Part shown: positions 1 through 64,000 of the stretch, piece after piece
Layout of the letters: each line of letters begins with the position of its first letter
Numbering within the stretch: the stretch's first letter is position 1
Assembly (NCBI GenBank): GCA_937907245.1
Contig: CALCUM010000002.1
Location: forward strand, 124,001-188,000
DNA: 64,000 nucleotides
Origin: an uncultured Rhodobiaceae bacterium
GTDB lineage: Bacteria; Pseudomonadota; Alphaproteobacteria; RS24
Direction: 5' to 3'
Position numbers and translations under genes: made by a program
The notes under the pieces: model-generated
What the model was told of the DNA's origin: nothing
The model's input: only the letters and a program-made list of their open reading frames with translations
Database searches by the model: none

Positions 1-183
1 AAAGCGCGCGCCACACGAGCCGATATCAAGCTGGGCATTTGCGGCGAGCATGGCGGCGATCCGAGCAGCATTGGATTTTGTGAAAGCCTTGGACTGGATT
101 ACGTATCTTGTTCCGCTTTCCGCGTGCCCATCGCGCGGTTGGCGGCAGCGCAAAGTGCTATTCGGGCGCGCACTAAATCCTAA
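1..183 (+). CDS. ppdK: pyruvate, phosphate dikinase, C-terminal end (partial)
   Basis: Only the last 60 codons lie in the window; the frame is open from base 1 to the TAA at 181-183. The translated tail contains [20 protein letters not shown] followed by [20 protein letters not shown]. This is the signature end of the PEP/pyruvate-binding TIM-barrel domain of PpdK, including the catalytic Cys of the [10 protein letters not shown] motif. The enzyme interconverts pyruvate + ATP + Pi with PEP + AMP + PPi in the cytosol. The gene converges on nadC, with ten bases between the stop codons. PEP synthase and PTS enzyme I share the fold, but the [13 protein letters not shown] wording is typical of PpdK. 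Confidence 0.9.
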
Positions 184-193
184 ACTTGTCGCC

Positions 194-1075
194 TTAAGAA
201 ATATCGATATCGAGCCCAAGGTCTAGCGTCTGTGGGGAATGGGTAATGGCGCCGACCGAAATATAGTCCACGCCACTTTCGGCAATAGCCACCACTGTGG
301 CTTCCGATACCCGTCCAGAGGCTTCCAAAACCGCTCGCCCTTGTGTGCGCTCGACCGCCTTGGCCAGTTGCTCTGGGCTCATATTGTCGAGCAAGATTAT
401 GCGAGCCTTGGCCGCCAGCGCTTCGTCTAATTGCTCTAATGTATCGACTTCAATCTCGATGGCCACCATGTGGCCCGCCCCGTTTTGGGCGGCTGTAAGG
501 GCCGGCGTTATGCCGCCCGCCACGGCAATATGATTATCCTTAATCATAATCGCATCATCCAGCCCAAAGCGATGGTTGGCTCCGCCACCAGCCCGCACAG
601 CGTATTTTTCAACCGCGCGCAAACCTGGTGTGGTTTTTCGCGTGTCGCAAATTTGCGCTTTTGTGTGCGCCACGAGAGCGACCAGATGGGCGGTCTTGCT
701 GGCAATGCCAGACATATGGCCAAGGTAATTAAGGGCCACGCGTTCGGCGGCCAATAAAGCGCGAGCCGAACCTTCTATGGTGGCTACCTCATCGCCAGGC
801 TTTAGGGTCTCGCCGTCTTGTTTGTGGCGCGTGACCTGAAGCCCACTTCGATTGGCGCAAAATGCGGCCTCTGCTAAATCCATACCGGCCAAAGTGCCCG
901 CCTCACGCGCGCGAATGACGCCATGGGCTCTGGCTTGGGTAGGTATCACATTTTGCGATGTGATATCTCCCGTGCGCCCCCAGTCTTCCGATAGGGCAAT
1001 CTCGACCAGTCGCTCGACGGTTAGGGATGGCAGGGGTGGCAGATCGTCGGTGCTGGGCTGATGAAGTTTTGGCAC
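194..1075 (-). CDS. nadC: nicotinate-nucleotide pyrophosphorylase (quinolinate phosphoribosyltransferase)
   Basis: Converts quinolinate and PRPP to nicotinate mononucleotide, CO2 and PPi, the third step of de novo NAD synthesis. The 293-residue product has the usual length. Conserved parts include TRKTTPGLR (about 145-153) and KDNH (about 179-182), which line the quinolinate and PRPP site. The open frame extends upstream to 1132, but that would overlap the 3' end of nadB. I chose the GTG at 1075 because AAGGAAA sits just upstream, directly after the nadB stop codon. It is the last gene of the nadA-nadB-nadC operon. Confidence 0.93.
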   Translation of the reverse strand: MPKLHQPSTDDLPPLPSLTVERLVEIALSEDWGRTGDITSQNVIPTQARAHGVIRAREAGTLAGMDLAEAAFCANRSGLQVTRHKQDGETLKPGDEVATIEGSARALLAAERVALNYLGHMSGIASKTAHLVALVAHTKAQICDTRKTTPGLRAVEKYAVRAGGGANHRFGLDDAIMIKDNHIAVAGGITPALTAAQNGAGHMVAIEIEVDTLEQLDEALAAKARIILLDNMSPEQLAKAVERTQGRAVLEASGRVSEATVVAIAESGVDYISVGAITHSPQTLDLGLDIDIS

Positions 1076-1085
1076 GGCGGTTTCC

Positions 1086-2693
1086 TTAAATGACTTGGGC
1101 CAAAGCAGGGTTTGCTTCGGGTAAATCGGCATAGGCGGCGTCTAGTTCGGCCATGGTTAATTGGCTATGTTCGGCAACGGCCTGCGAGGTTGGGAAGTCG
1201 GTTCTAAAGTGGCCACCGCGGCTTTCTTCGCGGCGCAAAGCGGCCATGGTAATAAATTGCGCGGCCAATACCATATTGGCAAATGGCGCCATGCCACCGG
1301 CCGCTTGTTGCAGGCGTTTAAGCTCGTGCAAGGTATGGATAAGCCCTTCGGCGTTGCGCAACACACCCACGTGGCGGCTCATCAGAGCGCGCAATTTATC
1401 GGTGGCAGGCGCCAGTTCTACCGCGCTGGCATCGATGCGGGTCTCGGGCGGTGCCGGACGCGCACGACTGGATGTGGGCACAAGATTGTTAATGTCTTGC
1501 GCGATGCGGGCGCCAAAGACAATCGCCTCGAGCAAAGAATTACTGGCCAAACGATTGGCGCCATGCAGCCCCGTGGCCGCTACTTCGCCGCAAGCCCAAA
1601 GACCTGGCAGACTAGATCGCCCATGGATGTCAGTACGAATGCCCCCCATGTGAAAATGCGTGGCGGGCGCGACGGGCAATAGGCTTTGGGTCGGGTCGAT
1701 GCCAAATTTTTTGCAATTTTCGGCCACAGTAGGAAAGCGCGCGTCGAGGTTTGCAGCCAAACCATTGGGCCGCAAATCAAGGCCCACGGATCCGGTTTTT
1801 ACAATCTGGTCGAACACGGCACGAGCCACGATATCGCGCGGCGCCAATTCGGCGTTTTCATGCACTTGCATCATGAAGCGCTCGCCTTTGGCATTGATGA
1901 GCTGGGCGCCTTCGCCGCGCAAAGCTTCGGTGGCCAAGGGAGCAGGGTCGCCCATGCCGGTAAGGGCCGTGGGATGGAATTGCACAAATTCGCTATCGCC
2001 AACTTGGGCGCCAGCGCGCGCCGCCATCGCCAAGGCTTCGCCATTGGCGCCAACCGGATTGGTGGTCACGCCGTAAAGATAGCCAATACCGCCGGTCGCC
2101 AAAATAGTTGCACGGGCGCGAATAAGTATCGGGCCGGATAAATAGCTGTGTTGTGCAGGCCGCGCAAACACGCCAACCACGCGGCCGTTTTCGACGGCTA
2201 ATTCATAGGCGGCATAGCCTTCCATGAAGTCGATGGAGGGCGAGGCATCGGCGCGTTGGATTAGGGTTTTCATAATCTCGCGGCCAGCTTGGTCGCCACG
2301 CACGCCGATAATGCGATTGTGGCTGTGTGCCGCTTCGCGTCCAAGCGCCAGATTGCCATCTGCGTCGCGGTCGAAAGGCACGCCCATCACGTTTAGGTCT
2401 TCGATGCGCGCGCTGGCTTCTTTGGCCACCATCTCTGCAATGGTGCTATTCACTAACCCCGCGCCGGCTTGGATGGTGTCTTGTTTGTGATTGTCGGTAT
2501 GGTCATCGGGCCCAATGGCGGCAGCAATACCACCTTGCGCCCATTGGCTGGCGGAGCCGGTTTTGCGCTTTCCGGCCGCCATAACCGTAACCGGACGAGG
2601 CGCTAATTTGAGCGCTGTGAACAGACCTGCAAGGCCTGCGCCAATAACCAGCACATCCCCGACATCAATAATATTGGCGCTGGGCTGGCTCAT
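1086..2693 (-). CDS. nadB: L-aspartate oxidase
   Basis: FAD-dependent oxidation of L-aspartate to iminoaspartate, the first step of de novo NAD synthesis. The 535-residue protein begins with a Rossmann dinucleotide motif, VIGAGLAGL (about 16-24). It continues with SQWAQGGIAAA, EFVQFHPTAL, HFHMGGIRTD and the C-terminal GANRLASNSLLEA, all typical of NadB within the succinate dehydrogenase/fumarate reductase flavoprotein family. A shared fold with SdhA/FrdA is expected, but the position between nadA and nadC settles the assignment. Only four bases separate the nadA stop from the nadB ATG, so translation is probably coupled. Confidence 0.96.
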   Translation of the reverse strand: MSQPSANIIDVGDVLVIGAGLAGLFTALKLAPRPVTVMAAGKRKTGSASQWAQGGIAAAIGPDDHTDNHKQDTIQAGAGLVNSTIAEMVAKEASARIEDLNVMGVPFDRDADGNLALGREAAHSHNRIIGVRGDQAGREIMKTLIQRADASPSIDFMEGYAAYELAVENGRVVGVFARPAQHSYLSGPILIRARATILATGGIGYLYGVTTNPVGANGEALAMAARAGAQVGDSEFVQFHPTALTGMGDPAPLATEALRGEGAQLINAKGERFMMQVHENAELAPRDIVARAVFDQIVKTGSVGLDLRPNGLAANLDARFPTVAENCKKFGIDPTQSLLPVAPATHFHMGGIRTDIHGRSSLPGLWACGEVAATGLHGANRLASNSLLEAIVFGARIAQDINNLVPTSSRARPAPPETRIDASAVELAPATDKLRALMSRHVGVLRNAEGLIHTLHELKRLQQAAGGMAPFANMVLAAQFITMAALRREESRGGHFRTDFPTSQAVAEHSQLTMAELDAAYADLPEANPALAQVI

Positions 2694-2697
2694 AGGA

Positions 2698-3774
2698 TTA
2701 TTTGCTGAGCTCGATCATCCGCTCAACGGCGGCGCGGGCATCGCCTGCAATCGCTTCGTCCACGGTAATTTCTGTGCGGTTATAGACGAGGGCTTCCAAG
2801 ACTTTCGGCAAAGTGATTTGTTTCATATGCGGGCACAAATTGCACGGGCGCACGAAATTTACATTGGGGTTTTCTACCGCCACATTATCGCTCATGGAAC
2901 ATTCGGTAACCATCATGACGCGGTCGGGTTGGTTGTCAGTGACCCATTTAATCATGGCCGAGGTGGAGCCAGAGAAATCGGCTTCATCGAGCACGTCTGG
3001 TTTGCACTCTGGGTGCGCGATAATGCGTAAGCCCGGGTCATCCTTGCGATATTGCTGCAATTCTTCTGCCGTAAATTGCTCATGCACTTCGCAGCGGCCT
3101 TTCCAAGCGATGACTTCGACATCGGCTTCGCGGGCGATGTTTTGCGCTAAATATTCATCCGGAATACACAACACCCGATCGGTGCCCATGCCATTGACAA
3201 TTTTGACGGCATTGGAGGAGGTGCAGCACACATCGCTCTCGGCTTTCACCGCGGCAGATGTGTTGACGTAAGTGACAATCGGCACGCCGGGATAGGCTTC
3301 TCGTAACGCGCGGACATCTTGAGCCGTAATCGAGTCTGCCAGCGAACAGCCAGCGCCCATGTCTGGCATAAGCACGGTTTTTTCTGGGTTCAACAGCTTT
3401 GAGGTTTCGGCCATGAAATGCACACCACATTGCACAATCACATCGCCTTCGGCTTTTACCGCCTCGATGGCCAATTGCAAACTGTCGCCAACCACATCAG
3501 CAACGCCGTGAAAAATTTCGGGAGTCTGATAATTATGCGCCAGAATAACCGCGTTTCGCTCGCGCTTCATTTCATTGATGGCCTGAATATAGGGAGCAAA
3601 AAATGGCCATTCAACGGAAGGGATAACAGATTTTACGCGCTCATAAAGCGGCGCCATATCGCGCGCCATGCCATCGCTATAGGCAATGTCCATCTCTTCT
3701 AAAATCCGCGCTCCTGTCTGGCCAGGAAGGGCCGTTTTTGCTTCGGTAAGTAGCGCGTCGCTGAAGTTAGCCAT
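2698..3774 (-). CDS. nadA: quinolinate synthase A
   Basis: Condenses iminoaspartate with dihydroxyacetone phosphate to quinolinate and needs an oxygen-sensitive [4Fe-4S] cluster. The 358-residue protein has the three-fold NadA architecture, with [11 protein letters not shown] near residue 80. Conserved cysteines include C116 ([14 protein letters not shown]), C183-C184 ([10 protein letters not shown]) and a CNLCPHMK stretch at 311-318; the cluster ligands are expected among these. It is the first gene of the nadABC operon. A palindromic operator lies about 60 bp upstream of the start. Confidence 0.96.
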
Positions 3775-3832
3775 GATGAGCCCTCTATCGTTAGGTGGTT
3801 GGCGTCTTTAGGTACTTGGTGTAAATCTCTAT

Positions 3833-3853
3833 TTATACTCAAAATGAGCATAA
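3833..3853. promoter_or_regulatory. palindromic operator upstream of nadA (probable NrtR site)
   Basis: The half-sites TTATACTCA and TGAGCATAA flank a central AAA. Only one position breaks the inverted symmetry over 21 bp. On the minus strand it lies just downstream of a TATTAT box at 3864-3869, so it would cover the start of transcription of nadA, as expected for a repressor. The adjacent gene encodes an NrtR-type NAD regulator. Assignment to NrtR is inference from position and symmetry. Confidence 0.7.
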
Positions 3854-3863
3854 CTGTTAGTCT

Positions 3864-3894
3864 ATAATATGAACCCCTGAGCCGCAAAAGCAAG
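3864..3894 (-). promoter_or_regulatory. putative nadABC promoter
   Basis: On the minus strand a TTGCTT hexamer is followed after 18 bases by TATTAT (3864-3869). Transcription would start near 3857, at the edge of the palindromic operator. This is the best sigma-70-like match in the 157-bp gap between the nrtR-like gene and nadA. Confidence 0.45.
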
Positions 3895-3931
3895 CACAAT
3901 CAGAAAAAAGAAACCGAGGTGGCTTGAGGGG

Positions 3932-4903
3932 TTATTTGGCGTTTGGCTTGGCGCGTCCGGCCGACACTCGCAAACCCGATAAGGGTCTTTCTGTGTGCTC
4001 ATTATGGCGAAGTCGAAATACTTCCGCAGGGCGCCCACGAGCCCGTTGGGTTTTACCTGTGGAGATAAGAAAGCCGGATTTTTCGACTAGGCGGCGGAAG
4101 TTTTGCTGATGTAAATTCACTCCCATCACCATTTCTGTGGTGCTTTGCAGCGCCCGCAAAGTAAAGCCAGATGGCATGAGATCGAAGATAACCGGACGAT
4201 ATTTCAATTTGCTACGCAAGCGACCCAAGGCCGTCGCCAAAATGCGGCGATGGTCGAGATGGAGAGCCAGACCTAAATCTGGCTTTGGCTGCCTGCGCCC
4301 CTTGCTGCCTTGGTCCACCAGGGCTTCCTCCACCAGAGACGCTTCGTAAAGCAATTCATAGCGCTCTAATACAAACTCTTCGTCCCATTGTGCGCCATCT
4401 CGGCCAAAGGCCAAGCGCACACGGTCGGCGGCTCGCGCATCTTTTTCCAGCCATTTGTCGAGCCCGGGTAAAATTTGAGTATCAAGAACCTCAGGCCGGC
4501 CTTGGCGCCAATCTTCCCAGGGAAAAAAAGCATAGAGATCTTCCCAATCGCCATCCTCGGTCGGGGCTTGTGAGGGCGCACTCTTTTGCTCGCGTGTTCG
4601 TGTGAGCGCCAGATAGCCGACCGAGACAATATGGGCCGCTTCGCCAGAGGCATGGCGGCCTTGGTCGGCGAAAGTATAGAGCTGCTCGACATGGGCAAGG
4701 TCGACACCCACTTGCTCGCGCACCCAGTGGCGCAATCCAATTTCCATCGTGCGATGCTGATCGGGCATGAAGGGTCCAAAGGGCAAGCGTTTGGCTTGGC
4801 GCGCACTCGCGGCACCCACCAAACGACACTCGAGACGTTCGCCATGGTGGCGCAAAATAGCGGTCGAAAGATCGATTAAAATTTCAGTCGGGGCAGCGCT
4901 CAT
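3932..4903 (-). CDS. nrtR: NrtR-type Nudix-related transcriptional regulator of NAD metabolism
   Basis: The 323-residue protein has a Nudix-like N-terminal part (about 1-200). In NrtR this part senses ADP-ribose or NAD-related ligands instead of hydrolysing them. The C-terminal winged helix-turn-helix contains LKYRPVIFDLMPSGFTLRAL and ends with the characteristic GRPAEVFRLR. A central insertion rich in W/E/D (about 115-160) is longer than in the shortest NrtR proteins. A canonical Nudix box is not evident, fitting a regulator and not a hydrolase. It lies immediately upstream of nadABC and its palindromic operator on the same strand, so it probably represses de novo NAD synthesis. Alphaproteobacterial members are often annotated simply as NUDIX hydrolase. 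Confidence 0.85.
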   Translation of the reverse strand: MSAAPTEILIDLSTAILRHHGERLECRLVGAASARQAKRLPFGPFMPDQHRTMEIGLRHWVREQVGVDLAHVEQLYTFADQGRHASGEAAHIVSVGYLALTRTREQKSAPSQAPTEDGDWEDLYAFFPWEDWRQGRPEVLDTQILPGLDKWLEKDARAADRVRLAFGRDGAQWDEEFVLERYELLYEASLVEEALVDQGSKGRRQPKPDLGLALHLDHRRILATALGRLRSKLKYRPVIFDLMPSGFTLRALQSTTEMVMGVNLHQQNFRRLVEKSGFLISTGKTQRARGRPAEVFRLRHNEHTERPLSGLRVSAGRAKPNAK

Positions 4904-4969
4904 AAGCCTACTTTAAAGACCTGTCTCTATTTCCCCAAGCAGCAAATTATCATTTGCCCTGACGGCAAA

Positions 4970-6094
4970 TTATCCCGCGCGGCGAACAATCACGCTACCC
5001 GCAGAATAGCCAGCGCCAAAGCTGCAAATCACACCCGTCTCACCGGCTTTAAAGTCTTGCTTATACTTGTGGAAGGCGATGATGGAGCCGGCCGAACTGG
5101 TGTTGGCATATTCGTCCAAAACAGTAGGTTGCTGATCAAATTCTGGCTCATAGCCAAGCACTTTTTTGACAATGAAATCATTCATATTGCGATTGGCTTG
5201 GTGCAGCCACATACGGCGCAAGTCTTGGGCTTCCAAACCGTTTTCGGCCAGATGTTCCGTAATCATTGTAGCGACCAAGGGCGACACTTCACGGAAAACT
5301 TTTCTGCCGTTCTGGATGAATAATTTATCTTTATCGTCGCGCGCATGTTCTGCCGCGCGATTTAAGAAGCCAAAATTATTGCGAATATTATTAGAGAATT
5401 GAGAGAATAATTTTGTGTCGATAATCTCAAACCCAGATTTGTTCTTGGCTATCTCGGCGTCTTCTAAAATCACTGCGGTGCAAACATCACCAAAGATGAA
5501 ATGGCTATCGCGATCGCGGAAATTCAAGTGACCCGAGCAAATCTCTGGGTTGACCATGAGAACGCGCTTGGCAGAGCCAGAGCGCACCATGTCGCGCGCC
5601 ATTTGAATGCCGAAGGTGGCGGAGGAGCAAGCCACATTCATATCAAAGGCGAAACCTTCGATGCCCAGCAAAGATTGTACTTCAATAGAAATCGCCGGAT
5701 AGGCGCGCTGTAAATTAGAGCAAGATACAATCACAGCATCAATGTCACTGGCTGTTATGCCTGCTTCCTCTAGGGCCTGATGTGTGGCTTTGATGGCCAT
5801 TTCGGCTTGCAAGCTAGGCGCTTCGTTGGGGCGTTCTTCAATTTGAGGGGTCATTACATTGGAATCTAGAATGCCAGTCTTATTCATCACATAGCGGTTT
5901 TTTATGCCCGAAGCTTTTTCGATGAAGCCAGAAGCCGAATGGGTAAGCGCTTCCACTTCGCCGCTTTCGATGGCGGCCGCATTGCCAGCGTTAAAATTGT
6001 CTACATAAGCATTATAGCTGGCGACGAGTTCGTCATTGCTAATTGATTGCTCAGGCGTGTAGAGGCCGGTTCCAGTAACGACGACTTGTTTCAT
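4970..6094 (-). CDS. beta-ketoacyl-ACP synthase III-like enzyme
   Basis: A 374-residue thiolase-fold ketosynthase of the FabH type. The catalytic triad is visible: Cys156 in VACSSATFGIQ, His298 in WLHQANRNMND and Asn331 in NTSSAGSIIA. It is longer than housekeeping FabH (about 320 aa). It has an N-terminal extension (SYNAYVDNFNAGNAAAIESG) seen in a FabH-like subfamily that may use longer or unusual acyl starters. It stands alone, not in a fab cluster, so its substrate cannot be read from context. A GGGAGA ribosome-binding site precedes the ATG. Confidence 0.85.
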   Translation of the reverse strand: MKQVVVTGTGLYTPEQSISNDELVASYNAYVDNFNAGNAAAIESGEVEALTHSASGFIEKASGIKNRYVMNKTGILDSNVMTPQIEERPNEAPSLQAEMAIKATHQALEEAGITASDIDAVIVSCSNLQRAYPAISIEVQSLLGIEGFAFDMNVACSSATFGIQMARDMVRSGSAKRVLMVNPEICSGHLNFRDRDSHFIFGDVCTAVILEDAEIAKNKSGFEIIDTKLFSQFSNNIRNNFGFLNRAAEHARDDKDKLFIQNGRKVFREVSPLVATMITEHLAENGLEAQDLRRMWLHQANRNMNDFIVKKVLGYEPEFDQQPTVLDEYANTSSAGSIIAFHKYKQDFKAGETGVICSFGAGYSAGSVIVRRAG

Positions 6095-6199
6095 GAATAT
6101 CTCCCAAATTCAGTAGCCAGCTTACCATATCGAAACTGTTTGGCCATAAGCGCCACCCTTTGTGGCCATCACATTGAATAACACTTTATTACGCCTGCG

Positions 6200-7024
6200 C
6201 TAGGCTGTCTGTGGGGCAAAAATGCCGCCAGAAATCGTAACCGTTTGGCCGTCGCAGGTCAGGGGCTCTTCGCGCGCGTCTTCGCGGATAAGCGCAATGG
6301 CATGGGGGCCATGGGCGGCAACAATCTCGCCGCAAGGGCGGGCGCCATTGGTAATTTCGCTGCCGGCTTTCGGCGCTTGCTGGTCAAACTGAACCGCGTG
6401 AATTTTCTTTTTCAAATTGCCCTTACGGTGTACCCGCGAGGTGACTTCTTGGCCGATAAAACAACCTTTTTGGAAATCGACGCCGTGAATTTGCGCCAAC
6501 CCATAGTCGAGCGGAAACACGGTGCCCGGCACCATATCGAGCGGCCCTTGGGCAATGCCCAACCGAATGCGATTGGCGTGCCAAGCCTCTAGGCTGGCGT
6601 GGGGCAGGGAAACGGCTATCTCAGCTTCCACCAGCGCGCGCAACCCTAACCCTTCGTGGCGCGGGTCCTCCACAAAGTCGGCCGTTGGTGGGCAGGCAAA
6701 ACCGTCTTCTTGCCATAGCGAAATTACGCGCAAGGGCGTTTGCGAGAGGTTTACATCGGCGCGCAATTTATACATAGAGAGTTTTTTAAACAGCCCATCG
6801 GCTTGGCTGGCATCACAATCGAGGTAGAAGCAGTCGTTTTCTGCGAAGATTAAAAAATCATGCAGTAGCTTTCCCTGCGGCGTCAGCAGAGCCGCCATAA
6901 CGCAAGCCCCTTCGCGCAGGTTGGCAACGTTTTGGGTCACTAGGTTTTGTAAAAAGTCGACACGCTCGGGCCCGCTAATCTGCAGCACTTGGCGATCTGT
7001 TAAATGGGTTTGAAAAATGCTCAT
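6200..7024 (-). CDS. ygfZ: YgfZ/GcvT-like folate-dependent Fe-S protein maintenance factor
   Basis: A GcvT-fold protein with the diagnostic YgfZ motif KGCFIGQEVTSRV, whose Cys is needed for function. YgfZ (mitochondrial Iba57) binds folate and supports assembly or repair of certain Fe-S enzymes such as MiaB. The frame is open to an ATG at 7066. I chose the ATG at 7024 because MSIFQTHLTDRQVLQISGP matches the family start. From there the product is 274 aa. It is transcribed divergently from the following glycosyltransferase-like gene. Confidence 0.88.
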   Translation of the reverse strand: MSIFQTHLTDRQVLQISGPERVDFLQNLVTQNVANLREGACVMAALLTPQGKLLHDFLIFAENDCFYLDCDASQADGLFKKLSMYKLRADVNLSQTPLRVISLWQEDGFACPPTADFVEDPRHEGLGLRALVEAEIAVSLPHASLEAWHANRIRLGIAQGPLDMVPGTVFPLDYGLAQIHGVDFQKGCFIGQEVTSRVHRKGNLKKKIHAVQFDQQAPKAGSEITNGARPCGEIVAAHGPHAIALIREDAREEPLTCDGQTVTISGGIFAPQTA

Positions 7025-7143
7025 GCTCCACATGTGCGCTTTTTGAGTTGATTTTTCAAGGCTCATTTTTCAAGGCTGTTCCGAGATATCGCGCTTCATT
7101 TTCCTATCTGGTCTGGCTTGCTGAGGTGGCCTATAGTGGCGCC

Positions 7144-8115
7144 ATGTCTTTGCGCAAAAACCTACTTATGGTGCCCCCAAATCGGCTCGACGCGTTTACG
7201 GCGACGGGCGTGCTGGCCGATATGTTGAAGGCGGAGCCTTCCATCGAGGTTGAAATTATTTGCCGCGAAAGCGACGTGGTATATTTCGAAAATGCACCCG
7301 GTCGGATGCGCTATATTACCCACACAAAAGACACGCCGCCCCGCTTTACCTTAATCTTGAAAACTCTTGGGCGCACGTGGCATCGCATTGTTTCGCTCAC
7401 CAATCTGCGGCTTCCATTTCTTTTATGGGCGCAGCACCGCCATAGCTTTCGGTTCACGACTGGCGCTTATTCTTTGCCATCCTTGTTTCGTCCAGACCGC
7501 GCCACGCCGCCCCATATTTGGGTTCCCGATAAAATTCATGTGCCTTTGCCAGAAACCCTCACCCCCCAAACACCCCTGATTGTTTTTGCTACGCAAGAAA
7601 GCGGACGAGCGGACTGGGATTGGCGTCATTATGCCGAACTGGCTTGGCGCTTGGCTGATAGTGTGCCGCAGCTTCAAAATGCGCATATCGTGGTTTTGAG
7701 CCCGCGCGATTGTTTGGTGGCAAAGGGGCTTGTCGAGAACCTACCGGCAGGGCAAATAACCTGCTTGCCCGATTTGTCTTACGTAAAAACCGCCGCTCTT
7801 TTGCGCCGCGCCAATATAGTTTTGGGCACAGATAGGCTGGTCTCGCGCATGGCGCCTTATGCGGCTTGCGGGTTGGTCATGCGTCTAGATCGCACGGAAA
7901 CTGGCCAAAAGGGGCGTCCCTATGGGCTTTATACTGGCCACGATGCTGGCCAAGTGGCAAGCTACATCGGAGGCGCTTTGCCACAGGCATCGCCTGCAAA
8001 AACGGCGACACAAGGGGAGAATATTGCTACTGTCGCACAACCTCATGTGGCGAAAACCAATGCAGAATTGCAGGCTCTCGCCGAGCAAATTAATAGGATA
8101 AACAATGACCGCTGA
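7144..8115 (+). CDS. glycosyltransferase family 9-like (heptosyltransferase-like) protein
   Basis: A 323-residue protein that resembles ADP-heptose:LPS heptosyltransferases of the GT-B fold. The C-terminal half has VFATQESGRADWDWRHYAEL, an IVVLSPRDCLVA strand, and ALLRRANIVLGTDRLVSRMA, where GT9 enzymes have their donor-site GxDTGxxH-like motif. The histidine and glycine pattern of that motif is not intact, so activity is uncertain. The start at 7144 (MSLRKNLLMVPPN) was chosen over an upstream ATG at 7048 because conservation-like content begins there. Its 3' end overlaps the next gene by 11 bp. Confidence 0.6.
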   Translation: MSLRKNLLMVPPNRLDAFTATGVLADMLKAEPSIEVEIICRESDVVYFENAPGRMRYITHTKDTPPRFTLILKTLGRTWHRIVSLTNLRLPFLLWAQHRHSFRFTTGAYSLPSLFRPDRATPPHIWVPDKIHVPLPETLTPQTPLIVFATQESGRADWDWRHYAELAWRLADSVPQLQNAHIVVLSPRDCLVAKGLVENLPAGQITCLPDLSYVKTAALLRRANIVLGTDRLVSRMAPYAACGLVMRLDRTETGQKGRPYGLYTGHDAGQVASYIGGALPQASPAKTATQGENIATVAQPHVAKTNAELQALAEQINRINNDR

Positions 8116-9430
8116 TAATTATGACCTCATCGTTAAAAATGGTTCTGTCGCTTTTCCAGACGGCACGCAAGAAACGTCTATCGCTTTAAAAGACGGACGC
8201 TTTGCCGCTATCGGCGACATCGATGAAACGAGCGCCAAACAAGTTTTGGATGCCAAGGGGTTAACCGTTTTGCCTGGCGTCATTGATACGCAAGTGCATT
8301 TTCGCGAGCCGGGAAATGAGCATAAAGAAGACCTGCAATCCGGGTCTCTGGCGGCTGTTATGGGCGGCGTGACGGCGCTATTTGAAATGCCGAACACCAA
8401 GCCCCCCACAACCACAGCCGAAGCGATTGCCGATAAAGTGTCGCGGGGGCGCAATCGGATGCATTGTGATTTTGCTTTTTACGTTGGCGGCACGCATGAG
8501 AATGCCAGTCAATTGCCCGAGTTGGAAAAACTAGAAGGCGTCTGCGGCGTTAAAGTTTTCATGGGCTCCTCGACGGGCAATCTATTGGTCGCCGATGATG
8601 ATGGCGTGGCCGATATTTTAAAACACATCACGCGCCGCGCAGCCTTTCATAGTGAAGATGAGTTTCGCCTGCGCGAGCGTCGCCCGCTGGCCTTAACCGG
8701 CAAAGTGGAAACCCATGCGGTTTGGCGCGATGAAGAAGTAGCGATTTCCTCGACGCGGCGTTTGATTAAATTGGCGCGCGCTGCCAATAAGCATATTCAT
8801 ATTCTCCATATTAGCACCGAAGAAGAGATGCAAATTCTAGCCGCCAACCGAGATATCGTCTCGGTGGAAGTGCTGCCCCAACACCTAACGCTGGCGGCGC
8901 CTGAATGCTATGAGGAGCTGGGCACTTTCGCGCAAATGAACCCGCCCATTCGTGGCAAGCGCCATCGTGCGGCTTTGTGGAAAGCGCTGGAGCAGGGCAT
9001 TGTTGATATTATTGGCTCTGACCACGCGCCCCATACGCGCGAAGAAAAAGCTGACGCTTACCCGCATTCTCCTGCCGGCATGCCGGGCGTGCAGACCTTA
9101 CTGCCTTTGATGCTGAATCACATGGCGGAAGGTAAATTGTCGCTGGAGAAGCTGGTGCAATTGACCAGTTTAAACGCCAAAAAATTATTCAAACTGCAAG
9201 ACAAAGGCGAGATTATTGTCGGCGGACATGCCGATTTGACCTTCGTCGACTTAAACCGCACCGAAACCGTGACCGAGGACTGGATTGCCTCGCGCGTGGG
9301 TTGGTCGCCATTTACCGGCATGGCTTTGAAGGGCTGGCCTGTGGGCACCATGATACGCGGTGAAAAAGTCATGTGGGAAAACCAATTGGTGACGCCTGAA
9401 ACCGGCCAACCCATCCGCTTCGATATTTAA
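8105..9430 (+). CDS. pyrC: dihydroorotase-like amidohydrolase
   Basis: A 441-residue cyclic amidohydrolase of the class I dihydroorotase type (carbamoyl aspartate to dihydroorotate, pyrimidine synthesis). Visible metal-site elements are DTQVHFREPG (61-70), the carbamylated Lys candidate K150 in GVKVFMGSSTG, His182, His235 and Asp306 in GSDHAPH. The usual first metal histidine of the DxHxH motif is Gln63. This variant is known in some alphaproteobacterial sequences annotated as dihydroorotase, so catalysis on dihydroorotate is likely but not proven. No other pyr gene is adjacent. Translation is probably coupled to the upstream gene. Confidence 0.8.
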   Translation: MTADNYDLIVKNGSVAFPDGTQETSIALKDGRFAAIGDIDETSAKQVLDAKGLTVLPGVIDTQVHFREPGNEHKEDLQSGSLAAVMGGVTALFEMPNTKPPTTTAEAIADKVSRGRNRMHCDFAFYVGGTHENASQLPELEKLEGVCGVKVFMGSSTGNLLVADDDGVADILKHITRRAAFHSEDEFRLRERRPLALTGKVETHAVWRDEEVAISSTRRLIKLARAANKHIHILHISTEEEMQILAANRDIVSVEVLPQHLTLAAPECYEELGTFAQMNPPIRGKRHRAALWKALEQGIVDIIGSDHAPHTREEKADAYPHSPAGMPGVQTLLPLMLNHMAEGKLSLEKLVQLTSLNAKKLFKLQDKGEIIVGGHADLTFVDLNRTETVTEDWIASRVGWSPFTGMALKGWPVGTMIRGEKVMWENQLVTPETGQPIRFDI

Positions 9431-9462
9431 GTTTAGATTTTTACATTCGTTAGGAGACAACG

Positions 9463-10446
9463 ATGAGTGACACTTTTCGCGCGCTGCGCTTGAACAAAAC
9501 AGATGACGGGCAATCGCATGAGATTGTGAACCTGACCGAAAATGATTTGATGGAAGGCGATGTGACCGTTGCGGTTTCACATTCCACATTAAATTATAAA
9601 GATGGTCTGGCGCTCACGGGCGCGTCTCCGGTTGTGCGGGTTTGGCCGATTGTGCCAGGCATTGATTTCGCAGGCGTGGTGGAAAGCTCCAACCATGAGG
9701 GCTTTCAGCCAGGCGACAATGTAATTTTGAACGGCTTTGGGGTCGGCGAAACACATTTTGGCGGCTATGCTGGCAAGGCGCGGGTCAATGGCGACTGGCT
9801 TATCAAACGCCCCGACGCTATTTCTGCGGCCCGCGCGATGGCCATTGGCACGGCAGGCTATACCGCCATGTTATGCGTCATGGCGCTGATGGATACGCCG
9901 ACCGATGCAGGCGAAATTCTGGTAACGGGCGCCGCTGGCGGCGTGGGTTCGGTGGCTTTGGCGCTTTTGTCCAAACTTGGCTATCAGGCTGTGGCGTCGA
10001 CCGGCCGTCTGGAAGAGACCGATTATTTACTGGGGCTTGGCGCCTCGCGCGTCATTGACCGCGCGACTTTGTCTGAAAAAGGCCGCCCGCTTGACCGTGA
10101 AAACTGGGCAGGTGTTGTCGATGCCGTGGGCAGCCACACATTGGCCAATGCGATTGCACAAACCAAATATGGTGGCACGGTGGCGGCTTGTGGTTTGGCG
10201 CAAGGGGCTGATTTACCGGCTACGGTAATGCCGTTTATTTTGCGCGGCGTTACCTTGCGTGGCATTGATAGTGTGATGGCACCTTTGGCTTTGCGCGAAC
10301 GCGCATGGGCGCTTTTGGCCGAGCATCTGGATATGAATAAATTAGACGCCATGAGCACGACCGCCAAGCTGGAAGATCTGCCCGACTTGGGGCAGAAAAT
10401 CCTAGCTGGCCAGACGCGTGGGCGTCTGATTGTCGAGATCGACTAA
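9463..10446 (+). CDS. acuI: acryloyl-CoA reductase AcuI / YhdH-type quinone oxidoreductase
   Basis: A 327-residue zinc-free MDR enzyme. It has the catalytic-domain stretch LNYKDGLALTG, VPGIDFAGVVESS, and the NADPH-binding motif VTGAAGGVGSVALALL near 150-165. YhdH/AcuI proteins reduce acryloyl-CoA to propionyl-CoA. In marine Alphaproteobacteria this removes the toxic acryloyl-CoA made during dimethylsulfoniopropionate breakdown. No dddL/dddP or prpE-like neighbour is present here, so the DMSP link is inference. Its stop overlaps that of the convergent SDR gene. Confidence 0.82.
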   Translation: MSDTFRALRLNKTDDGQSHEIVNLTENDLMEGDVTVAVSHSTLNYKDGLALTGASPVVRVWPIVPGIDFAGVVESSNHEGFQPGDNVILNGFGVGETHFGGYAGKARVNGDWLIKRPDAISAARAMAIGTAGYTAMLCVMALMDTPTDAGEILVTGAAGGVGSVALALLSKLGYQAVASTGRLEETDYLLGLGASRVIDRATLSEKGRPLDRENWAGVVDAVGSHTLANAIAQTKYGGTVAACGLAQGADLPATVMPFILRGVTLRGIDSVMAPLALRERAWALLAEHLDMNKLDAMSTTAKLEDLPDLGQKILAGQTRGRLIVEID

Positions 10447-11225
10447 AAAATCGAATAAGCGCCGTCGATAATGAATAAATCGCCGGAATGATAACTGGAG
10501 GCATCGGACGTCAAATAGACGGCCATGCCACCAAAGTCCTCTGGCTGTCCCCAGCGTTTGGCGGGCACGCGCGGAATGACGTTTTGCTCAAATTTCTCAT
10601 TGCCCTGGGCACCGGCCGTCATGTCGGTAGCAATCCAGCCCGGCAAAATGGAGTTGGCCCGCACCCCATAGCGCGCATGTTCTACGGCAATGGATTTCAT
10701 CATCGAGATGACCGCGCCTTTGGTGGCGGCATAATGTTGGTTGCGGGCAGCCCCTTCAATGGCGGCCAGACTTGCGATGCCGACCAGCGAGCCGCCCGGG
10801 TCGCCAGCTTTGGCGCGTTCCACCATATGGCGGGCGGCGGCCCGAAGTGTGAAAAAGACACCGTCTAGGTTGACCGCCAAAACATCGCGATAGGCCTGCG
10901 TGTCCATTTCGGCGAAGGAGCCGCCCAATTTGCCAATGCCCGCATTGGCGAACACGCTATCGACGCGTCCCATGGTGGCCAAAGTATCGGCCATGGCGTC
11001 ATCGACGGCTTGTTCGTCGGCGACATTTACTTTCCAGCTCGCGGCTTTTACGCCTGTGGCGCTCAGCTCGGCGACCGCTTTTTCATTGTTCGCCTCATTG
11101 GTTCCCCAAATTGCGATGTCGGCCCCTGCCTGTGCCATGGCCATCGCCATGCCAAGTCCGATGCCCCGATTGCCGCCTGTTACCAAAGCGACTTTGCCTG
11201 TTAAATTAAATGGTTGATATGCCAT
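10443..11225 (-). CDS. short-chain dehydrogenase/reductase (SDR)
   Basis: A classical SDR of 260 residues. It has the cofactor motif TGGNRGIGLG (about 16-25), the structural NAG in VFANAGIGKLGG, catalytic Ser in IASLAAIEG, and YxxxK in HYAATKGAV. The PGWIATDMT and GDLFIIDGAYSIF stretches are typical of the FabG-like/gluconate 5-dehydrogenase group. The substrate cannot be assigned from sequence or neighbours. A GGGAGA ribosome-binding site precedes the ATG. Confidence 0.85.
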   Translation of the reverse strand: MAYQPFNLTGKVALVTGGNRGIGLGMAMAMAQAGADIAIWGTNEANNEKAVAELSATGVKAASWKVNVADEQAVDDAMADTLATMGRVDSVFANAGIGKLGGSFAEMDTQAYRDVLAVNLDGVFFTLRAAARHMVERAKAGDPGGSLVGIASLAAIEGAARNQHYAATKGAVISMMKSIAVEHARYGVRANSILPGWIATDMTAGAQGNEKFEQNVIPRVPAKRWGQPEDFGGMAVYLTSDASSYHSGDLFIIDGAYSIF

Positions 11226-11328
11226 GATATGTCTCCCTGTTTGGGCGCCAGTATAGAAGTTCCATCCAACTTGCCAAGAGGCTTAAACAGGTCATTGAGC
11301 CAAAGCTATTTCAATGGCAAACTAGGGG

Positions 11329-11787
11329 ATGATTCACCGTTTCATTTTTTCGCTGGTTTTCGGGGCTTTTTTGTGGCTCTCGCCGATTGGGCTCACGGGC
11401 GCGCAAGCCGCTTCCGCATTGGAAATTCAAACGCTGGACGGCACAGTTCATAAGTTTCGCGTTACCGTGGCCAAAAGCCCTGCCGAGCAAGCGCAAGGTT
11501 TGATGCATGTGTCGCATATGGCGCCGCGCACGGGTATGTTATTTCCTATGCAGCCACCAAGGCGGGCGCAATTTTGGATGCGAAATACCCTAATCCCGCT
11601 CGACATGATTTTCATTTTACCAGGCGGGCGCATAGAGCAAGTGGTGACGCGCCGAGATACGAAATCGGATATCTCGAGCCGCTCCTTCGGCAAAGTCAGT
11701 GCTGTGCTGGAGCTTAATGCAGGCGAGGCCAAAGCCCTCAATATTGGCATTGGCGACTTGGTGAAGATGAACGGAGTTAGCTTTTAA
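11329..11787 (+). CDS. exported DUF192 family protein
   Basis: A 152-residue protein with an N-terminal signal peptide (hydrophobic core FSLVFGAFLWLSPIGL, cleavage near AQAAS). A DUF192 domain follows, recognised by EQAQGLMHVSHMAPRTGMLF and the downstream FWMRNTLIPLDMIFI. It should act in the periplasm; the molecular function of DUF192 proteins is not established. Its stop codon overlaps the ATG of the SRAP gene by one base (TAATG), so the two are translationally coupled. Confidence 0.85.
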   Translation: MIHRFIFSLVFGAFLWLSPIGLTGAQAASALEIQTLDGTVHKFRVTVAKSPAEQAQGLMHVSHMAPRTGMLFPMQPPRRAQFWMRNTLIPLDMIFILPGGRIEQVVTRRDTKSDISSRSFGKVSAVLELNAGEAKALNIGIGDLVKMNGVSF

Positions 11788-12500
11788 TGTGTGGTCGATT
11801 TGCCCTCGCGACGCCGCCCGAAGCGATGCGCCAAATGGTCGATTTTTCCAATCGGATTAATTTTCCTGCGCGCTATAACATTGCGCCCACCCAGCCTGTC
11901 TCGATTATCCGCGCGACACCGGGAGCGGAGATGGCCTTGCTGAGTTGGGGTTTGGTGGCGCCATGGTTGAGCGCAAGCCAAGTGGGAGATAAATCGGCCC
12001 GTCCTCAAATAAACGCGCGCGCCGAAACGATTACGCAAAAACCAAGTTTTAAAAATGCCTTTCGCCGCCGTCGCTGTCTTATTCCCGCTGATGCCACCTA
12101 TGAGTGGGATCGCAAAATCGGCCAGCCCTATCGCATCCATAGAAAAGACGGGGCGGTGTTTTTCATGGCAGGCATTTGGGAAATTTGGGAAGGCGCCGAT
12201 GGCAGCGAAATTGAAAGCTGCGCGATTATCACCACAGCGGCCAATGATGTTTTGTCTCGCGTACATCATCGCATGCCAGCTTTAATTTCCCCAAGCGAGG
12301 CGCAAGCTTGGTTGTCGACGCCGGAAACCCAAGCCCATAGTTTACTGCCTTTATTGGGGGATGCGGTGCAGGCCGAATTTACCGCGACGCCAATATCAAA
12401 ACGAGTGAACAAAGTAAGCGAAGATGACGCGTCTCTTTGGGACGAGCATCGCGTGACCCCGCCGGAAGATTTGGCGGCCGACCAGTTTAGTTTATTTTAG
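11787..12500 (+). CDS. yedK: SRAP domain protein (YedK/HMCES-like abasic-site DNA-protein crosslinker)
   Basis: A 237-residue protein starting MCGRFALATPP. After removal of Met1, Cys2 is the catalytic residue that forms a thiazolidine crosslink to abasic sites in single-stranded DNA. Other SRAP hallmarks are YNIAPTQPV, INARAET (catalytic Glu region), RCLIPADATYEWDR and VHHRMPALI with the active-site His. It protects ssDNA abasic sites during replication. Length matches E. coli YedK (about 222 aa). The TAG is followed without gap by a 17-bp tandem repeat array. Confidence 0.9.
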   Translation: MCGRFALATPPEAMRQMVDFSNRINFPARYNIAPTQPVSIIRATPGAEMALLSWGLVAPWLSASQVGDKSARPQINARAETITQKPSFKNAFRRRRCLIPADATYEWDRKIGQPYRIHRKDGAVFFMAGIWEIWEGADGSEIESCAIITTAANDVLSRVHHRMPALISPSEAQAWLSTPETQAHSLLPLLGDAVQAEFTATPISKRVNKVSEDDASLWDEHRVTPPEDLAADQFSLF

Positions 12501-12585
12501 GCCAAATGATATTTAAGGCCAAATGATATTTAAGGCCAAATGATATTTAAGGCCAAATGATATTTAAGGCCAAATGATATTTAAG
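12501..12585 (+). repeat. five tandem 17-bp repeats forming overlapping minicistrons
   Basis: Five perfect copies of GCCAAATGATATTTAAG run from the base after the SRAP stop codon to the ribosome-binding site of the VOC gene. Each unit carries an AAGG element, an ATG five bases further on, and an ORF of six codons (M-I-F-K-A-K). The TGA of each ORF overlaps the next ATG as ATGA. The last ORF (ATG at 12574) ends in a TGA that overlaps the ATG of the VOC gene at 12594. Confidence 0.95.
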
Positions 12586-12593
12586 GAGAGAGT

Positions 12594-13436
12594 ATGAGCT
12601 GTGTTGTAGACCATATTATTATTGCGGTGGAAGACCTAGAGCAGGCCAGCCATGAGTATGCCTTAATGCTCGGCCGCGCGCCAAGCTGGCGTGGCACGCA
12701 CCCAGACTACGGCAGTGCCAATACGTTGTTTCGGATCGATAATACCTACCTTGAATTACTCGCTGCCGATGGCGAGGGCTGGGCCGGTGATATGGTGCGC
12801 AACGTGCTAGCCAGTGCTGGCTCCAACTTATGTGCCTTGGTTTTTGGCACGCAAGACGCAGCCGCCTTTTTAGAAAATGCGCGCGCGCAAGGCCTTGATG
12901 TCGCCGACCCCGCTGCTGGACATGGCGTCGACACCCACAGCGGGGCCACCCGCACATGGCGCTCGATGCATTGGGATATATCGGCCGCACGCGGCATTTT
13001 CTCTTTCTGTATCCAGCACGATGACCTGTCGGCCTTGCCGATGGCAGAGGTAAAAGGCGAGGGCGCCATTCATGCCGTTGACCATGTGGTGGTACAAACT
13101 CAAAGTGGCGCGGCGGCGAAAAAATTCTACGGCGACCAGCTTGGTATTCGGTTGGCGCTGGAGCAATCGAAACCCGATTGGGGTGGCGAGATGTTATTCT
13201 TCCGCACCAATTCGATGAGTATTGAAGTCATCGCCTCAGAGAAGACCGGAAATACCGATAGCCTCTGGGGTTTGGCGCTGAAAAGCCAAGACATAGACGC
13301 GACGCAAAAACGGATGCGCGAGGCTGGCATAGAAGTGTCAGATGTGCGCGAAGGCCGCAAACCTGGCACGCGCGTTTGCACGGTAAAATCGCATGCAGGT
13401 GGCGTGGCCACGCTTATTGTCGAACACGGAAAATAA
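12594..13436 (+). CDS. VOC (glyoxalase/dioxygenase-fold) family protein
   Basis: A 280-residue protein with two vicinal-oxygen-chelate halves. The first starts VVDHIIIAVEDLEQASHEYA, the second AVDHVVVQTQSGAAAKKFYG. Candidate metal ligands are the His of VDHI and VDHV and the Glu of TYLELLA and SIEVIA. The family includes glyoxalase I, epimerases and extradiol dioxygenases; I cannot pick a substrate. Its ribosome-binding site (AAGGAGAGAG) is formed at the junction with the last 17-bp repeat, so repeat number may affect its translation. Confidence 0.75.
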   Translation: MSCVVDHIIIAVEDLEQASHEYALMLGRAPSWRGTHPDYGSANTLFRIDNTYLELLAADGEGWAGDMVRNVLASAGSNLCALVFGTQDAAAFLENARAQGLDVADPAAGHGVDTHSGATRTWRSMHWDISAARGIFSFCIQHDDLSALPMAEVKGEGAIHAVDHVVVQTQSGAAAKKFYGDQLGIRLALEQSKPDWGGEMLFFRTNSMSIEVIASEKTGNTDSLWGLALKSQDIDATQKRMREAGIEVSDVREGRKPGTRVCTVKSHAGGVATLIVEHGK

Positions 13437-13447
13437 GCGAGCCGAGA

Positions 13448-14404
13448 TTAGCTTTGGGCGGCGCGGCGTAAACGGTCGTTGATGGCTTCGCCCAATCCGT
13501 CTTCGGGAATGGCCATGATAGCGAGGCTTTTGCCTTGGGCTTCGGCCAGCGCATCTAAGGCGTGCAAAGTAGAAAACAATAGCGCGGCGGCCTCTGTCAT
13601 ATCGCCGTTTGGGCTAAGGTTGGCGACGCAATTTGGCGGGGCGTCCTGGCCAAAGCCAATGAGCAATTCGCCAGCTTTGCCCGTTTCGGCGTTCAACCGA
13701 AGCGGGGCTTTGGGGGCGTAATGTCGTGCCAATCGGCCGGGTGCGAGCTTGGCTTCAGCGTCTTGTGTCTCTGGTACTTCGTCTAATGTGTCTCCCAAAC
13801 AGGCCTCGATGGCGGCTCGCGAAAGCCCGCCTGCGCGAAGCCAGAGCGGCTTGGCATGCAAACATCCGATGATGCTCGACTCGAGGCCAATCGCACAAGT
13901 GCCGCCATCTAAAACCGGAATATCGGGCAGCATGGCCGCCACGTGCGCCGCTTGGCTGGGGCTCAACCGACCCGATGGATTGGCGCTGGGCGCGACTAAG
14001 GGGCGGCAAAGTTTGCGCAATAAATCTTGCGCCACACGGTGAGACGGAATGCGAATGGCCAGTGTGTCCAGTCCCGCCGAGGCCAAGGGATGAACCGGGC
14101 AATCTGGCGTGCGTGGCAAAACCAGCGTCAGCGGGCCCGGCCAAAATTGCGCCGCTAGTTTTTCAGCCGTTTCGTTGAAAACACCAATGTGGCGCGCCGC
14201 CTCAAGGTCTGCCACATGGCAGATTAGCGGGTTGAATTGGGGACGATTTTTCAGCGCATAGATTTTGGCAATGGCGTCGCCTTGGGTGGCGTCGGCGGCC
14301 AGTCCGTAAACCGTCTCCGTGGGCATGGCCACAGCTTCGCCTTGGCGCAAGCGGGCGGCACAAAGCTCTAGGCCAGCCGCATCGGCGGCGATTAACTGGG
14401 TCAT
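13448..14404 (-). CDS. tsaC: L-threonylcarbamoyladenylate synthase, Sua5 type
   Basis: Makes threonylcarbamoyl-AMP from threonine, bicarbonate and ATP for the universal t6A37 modification of ANN-decoding tRNAs. The 318-residue protein has a YrdC domain with GEAVAMPTETVYGLAADAT, KNRPQFNPLICHV and SANPSGRLSP, then the linker and C-terminal Sua5 domain (ARHYAPKAPL). It is therefore the long Sua5 form, not the short TsaC. The frame runs up to 14503, but the ATG at 14404 (MTQLIAADA) fits the family start. It is divergent from the MBL gene. Confidence 0.9.
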   Translation of the reverse strand: MTQLIAADAAGLELCAARLRQGEAVAMPTETVYGLAADATQGDAIAKIYALKNRPQFNPLICHVADLEAARHIGVFNETAEKLAAQFWPGPLTLVLPRTPDCPVHPLASAGLDTLAIRIPSHRVAQDLLRKLCRPLVAPSANPSGRLSPSQAAHVAAMLPDIPVLDGGTCAIGLESSIIGCLHAKPLWLRAGGLSRAAIEACLGDTLDEVPETQDAEAKLAPGRLARHYAPKAPLRLNAETGKAGELLIGFGQDAPPNCVANLSPNGDMTEAAALLFSTLHALDALAEAQGKSLAIMAIPEDGLGEAINDRLRRAAQS

Positions 14405-14525
14405 CGTTTTACGGCTCCCGAATTGGGCGAATTGCGCTTCGCGCGCAATCACAATAGGATGGTAGCAATTAGATAGATTAGTGCCAAGTTGATTGGAAGC
14501 CAATTCCTTGGCGGATAGGATTGTT

Positions 14526-15593
14526 GTGAGCGATAAAAAAACAGGCGCGAGCCAAGCGCACGGTCTGCGTTACCCATTTGAGGACATCCCGAAAGAGGGC
14601 GAGCCGATAGAAGTCGCCGATGGCATTTTCTGGGTCCGTATGACGCTGCCCTATTCGCTCGATCATATTAACCTATGGCTGCTGCGTGATGGCGATGGCT
14701 GGACGATTGTCGACACATGCGTCGATACCAAAGGGTCGCGGGCGCATTACGAGACGCTGTTTACGGGTTTCATGGGCGGCAAGCCGTTGAAAAAAGTCAT
14801 CGTCACCCATTTGCACCCAGACCACGTTGGCCTTGCTGGTTGGCTGGTGGAGCGCTTCGATGCTGAGTTTTATATGACCCGAACCGATTATCTGATGTGT
14901 CGCACGATGGCTGGCGACACCGGTAAAACGGCGCCCGAAGAAGGCATTCGGTTTTATCGCGCGGCTGGGTTTAATGACGAAGCTCTTGAGCGTTACCGCG
15001 AGCGCTTTGGCAGTTTTGGGTCTCATATCCACCCGCTACCGCAGGCGTTTCGGCGCATTCAGCAAGGCGATACGATAGAGATTGATGGCCGCGACTGGCA
15101 CATTGAAATTGGCTCCGGTCATGCGCCCGAACATGCCTGTCTGTATTCGCCAGAAATGAAAGTGCTTATCTCGGGCGACCAAGTTATTCCGCGAATTTCC
15201 TCGAATGTATCGTTGTTTCCAACCGAGCCGATGGGCAATCCGTTGCAAGATTGGATTGATAGCTGCCATCGTTTGAAGTCGGTTCTGCCCGATGATGTTT
15301 TGGTTCTGCCCGCCCATAATGAGCCGTTTTACGGGCTTCATGCGCGCCTACAAGCGCTCATCGATGGGCATGAAAAATCGCTGGTGCGTTTGCTAGAAGT
15401 CTGTGCTGAGCCGCGTCGTGCGATTGATGGCAAGGTTTTTTCTGTTCTATTTAAACGCCGCATTGGCCGCGAGGTGTTTTTTATGGCCTCGGGCGAAAGC
15501 CTGTCACACTTGATGTGTTTGGTGCATCGGGGCAAATTAGAGATGAATTTTGACGAAAACGGCGTATGTTATTATCAGCAAACCGCCGCTTGA
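14526..15593 (+). CDS. metallo-beta-lactamase fold hydrolase with C-terminal winged helix
   Basis: A 355-residue MBL-fold enzyme. It has the zinc signature HLHPDH (in [16 protein letters not shown]), a downstream GHAPEH histidine, SGDQVIP with the bridging Asp, and PAHNEPF. A C-terminal helical/winged-helix region (about 270-330) resembles that of MBLAC2/LACTB2-type thioesterases or ribonucleases. The ATG at 14493 has no Shine-Dalgarno, whereas the in-frame GTG at 14526 has AGGA five bases upstream, so I prefer the GTG. Substrate unknown. Confidence 0.75.
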
Positions 15594-15630
15594 TCCTGCG
15601 TCTCGCAGGCGAAACGAAAGAGGATTTAGC

Positions 15631-15876
15631 ATGTCGCAAGAAACCAAGATAGACATCGCAGAAGATATTTTAGCGCTCAGTTTCGAGCAGGCTTTGGCCG
15701 AATTGGAAAGCATCGTCGACCGTTTGGAAACAGGCGATGTGGCGTTGGAAGAATCTATCGAGATTTACCAACGCGGCGCTCAATTGCGCGCCTATTGCGA
15801 TGATAAATTGAAAAGCGCTCAAGCGCGCATTGAAAAAATCACCGGCGGCGTCACCAGCCCGCTGGACGCCGATTAG
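15631..15876 (+). CDS. xseB: exodeoxyribonuclease VII small subunit
   Basis: An 81-residue protein containing [20 protein letters not shown] and [20 protein letters not shown], the full XseB signature. It assembles in several copies with the XseA catalytic subunit, encoded elsewhere, to degrade single-stranded DNA. The ATG at 15631 follows an AGAGGA ribosome-binding site; the upstream open frame is not needed. It sits directly ahead of ispA, the same xseB-ispA-dxs order as in E. coli. Confidence 0.95.
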
Positions 15877-15879
15877 GTA

Positions 15880-16776
15880 ATGCCCGAATCTGCTGACTTC
15901 ACGAAGGCACGCGAGCAAGCCACCGCTCTGGTTCGCGCCCAATTAAACGCTATTTTGCGGGTCCCCCAAGGCCCAGAAAAACGGCTTATCGAAGCCATGC
16001 GCTATGCGGCTTTGGAGGGCGGCAAAGGCTTTCGTCCGTTTTTATGTCTGGCAACCAGCCAATTGTTTGACGTGCCGCAATCGCAAGCCGTGCGCGTGGC
16101 GGCGGCGCTGGAATGTGTGCATTGCTATTCACTGGCGCATGATGATTTGCCTGCCATGGATGATGATGATTTGCGCCGTGGTCGGCCAAGCCTGCATAAG
16201 GCCTATGATGAAGCCACGGCAATTTTGGCTGGCGATGCTTTGCTCACTTTGGCGTTTGAAATTTTGGCCGACCCCGCTACCCATCCCGAGGCAAGCATTC
16301 GCTTGGCGCTGGTAACGAATTTGGCGCGCGCGGCAGGTATGAACGGTATGGTGGGCGGGCAGACCTTGGATATCCTGTCGCCTGATTTATCTCTGGATGT
16401 AGCGGAGCTGGCCCGTTTGCAAGCCCTTAAAACAGGAGCGCTGATTGGTTTCGCCGTCGAGGCAGGCGCTGTTTTAGGGGCTATTGATGCGCCCCAGACA
16501 GCGGCTTTAAATGACTATGCGCAAGACTTGGGTCTGGCTTTTCAAATTGCCGATGATGTTTTGGATGTGACGGGGGCAAGCCAAACCTTGGGCAAAACGG
16601 CAGGCAAAGATATGGCCGAAGGCAAAGCTACTTTCGTCTCTTTATTGGGGCTAGAGGGCGCGCGCCAAGAGACCGAAAAACGCGCCGCGTCGGCCATCGC
16701 GCATTTGGCGCCATTTGGGCCAGAAGCGGAGCCCCTGCGACAAGCAGCCCAGTTTGTTATTCTGCGAAAGAACTGA
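15880..16776 (+). CDS. ispA: farnesyl diphosphate synthase (polyprenyl synthetase)
   Basis: A 298-residue trans-prenyltransferase that condenses DMAPP/GPP with IPP. The first aspartate-rich motif is DDLPAMDDDDLRRG (about 88-101). The second is the shorter DD pair in FQIADDVLDVTG. It also has GKGFRPFL with the IPP-binding Arg and the GMVGGQTLDI helix. The two residues before the first motif are typical of FPP-length products. It is four bases downstream of xseB and 33 bp ahead of dxs, in an isoprenoid operon. Confidence 0.93.
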   Translation: MPESADFTKAREQATALVRAQLNAILRVPQGPEKRLIEAMRYAALEGGKGFRPFLCLATSQLFDVPQSQAVRVAAALECVHCYSLAHDDLPAMDDDDLRRGRPSLHKAYDEATAILAGDALLTLAFEILADPATHPEASIRLALVTNLARAAGMNGMVGGQTLDILSPDLSLDVAELARLQALKTGALIGFAVEAGAVLGAIDAPQTAALNDYAQDLGLAFQIADDVLDVTGASQTLGKTAGKDMAEGKATFVSLLGLEGARQETEKRAASAIAHLAPFGPEAEPLRQAAQFVILRKN

Positions 16777-16809
16777 TAGAACACGGGGAACTCAGAAGGA
16801 TTTGGTTTT

Positions 16810-18732
16810 ATGACCACGCCATTGCTCGACCGTATTCATCGACCTGCCGATATGCGCCAATTAGCGAAAAGCGATTTGGCGCAATTGGCCGATGAATTGC
16901 GCGCGGAAATGATTTCTGCCGTGTCGGAAACGGGCGGCCATTTGGGCGCGGGGCTTGGCGTTGTTGAGTTGAGCGTGGCTCTGCATTATGTTTTCGATAC
17001 GCCCGACGACCGACTGATTTGGGATGTTGGCCATCAGGCGTATCCGCATAAAATTTTAACAGAACGGCGCGATCGTATGCGCACGCTGCGCCAAGAGGGC
17101 GGCCTATCAGGCTTTACCAAACGCGGCGAAAGTATTTACGACCCCTTTGGCGCAGGCCATAGCTCCACCTCCATTTCGGCGGGGCTCGGCATGGCGGCCG
17201 CGCGCGATTTGGCGGGCAAAAATAATCATGTGGTCGCGGTTATTGGCGATGGCGCCATGAGCGCGGGCATGGCCTATGAGGCGATGAATAATGCCGGCGC
17301 TATGGATAGCCGCATGGTGGTTATCCTCAACGATAATGATATGTCCATCGCGCCGCCTGTGGGGGCGATGAGCGCTTATTTGGCGCGCATTTTGTCGGGC
17401 ACAACCTATCGCTCGTTCCGCCGCATGCTGAAAGATTTGGTCAAACATCTGCCAGACGCGGTGCAAGAACGCGCCCGCCAAATGGAAGAATATACCCGTG
17501 GCTTCATGACTGGCGGCACGCTGTTTGAAGAAATGGGCTTTTACTATGTAGGGCCAATTGACGGGCATAATTTGGAGCATTTGCTTCCGGTTTTGGAAAA
17601 CGTCAAGAAAATGAAAAACGGCCCGGTGCTTATTCATGTGGTGACCAAAAAGGGCCATGGCTATGCGCCCGCCGAGGCCTCTGATGATAAATATCACGGC
17701 GTTTCGAAGTTCAATGTCGTCACCGGCGAGCAGGTGAAATCCAAACCTAGCGCGCCCAGCTATACAGGCGTCTTCGCCGAAAGCCTTATTCAAGAGGCCA
17801 CCGATGACGAAAAAATCGTGGCGATTACTGCCGCTATGCCCTCGGGCACGGGGCTAGATAAATTTGGCAAAGCCTTTCCAGACCGCACGTTTGATGTGGG
17901 CATTGCCGAGCAACACGCGGTGACTTTTGCGGCAGGTCTGGCGACCGAAGGCTTCAAGCCTTTCGCCGCGATTTACTCCACGTTTTTGCAACGCGCCTAT
18001 GACCAAGTGGTGCATGATGTGGCCATTCAAAACCTGCCCGTACGTTTTGCCATAGATAGAGCGGGTCTTGTGGGCGCCGATGGCCCCACCCATGCGGGCT
18101 CTTTCGATGCGGCTTTTCTGGGAACTTTGCCAAATATGGTGCTGATGTCGCCGGGCGATGAGGCCGAGTTAAAACATATGGTTGCCACCCAAGCAGCCTT
18201 TGATGAACACCCAACGGCGTTGCGCTATCCGCGTGGCGAAGGCGTGGGCATTGAGCTGCCAAAGCGCGGAACGGTTTTGGAAATTGGCAAAGGCCGTATC
18301 CTCCGCGAAGGCGGGCGTATTTGTTTGCTTTCCTATGGCACACGGCTTGGCCAAGCCGAATTGGCGGCCGACCAATTGGACGCGCAAGGTTTTCGGACCA
18401 GCGTCGTCGACGCGCGCTTTATGAAGCCGCTGGATGAAGACCTTATTTTACGTATGGCGCGCGAGCATGAGGTTTTAATCACCCTTGAGGAAGGCGCGAT
18501 TGGCGGCTTTGGCAGCCATGTGATGAATTTGCTTGCGAGCCATGGTCATTTGGATGGCGGCCTGAAGTGCCGCAGCTTGACCTTGCCAGACACTTATATC
18601 GACCATGGCAATCCGGCTTCTATGTATGATTTGGCAGGGCTGAATGCCGCGCAAATCATCGAAACCGTGCGCCGCCTCATCGGTGCCGATGAAGCGCAGC
18701 TTCGTGCAGCACCGCCCAAAGCTGGCGAATAA
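16810..18732 (+). CDS. dxs: 1-deoxy-D-xylulose-5-phosphate synthase
   Basis: TPP-dependent condensation of pyruvate and glyceraldehyde 3-phosphate, the first step of the MEP isoprenoid pathway. The 640-residue protein has family length. It has [17 protein letters not shown] near the N-terminus, the TPP motif [18 protein letters not shown], and the central transketolase domain with [17 protein letters not shown] (catalytic Glu) and [15 protein letters not shown]. It is part of xseB-ispA-dxs-tlyA. Confidence 0.97.
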
Positions 18733-18750
18733 CGGCTTTGGAGTTGGGGC

Positions 18751-19521
18751 ATGAGCGCCACGAAAACTCGCCTCGACCAGCACCTCGTTAATCTCGGATT
18801 ATTCGATAGCCGCGCCCAAAGTGCGGCTGCCATTAAAGCTCAGCAAGTTACAGTCAACGGTGTGGCCGCCCGCAAAAGCTCGCAAATGGTCTCGCCTAGC
18901 GACCAGATTACCGCTGCGCCCGCACATGGGTATGTTTCGCGGGGCGGGCTAAAGCTAGAAAAAGGTTTGGCTCATTTTCAATATCCTATCGAGGGAAAAA
19001 CCGTCATCGACATTGGGGCCTCAACGGGCGGCTTTAGCGATGTGGCTTTGCAAAAAGGGGCCGAGCATATTCTTGCGGTCGATGTGGGGCGCGACCAGCT
19101 GCATAGCAAATTGAGAAAAGATGCGCGGGTAACTAATTTGGAGGGGCTGAACGCGCGCCATATCAAACCCGATACATTTGATAAAGAGATTGATGCTTTG
19201 GTCTGCGATGTCAGTTTTATTTCGCTGGAATTGGCTTTGAATAGCGTGCTGGATAATATTGTTTCCGGCGGCTGGGCTTTGGCGCTCATCAAGCCGCAAT
19301 TTGAAGCGGGCAAAAGTAATCTCGGCAAAAATGGCGTGGTCAGTGACCCGGATATGCATATGAAAATTTGTGCGCGTATTGAGGCTTGGTTTGCGGCTCA
19401 TCCGTCGGGTTGGCACGTGGATGGTATTGTGCAAAGCCCGATAAAAGGGCCACAAGGCAATATTGAGTTTCTCATTGGTGCTCGCAAAACAGGCGGGCGC
19501 GCGCGCAAAATAGGGGAGTAA
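18751..19521 (+). CDS. tlyA: TlyA family rRNA (cytidine-2'-O)-methyltransferase
   Basis: A 256-residue protein with an N-terminal S4 RNA-binding domain (TRLDQHLVNLGLFDSRAQSA) and a Rossmann-fold FtsJ-like methyltransferase domain. The SAM motif is IDIGASTGGFSDVALQKGA, with LIKPQFEAGK further on. TlyA enzymes methylate ribose 2'-OH in 16S and/or 23S rRNA; some homologues are described as hemolysins. Last gene of the isoprenoid operon, closed by a perfect terminator. Confidence 0.92.
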   Translation: MSATKTRLDQHLVNLGLFDSRAQSAAAIKAQQVTVNGVAARKSSQMVSPSDQITAAPAHGYVSRGGLKLEKGLAHFQYPIEGKTVIDIGASTGGFSDVALQKGAEHILAVDVGRDQLHSKLRKDARVTNLEGLNARHIKPDTFDKEIDALVCDVSFISLELALNSVLDNIVSGGWALALIKPQFEAGKSNLGKNGVVSDPDMHMKICARIEAWFAAHPSGWHVDGIVQSPIKGPQGNIEFLIGARKTGGRARKIGE

Positions 19522-19523
19522 TA

Positions 19524-19557
19524 AAAAGCCCGCGTCGGTCTCCCAACGCGGGCTTTT
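19524..19557. terminator. bidirectional intrinsic terminator between tlyA and fba
   Basis: A perfect 12-bp stem (AAAAGCCCGCGT with ACGCGGGCTTTT) encloses a 10-base loop. A-rich and T-rich ends make it work for both the rightward tlyA operon and the leftward tkt-gap-pgk-fba operon. Confidence 0.95.
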
Positions 19558-19584
19558 CTTTTTCGTCTCGCTAAACCGGTTAGC

Positions 19585-20601
19585 TTAACCTTCTAGAGAT
19601 GCATCCCATTTGCCTTGTGCGGCAAGGCCGTTCATTTTGGCACGGTGGGCGAAAGCGGCTTGGGCGGCAGGCACATTTGCCAACTCGCCGCTCCATGCTT
19701 TCAAAGGCGCGGCTTGTAAGGCGCGACCATAAGAGAAGCTGAGTTTCCAAGGTAGACCGCCAATTTTATTCATCGCATCCAAATGAGCCGTCGCATCGAC
19801 ATCGGACTGACCACCAGACAAGAAGACAATGCCGGGCACCGCTTCTGGAACACATTTGTGGAAGCAATCCAAAGTCATTTCGGCCACCTGATCGACCCCC
19901 GCTTGCGTCGCGTGTTGCGAGCCAGAAAGCACCATATTGGGTTTCAAAATCGTACCTTCCAGATGCACACCTTGTTCGGCCAGTCGCGCATACAGATGGG
20001 TCAGAGCGGCGGTGGTTACCTCATAGCAACGCTCCACCGAATGGCTGCCGTCCATAATCACTTCCGGCTCGACAATCGGTACAATCTCGGCTTCTTGGCA
20101 AAGCGCTGCGTAGCGGGCCAAAGCATGTGTGTTGGCCGTCAGACAACCAGCCGAAGGGTGCGTGTCGGTGATGTTGAGAACGGCACGCCATTTGGCAAAC
20201 TTGGCGCCAAGTCCATGGTATTCAGCCAAACGATCGCGCAAACCATCGAGGCCTTCGGTTACCATTTCGCCTGCATGGCCGGCCATATCTTTGGCGCCGG
20301 CATCTACTTTAATGCCAGGCAGGGCGCCCGCGTCGAGCATGATTTGGGTTAGCGGTGTGCCATCGGCTGATTTTTGACGAATGGTTTCGTCAAATAAAAT
20401 CACGCCCGAAATATTTTCCTGCATCGCCTCGGTGGTGCGGAACAACATTTCGCGATAATCGCGGCGGCTATCCTCGGTGGAGGTTACGTTAATGGTGTCG
20501 AAACGCTTTTTTATGGTGCCGGTGCTTTCGTCCGCCGCCAGAATACCTTGTCCGTCTGCCACCATGGCTTGGGCAATTGCTTCAAGAGCCTGTTTGTTCA
20601 T
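19585..20601 (-). CDS. fba: fructose-bisphosphate aldolase, class I
   Basis: A 338-residue class I (Schiff-base) aldolase. It begins with the typical MVADGQGILAADESTGTIKKRF, and has IVEPEVIMDGSHS, GTILKPNMVLSG with the Schiff-base Lys, and FLSGGQSDVDATAHL. It cleaves fructose 1,6-bisphosphate to the two triose phosphates. It shows none of the zinc-site histidines of class II enzymes. Last gene of the leftward tkt-gap-pgk-fba operon, 12 bp after pgk. Confidence 0.96.
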   Translation of the reverse strand: MNKQALEAIAQAMVADGQGILAADESTGTIKKRFDTINVTSTEDSRRDYREMLFRTTEAMQENISGVILFDETIRQKSADGTPLTQIMLDAGALPGIKVDAGAKDMAGHAGEMVTEGLDGLRDRLAEYHGLGAKFAKWRAVLNITDTHPSAGCLTANTHALARYAALCQEAEIVPIVEPEVIMDGSHSVERCYEVTTAALTHLYARLAEQGVHLEGTILKPNMVLSGSQHATQAGVDQVAEMTLDCFHKCVPEAVPGIVFLSGGQSDVDATAHLDAMNKIGGLPWKLSFSYGRALQAAPLKAWSGELANVPAAQAAFAHRAKMNGLAAQGKWDASLEG

Positions 20602-20612
20602 CTTACTCTCCT

Positions 20613-21821
20613 TTAGTTACTTTTAAGGGCCGTGACGCCGGGCAAAGGTTTGCCTTCCAGCCACTCTAAAAATGCGCCACCTGCGGTGGAAACATAGGTG
20701 AAATTGGGGCCTGCGCCAGCGTGGTTTAGGGCCGCGACTGTGTCGCCGCCACCAGCCACGGAAGTTAACCCACCTGCTTGGGTTAGCTTGGCCGCATGTT
20801 GGGCCGTTTTATTGGTTGCCGTATCAAATGGCTCGATTTCAAAAGCGCCCAAAGGCCCGTTCCAAATCAAAGTCGCGGCACTATCGAAAGCTGAGCAAAT
20901 TTCGGTTACGGCGTCGGGGCCTGCATCCAAAATCATCTGGTCGGAAGGCACGCTCTCGCTCGACACAATCGTCGGCGTTTGTCCGGCGGCAAACTCTGGC
21001 GCCACGGCGGCGTCGGAGGGCAGTAAAATACGACAGCCTTGCGCCTCGGCTTGCGCCATAATTTCGCGCGCTGTATCCAGCATGGCGTTTTCGCATAGAG
21101 ATTTTCCAACATCATGGCCTTGCGCGGCCAAGAAGGTATTGGCCATGCCCCCGCCGATAACCAGAACATCGACTTTGGCGGAAAGATTGCCCAATAAATC
21201 CAATTTGGTAGAAATCTTCGCGCCCCCGACAACGGCCACAAGCGGGCGTTGGGGCGCGCCAAGGGCTGCCTCCAAAGCTTCTAATTCGGCTTGCATGGCT
21301 GCGCCACAATAGGTTGGCAAATGCTGCGTAATCCCATGCGTCGAAGCATGGGCGCGGTGGGCGGCTGAAAATGCATCATTTACATAAGCGTCCGCCGAGG
21401 CAGCCAGAGCTTTAGAAAACTCGGCGTCATCGGCTTCTTCGCCGGCATGAAAACGTGTGTTCTCTAGAACGCAAATGCCACCTTCAGGCAAAGCCGCCAG
21501 GGCGGAAGCGGCTGGCTCCCCAATGCAATTTGCAGCAAAAGCAACCTCTTGACCCAATAATACACCAAGCGCTTTTGCGACGGGCGCGAGGCTCATATCA
21601 GCGACCACTTGGCCTTTGGGACGACCAAAATGCGACAGAATACCGATGCGATAGCCAGCTTGGCTGAGCTGTTTCAAGCTCGGCAAAAGCCGTTCTAATC
21701 GGGTGGCATCGCGCACGGCACCGGTCTCGTCGAGCGGTACATTTAGGTCCGCTCGAACGAGGACGATGGCACCAGCTGGCGTTTTGGCAGCTAGGTCATC
21801 AAGTGTTTTAAAACCGGTCAT
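20613..21821 (-). CDS. pgk: phosphoglycerate kinase
   Basis: Transfers phosphate between 1,3-bisphosphoglycerate and ADP. The 402-residue protein has [48 protein letters not shown] and the C-terminal [11 protein letters not shown]. These are the complete set of substrate-binding and hinge motifs. It lies between gap and fba in one transcription unit. Confidence 0.97.
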
Positions 21822-21845
21822 GGGTCTTATCCCTATTTGAGGAAC

Positions 21846-22850
21846 TTAAAGTTTGCCCATGGCAACGGCCGTGTCGGCCATGCGATTGGCAAAGCCCCAT
21901 TCATTGTCATACCAGCTCAAGACACGAACCAATTTGCCATCGACAATTTGGGTTTGCGTCAAATCAAAGGTCGACGAGAAAGGACTATGGTTAAAGTCGA
22001 TAGAAACCAGCGGCTCGTCGCACACGCCCAAAATGCCCTTCAAGGGGCCCTTGGAGGCTTTTAAAATCGCGGCGTTAACTTCTTCTACCGTGGTTTTCTT
22101 TTTCGCTTCAAACACCAAATCAATCATCGACACATTTGGTGTTGGCACACGAACGGCGGTGCCATCGAGGCGGCCAGCCAGCTCTGGCAATACCAGACCT
22201 ACGGCTTTAGCGGCGCCAGTAGAGGTGGGTATCATCGACAGCGATGCGGCGCGCGCGCGGCGCGGGTCGGAGTGCAATGTATCGACAGTGCTTTGGTCAC
22301 CGGTGAACGCGTGAATGGTTGTCATATAGCCGCGCGCAATACCGAAGCTTTTGTCCAACACTTGTGCCACAGGTGCCAAGCAGTTGGTGGTGCACGAGGC
22401 GTTAGAGACAATCTTATGGCTCTTTTTCAGTTTCTTATGGTTAACCCCATAAACCACTGTCAGGTCGGCGCCCGAAGCCGGAGCCGATACCAACACGCGT
22501 TTCGCGCCAGCCGAAATGTGCTTGCCGGCGGTTTCTTGTGTGGTGAAAAGGCCGGTGCATTCTAGGGCAATGTCGACGCCCATTTTTTCCCAAGGCAGAT
22601 TGGCTGGGTCACGCTCTGCAATCACTTTAATGGCTTTGCCATTGACGTTAATTCCCGTCTTCGTGGCTTTCACCTTGGCCGCCAGCGTGCCATGCACACT
22701 GTCATATTTTAGCATATGCGCGTTGTTTTCAATGCTGCCCAAATCGTTGATTGCGACAACATTAATATCTTTGCGTCCGCTTTCGATGATGCCGCGCAAG
22801 ACAAGACGTCCGATGCGGCCAAAACCGTTGATTGCTACGTTAACTGCCAT
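21846..22850 (-). CDS. gap: glyceraldehyde-3-phosphate dehydrogenase, type I
   Basis: A 334-residue NAD(P)-linked GAPDH. It has NGFGRIGRLVLRG at the N-terminus, catalytic Cys in the signature SNASCTTNCLAP (about 150-160), phosphate-site residues in STGAAKAVG, and SWYDNEWGFANRM at the end. It lies between tkt and pgk, so the operon links the non-oxidative pentose phosphate pathway with lower glycolysis/gluconeogenesis. Confidence 0.97.
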   Translation of the reverse strand: MAVNVAINGFGRIGRLVLRGIIESGRKDINVVAINDLGSIENNAHMLKYDSVHGTLAAKVKATKTGINVNGKAIKVIAERDPANLPWEKMGVDIALECTGLFTTQETAGKHISAGAKRVLVSAPASGADLTVVYGVNHKKLKKSHKIVSNASCTTNCLAPVAQVLDKSFGIARGYMTTIHAFTGDQSTVDTLHSDPRRARAASLSMIPTSTGAAKAVGLVLPELAGRLDGTAVRVPTPNVSMIDLVFEAKKKTTVEEVNAAILKASKGPLKGILGVCDEPLVSIDFNHSPFSSTFDLTQTQIVDGKLVRVLSWYDNEWGFANRMADTAVAMGKL

Positions 22851-22875
22851 TTTATAATTCCTCTCGTATGACTAT

Positions 22876-24891
22876 TTATAAGGCCAGCGCTTCGCGCGCT
22901 GCAGCAATGACGGCGTCTGCCGTAATGCCAAAATGTTGAAATAATTGTGGCGCCGGAGCGCTGGCACCGAAATCATCCATGCCAATGAACACATCTTGTT
23001 CGCGTAAATAACGATCCCAGCTCATCTGCATAGCGGCCTCTACAGCGATGCGAACGGGCGTATTGCCCAAGACATCGGCTTTGGTTGCGGCGGATTGTTG
23101 CTCGAATAATTCCATGCAAGGCACGGAAACCACGCGGGCGCCAATGCCTTCGGCTTCCAGCTTTTCGCGCGCTTCCATAGCGATGGAAATCTCGGAGCCC
23201 GAGGCCATAATCGTCACTTGCGGATCTTTGCCGCCGGGGGCCAATTCATAGGCTCCATGCGAGCAAACATTGCGCTCTTCGTAAGTCCGTACCGCAGGCA
23301 GGCCTTGGCGAGTGAGCGCCAAAACGCTTGGCGCTGTGTCTAATTGCAGCGCCAATTGCCAGCACTCCAATGTCTCAATCGCATCGGCAGGGCGGAACAC
23401 AAATGTGTTGGGGATGACGCGCAAGGCCGACAAATGCTCTACCGGTTGGTGGGTCGGGCCATCTTCGCCAAGCCCAATACTGTCATGGGTCAGCACATGA
23501 ATGGTGCGTTGTTTCATCAGGGCCGACAGGCGAATGGCAGGGCGCGAGTAATCCGAGAACACCAAGAAAGTGCCCGAGTAAGGAATAAACCCACCGTGCA
23601 AAGTCATGCCGTTCATGGCCGCGGCCATACCGTGTTCGCGGATGCCCCAATGGATAAATTGTCCGGCATAATTATCGGCCGAGACCGCGGCTTGCTCTGG
23701 TGTGCGCGTATTGTTGGAGCCGGTTAAATCAGCGGAGCCACCAATCATTTCTGGCACATGGGGAACAATCGCTTTTAAAACTTCTTCCGAAGATTTGCGT
23801 GTGGCCCAGCCTGGCTTTTCTTCGGCCAGATGTTTTTTATACGTATCGACGGCTTCGTCGAGCCCCTCGGGCAGATCGCCGGCAATGACACGTTCCATGC
23901 GATTTTTGGTTTCCGCAGGTTGGCTATTCAAGCGCTCTTCCCAGCCTTTGCGGGTTGAGGCATGGGCGCGACCGGCTAGGCGCCAAGCGTCTAATACATG
24001 CGATGGAATTTCAAACGGCTCTGCCGACCAGCCGAGGGCTTCGCGCGTCAGGGCAATTTCTTCATCGCCCAAAGGCGCGCCATGCACGCCGCTAGTGCCT
24101 TGCTTATTAGGAGAGCCATACCCAATGGTGGTTTTGCAGGCGATTAAGCTTGGCTTATCGGTTTGACGGGCATTGGCAATGGCGGTTTCAATGGCGTCTG
24201 TGTCGTGGCCATCAATGCGCACGGCATCCCAGCCAGCGGCTTGGAAACGACCCAGCGCATCGCCAGATTCGGTGAGGTTTAACGGGCCATCGATAGAGAT
24301 GTCATTGTCATCGTAAAGCACGATGAGGCGGGATAATTTCAGGTGTCCAGCAATCGAGATGGCTTCATGGCTAATGCCTTCCATCAAGTCACCGTCGGAG
24401 GCCAGCACATAGGTAAAGTGATCGACCAACTCATCGCCAAAGCGGGCATTCATCATGCGCTCGGCTAGGGCCATACCCACGGCGGTGGAGATGCCTTGGC
24501 CAAGAGGGCCGGTTGTGGTTTCAATGCCGCTGGCATGACCATATTCAGGGTGGCCAGCGGTGCGGGCGCCTAATTGACGGAAGTTTTTAATTTCTTCCAG
24601 CGTCATATCGGCAAAACCAAAAAGGTAATGCAAAGAATATTGCAACATCGAGCCGTGGCCCGCGGACAGCACAAAGCGGTCGCGGTCTGGCCAATTTGGC
24701 GCCAGCGGATCGATTTTTAAAAACTTGGTGTAAAGCACCGTGGCAATGTCGGCAGCGCCCATGGGTAACCCAGGGTGGCCAGAATTGGCGGCTTGAACGG
24801 CGTCCATCGATAGGGCGCGAATGGCGTTGGCCATATCTCCTAATGGCATGGAAGTGGCGCTTTTCATTTTGGTTTCATCGGCGTCTGACAT
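22876..24891 (-). CDS. tkt: transketolase
   Basis: A 671-residue TPP enzyme that exchanges two-carbon units between ketoses and aldoses. Motifs include AVQAANSGHPGLPMGAADI, the TPP motif GDGDLMEGISHEA-IAG (about 155-175), HGAPLGDEEI, and the pyrimidine domain with IHWGIREHGMAAAMNG (catalytic Glu) and HDSIGLGEDGPTHQPVEHL. First gene of the leftward operon; a GAGGGA ribosome-binding site precedes the ATG. Confidence 0.97.
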   Translation of the reverse strand: MSDADETKMKSATSMPLGDMANAIRALSMDAVQAANSGHPGLPMGAADIATVLYTKFLKIDPLAPNWPDRDRFVLSAGHGSMLQYSLHYLFGFADMTLEEIKNFRQLGARTAGHPEYGHASGIETTTGPLGQGISTAVGMALAERMMNARFGDELVDHFTYVLASDGDLMEGISHEAISIAGHLKLSRLIVLYDDNDISIDGPLNLTESGDALGRFQAAGWDAVRIDGHDTDAIETAIANARQTDKPSLIACKTTIGYGSPNKQGTSGVHGAPLGDEEIALTREALGWSAEPFEIPSHVLDAWRLAGRAHASTRKGWEERLNSQPAETKNRMERVIAGDLPEGLDEAVDTYKKHLAEEKPGWATRKSSEEVLKAIVPHVPEMIGGSADLTGSNNTRTPEQAAVSADNYAGQFIHWGIREHGMAAAMNGMTLHGGFIPYSGTFLVFSDYSRPAIRLSALMKQRTIHVLTHDSIGLGEDGPTHQPVEHLSALRVIPNTFVFRPADAIETLECWQLALQLDTAPSVLALTRQGLPAVRTYEERNVCSHGAYELAPGGKDPQVTIMASGSEISIAMEAREKLEAEGIGARVVSVPCMELFEQQSAATKADVLGNTPVRIAVEAAMQMSWDRYLREQDVFIGMDDFGASAPAPQLFQHFGITADAVIAAAREALAL

Positions 24892-25185
24892 TCAAAATCC
24901 CTCTTATCCATCTCGCAACAAGGGCGAGACTTGGACTATCCATCAACCTTCTTTGGGAAACCCCGAGAAGGCCCATGATTTACACGATTGGCCCTATACT
25001 TAACGTTGGCAATATGGGGCGCACAATGCCCCTGAAGGCCTGTCAGAGTCAATGCTAGAGTAAATGCCAGATTCGAAGCTAAGAGTCTCGTTTTACTTGT
25101 TCCAATTGACTTTCTATTGTCGGGCGACTGACTTTCTATTGACGGGCAATCCCCCCTGTCCTTATGTTGGGGAAAGAGGGTTATT
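24892..25185. promoter_or_regulatory. divergent intergenic region between tkt and the DUF4164 gene
   Basis: This 294-bp gap must hold the promoters of the leftward tkt operon and of the rightward DUF4164-zapA unit. I see no clear sigma-70 match. The one structured item is a 19-bp direct repeat, TGACTTTCTATTGWCGGGC, at 25107-25125 and 25129-25147. The copies are 22 bp apart (two helical turns) and could bind a regulator. Confidence 0.4.
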
Positions 25186-25452
25186 ATGCAAAAAATTCGT
25201 CCCGCGATGGAGCGCTTGAACGCCGCTCTGGACAGGCTTGAAAAACACCAGAAAGAAGTTTCCGCTGCGGGTGGCGAGATAATCGGCAAGCAGGCTGAGG
25301 TTGACGCTTTGGCTATGCAATGCGCTCATTTGCGCGCCGAAGTGTCGAGTTTAAAAAAGAAAAAAGCCGAATTGGAAGCCATTCAAACGCGCGCGGGCGG
25401 TCAAATCGACAAAGCGATGCGCCAAATCGATGATGTGCTGGGAGATGCGTAA
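25186..25452 (+). CDS. DUF4164 family coiled-coil protein
   Basis: An 88-residue, almost entirely helical protein with heptad-like spacing (MERLNAALDRLEKHQKEVSA; later LRAEVSSLKKKKAELEAIQ). It matches the small DUF4164 proteins that accompany zapA in Alphaproteobacteria. It abuts zapA directly with no intergenic base. A role together with ZapA in the division ring is inference from position. The ribosome-binding site AGAGGG is clear. Confidence 0.75.
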   Translation: MQKIRPAMERLNAALDRLEKHQKEVSAAGGEIIGKQAEVDALAMQCAHLRAEVSSLKKKKAELEAIQTRAGGQIDKAMRQIDDVLGDA

Positions 25453-25818
25453 ATGGCTGAAATGACCGTTCTGATTAATTCACGACCGTTCCAAGTTGTT
25501 TGCGCCGATGGCGCAGAGGCGCAAGTCTCGCAATTGGCCGAAGATTTAGCCGCGCGGGTGGCAAAGCTAAAACAGGGCAATGAAAAAATTGGCGATAGCC
25601 ATTTATTGGTGCTTTCCGCCCTGACCCTATGCAATGAGCTGCGCGACATGAAACATGAGATTGAAGCCATTCGCCAAGATGTCGCCAAAGCGGGCTCCGC
25701 ACGCGAAACCTTAGGCGAAAAAATGGGCGACATGGAAGAAGCCGTCTCGGCAGCTCTGGTGCTGGCCGCCGAAAAAGTAGAGGCGATGATGCCGCCACAA
25801 GAAACCCCAGAAGCCTAG
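25453..25818 (+). CDS. zapA: cell division protein ZapA
   Basis: A 121-residue ZapA-family protein. The N-terminal globular part is MAEMTVLINSRPFQVVCADG with the typical QLAEDLAARVAKLK. A helix containing LLVLSALTLCNELRDMKHEIE and a coiled-coil C-terminus follow. ZapA cross-links FtsZ protofilaments at midcell. As in many Proteobacteria it is followed by the 6S RNA gene and then 5-formyltetrahydrofolate cyclo-ligase. Confidence 0.88.
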   Translation: MAEMTVLINSRPFQVVCADGAEAQVSQLAEDLAARVAKLKQGNEKIGDSHLLVLSALTLCNELRDMKHEIEAIRQDVAKAGSARETLGEKMGDMEEAVSAALVLAAEKVEAMMPPQETPEA

Positions 25819-25874
25819 ACGCGAAGCCCTAAAGTAAAGTGGCGTAAGAGCTGAATAAGGTCTATAGGTAATCA

Positions 25875-26029
25875 CGGAACTGCCCGACGCGATAAATGCA
25901 TATAACGTTCGGGACCTTACGATTCTCTAGGGAGCTGTCCCTGAGGCGGGCCGTGGCCTGTTTCATACGGTGCCCACCTACTTATGTAGGTCTCCGAGGA
26001 TTACGCACCTACCGGTTGTGGCGGTTCCG
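25875..26029 (+). ncRNA. ssrS: 6S RNA
   Basis: Located between zapA and the 5-FCL gene, the classic synteny of ssrS. A long closing stem can be drawn: GGAACTGCC at 25876-25884 pairs with GGCGGTTCC at 26020-26028 (one G-U), and CGAC at 25885-25888 pairs with GTTG at 26015-26018. The apical hairpin ACCTAC/GTAGGT lies near 25976-25990 between C/G-rich flanks. 6S RNA mimics an open promoter and binds sigma-70 RNA polymerase in stationary phase. Ends are approximate. Confidence 0.8.
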
Positions 26030-26054
26030 CTTTGAAAGTGCCACTCATAATCCG

Positions 26055-26627
26055 ATGACCCGATCGATGACAGATAAACCCACGCTTCGAAAAACTTTGT
26101 TGGCCGCGCGAAAATTGCGCCATGCGCAAGCGCCCGAAACCGCCGCGCAAAATTTGGCTGAACAAGCCATGGCGCTGGGTCTTCCAAAATCTCAAATTAT
26201 CGCCGCCTATCACCCCATGGGCAGCGAGATAGATGTGCGCCCGCTCCTGCGCGTTTTGGAGGCGCAAGGGCATACGCTTTGTCTGCCGTTTTGCGAAAGC
26301 CGCGAGCTTGGCATGGTGTTTCGTCATTTCGCTTTTGGCGATGCGCTGGCAAGCGATGGCGTGGGCGGTTTAGCGCCTTTATCCGATGCGGCAAGCCTGC
26401 GGCCCGATATCATTTTGCTACCGCTTGTGGGCTTTGACCGCCAAGGCAATCGGCTTGGGCGCGGCGCGGGCTATTACGACAAAGCTTTAAATGAGCTGCG
26501 CCAAACAGGCCCGATTGTGACCTATGGCATGGCTTACGACATGCAAATGGTTGACAAATGTCCGAGCGAGCCGCATGACCAAGCCATCGACGGGGTCGTA
26601 ACGGAAACGAACCTATATTTGGTTTAG
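26055..26627 (+). CDS. ygfA: 5-formyltetrahydrofolate cyclo-ligase family protein
   Basis: A 190-residue protein of the 5-FCL family, which converts 5-formyl-THF to 5,10-methenyl-THF with ATP. It has IIAAYHPMGSEIDVRPLL, IILLPLVGFDRQGNRLGRGA with the family GxGxGYYD run (GRGAGYYDKAL), and the C-terminal HDQAIDGVVTETNL. The open frame starts at 25896, inside the 6S RNA, so I take the ATG at 26055; the ATG at 26067 is equally possible. Confidence 0.87.
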   Translation: MTRSMTDKPTLRKTLLAARKLRHAQAPETAAQNLAEQAMALGLPKSQIIAAYHPMGSEIDVRPLLRVLEAQGHTLCLPFCESRELGMVFRHFAFGDALASDGVGGLAPLSDAASLRPDIILLPLVGFDRQGNRLGRGAGYYDKALNELRQTGPIVTYGMAYDMQMVDKCPSEPHDQAIDGVVTETNLYLV

Positions 26628-26639
26628 AGTGGATAAATT

Positions 26640-27452
26640 ATGCGAATTCTTTTTCTAGGGGATGTAGTTGGACGCGGCGCCCGCGAGGCGGTCATCCGTC
26701 AAGTGCCCGTTTGGCGCAATCAATATGAGCTAGATTTTGTCATCGTGAATGGCGAGAACAGCGCTGGCGGCTTTGGCATTACGCCCGATATTTCGGAAGA
26801 TTTTTTTGAAGCGGGTGTCGATGTCGTCTCCACCGGCAATCATGTTTGGGACCAGCAATCGATTAGCGGCTATATCGCCAATGAACCGCGCCTCTTGCGG
26901 CCCGTTAATTTTCCACCCGGCACGCCGGGTCGCGGCGTTGGCTTGTTTGAGGCGGGCGACAAACGCGTGTTGGTAATTAATGTAATGGGGCAGTTGTTTA
27001 TGGAATCGCTCGATGAGCCTTTCGCCGCCATTGAGCGCGAGCTGGCCGCCTGTCCCCTAGGCGAAGTGGCGGATGCAATTATTGTTGATATTCATGCTGA
27101 GGCGACGTCTGAGAAAATGGCGATGGGTCATTTTTGCGATGGCCGCGCCTCCTTGGTGGTCGGCACACACACGCATATTCCAACCGCCGACGCCCAAATT
27201 TTGCCCATGGGCACCGCTTATCAAACCGATGCAGGAATGTGCGGCGATTACGATAGCGTCATCGGCATGGAAAAAGACGAGCCGGTGAACCGTTTTGTTA
27301 CAAAATTGCGCGGCCCGCGTTTTGGCCCGGCAAAAGGCACGCCGAGCCTATGCGGCGTGATTATTGAAACCGATGATAAAACAGGATTGGCCAAGGCCAT
27401 TCATCCGGTGCGTGCGGGCGGTCGGTTGTCTTCGGCGGCGCCCAATTTCTAG
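26640..27452 (+). CDS. ymdB: YmdB-like metallophosphoesterase
   Basis: A 270-residue calcineurin-like phosphoesterase of the YmdB (TIGR00282) group. It begins MRILFLGDVVGRGAREAV. Further metal ligands are in VNGENSAGGFGI, STGNHVWDQ, IIVDIHAEATSEKMA and VVGTHTHIPTADAQ. Bacillus YmdB hydrolyses 2',3'-cyclic nucleotides and affects biofilm choice; the role in Alphaproteobacteria is not settled. It follows 5-FCL by 12 bp, a common alphaproteobacterial arrangement. Confidence 0.9.
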   Translation: MRILFLGDVVGRGAREAVIRQVPVWRNQYELDFVIVNGENSAGGFGITPDISEDFFEAGVDVVSTGNHVWDQQSISGYIANEPRLLRPVNFPPGTPGRGVGLFEAGDKRVLVINVMGQLFMESLDEPFAAIERELAACPLGEVADAIIVDIHAEATSEKMAMGHFCDGRASLVVGTHTHIPTADAQILPMGTAYQTDAGMCGDYDSVIGMEKDEPVNRFVTKLRGPRFGPAKGTPSLCGVIIETDDKTGLAKAIHPVRAGGRLSSAAPNF

Positions 27453-27549
27453 CTTGGCTTTTAGGCTTTTTAATAATTGAGCGCATGGGCTTTCTTCTGT
27501 GCGGGCAACCTTGTAACCTCGTCTTATGATTCTTTTTCGGAGCTGATAA

Positions 27550-28299
27550 ATGGCAGGCCATTCCAAGTTTAAAAATATTCAACACCGCAAAGGTGCGCAG
27601 GATAAAAAACGCGCCAAGATTTTTGCGCGTCTGACCAAAGAAGTAATGGTTGCGGCGAAAATGGGTATGCCAGACCCGGACGCCAATCCGCGCTTACGCA
27701 CCGCCATTTTGGCCGCGCGCGCGCAAAACATGCCGAAAGACAACATCGAACGCGCCATTAAAAAGAGTGCCGATGATGCCGATACAAATTACGACGAAGT
27801 GCGCTACGAGGGCTTTGGGCCCGCAGGCATTGGCATTATCGTCGAGACCCTGACCGATAATCGCAACCGCACAGCGGGCGATGTGCGCTCTACTTTTTCC
27901 AAAAACGGCGGCAACCTTGGAGAGACAGGCTCGGTTTCTTTCATGTTTGATAAAGTTGGCGCCATTGAATTTGACGCCGATGTGGCCGATGCCGAAGCGG
28001 TGTTTGAGGCGGCCATTGAAGCGGGGGCCGATGATGTGGATAGCTCTGGCGAGGGCCATGAAATTATTTGCGCGGCCGATGAATTGCACGCCGTAATGAC
28101 TGCCTTGCAAGGCGCCTTGGGCGAGCCGCGCGGCGCGACGATTGTTTGGCGAGCGCAAAATGACATTGCGATAGAGGGCGAAGCAGCAGAAAAAGTATTG
28201 AAGCTTATCGATGCCCTCGACGATGTAGACGATGTGCAAAATGTCTATGCCAATTTTGATATTTCCGAAGATTTGTTGGAACAATTATCGTCTGAATAA
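27550..28299 (+). CDS. yebC: YebC/PmpR family protein (TACO1-like)
   Basis: A 249-residue protein with the complete family start [20 protein letters not shown], followed by [40 protein letters not shown] and the acidic C-terminal part. YebC-type proteins were described as transcriptional regulators. Recent work on YebC/TACO1 points to a role in translation through proline-rich stretches. It lies upstream of ruvCAB, the usual order. GGAG ribosome-binding site. Confidence 0.96.
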
Positions 28300-28323
28300 T
28301 ATTGCCAACGTGAAGGATAAAAT

Positions 28324-28863
28324 GTGAGCTCCCAAACACGACGCCTTATCGGTCTGGATCCGGGTCTTCGATTTCTCGGCTGGGGCGTTGTGGATATGAG
28401 CGGCACAAAATTAAAACACGTTGCCAATGGCTCGCTGCGTTCGGATGCCAAGCTGAGTTTGGCCGAGCGCTTGCTGCAATTGGAGCAAGGTTTGGCTGTC
28501 GTCTTCGATGACTATACCCCTGAATATGCCGCCGTTGAGCAGACCTTTGTTAACCGCGATGGCGCCGCGACTTTGAAGCTAGGGCAAGCGCGCGCCGTAT
28601 GTTTGCTGGAGCCTGCACGACGCGGATTATCCGTGGCGGAATATGCGCCCAACTTCATCAAACGCAGTGTCACGGGCGCAGGCCATGCCGATAAAAACCA
28701 GATTAACGCTATGGTGAGCCTATTGCTGCCAAAAGCCGAAATTCAAGACGAGCATGCCGCCGATGCTTTAGCGATTGCCATTACATTGGCTCATGCGGGA
28801 GATTTCGGCGGAAAAATGCAGGCCGCGATTGCGCGCGCCGATGCCAAAGGAGCGGCTTTATGA
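28324..28863 (+). CDS. ruvC: crossover junction endodeoxyribonuclease RuvC
   Basis: A 179-residue Holliday junction resolvase. Acidic catalytic residues are in RLIGLDPGLRFLGWGV (Asp), YAAVEQTFVNRD (Glu) and DEHAADALAIAI (Asp pair). The start is GTG at 28324; an ATG two bases upstream is immediately stopped (ATGTGA). Its stop overlaps the ruvA ATG (ATGA), so ruvC-ruvA-ruvB are coupled. Confidence 0.95.
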   Translation: MSSQTRRLIGLDPGLRFLGWGVVDMSGTKLKHVANGSLRSDAKLSLAERLLQLEQGLAVVFDDYTPEYAAVEQTFVNRDGAATLKLGQARAVCLLEPARRGLSVAEYAPNFIKRSVTGAGHADKNQINAMVSLLLPKAEIQDEHAADALAIAITLAHAGDFGGKMQAAIARADAKGAAL

Positions 28864-29462
28864 TTGGACGGTTGCGCGGGCGCGTGGATGGACATGGTGA
28901 TAATTGGGTGCTTATCGACGTGGGCGGGGTCGGCTATATGGTCGAGGGCTCGCCGCGCATGATGGATAATTTACCCGCCGATGGAGAGGCCGTGAGCCTA
29001 GCCATTGAAACCTATGTGCGCGAAGACCAATTGCGCTTATTCGGATTTTTAAACGAAGAAGACCGAAGCTGGTTCCGCTTATTGATGAGTGTGCAAGGGG
29101 TAGGCGCGAAAGTGGCGCTGGCCATTCAGGGCGTGCTATCGGGGGCTGAATTATCGCAAGCCGTGGCCGCCGAAGACAAAGCCATGGTCGCGCGCGCGCC
29201 GGGCGTTGGCCCCAAAGTGGCGCAGCGCATTGTTACCGAGTTAAAAGACAAAGTGCCGGAAGCTCAATTTGGGGTGGTGACGCCGCAAAGCGATGTTAGT
29301 GAAATCAGCAAAGCGCTGGGCGAGGCTTTATCGGCCTTGACCAATCTGGGGTATCCGCGCGCGCAAGCCAATGCAGGGCTAATGGCCGCGCGCGCCAAAT
29401 TGGACGATGCGGAAAGCAGCGTCGAAGCGCTGATTAAACAAGCTCTGAAGGAGCTGGTGTAA
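28860..29462 (+). CDS. ruvA: Holliday junction branch migration protein RuvA
   Basis: A 200-residue RuvA. It has an N-terminal OB-fold ([20 protein letters not shown]), HhH motifs [13 protein letters not shown] and [17 protein letters not shown] in the middle, and the C-terminal domain III that contacts RuvB ([16 protein letters not shown]). It forms tetramers on four-way junctions and recruits RuvB. It overlaps both neighbours by a few bases. Confidence 0.95.
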
Positions 29463-30517
29463 TGTCGGAGCGCCTTATCGATCAAAATGAAATAGCGGCG
29501 GATAGCCAGTCGGGCGGCGACACAGACCATGCTATGCGCCCGAAAACGCTGGCTAATTTTGTTGGCCAAAAAAAAGGCCGCGAAAACCTAGCGGTATTTA
29601 TCGAGGCGGCCAAAAAACGCGGCGACGCGCTCGACCATGTTTTACTGGCAGGGCCGCCCGGGCTGGGCAAAACCACTTTGGCGCAAATTATAGCGCGCGA
29701 ATTGGGCACGGGCTTTCGGTCGACGTCTGGGCCGGTAATTTCCAAAGCTGGAGACTTGGCCGCTTTGCTGACCAATCTGGAAGCGCATGATGTCTTATTT
29801 ATCGATGAAATTCACCGCCTCAGCCCCGCCGTGGAAGAAGTTTTATATCCGGCGATGGAAGATTTTGAGCTGGACTTAATTATTGGCGAAGGCCCAGCAG
29901 CGCGCTCGGTGAAAATTGATTTGCCGCCCTTTACCTTGGTCGGGGCTACCACGCGCTCAGGCCTATTGACCACGCCTTTGCGCGACCGCTTTGGCATTCC
30001 GATTTACCTCGGCTTTTATACGCATGAGGAATTGGAGTTCATCGTGCGTCGCAATGCCGAGTTGATGGGGCTAGAGATGAGCGACGATGGCGCCAAAGAA
30101 ATCGCCTCGCGCGCGCGCGGCACGCCGCGTGTGGCAGGTCGGCTTTTGCGCCGCGTGCGTGATTTTGCCAATGTCGAAAATGCTTCCATCATTGACGCTA
30201 AATTAGCCGATGCGGCGCTGACCCGACTTGAGGTCGATGGGCGAGGGCTCGATAATTTGGATCGACGTTATTTGGTCGTCATGGCCGAAAAATTCATGGG
30301 TGGGCCCGTGGGCATTGATACGTTAGCGGCCGCCTTAGGGGAGCCACGCGATGCTTTGGAAGATATCGTCGAGCCGTTTCTTATCCAACTTGGTTTCGTC
30401 AATCGCACGCCGCGTGGACGCGTGTTAATGCCAGCCGCTTTCGCGCATCTGGGGCTCGATGTGCCCAAGCGTGCGCAAGATGCGGCGGCAGATTTATTCG
30501 ATGGTTCGCAAACCTAG
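29462..30517 (+). CDS. ruvB: Holliday junction DNA helicase RuvB
   Basis: A 351-residue AAA+ motor for branch migration. Walker A is [12 protein letters not shown] (about 64-75), Walker B is [11 protein letters not shown], sensor 1 is [20 protein letters not shown] and the C-terminal winged helix includes [19 protein letters not shown]. Its ATG overlaps the ruvA stop as TAATG. Confidence 0.97.
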
Positions 30518-30532
30518 GGAGGCGATGGGAGC

Positions 30533-31066
30533 ATGGTAATATCTCGTGACGTATTATCTCGTGAAGATGCGCTAGAAAAAGTAAGCACAGAGGCTGCCTT
30601 AATGGGCGTATTTTGCAAAACCGACACAGGCGTTAGCCATGTGATGCAAGTGGTGATGCAATATGAAGACACGGATTTTTCGGGCTTTGTTTATCACGCC
30701 AATTATTTGAAATTTGCCGAGCGGGGACGCTCAAATTTTCTGCGCTTGGCGGGGGTTGAGCATTCGGCTTTGCTAGAGATGGATCCGCCCTTGGCGTTTG
30801 TGGTTGGGCGTATGGAAATGGATTTTGTGGCGCCAGCCCGCATCGATGATTGCCTGTTGGTCGAGACCGTGTTCACTCAATTTAGAGGTGCCAGATTGGT
30901 TGCCGAACAAAGCATAACCCGCGTGGCCGATGGCCAGTCGATTTGGCAGGCCCATGTTTTGGCCGCCTGTGTTGACCTAGGCGGGCGTGCCAAGCGGATG
31001 CCCAAAGCCATGCTCGACGATTTAACGCCTTATCAAGGCTCGCCCATAATAAAGCCAGCGGGTTAG
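30533..31066 (+). CDS. ybgC: acyl-CoA thioesterase YbgC (Tol-Pal associated)
   Basis: A hot-dog fold thioesterase. The active-site region MQYEDTDFSGFVYHANYLKF carries the catalytic Asp, and ERGRSNFLR follows. YbgC genes head the tol-pal cluster and the protein hydrolyses short acyl-CoA or acyl-ACP. The frame from the ATG at 30533 gives 177 residues. The first 25 or so are not typical, so an internal Met (30602 or 30644) may be the true start. Confidence 0.9.
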   Translation: MVISRDVLSREDALEKVSTEAALMGVFCKTDTGVSHVMQVVMQYEDTDFSGFVYHANYLKFAERGRSNFLRLAGVEHSALLEMDPPLAFVVGRMEMDFVAPARIDDCLLVETVFTQFRGARLVAEQSITRVADGQSIWQAHVLAACVDLGGRAKRMPKAMLDDLTPYQGSPIIKPAG

Positions 31067-31149
31067 AGCTGACAAAGTTTGGTCACATTTAAAGATTAGG
31101 AAAGACGCATGCGTTTCACCTTCGAGGCGTGTCATCAAAAAGGTAATTT

Positions 31150-31869
31150 ATGGATCCGGTTCTTGTTCAACAAACGACGCAATTGGCAGTGTCGGACTTT
31201 TCGCTTTGGTCGCTTTTCTTGCGGGCAGATATTGTCGTTCAATCGGTAATGGTGGGGCTTATTTTGGCTTCGGTTTGGTGCTGGTCGATTATCCTCGAAA
31301 AAACCGCGACTTTGCGGCGGGTGCGCCGCCAAGCCGATGAGTTTGAGGCGGTGTTCTGGTCAGGCGAGTCGCTGCAAAAGATTTACAAACAATTCGGCGC
31401 CTATGATGGCGGCCCATCGACAAAAGTTTTTAACGCCGCGATGGGCGAATTTGTGCGCTATGAGAACAGCAATAAAATCTCGCAAGGTCTGTCGCTGGTG
31501 CAATTTGTTGAGCGGGCCCTAAATGCCTCGGTAGCGCGCGAGATGGAATATTTGGAGCAGCGCCTTTTGGTGTTGGCCACAGTGGGGGCGGTGGCTCCTT
31601 TTGTCGGTTTATTTGGAACCGTTTGGGGCATTATGAACTCGTTTCAAGCCATTGCGATGAGCCAAGATACTAATTTGGCCGTTGTGGCGCCGGGCATTGC
31701 CGAGGCTTTATTTGCCACAGGATTAGGCCTTTTGGCAGCTATTCCAGCGGTGATTGCCTATAATAAATTCTCCAATGATTTGGGCCGTTTTGGCGCGCGC
31801 CTAGACCGTTTCGCGGATGATTTTGTGGCGCTTGTAGCCCGCCAAACACCGCGCGAACCAAAGGCCTAA
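31150..31869 (+). CDS. tolQ: Tol-Pal system proton channel protein TolQ
   Basis: A 239-residue inner-membrane protein of the MotA/TolQ/ExbB family. TM1 lies about residues 20-42 (DIVVQSVMVGLILASVWCWS). TM2 and TM3 fall in LATVGAVAPFVGLFGTVWGI and IAEALFATGLGLLAAIPAVI, with the conserved Pro/Gly/Thr positions of the family. With TolR it converts proton motive force into movement of TolA during division. Confidence 0.96.
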   Translation: MDPVLVQQTTQLAVSDFSLWSLFLRADIVVQSVMVGLILASVWCWSIILEKTATLRRVRRQADEFEAVFWSGESLQKIYKQFGAYDGGPSTKVFNAAMGEFVRYENSNKISQGLSLVQFVERALNASVAREMEYLEQRLLVLATVGAVAPFVGLFGTVWGIMNSFQAIAMSQDTNLAVVAPGIAEALFATGLGLLAAIPAVIAYNKFSNDLGRFGARLDRFADDFVALVARQTPREPKA

Positions 31870-31873
31870 CCCC

Positions 31874-32302
31874 ATGCAGCCATCGAGCCGAAACAAGCGT
31901 AAGCGCTATCAGCCGATGGCCGAAATTAATGTAACCCCCATGGTCGACATTATGTTGGTCTTGCTCATCGTGTTCATGGTGGCGGCTCCTTTGTTAACGG
32001 TCGGGGTTCCGGTAAATTTACCCAAAGCTGGCGCCAAACCTTTGCACGGGGACGAGGAACCGCTAGCGATTACGGTGAATGCCCAAGGGCAGATTTTTTT
32101 ACAAGACACAGAAATTGCCCTCGAAGCTTTAGTGCCACGCCTAAAGGCGATTGTTGGTACGGGCTATCAACAACGCATTTATGTGCGCGGGGATGAGGCG
32201 GTTTCTTATGGCCGCGTGGCGAGCGTGGTGGCGCGCGTCAATGCGGCCGGCTTTGCCCGCGTAGCTTTGGTGACCGACACACCCAAAGGTCAAACGAAAT
32301 GA
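31874..32302 (+). CDS. tolR: Tol-Pal system protein TolR
   Basis: A 142-residue ExbD/TolR protein. It has a short basic cytosolic start, then INVTPMVDIMLVLLIVFMVA, whose Asp in the single TM segment is the proton-carrying residue. A periplasmic domain ending in RVALVTDTPKG follows. It is four bases after tolQ and overlaps tolA (ATGA). Confidence 0.96.
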   Translation: MQPSSRNKRKRYQPMAEINVTPMVDIMLVLLIVFMVAAPLLTVGVPVNLPKAGAKPLHGDEEPLAITVNAQGQIFLQDTEIALEALVPRLKAIVGTGYQQRIYVRGDEAVSYGRVASVVARVNAAGFARVALVTDTPKGQTK

Positions 32303-33096
32303 GTTTGCGCCCCGATGTGCTGGGGTCCTTGGCCCTACACATAGGGCTGGCTTTGCTGGTAACGCTATGGGCGCCGATGCTGCACAATACGCAGATGTCG
32401 GACCAGGCTTTGCCAATTGAAATTATCAATCTGGATGAGTTTACCAAATTGCTAGAGACCACCATCAAACCAGAAATGTTGGAAAAACAAGTAAAGCAGA
32501 CACAAGCCACCCCCGAGCGTGCCACCCCCCAACCCGCGGCGCCCCCGCAAGATGCCTTGCCTTTATTGGAAGCGCTAAAGCCGGAAGCCGAGGCACCTGA
32601 CAAAGCCAGAGAACAAAAGCCATCGCGTTTTAAAGTCGCCAAGCCAACGCCTTTTGCGCGGCCGCAAATTAAGCCGAAGCCTTTTCTCGATATTGGCCAA
32701 ACGCGCGCTTTACTGAATAAAATTCCGGATGCGCCCACAGGGCAAGAGGAAGCCAAGTCGGACGACAGCCAAGAATTGAGCGAGCGGTTGACGTTCAGCG
32801 AAGTAGACGGGTTTCGCGCTCAGATGCGTCGGTGTTGGTCACCGCCCTCGGGCGCGCGCGAGGCGGCAAATCTTGTGGTTAGCATTCGCCTGTCGTTGAC
32901 GCCCACAGGGATGATTTCTGCAGGCCCCGTTGTCGCCAATCGAGCTCAATTGGGCGACCCCTTTTTTAGGGCAGCGGCGGAAAGTGTGCTACGAGCCATC
33001 CGCAGGTGCCAACCGTTTAAAATGCCGGTTGAGAAATATAAAAGCTGGCGCGATATTGAATTGACCTTTGACCCGCGTAAGATGCTTGGAAGCTAG
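32299..33096 (+). CDS. tolA: TolA-like energy transducer of the Tol-Pal system
   Basis: A 265-residue protein with one N-terminal TM segment (GSLALHIGLALLVTLWAPML). A long Pro/Glu/Lys/Ala-rich middle (about 60-160) follows, and a C-terminal TolA/TonB-like domain (FRAQMRRCWSPPSGAREAAN, then the FRAAAESVLRAIRRCQPFKM stretch). The two cysteines C176 and C236 (approximate) are where TolA domain III carries its disulfide. It spans the periplasm between TolQR and TolB/Pal. Sequence is weakly conserved; position makes the call. Confidence 0.88.
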   Translation: MSLRPDVLGSLALHIGLALLVTLWAPMLHNTQMSDQALPIEIINLDEFTKLLETTIKPEMLEKQVKQTQATPERATPQPAAPPQDALPLLEALKPEAEAPDKAREQKPSRFKVAKPTPFARPQIKPKPFLDIGQTRALLNKIPDAPTGQEEAKSDDSQELSERLTFSEVDGFRAQMRRCWSPPSGAREAANLVVSIRLSLTPTGMISAGPVVANRAQLGDPFFRAAAESVLRAIRRCQPFKMPVEKYKSWRDIELTFDPRKMLGS

Positions 33097-33105
33097 GAGA
33101 TCCAG

Positions 33106-34431
33106 ATGATGAGATATATAAGCCGTGCCGCTCGCCACTTGCGCCAGCCAATATTGGCCCTCGTGCTTTTTGCCATGCTGCCATTCCATGCCCATGCGGC
33201 GCTCAAAATTGATATTACGCAAGGCAATATTGAGCCGCTTCCCATTGCGGTGCTTGACTTCGTGAGCGAAGGCGGCGTGGGCCAAGATTTGGCCAAAGTT
33301 GTGATCGCAGACTTAGAGCGCTCAGGGCTTTTCCGGCCAGTTGACCGGGAAGCTTTTATTGAAACGCAAGTGGGCGTGAATGTTCGGCCAAGGTTTAAAG
33401 ATTGGCGGGTTGTCAATGCGCTAGCCTTGGTGACCGGGCGCGCGGTATTGCAAAGCGATGGCCGCTTACGAGTGGAGTTTCGCCTTTGGGATGTTGTGGC
33501 CGGTCAGCAAATGACAGGGTTGCAGTTTTTTACCAAGCCAGACAATTGGCGCCGCATTAGCCATTTGGTGGCCGATGCGATTTACGAACGCCTTACGGGC
33601 GAGACGGGCTATTTCGATACACGCATCGTTTATGTGTCAGAATCGGGCCCTAAAAACCAAAGGGTAAAGAAACTGGCAGTCATGGACCAAGATGGTTTTT
33701 CGCAAAGTGAATTAACCAGTGGCCGCGCCTTAGCCTTGACGCCGCGCTTTTCGCCAACCGCGCAAGAAATTACCTATCTCTCGTTCGCCAATAATAAGCC
33801 AAGGGTTTATTTACTGAATATTGAGACCGGGCAACAAGAGGTAGTGGGCGATTTTCCAGGCATGACTTTTGCCCCTCGGTTTTCACCCGATGGTCAGAAA
33901 ATTATTCTGAGCCTCGAGCGCAATGGCAATTCCAATATTTATACAATGGATCTGCGTACCCGCGAGACCCGTCGTTTAACCTCGTCTTTGGCCATTGATA
34001 CGGCGCCATGTTTTGCACCAGATGGCAGCCGCATTGTGTTTGAAAGCGACCGCATGGGCACGCAGCAACTCTATGTGATGGAAGCCGATGGCTCGAACGT
34101 GCGCCGCATTTCTTATGGTGAAGGCCGCTATGCGACCCCGGTTTGGTCGCCGCGTGGCGATTTAATCGCCTTTACCAAAACCCTGAAAGGGCGGTTTTTA
34201 ATCGGCGTGATGAAGGCGGATGGCTCTGGCGAGCGGATTTTAACCGAAGGATTTCACAATGAAGGCCCCGCTTGGTCGCCAAATGGACGGGTTATTGCAT
34301 TTTTCCGTGAAGGAAAAGGTGCAGATGAAGGTTCGACCTTGTGGACAGTAGATGTTACAGGTTATAATGAACGACCGATAGCGACGCCCGGTTGGGCTTC
34401 AGACCCCGCATGGTCACCGCTTATTCGTTAA
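33106..34431 (+). CDS. tolB: Tol-Pal system beta-propeller protein TolB
   Basis: A 441-residue periplasmic protein. The signal peptide ([20 protein letters not shown], cleavage near AHA-AL) is followed by the N-terminal alpha/beta domain. A six-bladed propeller follows, with repeated SPxG(Q/S)xI and SDRxGxxxLYxM blades (for example [17 protein letters not shown] and [16 protein letters not shown]). It binds Pal, and competes with peptidoglycan for it. A terminator hairpin lies between tolB and pal. Confidence 0.97.
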
Positions 34432-34466
34432 GAAGTTTTAAAGTTATTTCGCGTAATTGTGTCATT

Positions 34467-34500
34467 CAGTTCAGCAAATGATTGCATTTGAACTGTTTTT
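34467..34500 (+). terminator. hairpin with T-run between tolB and pal
   Basis: CAGTTCA and AAATG (interrupted by GC) pair with CATTTGAACTG across a 4-base loop, followed by five T. It may cut readthrough from tolB so that pal is expressed mainly from its own promoter in the remaining 58 bp. Confidence 0.65.
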
Positions 34501-34558
34501 GGGTATTTTAAATTAATAATTCGGACAAAATGTCTGAGGAAGTCTTGAGGAGCATTCA

Positions 34559-35044
34559 ATGGGACCGTCTTCAAAATCAAAAATTATTCTATCCATGGCG
34601 TTGTTAGGCCTGGTTATATCTGGCTGTGCTTCGACAACAGACGGCCGTGTAAATAGTTCAAATAACTCAGGTGCATCCAGCTCGCTGAACGCCGAAGTGC
34701 AAGATCTGGTTGCCAATGTTTCGGACCGTGTATTCTTTACCACGGACCAATCTAGCCTAGACGGGTCTTCCCGTGCCGTTCTGCGCAGTCAAGCCGCTTG
34801 GTTGAACCAAAACGCATCGGTTCGTCTGACTATCGAAGGTCATGCGGATGAGCGTGGCACGCGCGAATACAACTTGGCACTCGGTGCACGTCGCGCCAAT
34901 GCCGTTCGTGACTTCCTCATCAGTGAGGGCGTTTCAGGCAATCGCTTGCAAACCATTTCTTATGGTAAAGAGCGCCCTGTGTCGCTTTGCTCGGAAGAAA
35001 GCTGCTGGTCGAAAAACCGCCGCGCCGTTGCAAACATTCGCTAA
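34559..35044 (+). CDS. pal: peptidoglycan-associated lipoprotein Pal
   Basis: A 161-residue outer-membrane lipoprotein. The signal peptide ends in the lipobox LVISGC (Cys about residue 22). The C-terminal OmpA-like domain contains VFFTTDQSSL, TIEGHADERGTREYNLALGA and SYGKERPV, with Asp and Arg for meso-DAP binding. It anchors the outer membrane to peptidoglycan and partners TolB. Strong AGGAG ribosome-binding site. A UUCG-capped terminator follows. Confidence 0.97.
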   Translation: MGPSSKSKIILSMALLGLVISGCASTTDGRVNSSNNSGASSSLNAEVQDLVANVSDRVFFTTDQSSLDGSSRAVLRSQAAWLNQNASVRLTIEGHADERGTREYNLALGARRANAVRDFLISEGVSGNRLQTISYGKERPVSLCSEESCWSKNRRAVANIR

Positions 35045-35069
35045 CGACCGCGTAATTAATTTGAGATTA

Positions 35070-35093
35070 GGGCGCCTTCGGGTGCCCTTTTTT
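35070..35093 (+). terminator. intrinsic terminator after pal
   Basis: A 7-bp stem GGGCGCC/GGTGCCC (one G-U) is capped by TTCG and followed by six T. The T-run merges into the first copy of a 24-bp tandem repeat. Confidence 0.9.
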
Positions 35094-35161
35094 CTTTGGG
35101 GCAAGTGATTGCCTTTTCTTTGGGGCAAGTGATTGTCTTTTCTTTTGGGCAAGTGATTGCC
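35090..35161 (+). repeat. three tandem 24-bp repeats between pal and cpoB
   Basis: Three near-identical units (TTTTCTTTGGGGCAAGTGAT plus TGCC, with two substitutions in all) run from the terminator T-run towards cpoB. They do not encode a protein. The array type resembles the 17-bp and 15-bp arrays found after two other stop codons in this window. Confidence 0.9.
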
Positions 35162-35196
35162 CTAATTTTGACGCGATTAAAGGCAATATCACCCTT

Positions 35197-36390
35197 ATGC
35201 ACTTGTTTTTAAAATCACCTTTGGTCTCTCCCTCAAGCTTTTTGGGTCTCTGCCTTGCCTGCGGCTTTTATTTGGGCTTTGGCACGGAGCGCGCGCAGGC
35301 GCAATATCTCTCGTCGCCCACAACCCAAGCGGCTCGCTCGGCTCAGGCGGGTTTGTTAACGCCACAAAATTCTGCTGGCGATGGGCTGTTGGAAGCCAAC
35401 GCCCGAGAGCGTTTGGAAATGCTTGAGTTGAAGCTCATGCAAATAGAGCAATTGTTAAACGCACAAAGCAATCTGCGCGCCCGCGGGCAATCTAATGACG
35501 TGATGAAGTTACGCCAACGTATCGAACAACTTGAGGCGCAAGGCGGGGGGTCCGATAATTTGGCACCACGTGCTGCGTCGCCCGCGACTGCTTTTGGCGA
35601 CGCGCCATCCGAGAGTACGGGGGAGCAAACTGGTGCCGAGCTGCGGACGCGGTTTAACGATATGACGGAGAGCTTGCGCGCCCTGCAAGCGCATACGGAT
35701 CAATTGCTGTTGCAAATGCAAGCTCTGACTCGGCGCATCGAAAGCAGCAAAGCGGATAATGAGTTCCGTTTTCAAGCGCTCGAAAGCGGCGTTCGCCGAG
35801 CCAATGCAGGCATTTCGTCTACCTCCAGTGAGCCGGAAGTCATCGGTTTTGTGCGCCGATCTGCCCCCATTGAGGGATTGCCGGACGCGGCTGCGGCCCT
35901 TTCTGTTTCTTCTGCCACTTCAGCTTCAGCAGCGCCATTGGTGGGAGAGGGCGATTTATCGGCATTGCAAAACTTTGGCCGCCAAACCCGCGAGCCCTTG
36001 AAGGACCCCAAAGCCTTATATAATCGGGCATTGAAAGATTTACAGGCTGGAAATTATGGCGGCGCGGAAGCTGATTTTGCTGCCCTCGTCGATGCTTTTC
36101 CGACCCATAAATTGGCCGGAAATTCACAATATTGGTTGGGCGAAACATTTTACGTGCGCCGCCAATATAAGCAAGCCGCCGAGGCCTTTTTGGCCGGCTA
36201 CACCACCTATGCAAGAAGCAAAAAAGCCCCAGATAGTTTGCTAAAACTCGGCATGACCTTGAACGCGCTGGGCGAAAAGAAAACCGGTTGCGATGCTTTG
36301 GCGGAGCTTGGAGCTAAGTTTCCAGATGCTTCTAGTTCTATTCGCAAGCGAGCTCAGATTGAGCGCAAACGAGCTGGTTGTGGCGCCTAG
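35197..36390 (+). CDS. cpoB: cell division coordinator CpoB / YbgF-like TPR protein
   Basis: A 397-residue periplasmic protein with a signal peptide ending near RAQAQ. A coiled-coil region (about 60-190, including LEMLELKLMQIEQLLNAQSN and RFNDMTESLRALQAHTDQLL) follows. A C-terminal TPR domain follows it, with ALYNRALKDLQAGNYGGAEA, NSQYWLGETFYVRRQYKQAA and SLLKLGMTLNALGEKKTGCD. CpoB links the Tol machine with PBP1B-dependent septal peptidoglycan synthesis. It is the final tol-pal gene and overlaps tilS by 11 bp. Confidence 0.92.
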   Translation: MHLFLKSPLVSPSSFLGLCLACGFYLGFGTERAQAQYLSSPTTQAARSAQAGLLTPQNSAGDGLLEANARERLEMLELKLMQIEQLLNAQSNLRARGQSNDVMKLRQRIEQLEAQGGGSDNLAPRAASPATAFGDAPSESTGEQTGAELRTRFNDMTESLRALQAHTDQLLLQMQALTRRIESSKADNEFRFQALESGVRRANAGISSTSSEPEVIGFVRRSAPIEGLPDAAAALSVSSATSASAAPLVGEGDLSALQNFGRQTREPLKDPKALYNRALKDLQAGNYGGAEADFAALVDAFPTHKLAGNSQYWLGETFYVRRQYKQAAEAFLAGYTTYARSKKAPDSLLKLGMTLNALGEKKTGCDALAELGAKFPDASSSIRKRAQIERKRAGCGA

Positions 36391-37690
36391 AACCGCCGCT
36401 GCTTTTATAAAAACGCTTAACCGCTTAAAAGCGGGCTCGCATGTGGCGCTTGGCGTGTCCGGTGGCGGGGATAGTTTGGGCCTGCTGGTTTTGGCGGCCA
36501 AGGCCAGTCAGCTAAAAAACGCACCTAAGTTTAGCATTCTCACCGTCGACCATGGGCTGCGACCCGAAGCGCGTTTGGAGGCCAAACGCGTGGCGGCGGC
36601 GTGTAAAGAGTTTGGCCTGAAACATGTAACCTTGAAGGCGAAAGAAAAACTCTCGGCGCGCGATATTCAACAGCAAGCGCGGGTTCTGCGCTACGCCCTG
36701 ATGGCCGCTTGGTGCGCCGCGCATAAAGCCGGGGCTTTGGTTTTGGCACATCATCAAGACGACCAAGCCGAAACCATATTGATGCGATTGGCCCGTGGCA
36801 GCGGGGTCAATGGGCTTTCTGGCATGGCAGAAAAGCAGGTTTTAGCCACACAAGCTGGCGATTTGGTTTTGCTACGGCCGTTTTTAAAATGGCGCGGCGC
36901 AGAGTTGAAACAATTGGCCAGAAAAGCAGGCCTTCTGGCGGCGGAAGACCCAAGCAATTTTGATCGTCAATATGAGCGCGTGCGGTGGCGCCAAGCTTTG
37001 CCGGAATTGGCCGAAGCGGGGCTAAGTGTCGAGGCTTTATCGAGCTTGGCCGATACGATGCGCGAGGTGCGCACCAGCCTAGATAGCCAGCTTATGACTT
37101 GGCTCGAAACGCATGCGACCTGGCATGACTATGGTGTTCTCTGCCTATCGAGCGATGCCTATAAGGGGTTCGACGAGCCTGCGCGCACCCGTCTTGTGGC
37201 GGCCTTTGTGAGATATTTCGGCGCCCATGCGCATCCGCTAAAGCGGGCGCAAATTGAAGCTTTTGCCGCTCGTCCTCTGCTGGCTGCTAGCGGCGGCGCA
37301 ACTTTGGGCGGGGCGCAAATGAGGTGGCGCCGCGATCGCGTGTTTATTGGTCGTGAGCTGGCGGCTTGCCCAACGCGCCTAGCCATAGGTGCCAAGGCGA
37401 TGCTTTGGGACAATCGGATGAGTATCAAAACGCGCGAGAAGGGTCTTTTTGTCGCGCCATTGGGGCAGGCGGGCATGCAAGCCTTGCGCGATGCCAGCGC
37501 CCGCAAAGGCTGGACGGGGAGCTTCGATAGGTCTCTTCCAGCCTGCTATATCGCTGCTTTACCAGCCTTTTTTAAAGGTAATCGCATGGTGGCTTGTCCC
37601 AGTATAGAGCCGAAGGCAGGGTTTTGGGTAACGCCCGTCTATTCACAGGGTTTATATTTGACGATTTTGCGGGGTGGGCAAGACTGGTAA
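36380..37690 (+). CDS. tilS: tRNA(Ile)-lysidine synthase
   Basis: A 436-residue PP-loop ATPase that modifies C34 of tRNA-Ile(CAT) to lysidine so that it reads AUA. The PP-loop is SGGGDS (27-32). Other N-domain motifs are LTVDHGLRPEA, LAHHQDDQAETILMRLARGS, LRPFLKWRGAEL and DPSNFDRQYERVRWR. The frame opens at 36293 inside cpoB. I chose the GTG at 36380, a few bases before the cpoB stop, because it puts the PP-loop at the usual distance from the N-terminus. Confidence 0.92.
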   Translation: MAPRTAAAFIKTLNRLKAGSHVALGVSGGGDSLGLLVLAAKASQLKNAPKFSILTVDHGLRPEARLEAKRVAAACKEFGLKHVTLKAKEKLSARDIQQQARVLRYALMAAWCAAHKAGALVLAHHQDDQAETILMRLARGSGVNGLSGMAEKQVLATQAGDLVLLRPFLKWRGAELKQLARKAGLLAAEDPSNFDRQYERVRWRQALPELAEAGLSVEALSSLADTMREVRTSLDSQLMTWLETHATWHDYGVLCLSSDAYKGFDEPARTRLVAAFVRYFGAHAHPLKRAQIEAFAARPLLAASGGATLGGAQMRWRRDRVFIGRELAACPTRLAIGAKAMLWDNRMSIKTREKGLFVAPLGQAGMQALRDASARKGWTGSFDRSLPACYIAALPAFFKGNRMVACPSIEPKAGFWVTPVYSQGLYLTILRGGQDW

Positions 37691-37777
37691 TGTGACTTCC
37701 GCATCCCTATATTACTAGCAAGGTAAACGCGCGATTTGGCGCAACGTGAATAAGTCAGAAAATGAAAAGGTGATGCC

Positions 37778-39688
37778 GTGAATGGTATGAGAAACATAGC
37801 TGTGTGGTTGGTTGTCGGTCTGATGCTGATCACCTTGTTTAACGTGTTCCAAAATCCGGGCGCGCAAAGCTCCGGTCGCAGCATTAATTTTTCCCAATTC
37901 GTCGCTGAAGTGGACGCAGGCTCCATCGCCGATGTCACCATCGAAGGCGATGCAATTACGGGCCATTATTCTGATGGCGGCGCTTTTTCCACCTATTCGC
38001 CACCCAATGACCCCAACCTCGTACAGCGCTTGCAAGAGCGCGGCGTTGCCATTACCGCTAAGCCCGATAGCTCTAATTCGCCAACTTTCCTCGGCGTGTT
38101 AATCTCATGGTTCCCCATGTTATTGCTCATCGGCGTCTGGGTGTTTTTCATGCGCCAGATGCAAGGCGGCGGCAAAGGCGCGATGGGTTTTGGCAAATCA
38201 AAAGCCAAACTTTTAAACGAAACCCATGGACGCATAACATTTGACGACGTGGCCGGCATTGATGAAGCCAAAGATGATTTGCAGGAAATTGTCGATTTTC
38301 TGCAAGACCCAACCAAGTTTCAACGCCTCGGCGGGCGCATTCCAAAAGGCGCTTTGTTGGTCGGCCCTCCAGGCACGGGTAAAACCTTGTTGGCACGCGC
38401 CATTGCGGGCGAAGCCAACGTGCCGTTTTTCTCTATTTCGGGTTCTGATTTTGTTGAGATGTTTGTCGGTGTGGGCGCCAGTCGCGTGCGCGACATGTTC
38501 GAGCAAGCCAAAACCAATGCCCCTTGCATTATCTTCATCGATGAAATTGACGCGGTGGGTCGCCATCGCGGTGCTGGTCTCGGCGGGGGTAATGATGAGC
38601 GCGAGCAAACGCTCAACCAATTGCTGGTAGAGATGGATGGCTTTGAAGCCAATGAAAGCATTATTCTGATTGCGGCAACCAACCGTCCAGACGTCTTGGA
38701 CCCTGCGCTTTTGCGCCCGGGTCGGTTTGACCGCCAAGTTGTGGTGCCCAACCCAGATATCATTGGCCGCGAGAAAATTCTCAAAGTCCACATGAAGAAA
38801 ACACCTTTGGCGGCGGACGTCGACGCGCGCACGATTGCCCGCGGCACGCCCGGTTTCTCGGGGGCCGATTTGGCCAATTTGGTCAATGAGGCGGCCTTGT
38901 TGGCGGCGCGTCGTGCCAAGCGATTGGTGTCTATGCAAGAATTTGAAGATGCGAAAGACAAAGTGATGATGGGCGCCGAGCGCCGTTCTATGGTGATGAC
39001 GGAAGATGAGAAAAGTCTGACCGCCTATCACGAAGGCGGACACGCTTTGGTGGCCATGAATATGGAAGCCTCTGACCCCGTTCACAAAGCGACGATTATT
39101 CCTCGCGGTCGGGCGCTCGGTATGGTTATGCGTTTGCCAGAACGCGATCAACTGTCGGTTTCGCGCGGTAAAATGAAAGCTGATTTGGCTGTGGCCATGG
39201 GCGGACGGATTGCTGAAGAGCTAATTTTTGGCTACGAAAAAGTGACCTCGGGCGCTTCGTCAGATATTCAAATGGCAACCAGCATGGCCAAGGCCATGGT
39301 TACCGAATACGGCATGAGCGAAGAAATGGGCCCGCTTTCTTATAGCGAAAACGAGCAAGAGGTTTTCCTCGGTCGCAGTGTCGCCAGCACCCAAAATGTG
39401 TCGGAAGACACGCAGCGCCGCATCGATGCGGAAGTCCGTAAATTGGTGGAAGAAGGCTATGATATGGCCAAGAAAATCTGCCAAGAGAAAATGGACGACT
39501 TGCATAAGATTGCCAAAGGCTTGTTGGAATATGAAACGCTTAGCGGCGATGAAATTGCAGGCTTGCTGAAAGGAGATTTACCGCACCGCCCAGACGATGA
39601 TAATAAGCCGCAAACGGGTGGCCCGTCTTCGCCATTCCCGACAACCGGCAGCGCTGGTGTGGGCGGGGTAGAACCCCAAGGCACCTAA
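37778..39688 (+). CDS. ftsH: ATP-dependent zinc metalloprotease FtsH
   Basis: A 636-residue membrane AAA+ protease. TM1 is about residues 5-25 and TM2 about 105-125, with the periplasmic domain between. The AAA module has Walker A GPPGTGKT (about 195-202), Walker [17 protein letters not shown] and the [22 protein letters not shown]. The zinc motif is HEGGH (about 418-422), with a second-ligand region near [13 protein letters not shown]. The start is GTG. It degrades misassembled membrane proteins and regulators such as RpoH, which is also encoded in this window. Confidence 0.97.
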
Positions 39689-39696
39689 TATTAGCC

Positions 39697-40533
39697 ATGG
39701 CGTCCGTTCCGGCGCAAATTTTTGGCATCGTCAATATCACTAGCGATAGCTTCTCGGATGGCGGAAAATACCTCGACCCTGAAGCCGCGGTGTCGCATGG
39801 GCAAGCTTTGCTGCACCAAGGGGCGCACGTTTTGGATGTGGGGCCTGCCTCTAGCCATCCGGATGCGGGCGATGTATCTGCAGATACCGAGGTGGAGCGA
39901 TTGGAAAGTGTCTGGGCTGGCTTAAAAGCGCTTGGCGCGCCGATAAGCGTCGATAGTTTTCAGCCCGCCACACAACGCTGGGCGATGGCGCAAGGTGCCG
40001 ATTGGCTGAATGATATCAATGGTTTTGCGAATCCGAGCCTTTACGACGAGCTGGCTGATTACGACGGTCGCTTGGTGGTGATGCATGCCATTCAAGCCAA
40101 GGGCATTGCGACGCGCGCGGCCCCGCCTGAGGGCGATATTTGGTCGATTATTTTTCGGTTTTTCGAACAGAAATTAGACGCTTTTGCCCGCGCTGGCATT
40201 GCGCAAGACAAGCTGGTGTTAGACCCCGGCATGGGCTTCTTTTTGGGCAATCGACCCGAGACCTCCATGGCGGTTTTGGCGGGTCTCAACCGTTTAAAGT
40301 GCGAGTTTGATTTACCGGTTTTGGTTTGCGTCTCTCGCAAAAGTTTTCTGCGCGCGCTCGCCTCGCCAAATGACACGCCTATTGCGGTGGAGCAATCGGG
40401 GGCTATTTCGCTGGCGGGCGAAATGCTGGCCCTAGAGCAGCAGGTTGATTTTATCCGCACGCATGCGCCAGAGCCCTTAACGCAAGCCATGCGGTTGCGC
40501 GCGGCCGGTCTGTTTTTCGGGCGCCAAAAGTAA
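39697..40533 (+). CDS. folP: dihydropteroate synthase
   Basis: A 278-residue TIM barrel that joins p-aminobenzoate to 6-hydroxymethyl-dihydropterin diphosphate, the sulfonamide target. It has IFGIVNITSDSFSDGGKYLD, HVLDVGPASSHPDA, INDINGFANP, LDPGMGFFLG and VCVSRKSFLR. The GPASSHP wording (usual GGESTRP) marks a divergent FolP subgroup that keeps the substrate-binding Asn and Lys. It follows ftsH by eight bases and precedes glmM. Confidence 0.9.
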   Translation: MASVPAQIFGIVNITSDSFSDGGKYLDPEAAVSHGQALLHQGAHVLDVGPASSHPDAGDVSADTEVERLESVWAGLKALGAPISVDSFQPATQRWAMAQGADWLNDINGFANPSLYDELADYDGRLVVMHAIQAKGIATRAAPPEGDIWSIIFRFFEQKLDAFARAGIAQDKLVLDPGMGFFLGNRPETSMAVLAGLNRLKCEFDLPVLVCVSRKSFLRALASPNDTPIAVEQSGAISLAGEMLALEQQVDFIRTHAPEPLTQAMRLRAAGLFFGRQK

Positions 40534-40588
40534 CATATTGCAACAGCATGTGATTTGGGTGCGCTGGCGAAATTGGCGATAAACGGAC

Positions 40589-41932
40589 ATGAGCAAAAAA
40601 TACTTTGGAACTGACGGCATTCGAGGTCGTGTAAACGGCGAAATGATGAACGCAGAAACCGCGTTGCGTTTAGGCATGGCGGCCGGGCAATATTTCCGCC
40701 GTGGCGAGCATCGCCATCGCGTAGTTATCGGCAAAGATACGCGCCTTTCTGGCTATATGATTGAGCCTGCCTTGGTGGCTGGTTTTACCTCTATGGGCAT
40801 GGATGTGTTTTTGTTTGGGCCCATTCCCACGCCGGCGGTTGCTTTTCTGGCGCGCTCTTTGCGCGCTGATTTAGGCGTGATGATTTCCGCCTCGCACAAT
40901 GCGTTTGAAGATAATGGCATTAAACTTTTCGGCCCCGACGGTTTCAAATTATCGGATGAAATTGAGCAAAAAATCGAACAATTGATGGACACGCCAGCCG
41001 ATGACCTCGTGCCATCTGCCGAGCTGGGCCGGGCCAAGCGCATCGACGATAGTCAGGCGCGCTACATTGAGTTTGCCAAGCGCACCTTCCCGAAAGATTT
41101 AAGGCTAGAGGGCATCAAGCTGGTTATCGATTGCGCCAATGGGGCGGCCTATAAAGTGGCGCCCACGGCCCTTTGGGAGCTGGGCGCGGAAGTTATTTCC
41201 ATGGGCGTTTCGCCCAATGGCGTGAACATTAACAAAGGCTGCGGCTCCACCGATACGGCTGCATTGGCCGAGCGTGTGCGCGAAACCCGCGCCGATATCG
41301 GCATCGCGCTAGATGGCGATGCCGACCGCCTGATTATTTGCGACGAGAACGGCACGATAATTGACGGCGACCAAATTATGGGTTTGGTGGCGCGCGATTG
41401 GCAGGCGCGCGAGTTACTTTCCGCCCCTGGCATTGTGGCCACGGTCATGTCGAACCTCGGGCTAGAGCGGCATTTGCAAGACAACGGCCTCACCATGGCG
41501 CGCACGCAAGTGGGCGACCGTTATGTGGTGGAGCATATGCGCAAACATGGGTTTAACCTTGGCGGCGAGCAATCGGGCCATATGGTCATGTCAGATTTCT
41601 CAACCACGGGCGATGGTCTTATCGCGGCGCTTCAAGTTTTGGCGGTGATGAAGAAAACCGACAAGCCGGTGTCCGATTTATGCCGCGTGTTCACGCCGGT
41701 GCCGCAAATTCTAGAGAATGTGCGTTTCAGCTCTGGCGCGCCGCTAGAGCATGAAGATGTGAAGGCCATTATCGCGGCTTGCGAGGTGAAGCTTGGCAAT
41801 CAGGGGCGTTTGCTCATCCGCAAAAGTGGCACGGAGCCGCTTATCCGCGTCATGGCTGAGGGCGATGACGCGGCCTTGGTGCAGCAGCTGGTCTCTGAGA
41901 TTGTCGACACCATTCAAACGGTTGCTGCGTGA
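40589..41932 (+). CDS. glmM: phosphoglucosamine mutase
   Basis: Interconverts glucosamine 6-phosphate and 1-phosphate for UDP-GlcNAc synthesis. The 447-residue protein starts [20 protein letters not shown]. It has the phosphoserine loop [14 protein letters not shown] (about 100-113), the metal loop [12 protein letters not shown], the sugar-binding GGEQSGHMV and the phosphate-binding [12 protein letters not shown]. The ftsH-folP-glmM order matches other Proteobacteria. Its stop overlaps the thiD GTG start. Confidence 0.97.
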
Positions 41933-42783
41933 GCGAAGCTAAAATTGTACCGGGTAAAGTTATGGTCGTGGCGGGCTCCGACAGCGGCGGCGGGGCTGGC
42001 ATACAGGCCGACCTCAAGGCCATTATGGCGCAAGGCGCTTATGCCACCACCGCCATTTCGGCCCTAACCGCGCAAAACACCCAAGGCGTGCAAGACATAT
42101 TCGACGTGCCGCCGGCTTTCGTGGTCAGCCAAATGACCTCCATTTTGTCAGACATAGGCGCCGATATTATGAAAACCGGCATGTTGGCCACCCGCGCCAC
42201 CATCGAGGCGGTGGCCGAGGCGCGCGATCGGTTGGCGCCCAAATTACCGATGATTGTCGACCCCGTCATGGTGGCCACCTCGGGCGACCCGCTGCTGGCC
42301 GAAGACGCGATTGCGGCTCTGGCCTCGCTGCTGGTGCGCCATGCGCTTATCGTGACGCCTAATTTGCCCGAAGCCAGCCTGCTGGTAGGGCGCGACACAG
42401 ACACGCTAGACGACATGAAACGCGCTGCCGACAAATTAATGCAGGGCGGCGCGCATGCAGCCCTCATCAAGGGCGGCCATTCTAGTGCGTCGGGCCATTC
42501 GGTAACCGATTTATTGGCTTTGCAATCAGGCATGCATGTGTTCGAGCAAGCCCGCATAGAGACGACAAACACGCATGGCACGGGCTGCACCTTGGCCAGC
42601 GCGCTATCGGGTCAATTGGCCAGGGCGATGGCAGCCGAGGGCGCCGAGGTGGACACAAAAGGCCACCCGCCAGACGCCACGCTTTTAGCCGCCACGGAAG
42701 CGGCGGTAACTTACGTCCACCGAGCCATAAAAGCCGCGCCAGACATCGGCCAAGGCAATGGGCCGGTTTGGCATGGGGTTTAG
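41929..42783 (+). CDS. thiD: hydroxymethylpyrimidine/phosphomethylpyrimidine kinase
   Basis: A 284-residue ribokinase-fold enzyme that phosphorylates HMP and HMP-P for thiamine synthesis. It has [20 protein letters not shown] at the N-terminus, then [12 protein letters not shown] and the C-terminal anion-hole motif [17 protein letters not shown], with the catalytic Asp usual position replaced by the GTGC loop of the ThiD type. The start is GTG overlapping glmM. No thiamine riboswitch is visible upstream, as expected inside an operon. It is the last core gene before the RM/FRG patch and converges on it. Confidence 0.94.
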
Positions 42784-42800
42784 GATTTCGTTTGCGGTTA

Positions 42801-43397
42801 TTAAGTTTGTGTGACAACCCGTTGCGCGGTTAATACGTCGACTTTTTGTGGGATTTTGTATTCAAAGTTGGTTAAGGAATCAATCAGGGTGTCCATATCC
42901 TTCCCGAAGGCATAGATCACTTTGTCGATACCTAGCACTGAACCTTGGTCTATTTTTTTATTCACTTTAATCGCTTCTTTTTCATCGGCAGTTATCAAAT
43001 AGCTCAGGGCGTGTCGGTGGACATGTCGGAGCATCATTCCTTCCAAGTCAGCTTGCTTGTAGCGTTCGCGCAAGCTCGTTTTTACGGAAAGAATGATTGG
43101 GCCACACTCTTCAGAATACAGCACTAAGTCGAAAATTATATTTGGAATGAAAGTGATTTCAGTTTGCACAAAAATAGGGGTTATTAGGTTTCGAAATAGC
43201 AAACAAGAAACAAGTGTTTCAAAGACGCTTCCGTTGAGCGATGAGGCGCCTTGCATATACTCACCCCAAGCCTGTTTTATGAAGGTGCTTGGGGTGGTCA
43301 TCGGGCGGGTCAAAATATCGCTATACTTTTCTTCGAAGATTTTAGATGTTCTGGATGCCCGAGAGGGAAGAAGTCCAATTTCTGTCAAATTAGTCAT
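42801..43397 (-). CDS. putative type II restriction endonuclease (PD-(D/E)XK-like)
   Basis: A 198-residue protein encoded directly behind a C5 cytosine methyltransferase, its ATG overlapping the methyltransferase TGA. It has a PD-(D/E)XK-like core: an early Glu in NGSVFETLVSCLL (about 56-68), IIFDLVLYSEECGPIILSVK (Asp, then xxK after the spacer), followed by TSLRERYKQADLEGMMLR. This resembles the active-site strand pair of small type II enzymes. Recognition site unknown. Composition is AT-richer than flanking core genes, a sign of transfer. Confidence 0.72.
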   Translation of the reverse strand: MTNLTEIGLLPSRASRTSKIFEEKYSDILTRPMTTPSTFIKQAWGEYMQGASSLNGSVFETLVSCLLFRNLITPIFVQTEITFIPNIIFDLVLYSEECGPIILSVKTSLRERYKQADLEGMMLRHVHRHALSYLITADEKEAIKVNKKIDQGSVLGIDKVIYAFGKDMDTLIDSLTNFEYKIPQKVDVLTAQRVVTQT

Positions 43398-44242
43398 AGC
43401 GAAGTCAATATTTGTTCTGCGTAATCTTGAATGGCCGGTATGGCCACTGAATTACCTAGTTGTTTCATGGCTTCCCGATGAGAGTTGGGAAAAATGAAAT
43501 CTGCCGGAAAGCCCTGCATCGCGGCGGCTTCTTTTGTCGAAAGTCGCCTAGCGTCTCCATCGACAATGTAGCCATCCCAATTATGCCGCCCATTGATAGG
43601 CGAATGGCGCCCGCCAACTCGAAGCGTGAAGCCGATGTCTCTAGGGCAGTCTCCGCCTAAAATATCGCTCATTGTTTTTTCAAGCTCGCGCTTTTTAGGG
43701 GGCGAGAAACCTTGGCCGTTGGCAAAGCCAACCATAAAGCAGCGTGGGCGATGCTGCGGTAACCCATGGTCGCTGGCGCGCACAATGAAGCTATGAAAGG
43801 AATAGGCAAGGTCGGTAATGCAGCTTTCGATTGTCTTCATCGTGTTGCCGTCATCGTGATTTTTAATGTGGCGCACATTCTCCAAGAAAAACGCTTTAGG
43901 TTTTTTATGTTTGAGAATTTGATGAATATTAAAAAACAACGTCCCGCGCGTGTCTTGGAACCCGCGCTTAAAGCCGCCCTGGCTAAACGGCTGGCACGGA
44001 AAGCCGGCACATAATACATCGTGGTCGGGTATCGCATCCAGCTCCAAGGTTGTGATGTCTTCATGCATCATTTCTGGATTGTGATTGAGCTTGTAAATGC
44101 CTCTTGCGGACTCGTCTATTTCGCAAGCCATAACGCATTTTGCGCCGAGGTTGGAAAGCGCGATATGGAACCCGCCAATGCCTGCGAATAAATCAATAAA
44201 AGTAACAGCTGGCTGTTTTTTCGGTTTTTTAATGCGCGCCAT
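43394..44242 (-). CDS. DNA (cytosine-5-)-methyltransferase
   Basis: A 282-residue C5 methyltransferase. Motif I is FIDLFAGIGGFHIALSNLGA, motif IV with the catalytic Cys is CAGFPCQPFSQGG, motif VI is FFLENVRHI, motif VIII is QHRPRCFMVGF, and motif X is KQLGNSVAIPAIQ. The target-recognition region between VIII and IX is short (about 50 residues), as in enzymes of four- to five-base specificity. The frame begins with a GTG at 44248. The ATG at 44242 has GGGGTG correctly spaced upstream and is preferred. It protects host DNA from the nuclease encoded next in the operon. Confidence 0.93.
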   Translation of the reverse strand: MARIKKPKKQPAVTFIDLFAGIGGFHIALSNLGAKCVMACEIDESARGIYKLNHNPEMMHEDITTLELDAIPDHDVLCAGFPCQPFSQGGFKRGFQDTRGTLFFNIHQILKHKKPKAFFLENVRHIKNHDDGNTMKTIESCITDLAYSFHSFIVRASDHGLPQHRPRCFMVGFANGQGFSPPKKRELEKTMSDILGGDCPRDIGFTLRVGGRHSPINGRHNWDGYIVDGDARRLSTKEAAAMQGFPADFIFPNSHREAMKQLGNSVAIPAIQDYAEQILTSL

Positions 44243-44510
44243 TTTCACCCCGTTTTTAGATTTTATTAGTAGGTGTATTCAGTCGTGCCGGAATTCGCAT
44301 GGAGCAGCAAGCAACCTAGGGTTGTATATTTTTGGAATGGATATGATTGCTGCTGGCCGCGCGCGTGATTCAATCCCGATTGCCTGTTGCAAACGAGATG
44401 ACTTCTTCCTAGTCTTGAAGTCGAAATAAAAACAACGCGTTAAGCGGTTTGTCGCCTTTGGTTTGTCTGTTGCTTTTGTATAGCCCTCGCTACTTTATGT
44501 GGAGGAAATG
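44243..44510. promoter_or_regulatory. divergent intergenic region between the methyltransferase and the FRG-TPR gene
   Basis: 268 bp that must contain the leftward promoter of the RM operon and the rightward promoter of the FRG-TPR gene. I could not identify a convincing controller-protein (C-box) repeat or a sigma-70 match. No small ORF with a ribosome-binding site is evident, so a separate C protein gene seems absent. Confidence 0.35.
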
Positions 44511-46112
44511 ATGGAAGCTGAAAACGCGCCAGACGAAGAATCGGTGTCTCTAGTTGGAAAATATTTGAGAGAAATCAGAAAAATAACCGTCTCTGGCGAG
44601 TATCTTTTTCGTGGGCATTCCGATGAAGATTGGACACTTGAAAGTTCTGCCGAACGGCGCATTGCTCACAGCATTGCTTACAGCGTGAATCCCAACGCCC
44701 CATTGGCTAAAGTAAATGTGCCTCTTGAAAGTATTATAGCGTCTCAAATATCTTTACTTGAGGAGGCTCGTAAGTTGGGTTTGGGGCGGAAGGATGGGCG
44801 TGATTTATCCGATTTGGACTTGTTAACCGAGCTTCAACACTTCGATGCAGCCACCGTCTTGCTGGATTTCACTGAAAATCCGCTTGTTGCGCTATATTTT
44901 GCTTGCCGCAAAATGAACAAAGAGGAAAGGGAAACAGATAAGAACGGTAAAGTTTTTTGTCTTCCCCGAAGTGGGATAGGCAAGGCAGTGGACACACTTA
45001 AAATTGATAAAATATTGAGAGACGGAAAAACGCTGGAATGGAAGCCCATCATGCATGGTTCGGCGGAACGCCGTATTATCAGTCAATCGTCTGCGTTTGT
45101 TTTGAATTTAGGTTCACACGAAAAAGAAATTGCATCTGTGTCAATTTCTCATGATGACAAGGATGAGTTGATAAAAGAGTTATCCGATAGCTATGGAATT
45201 AGCACGAAAAGCCTCTACATCGATTTAAGCGGCTTTGCCAGCAGCAGCTCTTCAGATGTTCTATACGATGATGCGATAGCTTGTTTTTATCGAGCAAATG
45301 AAGAGCTTTCTGCGAATGATCCCAAGGCTGCTCTTATTCTCCTAGACAAAGCGATATTACTCCAGCCTGAATTTTTCGAAGCGCTCAACAACCGAGGCAA
45401 TGTCAAATTTGGCTTGGGTGATTTACCTGGCGCGATATCTGACTACGCCAGAGCTATCGAACTTCAACCTGACCATGCCAACGCATTTGTCGGTCGAGGG
45501 AATGTCAAATCTGCCTTGGGTGATTTATCTGGCGCGATATCTGACTACGACAGAGCTATCGAACTTCAACCTAACAATGCCGCCGCATTTAACAACCGAG
45601 GCAATGTCAAATCTGACTTGGGTGATTTACCTGGCGCGATATCTGACTACGACAGAGCTATCGAGCTTCAACCTGACTATGCCGACGCATTTAGCAACCG
45701 AGGCACTGTCAAATCTGCCTTGGGTGATTTACCTGGCGCGATATCTGACTACGACAGAGCTATCGAGCTTCAACCTGACCATGCCGCCGCGCTTAACGGG
45801 CGAGGCAGTGTCAAGGGTCATCTTGGACAACTGGAGGATGCACTTGCCGATTTGAATCGTTCAATCGAATTAGAAGCGAACATCTATAACCTTCATTCTA
45901 GAGGTGTTCTGTTTATCAGACGTGGTGAAGCTGCCTTAGCTGAAACAGATTTTCAAGCGATGAAAACAAAGCTCCCTAATGAACCAAAACATGAGAAGAA
46001 GAAATTTATCGACGAACTAAAACAAGACTTAGAGCGCGAAAAAGATAATCAGCCTGTTGTCGATTTCAATAATCGTTGCATCGAGGTAGCTAAAGCCACT
46101 CTAGAAAAATAA
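44511..46112 (+). CDS. FRG domain protein with C-terminal TPR array
   Basis: A 533-residue protein. The N-terminal FRG domain (about 20-130) has its name-giving motif in EYLFRGHSDEDWTLESSAER, and the downstream LLTELQHFDAATVLLDFTEN then PLVALYFACRK. The middle (about 140-265) has no recognisable motif. From about 290 to 430 there are at least four near-identical 34-residue TPR units (for example NNRGNVKSDLGDLPGAISDY), then diverged ones and a Lys/Glu-rich tail. The start was set at the ATG with GGAGG five bases upstream. FRG proteins are of unknown biochemistry and frequent in mobile and defence loci; this one is divergent from the RM pair. Cytosolic, no TM segments. Confidence 0.85.
   Translation: MEAENAPDEESVSLVGKYLREIRKITVSGEYLFRGHSDEDWTLESSAERRIAHSIAYSVNPNAPLAKVNVPLESIIASQISLLEEARKLGLGRKDGRDLSDLDLLTELQHFDAATVLLDFTENPLVALYFACRKMNKEERETDKNGKVFCLPRSGIGKAVDTLKIDKILRDGKTLEWKPIMHGSAERRIISQSSAFVLNLGSHEKEIASVSISHDDKDELIKELSDSYGISTKSLYIDLSGFASSSSSDVLYDDAIACFYRANEELSANDPKAALILLDKAILLQPEFFEALNNRGNVKFGLGDLPGAISDYARAIELQPDHANAFVGRGNVKSALGDLSGAISDYDRAIELQPNNAAAFNNRGNVKSDLGDLPGAISDYDRAIELQPDYADAFSNRGTVKSALGDLPGAISDYDRAIELQPDHAAALNGRGSVKGHLGQLEDALADLNRSIELEANIYNLHSRGVLFIRRGEAALAETDFQAMKTKLPNEPKHEKKKFIDELKQDLEREKDNQPVVDFNNRCIEVAKATLEK
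45385..45800 (+). repeat. in-frame 102-bp direct repeats encoding TPR units
   Basis: About four 102-bp units inside the FRG-TPR gene are almost identical at the DNA level. They share runs such as GGTGATTTACCTGGCGCGAT and CTGACTACGACAGAGCTATC, recurring every 102 bases. Silent sites are conserved too, which indicates recent duplication or gene conversion. Confidence 0.9.
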
Positions 46113-46137
46113 CCACCCCTTCCTTTCCCCCCACACA

Positions 46138-46548
46138 TCTGCTAGCCTTTTCTTATCAACGCGCGAATGGTGCGTTGCTGGGGTCACTAGCCTCTGTTCC
46201 AAAGCCGCAATTTGTATTGCGTATGTGGCTTAACGCTTTCGGCGTTAGGCCTTTTTTTATAAATTGCTGCAAAAATCCGTTCACTCCGCTTTGTCGGGGT
46301 GACGGCGGAATAAGGTTTCGACTGAATACGTCGTAGCCATTCTTTGGACTGGCTTAGTGCACCCCGACACCTGCGAAAGCGGGTGTCGGTTTTTGCGTTT
46401 GAGTTGGGGGTAAGGGTTGAATAAGGCGAACTCCAGGCCGGAGCCCGCCGAATAGGCCCTAGGTGAGGAAAACGCAAACTGCCGTTAAGAAGCACGCGCG
46501 CAAACCTCACACCGTGAAGCCCCCAGCACCCGCAAAGCCGTTTTCGCC
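46138..46548 (+). ncRNA. structured intergenic element, copy 1 (candidate non-coding RNA)
   Basis: First of two related copies, 479 bp apart, between the FRG-TPR gene and serC. Hairpin A: GGCTTAACGC (46227-46236) with GCGTTAGGCC (46242-46251), one G-U, then seven T. Hairpin B: CCGACACCTGC (46364-46374) with GCGGGTGTCGG (46379-46389) around a GAAA tetraloop, then five T. Conserved linkers include GACTGAATACGTCGT. No plausible ORF shared by both copies. Hairpin A could also terminate the FRG-TPR transcript. Strand chosen from the GAAA loop. Confidence 0.55.
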
Positions 46549-46616
46549 ACCTCTCCGCAAGCCAGTTTTGCCCGTTGAGAAATTGCTATATCTGCCCCTT
46601 TATTTCCAAAAAAACT

Positions 46617-47028
46617 TCTGCTAGTGTCCGGCCTTCAGCGTACGAATGGTGCGTTGTTGGGGCCACTATCCCCTACCCAGAGCCGCAACTTGTATTGCGT
46701 ATGTGGCTTAACGTTTTCGCGTTAAGCCTTTTTTTATAAATTGCTGCGAAAATCCGTTCACTCCACTTTGTCGGGGTGGCGACGGAATAAGGTTCCGACT
46801 GAATACGTCGTGGCCACTCTCTTGGTTGGTCTTAGTGCGCCCCGACACCTGTGAAAACAGGTGTCGGATTGTGCGATTAGGTTGGGGGTAAGAGTTAAAT
46901 AAGGCGACCTTGTTGGCCCAGGATCGTTGAATAAACTCTAGGTGAGTTGGCCGCAAAGCGCCATTAAAAGCGTTCGCGGCAAACCCGCTTTAAGAAAGCC
47001 CCTAACACCCACAAGCCGATTTTTACGC
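46617..47028 (+). ncRNA. structured intergenic element, copy 2 (candidate non-coding RNA)
   Basis: Second copy. Hairpin A is GGCTTAACG (46705-46713) with CGTTAAGCC (46720-46728), where a U-A pair replaces the U-G of copy 1. Hairpin B is CCGACACCTGT (46842-46852) with ACAGGTGTCGG (46857-46867) around the same GAAA loop. Its closing pair is U-A where copy 1 has C-G, a compensatory double change. The T-run after hairpin B is lost, so the stem is conserved independently of terminator function. Confidence 0.55.
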
Positions 47029-47083
47029 AAAGTCGAGCAAAATTCCCCCCAAAAGAAACTCGTTCCAAAGTTGACGACTCTCA

Positions 47084-47152
47084 TCATCCCGCCTATATCG
47101 GTAAGTGGGACACCTCTCCCCAACGAGAGGCAACGATCTGAAAGGGTTGCGA
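47084..47152 (+). promoter_or_regulatory. serC leader element
   Basis: The 70 bases before serC fold into consecutive hairpins: TCCC...GGGA (47087-47110), CCTCTC/GAGAGG (47113-47130), and GCAAC/GTTGC (47130-47150) that encloses the AAAGGG Shine-Dalgarno. This layout and the GTAAGTGGGA...CCTCTCC...GAGAGGCAAC wording resemble, from memory, the serC motif (Rfam SerC leader) found upstream of serC in Alphaproteobacteria. The mechanism of that motif is not established here. Confidence 0.68.
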
Positions 47153-47153
47153 T

Positions 47154-48326
47154 ATGACAACTTTGACGAAACCGGACATGCGTCCGGCAAACCCTAATTT
47201 TTCTTCTGGGCCATGTGCAAAACGCCCAGGGTTTTCCTTACAAGCTTTAAATGACGCGGTGCTTGGCCGGTCGCATCGCTCGAAACCGGGCAAGGCGAAA
47301 CTGGCCGAAGCCATCGACCGCACGCGTGCGGTTTTGGGCGTGCCAGATGACTATCACATCGGCATCGTACCCGCCTCCGACACTGGCGCCTATGAAATGG
47401 CCATGTGGTCTATGCTCGGCCAACGTGGCCTCGATATTCTGGCTTGGGAAAGCTTCGGCTCTGGTTGGGTCACCGATGTGGTGAAACAATTAAAGCTCGA
47501 CGATGTGCGCATCATGGAAGCCGACTACGGCCATCTGCCTGATTTAAGCGCCGTCGATTTCTCTCGCGATGTGGCCTTCACTTGGAACGGCACCACGGCC
47601 GGCGTTCGGGTGCCAAACGGCGACTGGATTAGCGATACCCGCGAAGGCCTAACGCTGTGCGATGCCACCTCCGCCGCCTTCGCCATGGATTTGGCTTGGG
47701 ATAAGTTGGATGTCACCACCTATAGCTGGCAAAAAGTGCTGGGCGGGGAAGCCGCCCACGGCATGCTAATTTTAAGCCCGCGCGCCGTCGCTCGCCTCGA
47801 AAGCTACACCCCCGCTTGGCCGCTGCCCAAAGTGTTCCGCCTGACCAAAGGCGGCAAGCTTATTGAGGGTATCTTCAAAGGCGAGACCATCAACACGCCG
47901 TCCATGTTGGCCGTGGAAGATTATCTCGACACCCTAAAATGGGCCGAAAGCATCGGCAGCCTATCTGGCCTTCTGGGTCGGGTGGCCGACAATAATAAAG
48001 CCTTGAACGACTGGGTAGCCAAAACCGATTGGGTGGCCAACCTATGCCAAGACGAAGCCAATCAGTCGACCACGTCGGTCTGCTTGCAAATCGTCGATGC
48101 CGAAGTGGTGGCCATGGCGCCAGAAGCACAAAGCGCTTTGGCCAAAAAAATCGCCAGCCTTCTGGATACAGAAGCCGTGGCCTATGACATCGGCGCCTAT
48201 CGCGATGCCCCTGCGGGCTTGCGAATTTGGGCCGGCGCGACGGTGGAAGCATCCGACCTCGCAAACCTAACTCCGTGGCTCGATTGGGCCTTCGAAACAG
48301 CCAAAATGGAGGCACAAAATGCCTAA
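47154..48326 (+). CDS. serC: phosphoserine aminotransferase
   Basis: A 390-residue PLP aminotransferase (3-phosphohydroxypyruvate + Glu to phosphoserine) of the alphaproteobacterial type. It has [20 protein letters not shown] at the N-terminus, [28 protein letters not shown] with the PLP-binding Asp, and the Schiff-base Lys in [15 protein letters not shown] (about 200). It overlaps serA by eight bases, making a serine operon controlled by the leader upstream. Confidence 0.96.
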
Positions 48327-49896
48327 AGTACTAATTGCAGATAAAATGAGCCCTGCCGCCGAGCAGATTTTTAAAGACCGTGGCGTCGAAGTCGACGTGA
48401 TTACCGGACTAGAACGCGATGAGTTGATTAAAATTATCGACCAATATGACGGCCTCGCCGTGCGTTCTTCCACCAAAGCCACGCCGCCCGTATTAGAAGC
48501 CGCCACCAATATGAAAGTCATTGGTCGCGCAGGCATTGGCGTCGATAACATCGACCTGCCAACCGCCACCGCAAACGGCATCGTGGTGATGAATACGCCG
48601 TTCGGCAATTCCATCACCACCGCAGAACATGCCATCGCGATGATGTTCGCCTTGGCGCGCCAAATTCCCGAAGCCAATGCCTCCACGCATGCTGGCAAAT
48701 GGGAAAAGTCGCGCTTCATGGGCGTCGAGCTGACGGGCAAAACTCTGGGCGTTATCGGTTGTGGCAACATTGGCTCCATCGCCGCCAGTCGCGCTTTAGG
48801 CTTGAAAATGAAAGTGGTCGCTTTTGACCCGTTCCTGACCCCAGACCGTGCGTTGGAAATGGGCGTCGAAAAAGCCGAGCTGAATGAGCTATTGGCGCGC
48901 GCCGATTTCATTACTTTGCACACACCGCTGACCGATAAAACACGCAACATTCTGGATGCGGACGCTTTGGCCAAATGTAAAAAAGGCGTGCGCATCATCA
49001 ATTGCGCGCGCGGCGGTCTCATCGATGAAGCAGCCCTCAAAGCCGCGCTCGAAAGCGGCCAAGTGGCCGGCGCCGCCTTGGATGTGTTCGAAGAAGAACC
49101 AGCCAAAACCAATGCTTTGTTCAACATGGAAAACGTCGTTTGTACCCCGCATTTGGGAGCCAGCACAGCCGAGGCGCAAGAAAATGTAGCCCTGCAAGTG
49201 GCCGAGCAAATGGCTGATTTCTTAATGACGGGTGCGGTAAATAACGCCATCAACGTGCCATCGATTTCAGCCGAAGACGCGCCTCGCTTGCGCCCCTTCG
49301 TCGCCTTGGCCGAGCAGCTTGGTCTGTTCGCCGGTCAATTGACCGAGAGCGGCATTGAAGGCGCAGAGATTGAATATGTCGGCGATGTCGCGGGCCTTAA
49401 CGTAGCGCCTCTGACATCGGCTATTATGGCCGGATTATTGCGCCCGCTATTGGCCGATGTGAACATGGTATCGGCACCGGCTATCGCCAAAGAGCGGGGC
49501 ATTACGGTGTCGGAATCGAAGCAAAGCAGCAAAGGCGCATTTGATAGTTATATCCGTCTGACCTTGAAAACCGAACGCCAACAGCGCTCGGTGGCGGGCA
49601 CGGTATTTTCGGATGGCAAGCCGCGCATCATTCAGGTGAAAGGCATTAACATTCACGCTGAACTGGCACCGAATGTGCTTTATGTTACCAACACCGATGA
49701 GCCAGGATTCATCGGGGCTTTGGGTAGCGCTTTGGGCAAACATGGCATCAATATTGCCAGCTTCCAATTGGGCCGAGAAAAGCCAGGTGGCGACGCCATC
49801 TCGCTGGTAAATATCGACAATCAAGTCAGCCCAGAAGTGCTCCGTGAGCTAGAGACATTATCTCAAGTGGTTCAAATTCAACAGCTCAGCTTCTAA
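48319..49896 (+). CDS. serA: D-3-phosphoglycerate dehydrogenase
   Basis: First enzyme of serine synthesis (3-phosphoglycerate to 3-phosphohydroxypyruvate, NAD). The 525-residue long form has a catalytic domain with [15 protein letters not shown] and [11 protein letters not shown], a NAD site [20 protein letters not shown] (about 145-165), [13 protein letters not shown] and [17 protein letters not shown] with the catalytic His. An intervening ASB domain and a C-terminal ACT domain ([20 protein letters not shown]), which usually mediates serine control, follow. Confidence 0.97.
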
Positions 49897-51237
<1,341 letters not shown>

Positions 51238-51248
51238 TCCGCAAACGC

Positions 51249-52223
51249 TTAGTGGTTAGCGGTTTCCCCCTCAATGGTCACACCGCCAGCGTGTGGCAAG
51301 GCGGACGACATTGCGGCCTTTAATTTTTCAAAAGCTCGCGCCTCAATTTGGCGGATGCGTTCACGGCTAACATCATGGCGGTGGCTCAAAATCTCTAGGG
51401 TTTCGGGCGGGTCGGTAAGGCGTCGCGCCATGAGAATTTCACGTTCTCGCTCGTTCAGTGTTGCCATGGCATCCATTAAAATGGCGTGCCGCGCGCTGTT
51501 TTCATCTTTCGCCAACGCTTGGGCTTCTGGGTTGGGAGTTTCATCTTCCAGCCAATCTTGCCATTCGCCGCCGCCCTCATCGCCCATATCGCCGCCACGC
51601 AAAGGCGCGTTCAACGACTGATCGCCGCTCATACGGCCTTCCATCGAGGTCACTTCATCTTCTCGAACGCCAAGGCGTTCGGCAATGTCTGAGACTTGGT
51701 CTGGGTTCAAAGAGCCACCATCGATGGCGTTAATCTCGCCTTTCAGGCGGCGTAGATTAAAGAATAATTTTTTCTGCGCGGCTGTGGTGCCGATTTTCAC
51801 CAAAGACCAGCTGCGCAAAACATATTCTTGTATCGAGGCGCGGATCCACCACATGGCATAGGTGGCCAAGCGGAAGCCGCGGTCGGGATCAAATTTTTGC
51901 ACAGCGCGCATCAGCCCGACATTGCCTTCCGAGATAACTTCACCAATCGGCAAACCATAGCCGCGATAGCCCATGGCGATTTTGGCCACTAAGCGCAAAT
52001 GGCTGGTGACCAATTTATGGGCCGATTTCGTGTCGCCGGATTTGGCGTAATCTTTGGCCAGTTCAAATTCCTCTTGCGCTTCGAGCATTGGAAATTTGCG
52101 AATGTCTGTGAGGTAGCGAGACAAACTGCCTTCGGGATTGGGCGCAGGCGCAAGCGCCACCGCTTTCGACTTCGAAGCAGTTGCCTTTTTAACCGGCTTG
52201 AGGGCTGTTTTTTTATCACTCAT
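51249..52223 (-). CDS. rpoH: RNA polymerase sigma-32 factor (heat shock)
   Basis: A 324-residue sigma-70 family factor. Region 2 has HLRLVAKIAMGYRGYGLPIG, EGNVGLMRAVQKFDPDRGFR and LATYAMWWIRASIQEYVLRS. The RpoH box QKKLFFNLRRLKG (about 150-162) is diagnostic and contributes to FtsH/chaperone control. Region 4 has LNEREREILMARRL and the HTH DVSRERIRQIEARAFEKL. The N-terminus carries a Lys/Ala-rich extension of about 30 residues (KPVKKATASKSKAVALAPAP) not seen in E. coli RpoH. Confidence 0.95.
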   Translation of the reverse strand: MSDKKTALKPVKKATASKSKAVALAPAPNPEGSLSRYLTDIRKFPMLEAQEEFELAKDYAKSGDTKSAHKLVTSHLRLVAKIAMGYRGYGLPIGEVISEGNVGLMRAVQKFDPDRGFRLATYAMWWIRASIQEYVLRSWSLVKIGTTAAQKKLFFNLRRLKGEINAIDGGSLNPDQVSDIAERLGVREDEVTSMEGRMSGDQSLNAPLRGGDMGDEGGGEWQDWLEDETPNPEAQALAKDENSARHAILMDAMATLNEREREILMARRLTDPPETLEILSHRHDVSRERIRQIEARAFEKLKAAMSSALPHAGGVTIEGETANH

Positions 52224-52273
52224 ATAATTTATATAGGAGCGGTTTATGGCGATTTAAAGACCCAATAAAAAGT

Positions 52274-53296
52274 TTATGTCGCCAGTTTCATCTCGGTGCT
52301 TTCCAAATCTTCCACCAAGCGTTGCAGATCATCGGGCAGGGGCGCTTCATAATAATGCGTCTCGCCGGTTATAGGGTGCTCAAAGCCGAGCGCGGCGGCA
52401 TGTAAGGCCTGCCTGTCCAGCGCCGTGAGGGCTGACTTTTGGGCCTCGGTAAGATGAATGGAACGGCTTTTCATGCCACTGCCATATAGTTTATCGCCCA
52501 AAACAGGATGGCTCATATGCGCCATATGCACCCGAATTTGATGCGTGCGTCCGGTCTCCAAACGGCATTCGACGAGGCTAACTTGGCCATTGGCGAATTG
52601 GCGCTGGCGCCGATAATGGGTTACCGCATGGCGCGCCGTTTTGGCTCTGGAAATAGCAATTTTCTTGCGATTATTGGTCGCCCGAGCCAAAGGCATATCC
52701 ACCGTGCCTGCGGCGGGCAGGGGCACGCCCCAGACGAGGGCTTTATACAGCCGTTGCATGCGCCCGTCTTGGCCGTGGGCGGCAAATTGCTCGCTTAGGC
52801 CTCGGTGCGCTTTGTCGTTTTTGGCCACCACCATAATGCCGCTGGTATCTTTATCCAGCCGATGGACGATGCCCGGGCGTTTTTCGCCGCCAATGCCAGA
52901 TAGCGTGTCGCCACAATGCGCCAGCAACGCATTGACCAGCGTTTTGTCGGGGCTACCGGGGGCCGGATGAACGACCATACCGGCTGGCTTATTGACCACC
53001 AAAAGCGCGTCATCTTCGAAAATAATATCCAAAGCGATATCTTGCGCCTTTACCGTGGTGTCGATAGGCGGGGGTAAAATCAGCTCGACGATATCATCTT
53101 GTTTGACCCGCCAGGACGGGTCTTTTATGGTCTGGGAGGCCTGTCGGCGCGTCACGACACATTGGCCATCTTTAATCAGCTCTTGCACGCGCACACGAGA
53201 TAAATCTTCACTAGCCATCGCCACACGGCGGTCTAGGCGCGCGCCATCCGAGGCGTAATCTACGGCGAAAGCCAATTTTTCAGGGAGTTCAGTCAT
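52274..53296 (-). CDS. rluD: 23S rRNA pseudouridine synthase RluD family
   Basis: A 340-residue pseudouridine synthase. It has an N-terminal S4 domain (GARLDRRVAMASEDLSRVRV), then VVNKPAGMVVHPAPGSPDKT and the catalytic Asp in GIVHRLDKDTSGIMVVAKN, and the C-terminal LETGRTHQIRVHMAHMSHPV. RluD modifies uridines 1911/1915/1917 in helix 69 of 23S rRNA; RluC specificity cannot be fully excluded. Its ATG overlaps the start of the divergent small membrane protein gene. Confidence 0.92.
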   Translation of the reverse strand: MTELPEKLAFAVDYASDGARLDRRVAMASEDLSRVRVQELIKDGQCVVTRRQASQTIKDPSWRVKQDDIVELILPPPIDTTVKAQDIALDIIFEDDALLVVNKPAGMVVHPAPGSPDKTLVNALLAHCGDTLSGIGGEKRPGIVHRLDKDTSGIMVVAKNDKAHRGLSEQFAAHGQDGRMQRLYKALVWGVPLPAAGTVDMPLARATNNRKKIAISRAKTARHAVTHYRRQRQFANGQVSLVECRLETGRTHQIRVHMAHMSHPVLGDKLYGSGMKSRSIHLTEAQKSALTALDRQALHAAALGFEHPITGETHYYEAPLPDDLQRLVEDLESTEMKLAT

Positions 53297-53687
53297 GTCT
53301 CAAGATACCGCCATGTCGCCAAATAAAGCAAATCGTGGAGAAGCAGAAAACGCTTCGGAGGAAGCTATAGCACAACCTTCGGCGCGCTACGTGCGTGTTT
53401 TGTTAATAGTTGTCATTGGTCTTGGGGTGCTGATGGTCGGCGGTGCTGCCGTGGTAATCGGCACCGTCATCAAACGCGTGTCCAACCCGGAAGCGGTTCC
53501 TGTTAAGCCAGGTTTCGGGGAAACGGAGATTAGCATTCCCCTCGACAGCCAAGTTATCGGCGTCGACAATGGCGACACGCGCATTATCGTTAAGTTGCAG
53601 GATGGAGAAGGGCCTTTGTTGATTTTGCTCGACCCACGCAAAGGCGAGGAAAAGGGCCGCATTCGGTTGCGCCCGCAAGCCCAGTAA
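53295..53687 (+). CDS. small single-pass membrane protein (DUF6476-like)
   Basis: A 130-residue protein with a charged N-terminus and one TM helix (VRVLLIVVIGLGVLMVGGAA, about 35-58). A periplasmic beta-rich tail follows (EISIPLDSQVIGVDNGDTRI, then LLILDPRKGEEKGRIRL). It resembles, from memory, small DUF6476 proteins that sit next to rluD and rpoH in Alphaproteobacteria. Function unknown. Divergent from rluD with overlapping starts, so both must share a very compact promoter region lying inside each other's coding sequence. Confidence 0.7.
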   Translation: MSQDTAMSPNKANRGEAENASEEAIAQPSARYVRVLLIVVIGLGVLMVGGAAVVIGTVIKRVSNPEAVPVKPGFGETEISIPLDSQVIGVDNGDTRIIVKLQDGEGPLLILLDPRKGEEKGRIRLRPQAQ

Positions 53688-53708
53688 ATTTGCTTTGGAG
53701 GCAAGGGA

Positions 53709-54647
53709 ATGGCCAAAATATCGATATTAGCCAGTGTGGTTCTGGCGTGCGTTGTGATTCTGCTTTTGCTGTATCAGGCAGGCAATCGCGAGACCTTGAG
53801 TGCGGCCCAGTTTCGCGCCGATAGCGGCTATCGTGAGGCTAAATTGAGCGATGGGGTTACTGCCTATCAAATCAGCGGTCCCGAAAATGGCCCCGCCGTG
53901 ATTATTATTCATGGCGGCACGCTTGGCTCGATGGCCTATCAAGCCTATGTGCCGCCCCTGGTAAAAGCGGGCTATCGCGTGGTGGTTTATGATCAATATG
54001 GGCGCGGATTTTCCGATCGACCGATGGTCCCGCTTTCTATCGATTTAATGCGCCATCAATTGCGTGAGCTGATGGACCATTTGCAAATTCAACAAGCCAA
54101 TTTATTCGGCGTCAGTTTTGGCGGGGCTATTTTGGCCCGTTTCGGCGCTAGGCACCCAGAGCGCGTCGCTGCTTTGGCGTATCAGGTTCCAGTTATTGAA
54201 GGGGCGAGCGTTGGGTTAACCGGAAAGCTAGTTGCTATGCCGATTGTGGGCCAGTTTCTATCTCGGTTTGTGGCAATCCCGAGCATTATTTCGCGTGGCG
54301 AAAGTTTTGGTACGCAGAGCGAAGAGGCACGGCGAGTGGTCGCTCATTTTACCCAGCAATTTAACGTGCAAGGCACGGAGCGCATGATGCGGGATCTATT
54401 GGTTGGGGATGCCCTATCGAGCCGTATGGCTGACCACATAACGATTGGCGCGAAGGGTATGCGCGCGCAATTCGTTTATGCAACGGATGATCCTGAAATA
54501 AAGGCCGAACAAGTAGAGGCTGCCCTCGCGCATTATGCTTCGCCAGACGTGCATAAATACACGGGCGGGCATTTTTTCTCCTCGGGTAAAAGCGAAGCGC
54601 TTGCGGCAAAACTTGATGATTTTTTCAGCGCAGGGAAACAACGCTAA
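53709..54647 (+). CDS. membrane-anchored alpha/beta hydrolase
   Basis: A 312-residue protein with an N-terminal TM/signal anchor (ISILASVVLACVVILLLLYQ). An alpha/beta hydrolase fold follows: oxyanion region IIIHGGTLGSMAYQAY, VVVYDQYGRGFSDRP, and nucleophile elbow GVSFGG (Ser about 130). The acid is probably in VYATDDPEIKAE and the catalytic His in YTGGHFFSSG. The fold covers esterases, epoxide and haloalkane hydrolases; substrate unknown. It overlaps the convergent eipA stop by four bases. Confidence 0.82.
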   Translation: MAKISILASVVLACVVILLLLYQAGNRETLSAAQFRADSGYREAKLSDGVTAYQISGPENGPAVIIIHGGTLGSMAYQAYVPPLVKAGYRVVVYDQYGRGFSDRPMVPLSIDLMRHQLRELMDHLQIQQANLFGVSFGGAILARFGARHPERVAALAYQVPVIEGASVGLTGKLVAMPIVGQFLSRFVAIPSIISRGESFGTQSEEARRVVAHFTQQFNVQGTERMMRDLLVGDALSSRMADHITIGAKGMRAQFVYATDDPEIKAEQVEAALAHYASPDVHKYTGGHFFSSGKSEALAAKLDDFFSAGKQR

Positions 54648-55228
54648 AATGGCATCCAGCTTTTTGTCGGGCTGAATTTTACATAGCCAAGACTAATGCC
54701 GACTTGGTAGCCGACCCCGGCTCGCATAGGCACGACGACCGTGCGGCCGCGTCGTAAATAATGAAAAGCAACACCGCCAACGGCAATTAAAGAGCCATCG
54801 ATACCGGGTATGCGTTTATACAAATCTTCTGGCTTATCTACGTTGTAAACCAGCGCGAAGCTCTTGGACCCTGTGGCGCCCATATCGATGCCCACAGAGG
54901 GGCCGCGCCAATAAATAGTCTCTTCTCTTCCGTCTTTAAAAGTAAGGGTGCCGCGCCCATAACGCACGCCCAACATGGCGGAAACAGACAGCTCTTCGCC
55001 CCGAATAACAGCCGTTGGTATGCCATAGCGAGAGAAAGCATGGTCGACAACCTTAGCCATCGTCTCGGCCGTCGCACCCAAATATTTGGCAGACGCGATA
55101 ACGATACTGTTCTCTGAAAAATCTTCTACACTCGGGGGGTGTTTAGAGGCCTGTTGTGCACCTGCAGGTTGCATTGGCAAACAGAGCATGAGCGAAAAGA
55201 CATAGATATATAAAGAATATCTCATCAT
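54644..55228 (-). CDS. eipA: EipA family (DUF1134) periplasmic protein
   Basis: A 194-residue exported protein: signal peptide (MMRYSLYIYVFSLMLCLPMQ, cleavage near AGAQQA) followed by a DUF1134 domain. The domain includes VDHAFSRYGIPTAVIRGEEL, VRYGRGTLTF, PSVGIDMGATGSKSFALVYN and RRGRTVVVPMRAGVGYQVGI. In Brucella, EipA supports envelope integrity and is under CtrA control; ctrA lies 0.9 kb away here. Conserved across Alphaproteobacteria, so a good taxonomic marker. Confidence 0.88.
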   Translation of the reverse strand: MMRYSLYIYVFSLMLCLPMQPAGAQQASKHPPSVEDFSENSIVIASAKYLGATAETMAKVVDHAFSRYGIPTAVIRGEELSVSAMLGVRYGRGTLTFKDGREETIYWRGPSVGIDMGATGSKSFALVYNVDKPEDLYKRIPGIDGSLIAVGGVAFHYLRRGRTVVVPMRAGVGYQVGISLGYVKFSPTKSWMPF

Positions 55229-55246
55229 CGGCTCCCCCCAAGCTCG

Positions 55247-56089
55247 TTACTTCAAAGCATCTTGCCAGTTATCGGAGGCGGCTGCAATAAAAGAAGGGTT
55301 GTCGAGGCCTCGCTCTAATTTAGCATAGGTGAAGCGGCTTCCATCGCTAAAGGTTACCACACCGCCTGCGGCTTCTAATATGGCTTGTCCGGCGGCAGTG
55401 TCCCATTCCATGGTGCGGCCATAGCGGGGGTAAAAATCGGCGGAGCCTTCGGCCAATAAGCAGAATTTGTAGGACGAGGCGGTGGCGATGGTTTTGGTGA
55501 CATGCAATTGCTCGATGATGTCCTCGGTCTCAGAGTCTCGGTGTGAATAACTGGCAATAACTTTGACGCCTTTTTCGGTAATCCGCTCGGTGCGCAAACG
55601 CGTAGCTTGAGTAATATCCAATTTACCATCGGGGGCGATATTTAAGCGATAGGCGGCATCAGTTCCGCTGAAATAAAGTTTTTCATGGACGGGCGCATAA
55701 ATAACCCCGGCCACTGGCACGCGGTCGACAATCAGCCCAATGTTGACGGTGAAATTATCCCGCTTGGCCACAAAGTCTCGCGTGCCATCTAGCGGGTCGA
55801 GCAAGAAAAAAGCATCGTCGAGTTTTTCCGGCGTTTGCACAGAGCAAGCCTCTTCTCCGATGACTTGTACTTGCGGCGCGATTTTCGATAGAGCGGTCTC
55901 TAGCAATATTTCAGCATCTCGGTCGGCTTGCGTGACCGGCGATTTATCAGCTTTGGTCTCTTCTTCAACGCCGTTTCTGAAATGCGTCATAATTAACGCG
56001 CCAGCGTCCAAGGACATTTGGCACATGGCGGCCATGAAGGCTGGGGCGTGGGGATCAAACCCCAATTTTTGAATAATTGTTTGTGACAT
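55247..56089 (-). CDS. cysQ: 3'(2'),5'-bisphosphate nucleotidase CysQ
   Basis: A 280-residue inositol monophosphatase-fold, Mg-dependent phosphatase that removes the 3' phosphate of PAP from sulfate assimilation. Metal ligands sit in SPVTQADRDAE, VIGEEA (Glu) and LDPLDGTRDFVAKRDNF (Asp, Asp). The C-terminal metal Asp is in YGRTMEWDTAAGQAILEAAGG. The FVAKRDNFTVNI loop is typical of CysQ over SuhB. 18 bp upstream of eipA and possibly cotranscribed. Confidence 0.9.
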   Translation of the reverse strand: MSQTIIQKLGFDPHAPAFMAAMCQMSLDAGALIMTHFRNGVEEETKADKSPVTQADRDAEILLETALSKIAPQVQVIGEEACSVQTPEKLDDAFFLLDPLDGTRDFVAKRDNFTVNIGLIVDRVPVAGVIYAPVHEKLYFSGTDAAYRLNIAPDGKLDITQATRLRTERITEKGVKVIASYSHRDSETEDIIEQLHVTKTIATASSYKFCLLAEGSADFYPRYGRTMEWDTAAGQAILEAAGGVVTFSDGSRFTYAKLERGLDNPSFIAAASDNWQDALK

Positions 56090-56143
56090 AGGCCTGTGCT
56101 TAGCACAGGCCTATGCAAACAGGAAGTTAAACAGCGGCTCGAC

Positions 56144-56836
56144 TTAAGCGCTACACTGCATTTGGTCTGTGTTGACCCGATACCCACGGCCCCAAACGGT
56201 TTGGATAAGCGGGGCGGGTGCACCAGCTTTTTCAATTTTCTTGCGAAGCTTGCAGATAAAGACATCGATGATTTTCATCTCAGGCTCATCCATGCCGCCA
56301 TATAGATGGTCGAGGAAGCTCTCTTTCGAGACCACATTGCCTTTTCGCAAGCACAAGAGCTCGAACATTTGATATTCCTTAGAGGTCAGCTCCACACGGG
56401 TATCGCCCACAACAACATCGCGAGCCGAGAGATCTAAAGTCAGGTCGCCAAATTGCAGGATGTTTTGCGAATGTCCATTGGTGCGCCGCACGAGGGCTTG
56501 CAGTCGAGCGCTTAGCTCTTGCATGTTAAATTGCTTGATAAGGTAATCATCGGCGCCGCTTTTTAAGCAAGACAGGCGCGATTCCACTTCGGCATCGCCT
56601 GATAGAATAAGGACGGGCATATTTGTGTTTTTCTGTCGGAGGTTTGCCAGTACTTCGTCGCCGCGCATATCGGGCAGGCCAAGGTCGAGAATCATAACTT
56701 GATATTCATACAAGTCAGCGAGTTCTAGCCCGTCTTCTCCACGGTCAGCCTCATCGACATGAAAACCTTCGGCTTCCAGCGCTTCGGTTATCGATTGGGA
56801 AATCCATACTTCATCTTCGATTAATAATACTCTCAC
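56144..56836 (-). CDS. ctrA: cell cycle response regulator CtrA
   Basis: A 230-residue OmpR-type regulator. The receiver domain has the acidic pocket MRVLLIEDE, phospho-acceptor Asp51 in MILDLGLPDMRGDE and the conserved Lys in YLIKQFNMQEL. The DNA-binding winged helix contains LTSKEYQMFELLCLRKGNVV and the KIIDVFICKLRKKI recognition helix, near-identical to the CtrA family. The C-terminus is hydrophobic and neutral (MQCSA), where Caulobacter CtrA has the AA proteolysis tag, so ClpXP turnover may differ. CtrA controls cell-cycle, motility and envelope genes. Confidence 0.95.
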   Translation of the reverse strand: MRVLLIEDEVWISQSITEALEAEGFHVDEADRGEDGLELADLYEYQVMILDLGLPDMRGDEVLANLRQKNTNMPVLILSGDAEVESRLSCLKSGADDYLIKQFNMQELSARLQALVRRTNGHSQNILQFGDLTLDLSARDVVVGDTRVELTSKEYQMFELLCLRKGNVVSKESFLDHLYGGMDEPEMKIIDVFICKLRKKIEKAGAPAPLIQTVWGRGYRVNTDQMQCSA

Positions 56837-57041
56837 GGTTAACTCCTACATTTACGACTAAGTTTGCAACTAGGCTTAGAAAACCCCGAAATGCGCATCA
56901 CAAACAAATCAACTTTTTGTGAGGTCGCGTGAACTACCCGTTAAACGAGGGGAATCTGGGGTTTTGACGCGTCAAGAAATCAGAAATCAATTTCAAATCC
57001 AAGGCTTGCGACTTGCGCGGCCATGCTATAGTGAACCCCTT
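56837..57041. promoter_or_regulatory. ctrA-mnmA divergent promoter region with palindrome
   Basis: It contains a perfect 12-bp palindrome TTGACGCGTCAA (56964-56975). A possible mnmA promoter is TTGCGA (57006-57011) with TATAGT (57027-57032), which would start transcription only two or three bases before the mnmA ATG. One GAATC (GANTC) methylation site lies near 56952. No full TTAA-N7-TTAA CtrA box was found, although GTTAAC and GTTAAAC half-boxes are present. Confidence 0.45.
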
Positions 57042-58202
57042 ATGAAGACTCAAGACGCCCTTTTCGCGCTCGACGCGCTGCCCGATATCGACCTCGGCAT
57101 CGGCACGCAACAGCAGCGCAGCCAGCAGCGCGTGGTTATTGCTATGTCCGGCGGTGTCGATAGCTCTGTGGCAGCTGCGCTGGTCAAGCGCGCGGGCTAT
57201 GATGCGGTGGGCATTACTCTGCAACTCTACGATCACGGCGAAGCCATTCGGCGCAAAGGCGCCTGCTGTGCGGGACAAGACATCCACGATGCCCGCTCGG
57301 TGGCGGCCAGTTTGGATATGCCGCATTATGTGTTGGATTACGAATCGCGTTTCAAAGAAAGCGTGATGGATGAATTCGTGGATGGCTATTTGGCCGGTCA
57401 TACGCCCATTCCCTGCATCCGCTGCAATGAGACAGTGAAATTTAGAGACCTTCTGGGCATGGCGCGCGACTTGGGCGCGGTGGCCATGGTGACCGGGCAT
57501 TATATCGCAACCCGCGAGACTGACAGCGGCTGGGAAATGCATCGGCCGTTAGATTTGGCGCGCGATCAATCGTATTTTCTTTTCTCGACCACCCAAGAGC
57601 AGCTTGAGTTCTTGCGCTTTCCTCTGGCGCATTTGAGCAAAGATGAGATACGCGACTATGCCGCCTCGCTGGGCCTGATGGTAGCCGATAAACCCGATAG
57701 CATGGATATTTGCTTTGTCCCGAACGGCGATTACGCCAGCGTGATTAAGCGCCTGCGGCCAGATTGTAGCCTGCCTGGTGAAATTCGTCATATGGACGGC
57801 ACGCTTTTGGGCACGCACCAAGGGGTGCTGCATTATACGGTTGGCCAAAGACGCGGACTTGGCGTGGCCACGGGCGACCCGATTTATGTGGTAGCGATTG
57901 ATGCCGATAAACGCGAAGTGATTGTTGGCCCGCGCGAAGCTTTGGCGCGCGCGCGGGTGCATCTCGATGAAGTTAATTGGCTTGGCGATGCGACCCAAGG
58001 CCCGATTGACGTTCTGGCGCGCATTCGCTCGACGGGCGACCCTGCGCCAGCGCAATTACACTTGGGCGAAAACGGCCAAGCTGATGTTGTTCTCTCAAAC
58101 CCTGAAGAGGGGGTTTCGCCGGGTCAGGCTTGCGTATTTTACGCGAGCGATGGCGACCGCGTGCTAGGCGGCGGCTGGATAAAAAGCGCCTCTGTTTCTT
58201 AA
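57042..58202 (+). CDS. mnmA: tRNA-specific 2-thiouridylase MnmA
   Basis: Thiolates U34 of Lys, Glu and Gln tRNAs. From the ATG at 57042 the protein has 386 residues. The PP-loop is SGGVDSS (36-42). The catalytic cysteines are in [11 protein letters not shown] and [10 protein letters not shown], with TGHYIATR and GQRRGLGV between and after. The frame is open further upstream (56919), but that segment has no family similarity. No Shine-Dalgarno is present, and the putative -10 box is only nine bases away, so the mRNA may be leaderless. Confidence 0.95.
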
Positions 58203-58253
58203 ATGAATGTTTCCTAAATGGATGTTTCTGAAATGAATGTTTCCTAATTCGTT
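58194..58253 (+). repeat. four tandem 15-bp repeats over the mnmA stop codon
   Basis: Units such as GTTTCTTAAATGAAT and GTTTCCTAAATGGAT repeat from the last codons of mnmA into the intergenic region (the fourth unit is diverged). Because 15 is a multiple of three, each unit keeps the mnmA frame and repeats Val-Ser-stop-Met-Asn. This suggests duplication of the end of the gene. Confidence 0.85.
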
Positions 58254-58341
58254 AGTTCGGAAAACTCTATAAATTCGTTTATGCAAAAACCATGCCATTT
58301 CTACATTGTTTTTGCTAAGCTGCGCGCCACAGGAGATTTCT

Positions 58342-59805
58342 ATGGTGCTAGCGCCGCGTATTGAAATAAAGCAGTCACAAAAACTGATGATGAACCCGCA
58401 GATGCAGCAGGCCATTCAACTGTTGCAGCTGACCAATGTTCAACTGACCGATATGCTGACCCGCGAGATGGAGCAAAACCCATTTCTGGCCTTTGACGCC
58501 CAGCACTACCGCGAGGCGGGGGGCGAAAAAGGCGCACCGCAAGAGCGCGCGGTGCGTGTGCAAGGCACCAGCGGGGCTGGGTTGGGCGCGGATGTGGTGG
58601 CGGTGCGGGTCGATTTTTCGGCTGGCGAAAGCAGCGACACCCCGCAAAGGCTAGAGCAGACTTTAGTCGACACGCCTAGCTTTTCGGCGCATCTCATTGG
58701 GCAAATTGGCGAAGAATTAAAACATCGCGAAGAGGCCGCCTTGGCCCTCGAGCTGGTTGGCTGGCTGGATGACGACGGCTATTTGCGCGAAACAGATGCC
58801 GAAATTTGCAATACTTTGGAAGTTGAACCGAGCTTATTGATCCAAACCTTGTCGCAACTACAGGGCTTTACGCCATCGGGTGTGTTTGCTCGCAACCTCT
58901 CGGATTGTTTGCGCCTACAGCTTTTGGCGCAAGGCAGTTTAACGCCGACGCACTCTGCTTTGCTGGAGAATTTAGATTTATTGGGTCGCGGCGACTTAGG
59001 GGCACTGGCGGCGGCGGCGCAAATTGCGGTTGAGGATTTGCCTCCCTATTTGCAAAACATACGCGCGCTAGACCCACGCCCCGCCGCAAGTTTTGAAGCC
59101 CAAGCGGAGAGCGTGGCCTTGCCGGATATTGTTGTGTTAGAAGGCGAGAGCGGCTGGCAGGCCTATTTGAACGAGGCCACTTTGCCCAGCGTTTTGGTGT
59201 TAGAGCGCGATTGGGAAGAAATGGCGACGCGCAAAATTACTGATGATGAACGCAATTTTATGAAGGCTAATGTGCAGTCGGCGCGCTGGCTGAAAAAAGC
59301 CACGCAGCAACGGGCGGCGACTTTATTGCGGGTCGCGCGCGCGATTGTGGGGCGTCAGCAAGGTTTTTTAAATCAAGGCATGATGGCCCTAGAGCCGCTG
59401 GTGCTGCGCGATATCTCGCAAGCCTTAGAGCTACACGAAAGCACGGTCAGTCGCTCGGCCAGCGGTAAGTTGGTGCAAACGCCCAAGGGGGTGTTTTACC
59501 TGAAAGATTTATTTTCAACGGCGCTCGGCGGCAAAGGTGGCAAGGGCGGCAAGGATGGCAAGCGGGGCAGCAACACCAAAGCAACATCCTCGGCGGCGAT
59601 TAAGGCGCGCATCGCCGAAGCTGTGGCCGAGGAAGTAACGCATATTTCGCCTTTATCGGATGAGGCTTTGGTGGCTCTTTTGGGCGAGGCGGGCATTGAG
59701 GTGGCGCGTCGAACGGTGGCAAAATACAGAAAAGCCCTAAATATCGGCTCGTCGGCGCAGCGCAAGCGGGCTGCCAAGATTGCCCGCGCGGCCACGAATA
59801 AATAG
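58342..59805 (+). CDS. rpoN: RNA polymerase sigma-54 factor
   Basis: A 487-residue sigma-54. Region I is Gln/Leu-rich (KQSQKLMMNPQMQQAIQLLQ). The core-binding domain has LVGWLDDDGYLRETDAEICN and LQGFTPSGVFARNLSDCLRL. The DNA-binding part has FMKANVQSARWLKKATQQRA, VLRDISQALELHESTVSRSA, and an RpoN box near residue 455 (ARRTVAKYR in place of the usual ARRTVAKYRE). A Gly/Lys low-complexity insert (GGKGGKGGKDGKRGSN, about 395-410) sits just before region RpoN-box helices. The ATG at 58342 has GGAG upstream; an earlier ATG at 58306 is less likely. Confidence 0.95.
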   Translation: MVLAPRIEIKQSQKLMMNPQMQQAIQLLQLTNVQLTDMLTREMEQNPFLAFDAQHYREAGGEKGAPQERAVRVQGTSGAGLGADVVAVRVDFSAGESSDTPQRLEQTLVDTPSFSAHLIGQIGEELKHREEAALALELVGWLDDDGYLRETDAEICNTLEVEPSLLIQTLSQLQGFTPSGVFARNLSDCLRLQLLAQGSLTPTHSALLENLDLLGRGDLGALAAAAQIAVEDLPPYLQNIRALDPRPAASFEAQAESVALPDIVVLEGESGWQAYLNEATLPSVLVLERDWEEMATRKITDDERNFMKANVQSARWLKKATQQRAATLLRVARAIVGRQQGFLNQGMMALEPLVLRDISQALELHESTVSRSASGKLVQTPKGVFYLKDLFSTALGGKGGKGGKDGKRGSNTKATSSAAIKARIAEAVAEEVTHISPLSDEALVALLGEAGIEVARRTVAKYRKALNIGSSAQRKRAAKIARAATNK

Positions 59806-59900
59806 CCGCAAAATAGCCCAAAAGGACAATTGCCAGCCCCGTTAATTTGGTCTATATCAAGCTCACTCTTATAGAGGCATTGCCAAGCATTGCCTCCTGG

Positions 59901-59977
59901 AGCGGAGTAGCTCAGCTGGTTAGAGCAGCGGAATCATAATCCGCGTGTCGGGGGTTCGAGTCCCTCCTCCGCTACCA
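59901..59977 (+). tRNA. tRNA-Met (anticodon CAT)
   Basis: A complete 77-base cloverleaf. The acceptor stem is AGCGGAG/CTCCGCT with encoded CCA. The D-arm is GCTCAGCTGGTTAGAGC, and the anticodon stem GCGGA/TCCGC holds the loop ATCATAA (CAT at 59935-59937). The T-arm is GGGGGTTCGAGTCCCTC. The body matches alphaproteobacterial elongator tRNA-Met; an Ile2 (lysidine) identity is less likely. Its 3' end is the likely attachment site of the element to the right. Confidence 0.95.
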
Positions 59978-59978
59978 T
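59950..59978 (+). other. probable attachment site (attL) at the tRNA 3' end
   Basis: Inferred because a tyrosine integrase gene starts about 130 bp downstream and reads away from the tRNA, and composition changes at this point. The core would be the T-arm and acceptor end. No second copy of this sequence is present in the window, so the other end lies beyond 64,000 or has decayed. Confidence 0.5.
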
Positions 59979-60011
59979 TTCTCGCAATAATATCAATGAA
60001 TTGTAGCGTCT

Positions 60012-60058
60012 CAAAAATCGTTTTGAGGCGATTTTTGCGTTACACACCTCTTACACAC
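60012..60058 (+). terminator. hairpin and short direct repeats between tRNA-Met and the integrase
   Basis: CAAAAATCG (60012-60020) pairs perfectly with CGATTTTTG (60029-60037) and can serve as the tRNA terminator. It is followed by two TTACACAC octamers at 60040-60047 and 60051-60058, one helical turn apart. Their position next to the probable att core suggests integrase arm-type sites. Confidence 0.55.
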
Positions 60059-60110
60059 TTTTTGGTTGGCTTCCAGCCGCTCAAGACTATATCGTTTTTA
60101 TAGTGATTGG

Positions 60111-61355
60111 ATGTGTCAGATGCCTGTTTTGAGTGAAGATTCTGTGTTGATTATGGATGGAGCGGTAAAGCTCTACAGGCGTGAGAGAAGCCGTAAATGG
60201 CAGGCAGCCTTCCAAATAGACGGCCAATACATTCGCATTTCAACTGGCAAGAGTGATTTGGACGAAGCCAAACAGGCTGCCTCTGACAGCTATTTGGAGT
60301 ACAAGTTTCGACAAAAGAATGGCGTGCCAGTTGTTTCAAAGCGGTTCTCAGATGTAGCTAAACTGTGCATCACAGAAATGAACAAGCAGCTAGAAAGTGG
60401 CGTAGGTAAGAAAGTCTATCGTGACTATGTGATTGTGCTTGAGAAATACCTAATTCCGTTCTTTGGCAAGATGCATGTAACAAGCATAACCTACGAAACA
60501 CTCCAAAAGTTTTCACGCTGGCGCGAACAGCAGATGGGCAGAGAGCCCAAAGCATCAACTCTGAACACACATAACTCTGCTCTTAACAGAGTGTTTGATG
60601 AGAGTGTTGCGCGTGGCTTTATGAACAAAACACAGGTGCCAACACTGATCAACAAGGGTAGGGATAGCGAGAGACGGCCAGATTTCTCCCAAGAAGGTTA
60701 TGCTTCAATGATCCGTAAATTGCCGCACTGGATCAACAAGACACAGCATCCAAAGTCAGTCCACATGCGTGAGCTACTGAGAGACTATGTGCTGATCATG
60801 GCCAATACAGGCATGAGACATGGCACAGAAGCACAAAACCTCAAATGGCAGCACATCACTCAGTTTGAAGACAAAGGACAGAGCTATCTTGAGATGAGTG
60901 TTAGTGGGAAGACGGGCCGCAGAGATATTATCTGCAGATCTGGCACTATCAATTATCTCAAGCGCATCCACGAGCGCTCAGAGGACATAAAGCACCTAGA
61001 GTTTGAAGAATTACTAAAGCAGCGATTAGATCTGCCAGTGTTCCGGCTAAGAGATGGAACAGTCACTAATGCTCTTCACCAAACATTTAGGAATTTTCTC
61101 AAAGAGAACGAACTGTTGATTTGTCCGAGGACAGGCCAGGCTCGCACGCTCTACAGCCTCAGACACACATATGCGACATTTGCTCTGCTGAAAGATGGCA
61201 TGGACATCCATACACTCGCTATTCAGATGGGCACTTCAATACAGATGATAGAGCGTCACTACAGTCATTTGACGCCGCGATTGAAGAAAGACATGCTCAC
61301 AGGCAAAAGGTATGAGTTGTCGCGGGATGAGTTTGAGAAGCTTGCTGATAGATAA
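60111..61355 (+). CDS. int: tyrosine recombinase / phage-type integrase
   Basis: A 414-residue integrase with an N-terminal arm-binding/SAM-like part (AVKLYRRERSRKWQAAFQID, then a core-binding domain about 90-180) and a C-terminal catalytic domain. Catalytic residues are Arg in ANTGMRHGTEAQNL (about 236), Arg-His in YSLRHTYATFALL (about 350), His/Arg in MIERHY and the nucleophile Tyr in ERHYSHL (about 382). The upstream open frame begins at 60066, but the first ATG codons are 60111 and 60120. It presumably integrated the element into the adjacent tRNA-Met gene. Confidence 0.9.
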   Translation: MCQMPVLSEDSVLIMDGAVKLYRRERSRKWQAAFQIDGQYIRISTGKSDLDEAKQAASDSYLEYKFRQKNGVPVVSKRFSDVAKLCITEMNKQLESGVGKKVYRDYVIVLEKYLIPFFGKMHVTSITYETLQKFSRWREQQMGREPKASTLNTHNSALNRVFDESVARGFMNKTQVPTLINKGRDSERRPDFSQEGYASMIRKLPHWINKTQHPKSVHMRELLRDYVLIMANTGMRHGTEAQNLKWQHITQFEDKGQSYLEMSVSGKTGRRDIICRSGTINYLKRIHERSEDIKHLEFEELLKQRLDLPVFRLRDGTVTNALHQTFRNFLKENELLICPRTGQARTLYSLRHTYATFALLKDGMDIHTLAIQMGTSIQMIERHYSHLTPRLKKDMLTGKRYELSRDEFEKLADR

Positions 61356-61379
61356 ATCCAGATCAAGAAGGGAATAGTT

Positions 61380-62117
61380 ATGAATTTTGATATTATGTCT
61401 AAAGCGATGGAGCGTGGCGCAGAATTCTCGCATGCGACACATTTTGCTGAGATTTTTGATAACCCACTAATGCACGAAACAGAAGATGGTGATCCAGTTG
61501 AAGGCTGGGAACATTTATTTGAGCGCTCAGAATGGGGGGGCATATTTGTCCCAACAAGCAATCATATCGATCTGATTTTTAAAGACGATAAATCTGAGGC
61601 TACTGTTTCAGTACGTGAATTCGTTGCATGGCAGCTCCTGCATGCTAGTAATTTCTTTGTATATTACGTCATTAATAAGGTTGATGGATCATCCATAGCA
61701 CGAGATCTATATGAGAATTTTGACAATGACGAACCACAGTCTTGGAATGGCGACGAATTGCCCGAATATTGGGTATCTGATGCTGAAGGAGATTGGTTAG
61801 TCGAATATAACTCTGACAGTCTTGACCAAGGCATATCATTTATCCAGCGTTGCAAAGAAGAAAAACCAATCGAATTCGCATTCAAGCTTGCTGATTATAT
61901 ATTGGATGGATCATGCAGCCTTACCAATAATGAATGGTATGAAACAGATTTAATCGAAAATTTCGACGAACGTTCAAATTACGATAACTGGTCTGTAAAA
62001 ATAATGTGTGTTGCTACTGGTAAATTTTTTACTGAAATCGAAAGTGGGTTTTCACAAGTAATGATGCGTGAAAACAAAGTCTTCTCCTACTGCATTCGAA
62101 ACTACGACGAAGATTGA
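61380..62117 (+). CDS. acidic protein of unknown function (island cargo)
   Basis: A 245-residue soluble protein, strongly acidic (many Asp/Glu, tail NYDED), with no signal peptide or TM segment. Aromatic-rich stretches such as GWEHLFERSEWGGIFV and EYWVSDAEGDWLVEY recur. I recognise no family. It starts 25 bp after the integrase stop with a good AAGGGA ribosome-binding site, so it may be cotranscribed. AT-rich codons unlike the core genome. Immunity- or antirestriction-like acidity is possible but only a guess. Confidence 0.7.
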   Translation: MNFDIMSKAMERGAEFSHATHFAEIFDNPLMHETEDGDPVEGWEHLFERSEWGGIFVPTSNHIDLIFKDDKSEATVSVREFVAWQLLHASNFFVYYVINKVDGSSIARDLYENFDNDEPQSWNGDELPEYWVSDAEGDWLVEYNSDSLDQGISFIQRCKEEKPIEFAFKLADYILDGSCSLTNNEWYETDLIENFDERSNYDNWSVKIMCVATGKFFTEIESGFSQVMMRENKVFSYCIRNYDED

Positions 62118-62138
62118 GAGTGCTTCTTAAAAGGATAA

Positions 62139-62354
62139 AAGCCTATAAATTGTGGGATTCTTGAATTTGCTAATCGTGGCGAAATTGGCATTTTCCCAAG
62201 AGGAAGCTGGCATTATTTCGAGCAAAATACATATTCAGCCGGAGTTTGGTCAGCCATCCAAAAGCTTGTTAACCTAACGCCAGGTCGGTTTGTTGCAAAA
62301 GCATGGCGAGGACGGGGCTACGATGGTCAGGCGTTTAACCCTCAAGAAACCTAA
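62139..62354 (+). pseudogene. remnant of a coding sequence (C-terminal fragment)
   Basis: An open frame of 71 codons between stops, ending TAA at 62352-62354, has protein-like content (RGEIGIFPRGSWHYFEQNTY, then LVNLTPGRFVAKAWRGRGYD). It has no ATG, GTG or TTG start with a ribosome-binding site. It looks like the 3' end of a gene that lost its front. Family not recognised. Confidence 0.4.
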
Positions 62355-62474
62355 TAATTGATGTTGTAATCGTTTTCTTTGTTAAACCTCTAATTGCTAG
62401 TTAAATATCACTTTACAGCACAAAAATTGATATTTTTTAAACTTCACATAAACCACGTTCGTAAGATTTTGCCT

Positions 62475-62645
62475 TTAGGAGGTCAAAGATCTGTAGTTTA
62501 CCAATAAAGTTGTGCGCTTGACGAGTATCTCCTTTTCACAAGCTCTTAACTGCTTTGAGTTTGGCAAATTCTTCTTGAGCCATTCGCGTTGTTTAAGTGC
62601 TCTATGAAGCTGCTTTTCAACAGCTCTGGCTTTTTGCTTGGCCAT
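62475..62645 (-). CDS. small basic protein coupled to the mini-recombinase gene
   Basis: A 56-residue ORF (starts MAKQKARAVEKQLHRALKQR, ends NYRSLTS) whose ATG overlaps the stop of the upstream recombinase gene as TAATG. It is Lys/Arg-rich and predicted helical. The overlap and the protein-like composition support a real gene. A DNA-binding accessory factor of recombination, such as a directionality factor, is a reasonable guess from position, size and charge. Confidence 0.6.
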   Translation of the reverse strand: MAKQKARAVEKQLHRALKQREWLKKNLPNSKQLRACEKEILVKRTTLLVNYRSLTS

Positions 62646-63211
62646 TACAGCAACTCTACAGCGTTTGCGAGCTGTGTATCATTCACATCTATGTAGCGTT
62701 GCGTTACGGAGATATGTTGATGCCCAGCTAGAGTAGCTAGCAAGCGCACATTTACGCCTGAGTTGGCAAGTTTAGTAATAAATGTCCTGCGGCCACTGTG
62801 TGAGCTTGCATGCTCAAAGCCACAAGCTTTATATATGTCTAAGAACAGCTGACACATGGTGTTGGCAGAAAAGTGCCCACCTTTTTGACTAGGGAAAAGG
62901 GCGCGTTCTGGCTGAGTTAGATTACTCTGTTCACCATAGTCTTTTAGCGCTTTTCGAAGCTTTGTGTTGACGAACACTGTTCTGGCATTGCTGCCTTTTG
63001 TATTGCGCTGAGCAAGTTGGAATTGGGATTTAACGCTTCCATCTTCATCAAACACATCGCCAAGCTTTAGTGCTGCCAGTTCCATAGCGCGAAGCCCTGT
63101 GTGCAGTGAAAACAGCACGATGGTCTTGTCTCTTGTGGGATGACGCCTTGTGGCGCAATACTGCAGAACACGCTTTTGCTGAGCGTCTGTGAGTGTCATA
63201 GCCTGTTTCAT
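62645..63211 (-). CDS. catalytic-domain-only tyrosine recombinase
   Basis: A 188-residue recombinase lacking the N-terminal core-binding domain of XerC/D. All catalytic positions are visible: Arg41 in HTGLRAMELAAL, Lys in the beta-hairpin near 72, His138 and Arg141 in SHSGRRTFITKLA, His164 in LAGHQHISVT and Tyr173 in QRYIDV. Size is like FimB/FimE inversion enzymes, but those differ in sequence. A strong GGAGG lies upstream of its ATG. It is oriented against the integrase and coupled to the small basic ORF. Confidence 0.87.
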   Translation of the reverse strand: MKQAMTLTDAQQKRVLQYCATRRHPTRDKTIVLFSLHTGLRAMELAALKLGDVFDEDGSVKSQFQLAQRNTKGSNARTVFVNTKLRKALKDYGEQSNLTQPERALFPSQKGGHFSANTMCQLFLDIYKACGFEHASSHSGRRTFITKLANSGVNVRLLATLAGHQHISVTQRYIDVNDTQLANAVELL

Positions 63212-63909
63212 TTAGGACCTCCGAAAATCTAATAGTTTATGTTCTACTATTATATTTTCTGAGATATCGGCTTTCCTACCGAAAATGGTATATATGAAAA
63301 TCTAAATGAATTCATATAGTTAACCAATAACCTCATAGAATGTATATTTTCTTATGTTTTATGAGTGTTGCTACGTGATGAATTAAAGTGTCAGCTTCGC
63401 TAACACTACTTGTGCTGTTTGTTCTTTCGCATTCGCTCAATCACATACAGCACAGCGTATTTTATTTGCATCGTTATTGATTTGGCTCATTTAGATTGTG
63501 TTCAGTCGTAAGAAGGCTACACAGCCTCCTTACAACCTAATGTCTCATTTGAGTTGCTACATCAGTCGCTGTCGTCATCTGCCTTCTTCGATTGAAGCTT
63601 GGTAGGGGTTGGGCTGTGCTACCTATACAGATGTAAGAACCAACGCAACACACGACACAACAACAGATGTGCTGTGTGCTCTTGTATTAACTACAAGCAT
63701 TTCCTCTTACGTATTTTGTAAAGCGAATATGTAAGTTCCGCTGAATATGTGCTGACAAAATCCGTTGGCGACAACCCTTGTTGGCAAACTCGATGTCATT
63801 TTGTGGGGCACTTTATAGCCTTATCTGCCTTTTGTTTTGCCTTTATCGCTAAATACATTGTGCGCAGTTTTTAACGCACATTGTTATTTAGCAACTTGAG
63901 GAGAAAACC
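63212..63909. other. AT-rich non-coding stretch with octamer repeats
   Basis: About 700 bp without a convincing ORF. It holds three exact copies of TGTGCTGT: 63411-63418 (+), 63447-63454 (inverted) and 63668-63675 (+). It also holds a partial copy at 63613-63620. It must contain the promoter of the leftward recombinase and of the rightward gene at 63910. No CRISPR, tRNA or IS end was found. Confidence 0.5.
63848..63892 (+). promoter_or_regulatory. imperfect inverted repeat ahead of the last gene
   Basis: GCTAAATACATTGTGCG and CGCACATTGTTATTTAGC form an imperfect 17-bp stem with a 10-base loop. The repeat ends seven bases before the GAGGAG ribosome-binding site of the next gene. It may be a 5'-UTR hairpin or an operator. 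Confidence 0.55.
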
Positions 63910-64000
63910 ATGTCGAAAACGGTTTTATTTGAAGTTTTTGAACTGCTGAAATCACAGGGATTGGTCTCAACAGAAAATGAATTCAGCAAAGACTGGCTAG
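63910..64000 (+). CDS. start of a gene cut by the window edge
   Basis: ATG at 63910 with GAGGAG well placed upstream, open to the last base (30 codons, beginning MSKTVLFEVFELLKSQGLVS). The start resembles small alphaproteobacterial proteins that I recall as DUF6626, but too little is visible to be sure. Part of the island. Confidence 0.6.
   Translation, partial: MSKTVLFEVFELLKSQGLVSTENEFSKDWL

Follow-up and report, generated by a model that had tools for sequence, protein, structure and literature searches.

In phages P1 and P7, the antisense RNA C4 binds the ant mRNA around its ribosome-binding site (PMC12197685), and RNase P cleaves C4 at the 5' end of helix P1 (PMC5320573). The phage P1 record (L322) has the order a1 (756-762), b1 (770-777), C4 (844-920), a2 (924-930), b2 (953-960) and icd (971), with a promoter annotated ahead of a1-b1. 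An isrK-like terminator lies there between b1 and C4, and the a1b1-terminator segment scores 35.1 bits with the isrK model (RF01394). isrK itself, from the Gifsy-1 prophage, is a terminator-ended segment ahead of a longer regulatory transcript and has dual coding and regulatory roles. Another small RNA, sRNA-Xcc1 (RF02221), has been described as a trans-acting sRNA, which counts against a C4-like reading of its relatives, and its Rfam entry treats it as an sRNA gene rather than as one component of a C4-type unit. It was detected by Northern blot as an RNA of about 88 nt (PMC2996969), and in Xanthomonas integrons it lies upstream of symE (PMC12444791). In our literature search, which did not extend to the 2011 sRNA-Xcc1 paper, C4 antisense RNA and sRNA-Xcc1 were named together in a single paper, and there as separate RNAs.

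We analysed a window of 64,000 nucleotides from an uncultured Rhodobiaceae bacterium, whose genome comprises 1.80 Mb in 3 contigs. Its close relatives are Rhodobiaceae MAGs, and alphaproteobacterium IMCC14465 belongs to the same family. Between its FRG-TPR gene and serC the window holds an element in two copies, each of which is, in our judgement, probably a C4-type antisense RNA unit, present here in an ORF-less form.

Two copies of a structured unit beside serC

Sequence comparison and a repeat search bear out the duplication reported by the first-pass annotation. Copy 1 (about 46138-46545) and copy 2 (about 46617-47028) are each about 400 bp long, lie at an offset of 477-479 bp and are 77.5% identical over 440 columns. 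The ORF check agrees that no ORF is common to both, and neither copy is followed by one. Across 20 aligned units the general order is extended -10 element, 5' stem, variable segment, GCAATT hairpin, T-run terminator, module B and hairpin B (Table 1 gives the window features). Positions T8, G9, A12 and T16 of the -10 element, corresponding to its TG and to -11A/-7T, are at least 90% conserved in these units. Module B consists of helices P1, P2 (with two facing GAATA motifs) and P3, and hairpin B re-uses the 3' strand of P1. In copy 1, helix P1 pairs 46293-46301 with 46360-46368 and is followed by ACC.

Table 1. Positions of the predicted parts of both copies in the window
Feature	Position	Strand	Basis or remark
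Copy 1 extended -10 promoter-like element (TG-n-TAGCCT)	46140-46148	+	About 7 nt 5' of 5' stem; predicted
Copy 1 domain A 5' stem-loop (CAACGCGC/GTGCGTTG)	46157-46177	+	5 of 5 counted pairs change on both sides, 21 units
Copy 1 a1b1-like segment (CACTAGCC..TCCAAAG)	46185-46204	+	Complementary to 46342-46359
Copy 1 domain A conserved GCAATTTGTATTGC hairpin	46207-46220	+	Alignments and pair counts
Copy 1 terminator hairpin A with T run	46227-46258	+	Sequence; helix 97% paired, 4 double-change pairs
Copy 1 module B, C4-like/RF02221-like three-way junction	46293-46371	+	R1 model, full-length subthreshold RF02221 match, covariation
Copy 1 antisense strand (P3 loop CTTTGGA, J3/1 GGCTTAGTG)	46342-46359	+	Permutation tests, duplex energy
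Copy 1 hairpin B with T run, terminator-like	46364-46394	+	Uses helix P1 3' strand; alternative pairing covaries
Copy 1 module D, longer three-way junction with module B topology and paired GAATA motifs	46403-46529	+	MFE fold, z -3.7
Copy 2 extended -10 promoter-like element (TG-c-TAGTGT)	46619-46627	+	Alignment
Copy 2 a1b1-like segment (CACTA..CCCAGAG)	46664-46682	+	Duplex with own antisense strand -20.4 kcal/mol, best of the 4 units
Copy 2 terminator hairpin A with T run	46705-46736	+	Sequence
Copy 2 module B	46770-46849	+	R1 101.2 bits; RF02221 28.3 bits
Copy 2 antisense strand (CTCTTGG..TTAGTG)	46819-46837	+	Own-unit duplex
Copy 2 hairpin B without T run	46842-46867	+	Sequence
Copy 2 module D	46881-47010	+	Fold z -4.4; same junction as copy 1

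The first-pass annotation had singled out two hairpins that survive the divergence of the copies, and its details hold. Hairpin B retains CCGACACCTG and its partner in both copies, and its loop-closing pair changes from C-G in copy 1 to U-A in copy 2 around the same GAAA loop. A second pair of hairpin B goes from U-G to U-A, as does one in hairpin A. The T run 3' of hairpin B in copy 1 (46390-46394) is gone from copy 2, and the linker GACTGAATACGTCGT is the same in both (46320-46334 and 46798-46812). The proposal of a structured RNA with real covariation gains support from pair-covariation counts above essentially all of 500 shuffles and above all slid controls, one measure in domain A being equalled by 1 of the 500, and from single-copy folds with z of -7.5 and -6.0. 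The P1 3' strand has two pairings that exclude each other, and both covary beyond shuffles and slid controls. An account by intrinsic terminators only failed, with conserved modules lying outside both terminators and hairpin B of copy 2 having no T run. A function beyond termination, as had been suggested, is supported by the place of the two hairpins inside a larger conserved unit.

The serC leader (RF00517, 47103-47154, 68.7 bits) is separate from the duplicated element and is preceded by a promoter-like sequence of its own, TTGACG..TATATC (region 47080-47154), which makes serC an unlikely target of the element. Four genomes of another genus (loci L174, L177, L181 and L184) carry a unit of domain A and module B upstream of serC, and this site, common to two genera, is perhaps an old location. 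Adjoining the FRG-TPR gene, at 42801-44248, lies a restriction-modification pair, consisting of a C5 cytosine methylase (2e-76) and a weak BsaWI-like endonuclease. Since this pair is present in genome G005 but absent from the region compared in genome G001, which has another gene there, the FRG-TPR side of serC looks like a variable hotspot.

A dispersed family related to sRNA-Xcc1

The comparison with related genomes proposed in the first-pass annotation was run by BLASTN over 97 relatives; related DNA occurs in 16 of them, all of the same family and including the bacterium's own genome. Covariance models were likewise built and searched. R1, which covers module B and hairpin B, has 73 matches, spread over 21 of the 28 family genomes; R2, which covers domain A, has 44, in 18 of the 28. 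The own genome holds four R1 units, namely the two window copies, C2:486676 and C2:285763, and across the class R1 finds loci in 24 of 385 genomes. IMCC14465 has units as well (L166-L168). At the place of module D, two relatives (L144 and L198) have modules that score 43.9 and 28.6 bits with R1. Among viral contigs, 11 exact matches to a 16-mer of domain A were found, none of them with domain A, and a pattern search for module B gave no match.

Units of the family are multi-copy and lie mostly at differing sites in related genomes, beside variable genes, as would be expected of a dispersed repeat of the REP or MITE kind that has no function as RNA. Such a repeat is hardly credible here, given the promoter-like element, the terminators, the strand-specific association with ORFs, and the compensatory changes found in several helices and in antisense/target pairs.

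At the gathering threshold, Rfam matched only the serC leader, tRNA and 6S RNA in the window, the last at 25874-26031 with 60.6 bits. Matches of BSR0602, snoR138 and isrK were weak and of no use. The first-pass annotation had called the RNA undescribed. This stands for domain A and for the tandem ORF-less form, which match no Rfam family; it does not stand for module B, a distant RF02221 member within a unit organised like the phage P1 C4 system. The RF02221 match to the window is itself subthreshold (28.3 and 25.5 bits for the two copies, the gathering score being 53), and its alignment spans model positions 1-87. Intermediates with the same full-length architecture connect the two. Several class loci detected by R1 match RF02221 at 33-56 bits, one of them above the cut-off (L222, 56.2 bits) and another at 51.7 bits (L226), and the own-genome unit at C2:285776 reaches 34.8 bits. 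The RF02221 model itself has matches in 47 of the 385 genomes searched from the class and in 58 of the 399 from the phylum. We regard module B as a diverged member of the RF02221 superfamily, joined through these intermediates. It shares with sRNA-Xcc1 the full-length alignment, members among the relatives, a P2 internal loop with AATA motifs and the layout of P3 and J3/1. It differs in scoring below the gathering score in the window, and in being preceded by a lineage-specific domain A and followed by hairpin B and module D.

Antisense complementarity and downstream genes

RNA duplex energies were calculated for the P3/J3-1 strand of module B against flanking DNA and set against 5000 permutations of the cognate pairs, using non-redundant main sets and controls on the same loci. 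With the permutation correcting only partly for relatedness, the strand pairs with its own upstream 83 nt at z -18 (118 units) and with its own downstream 83 nt at z -7.5 (120 units), in both cases with 0 of 5000 permutations as good. Controls gave z -1.6 (P2 arm against downstream DNA) and z -1.3 (strand against DNA 300 nt away). The upstream comparison had begun as a control and gave the strongest signal, and it was hence retested on independent loci. In 29 other loci picked by RF02221 across the phylum, one of which, an alphaproteobacterial locus, had escaped exclusion by class, z was -11.1 upstream and -5.1 downstream, and controls stayed within 0.8. By an ungapped score over 148 nt upstream, z was 15.9 for the class and 6.1 for set f1 (each 0/5000), against 1.3 and 2.7 for the corresponding P2-arm controls, the latter value counting against the signal in f1.

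In the own genome, each of the 4 antisense strands finds its best partner in the upstream segment of its own unit; for copy 1 the own-unit duplex has -21.0 kcal/mol, the best of the 4 units. The pairing is also retained through a compensatory change, A46202-U46344 in copy 1 corresponding to G46680-C46821 in copy 2. A pattern search of the own genome for further copies of the copy-1 target matched only the copy-1 unit itself. At the ORF-less locus L193 (genome G003, C179:13998), the module B antisense strand is strongly complementary to the P2 arm of the module D that comes after it (-35 kcal/mol).

Relatives often carry an ORF after the unit. In 79% of the units in the class and 40% of those in f1, an ORF of 38 codons or more begins 30-110 nt 3' of helix P1 and has a Shine-Dalgarno-like motif; in control windows, shifted or on the reverse strand, the figure is 2-15%. 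Pairing of the antisense strand with the 45 nt before the start codon was specific, with z -3.6 for the class (0/5000) and z -3.0 for the ORF-bearing f1 units (10/5000; n=14); over the entire f1 set, complementarity to downstream DNA does not reach significance, and the leader complementarity picked out by eye in f1 was dropped as not significant over all its units. The products include HTH_3, KilA-N, Bro-N, P22_AR_N and Phage_pRha-like domains as well as small membrane-like and lipoprotein-like proteins. For the HTH proteins, the matches in PHROGs were no more than weak ones of repressor type. In one genome, paralogous ORFs (M..MGDNGQALPALS..; L281-L283), with no Pfam name, each have their own RF02221 RNA ahead, and their leaders show matching changes near the Shine-Dalgarno motif.

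The competition between P1 and hairpin B was at first taken for a riboswitch platform, a reading abandoned in view of the permutation tests. Module B would then be the aptamer of a metabolite-sensing riboswitch or attenuator, with helix P1 competing with hairpin B as expression platform. The mutual exclusion and covariation of these two helices would fit, as would the nearly invariant paired GAATA internal loop of P2 and the leader position ahead of diverse ORFs. However, the most variable part, P3/J3-1, is the one that matches its own upstream and downstream segments in antisense fashion, and the downstream genes have no common pathway, many of them encoding phage antirepressors or HTH proteins, so that we think a riboswitch quite improbable.

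A purely trans-acting sRNA gene, as described for sRNA-Xcc1, whose nearness to ORFs would be incidental, agrees with the ORF-less window copies and with the Northern blot already cited. We also judge it unlikely, as 79% of class units have an ORF with a Shine-Dalgarno motif at a fixed spacing, the strand is complementary to its own leader and upstream segment, and phage P1 sets a precedent that combines a cis arrangement with a released RNA.

Likeness to C4 and proposed working of the unit

We return to the C4-type antisense unit. The C4 system (RF01695/RF03163) has the order promoter, a1b1, terminator, antisense RNA, a2b2, ORF, and the window matches it up to the missing ORF. The window antisense strand is complementary to an a1b1-like segment upstream; a complementary a2b2 at the ribosome-binding site of the downstream ORF is present in ORF-bearing relatives. 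Both systems share the P1/P2/P3 layout, carry the antisense strand in the P3 loop and in the joint between P3 and P1, and have ACC 3' of helix P1 and, in relatives, antirepressor genes downstream. Here, in contrast to C4, helix P1 is shorter, P2 is elaborate with paired GAATA/AATA loops, the downstream genes are highly varied and the window copies are ORF-less. There is also no significant covariance-model match: RF01695 and RF03163 did not match the window even at E 10, and R1 gave phage P1 C4 only 7.6 bits, though its best hit was exactly C4. Since covariance models do not join RF01695 and the window family, our claim is limited to working like C4, not to being RF01695. Domain A takes the place of the isrK-like segment, without sequence match to isrK and without the dual roles of that RNA being seen here.

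A transcript would start at the extended -10 element and pass through domain A, with its a1b1-like target segment and intrinsic terminator. Transcripts that read through would include module B, which would present the antisense strand in the P3 loop and J3/1, where it can pair with a1b1 upstream on the same transcript. In ORF-bearing units, the strand can also pair with the leader before the start codon and would thereby prevent translation, the role that C4 has towards icd/ant in phage P1. The 3' strand of helix P1 may alternatively form hairpin B, a second terminator-like hairpin. NCC stands directly 3' of helix P1 in 79 units; as NCC(A) has this position in RNase P substrates, module B may be cut out by RNase P and then act in trans. 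From the missing ORF and the presence of module D, we infer that the window copies are stand-alone antisense RNAs or relics.

It is tempting to propose, though we hold this as somewhat less than an even chance, that RF02221 and its relatives are a second, far wider C4-type branch, taken over by bacteria for many small genes (HTH, membrane, lipoprotein), with the ORF-less tandem copies of this family acting in trans against related mobile units, as immunity or decoy RNAs. On the C4-type reading, a family so far classed as an independent sRNA linked to virulence would be recast as the core of C4-type units with predictable targets. The rule by which the P3/J3-1 strand has its partners in a1b1 and in the leader of the following ORF would predict the targets of many unannotated units across Pseudomonadota, and C4-type control would reach beyond a few phages to small-genome marine alphaproteobacteria.
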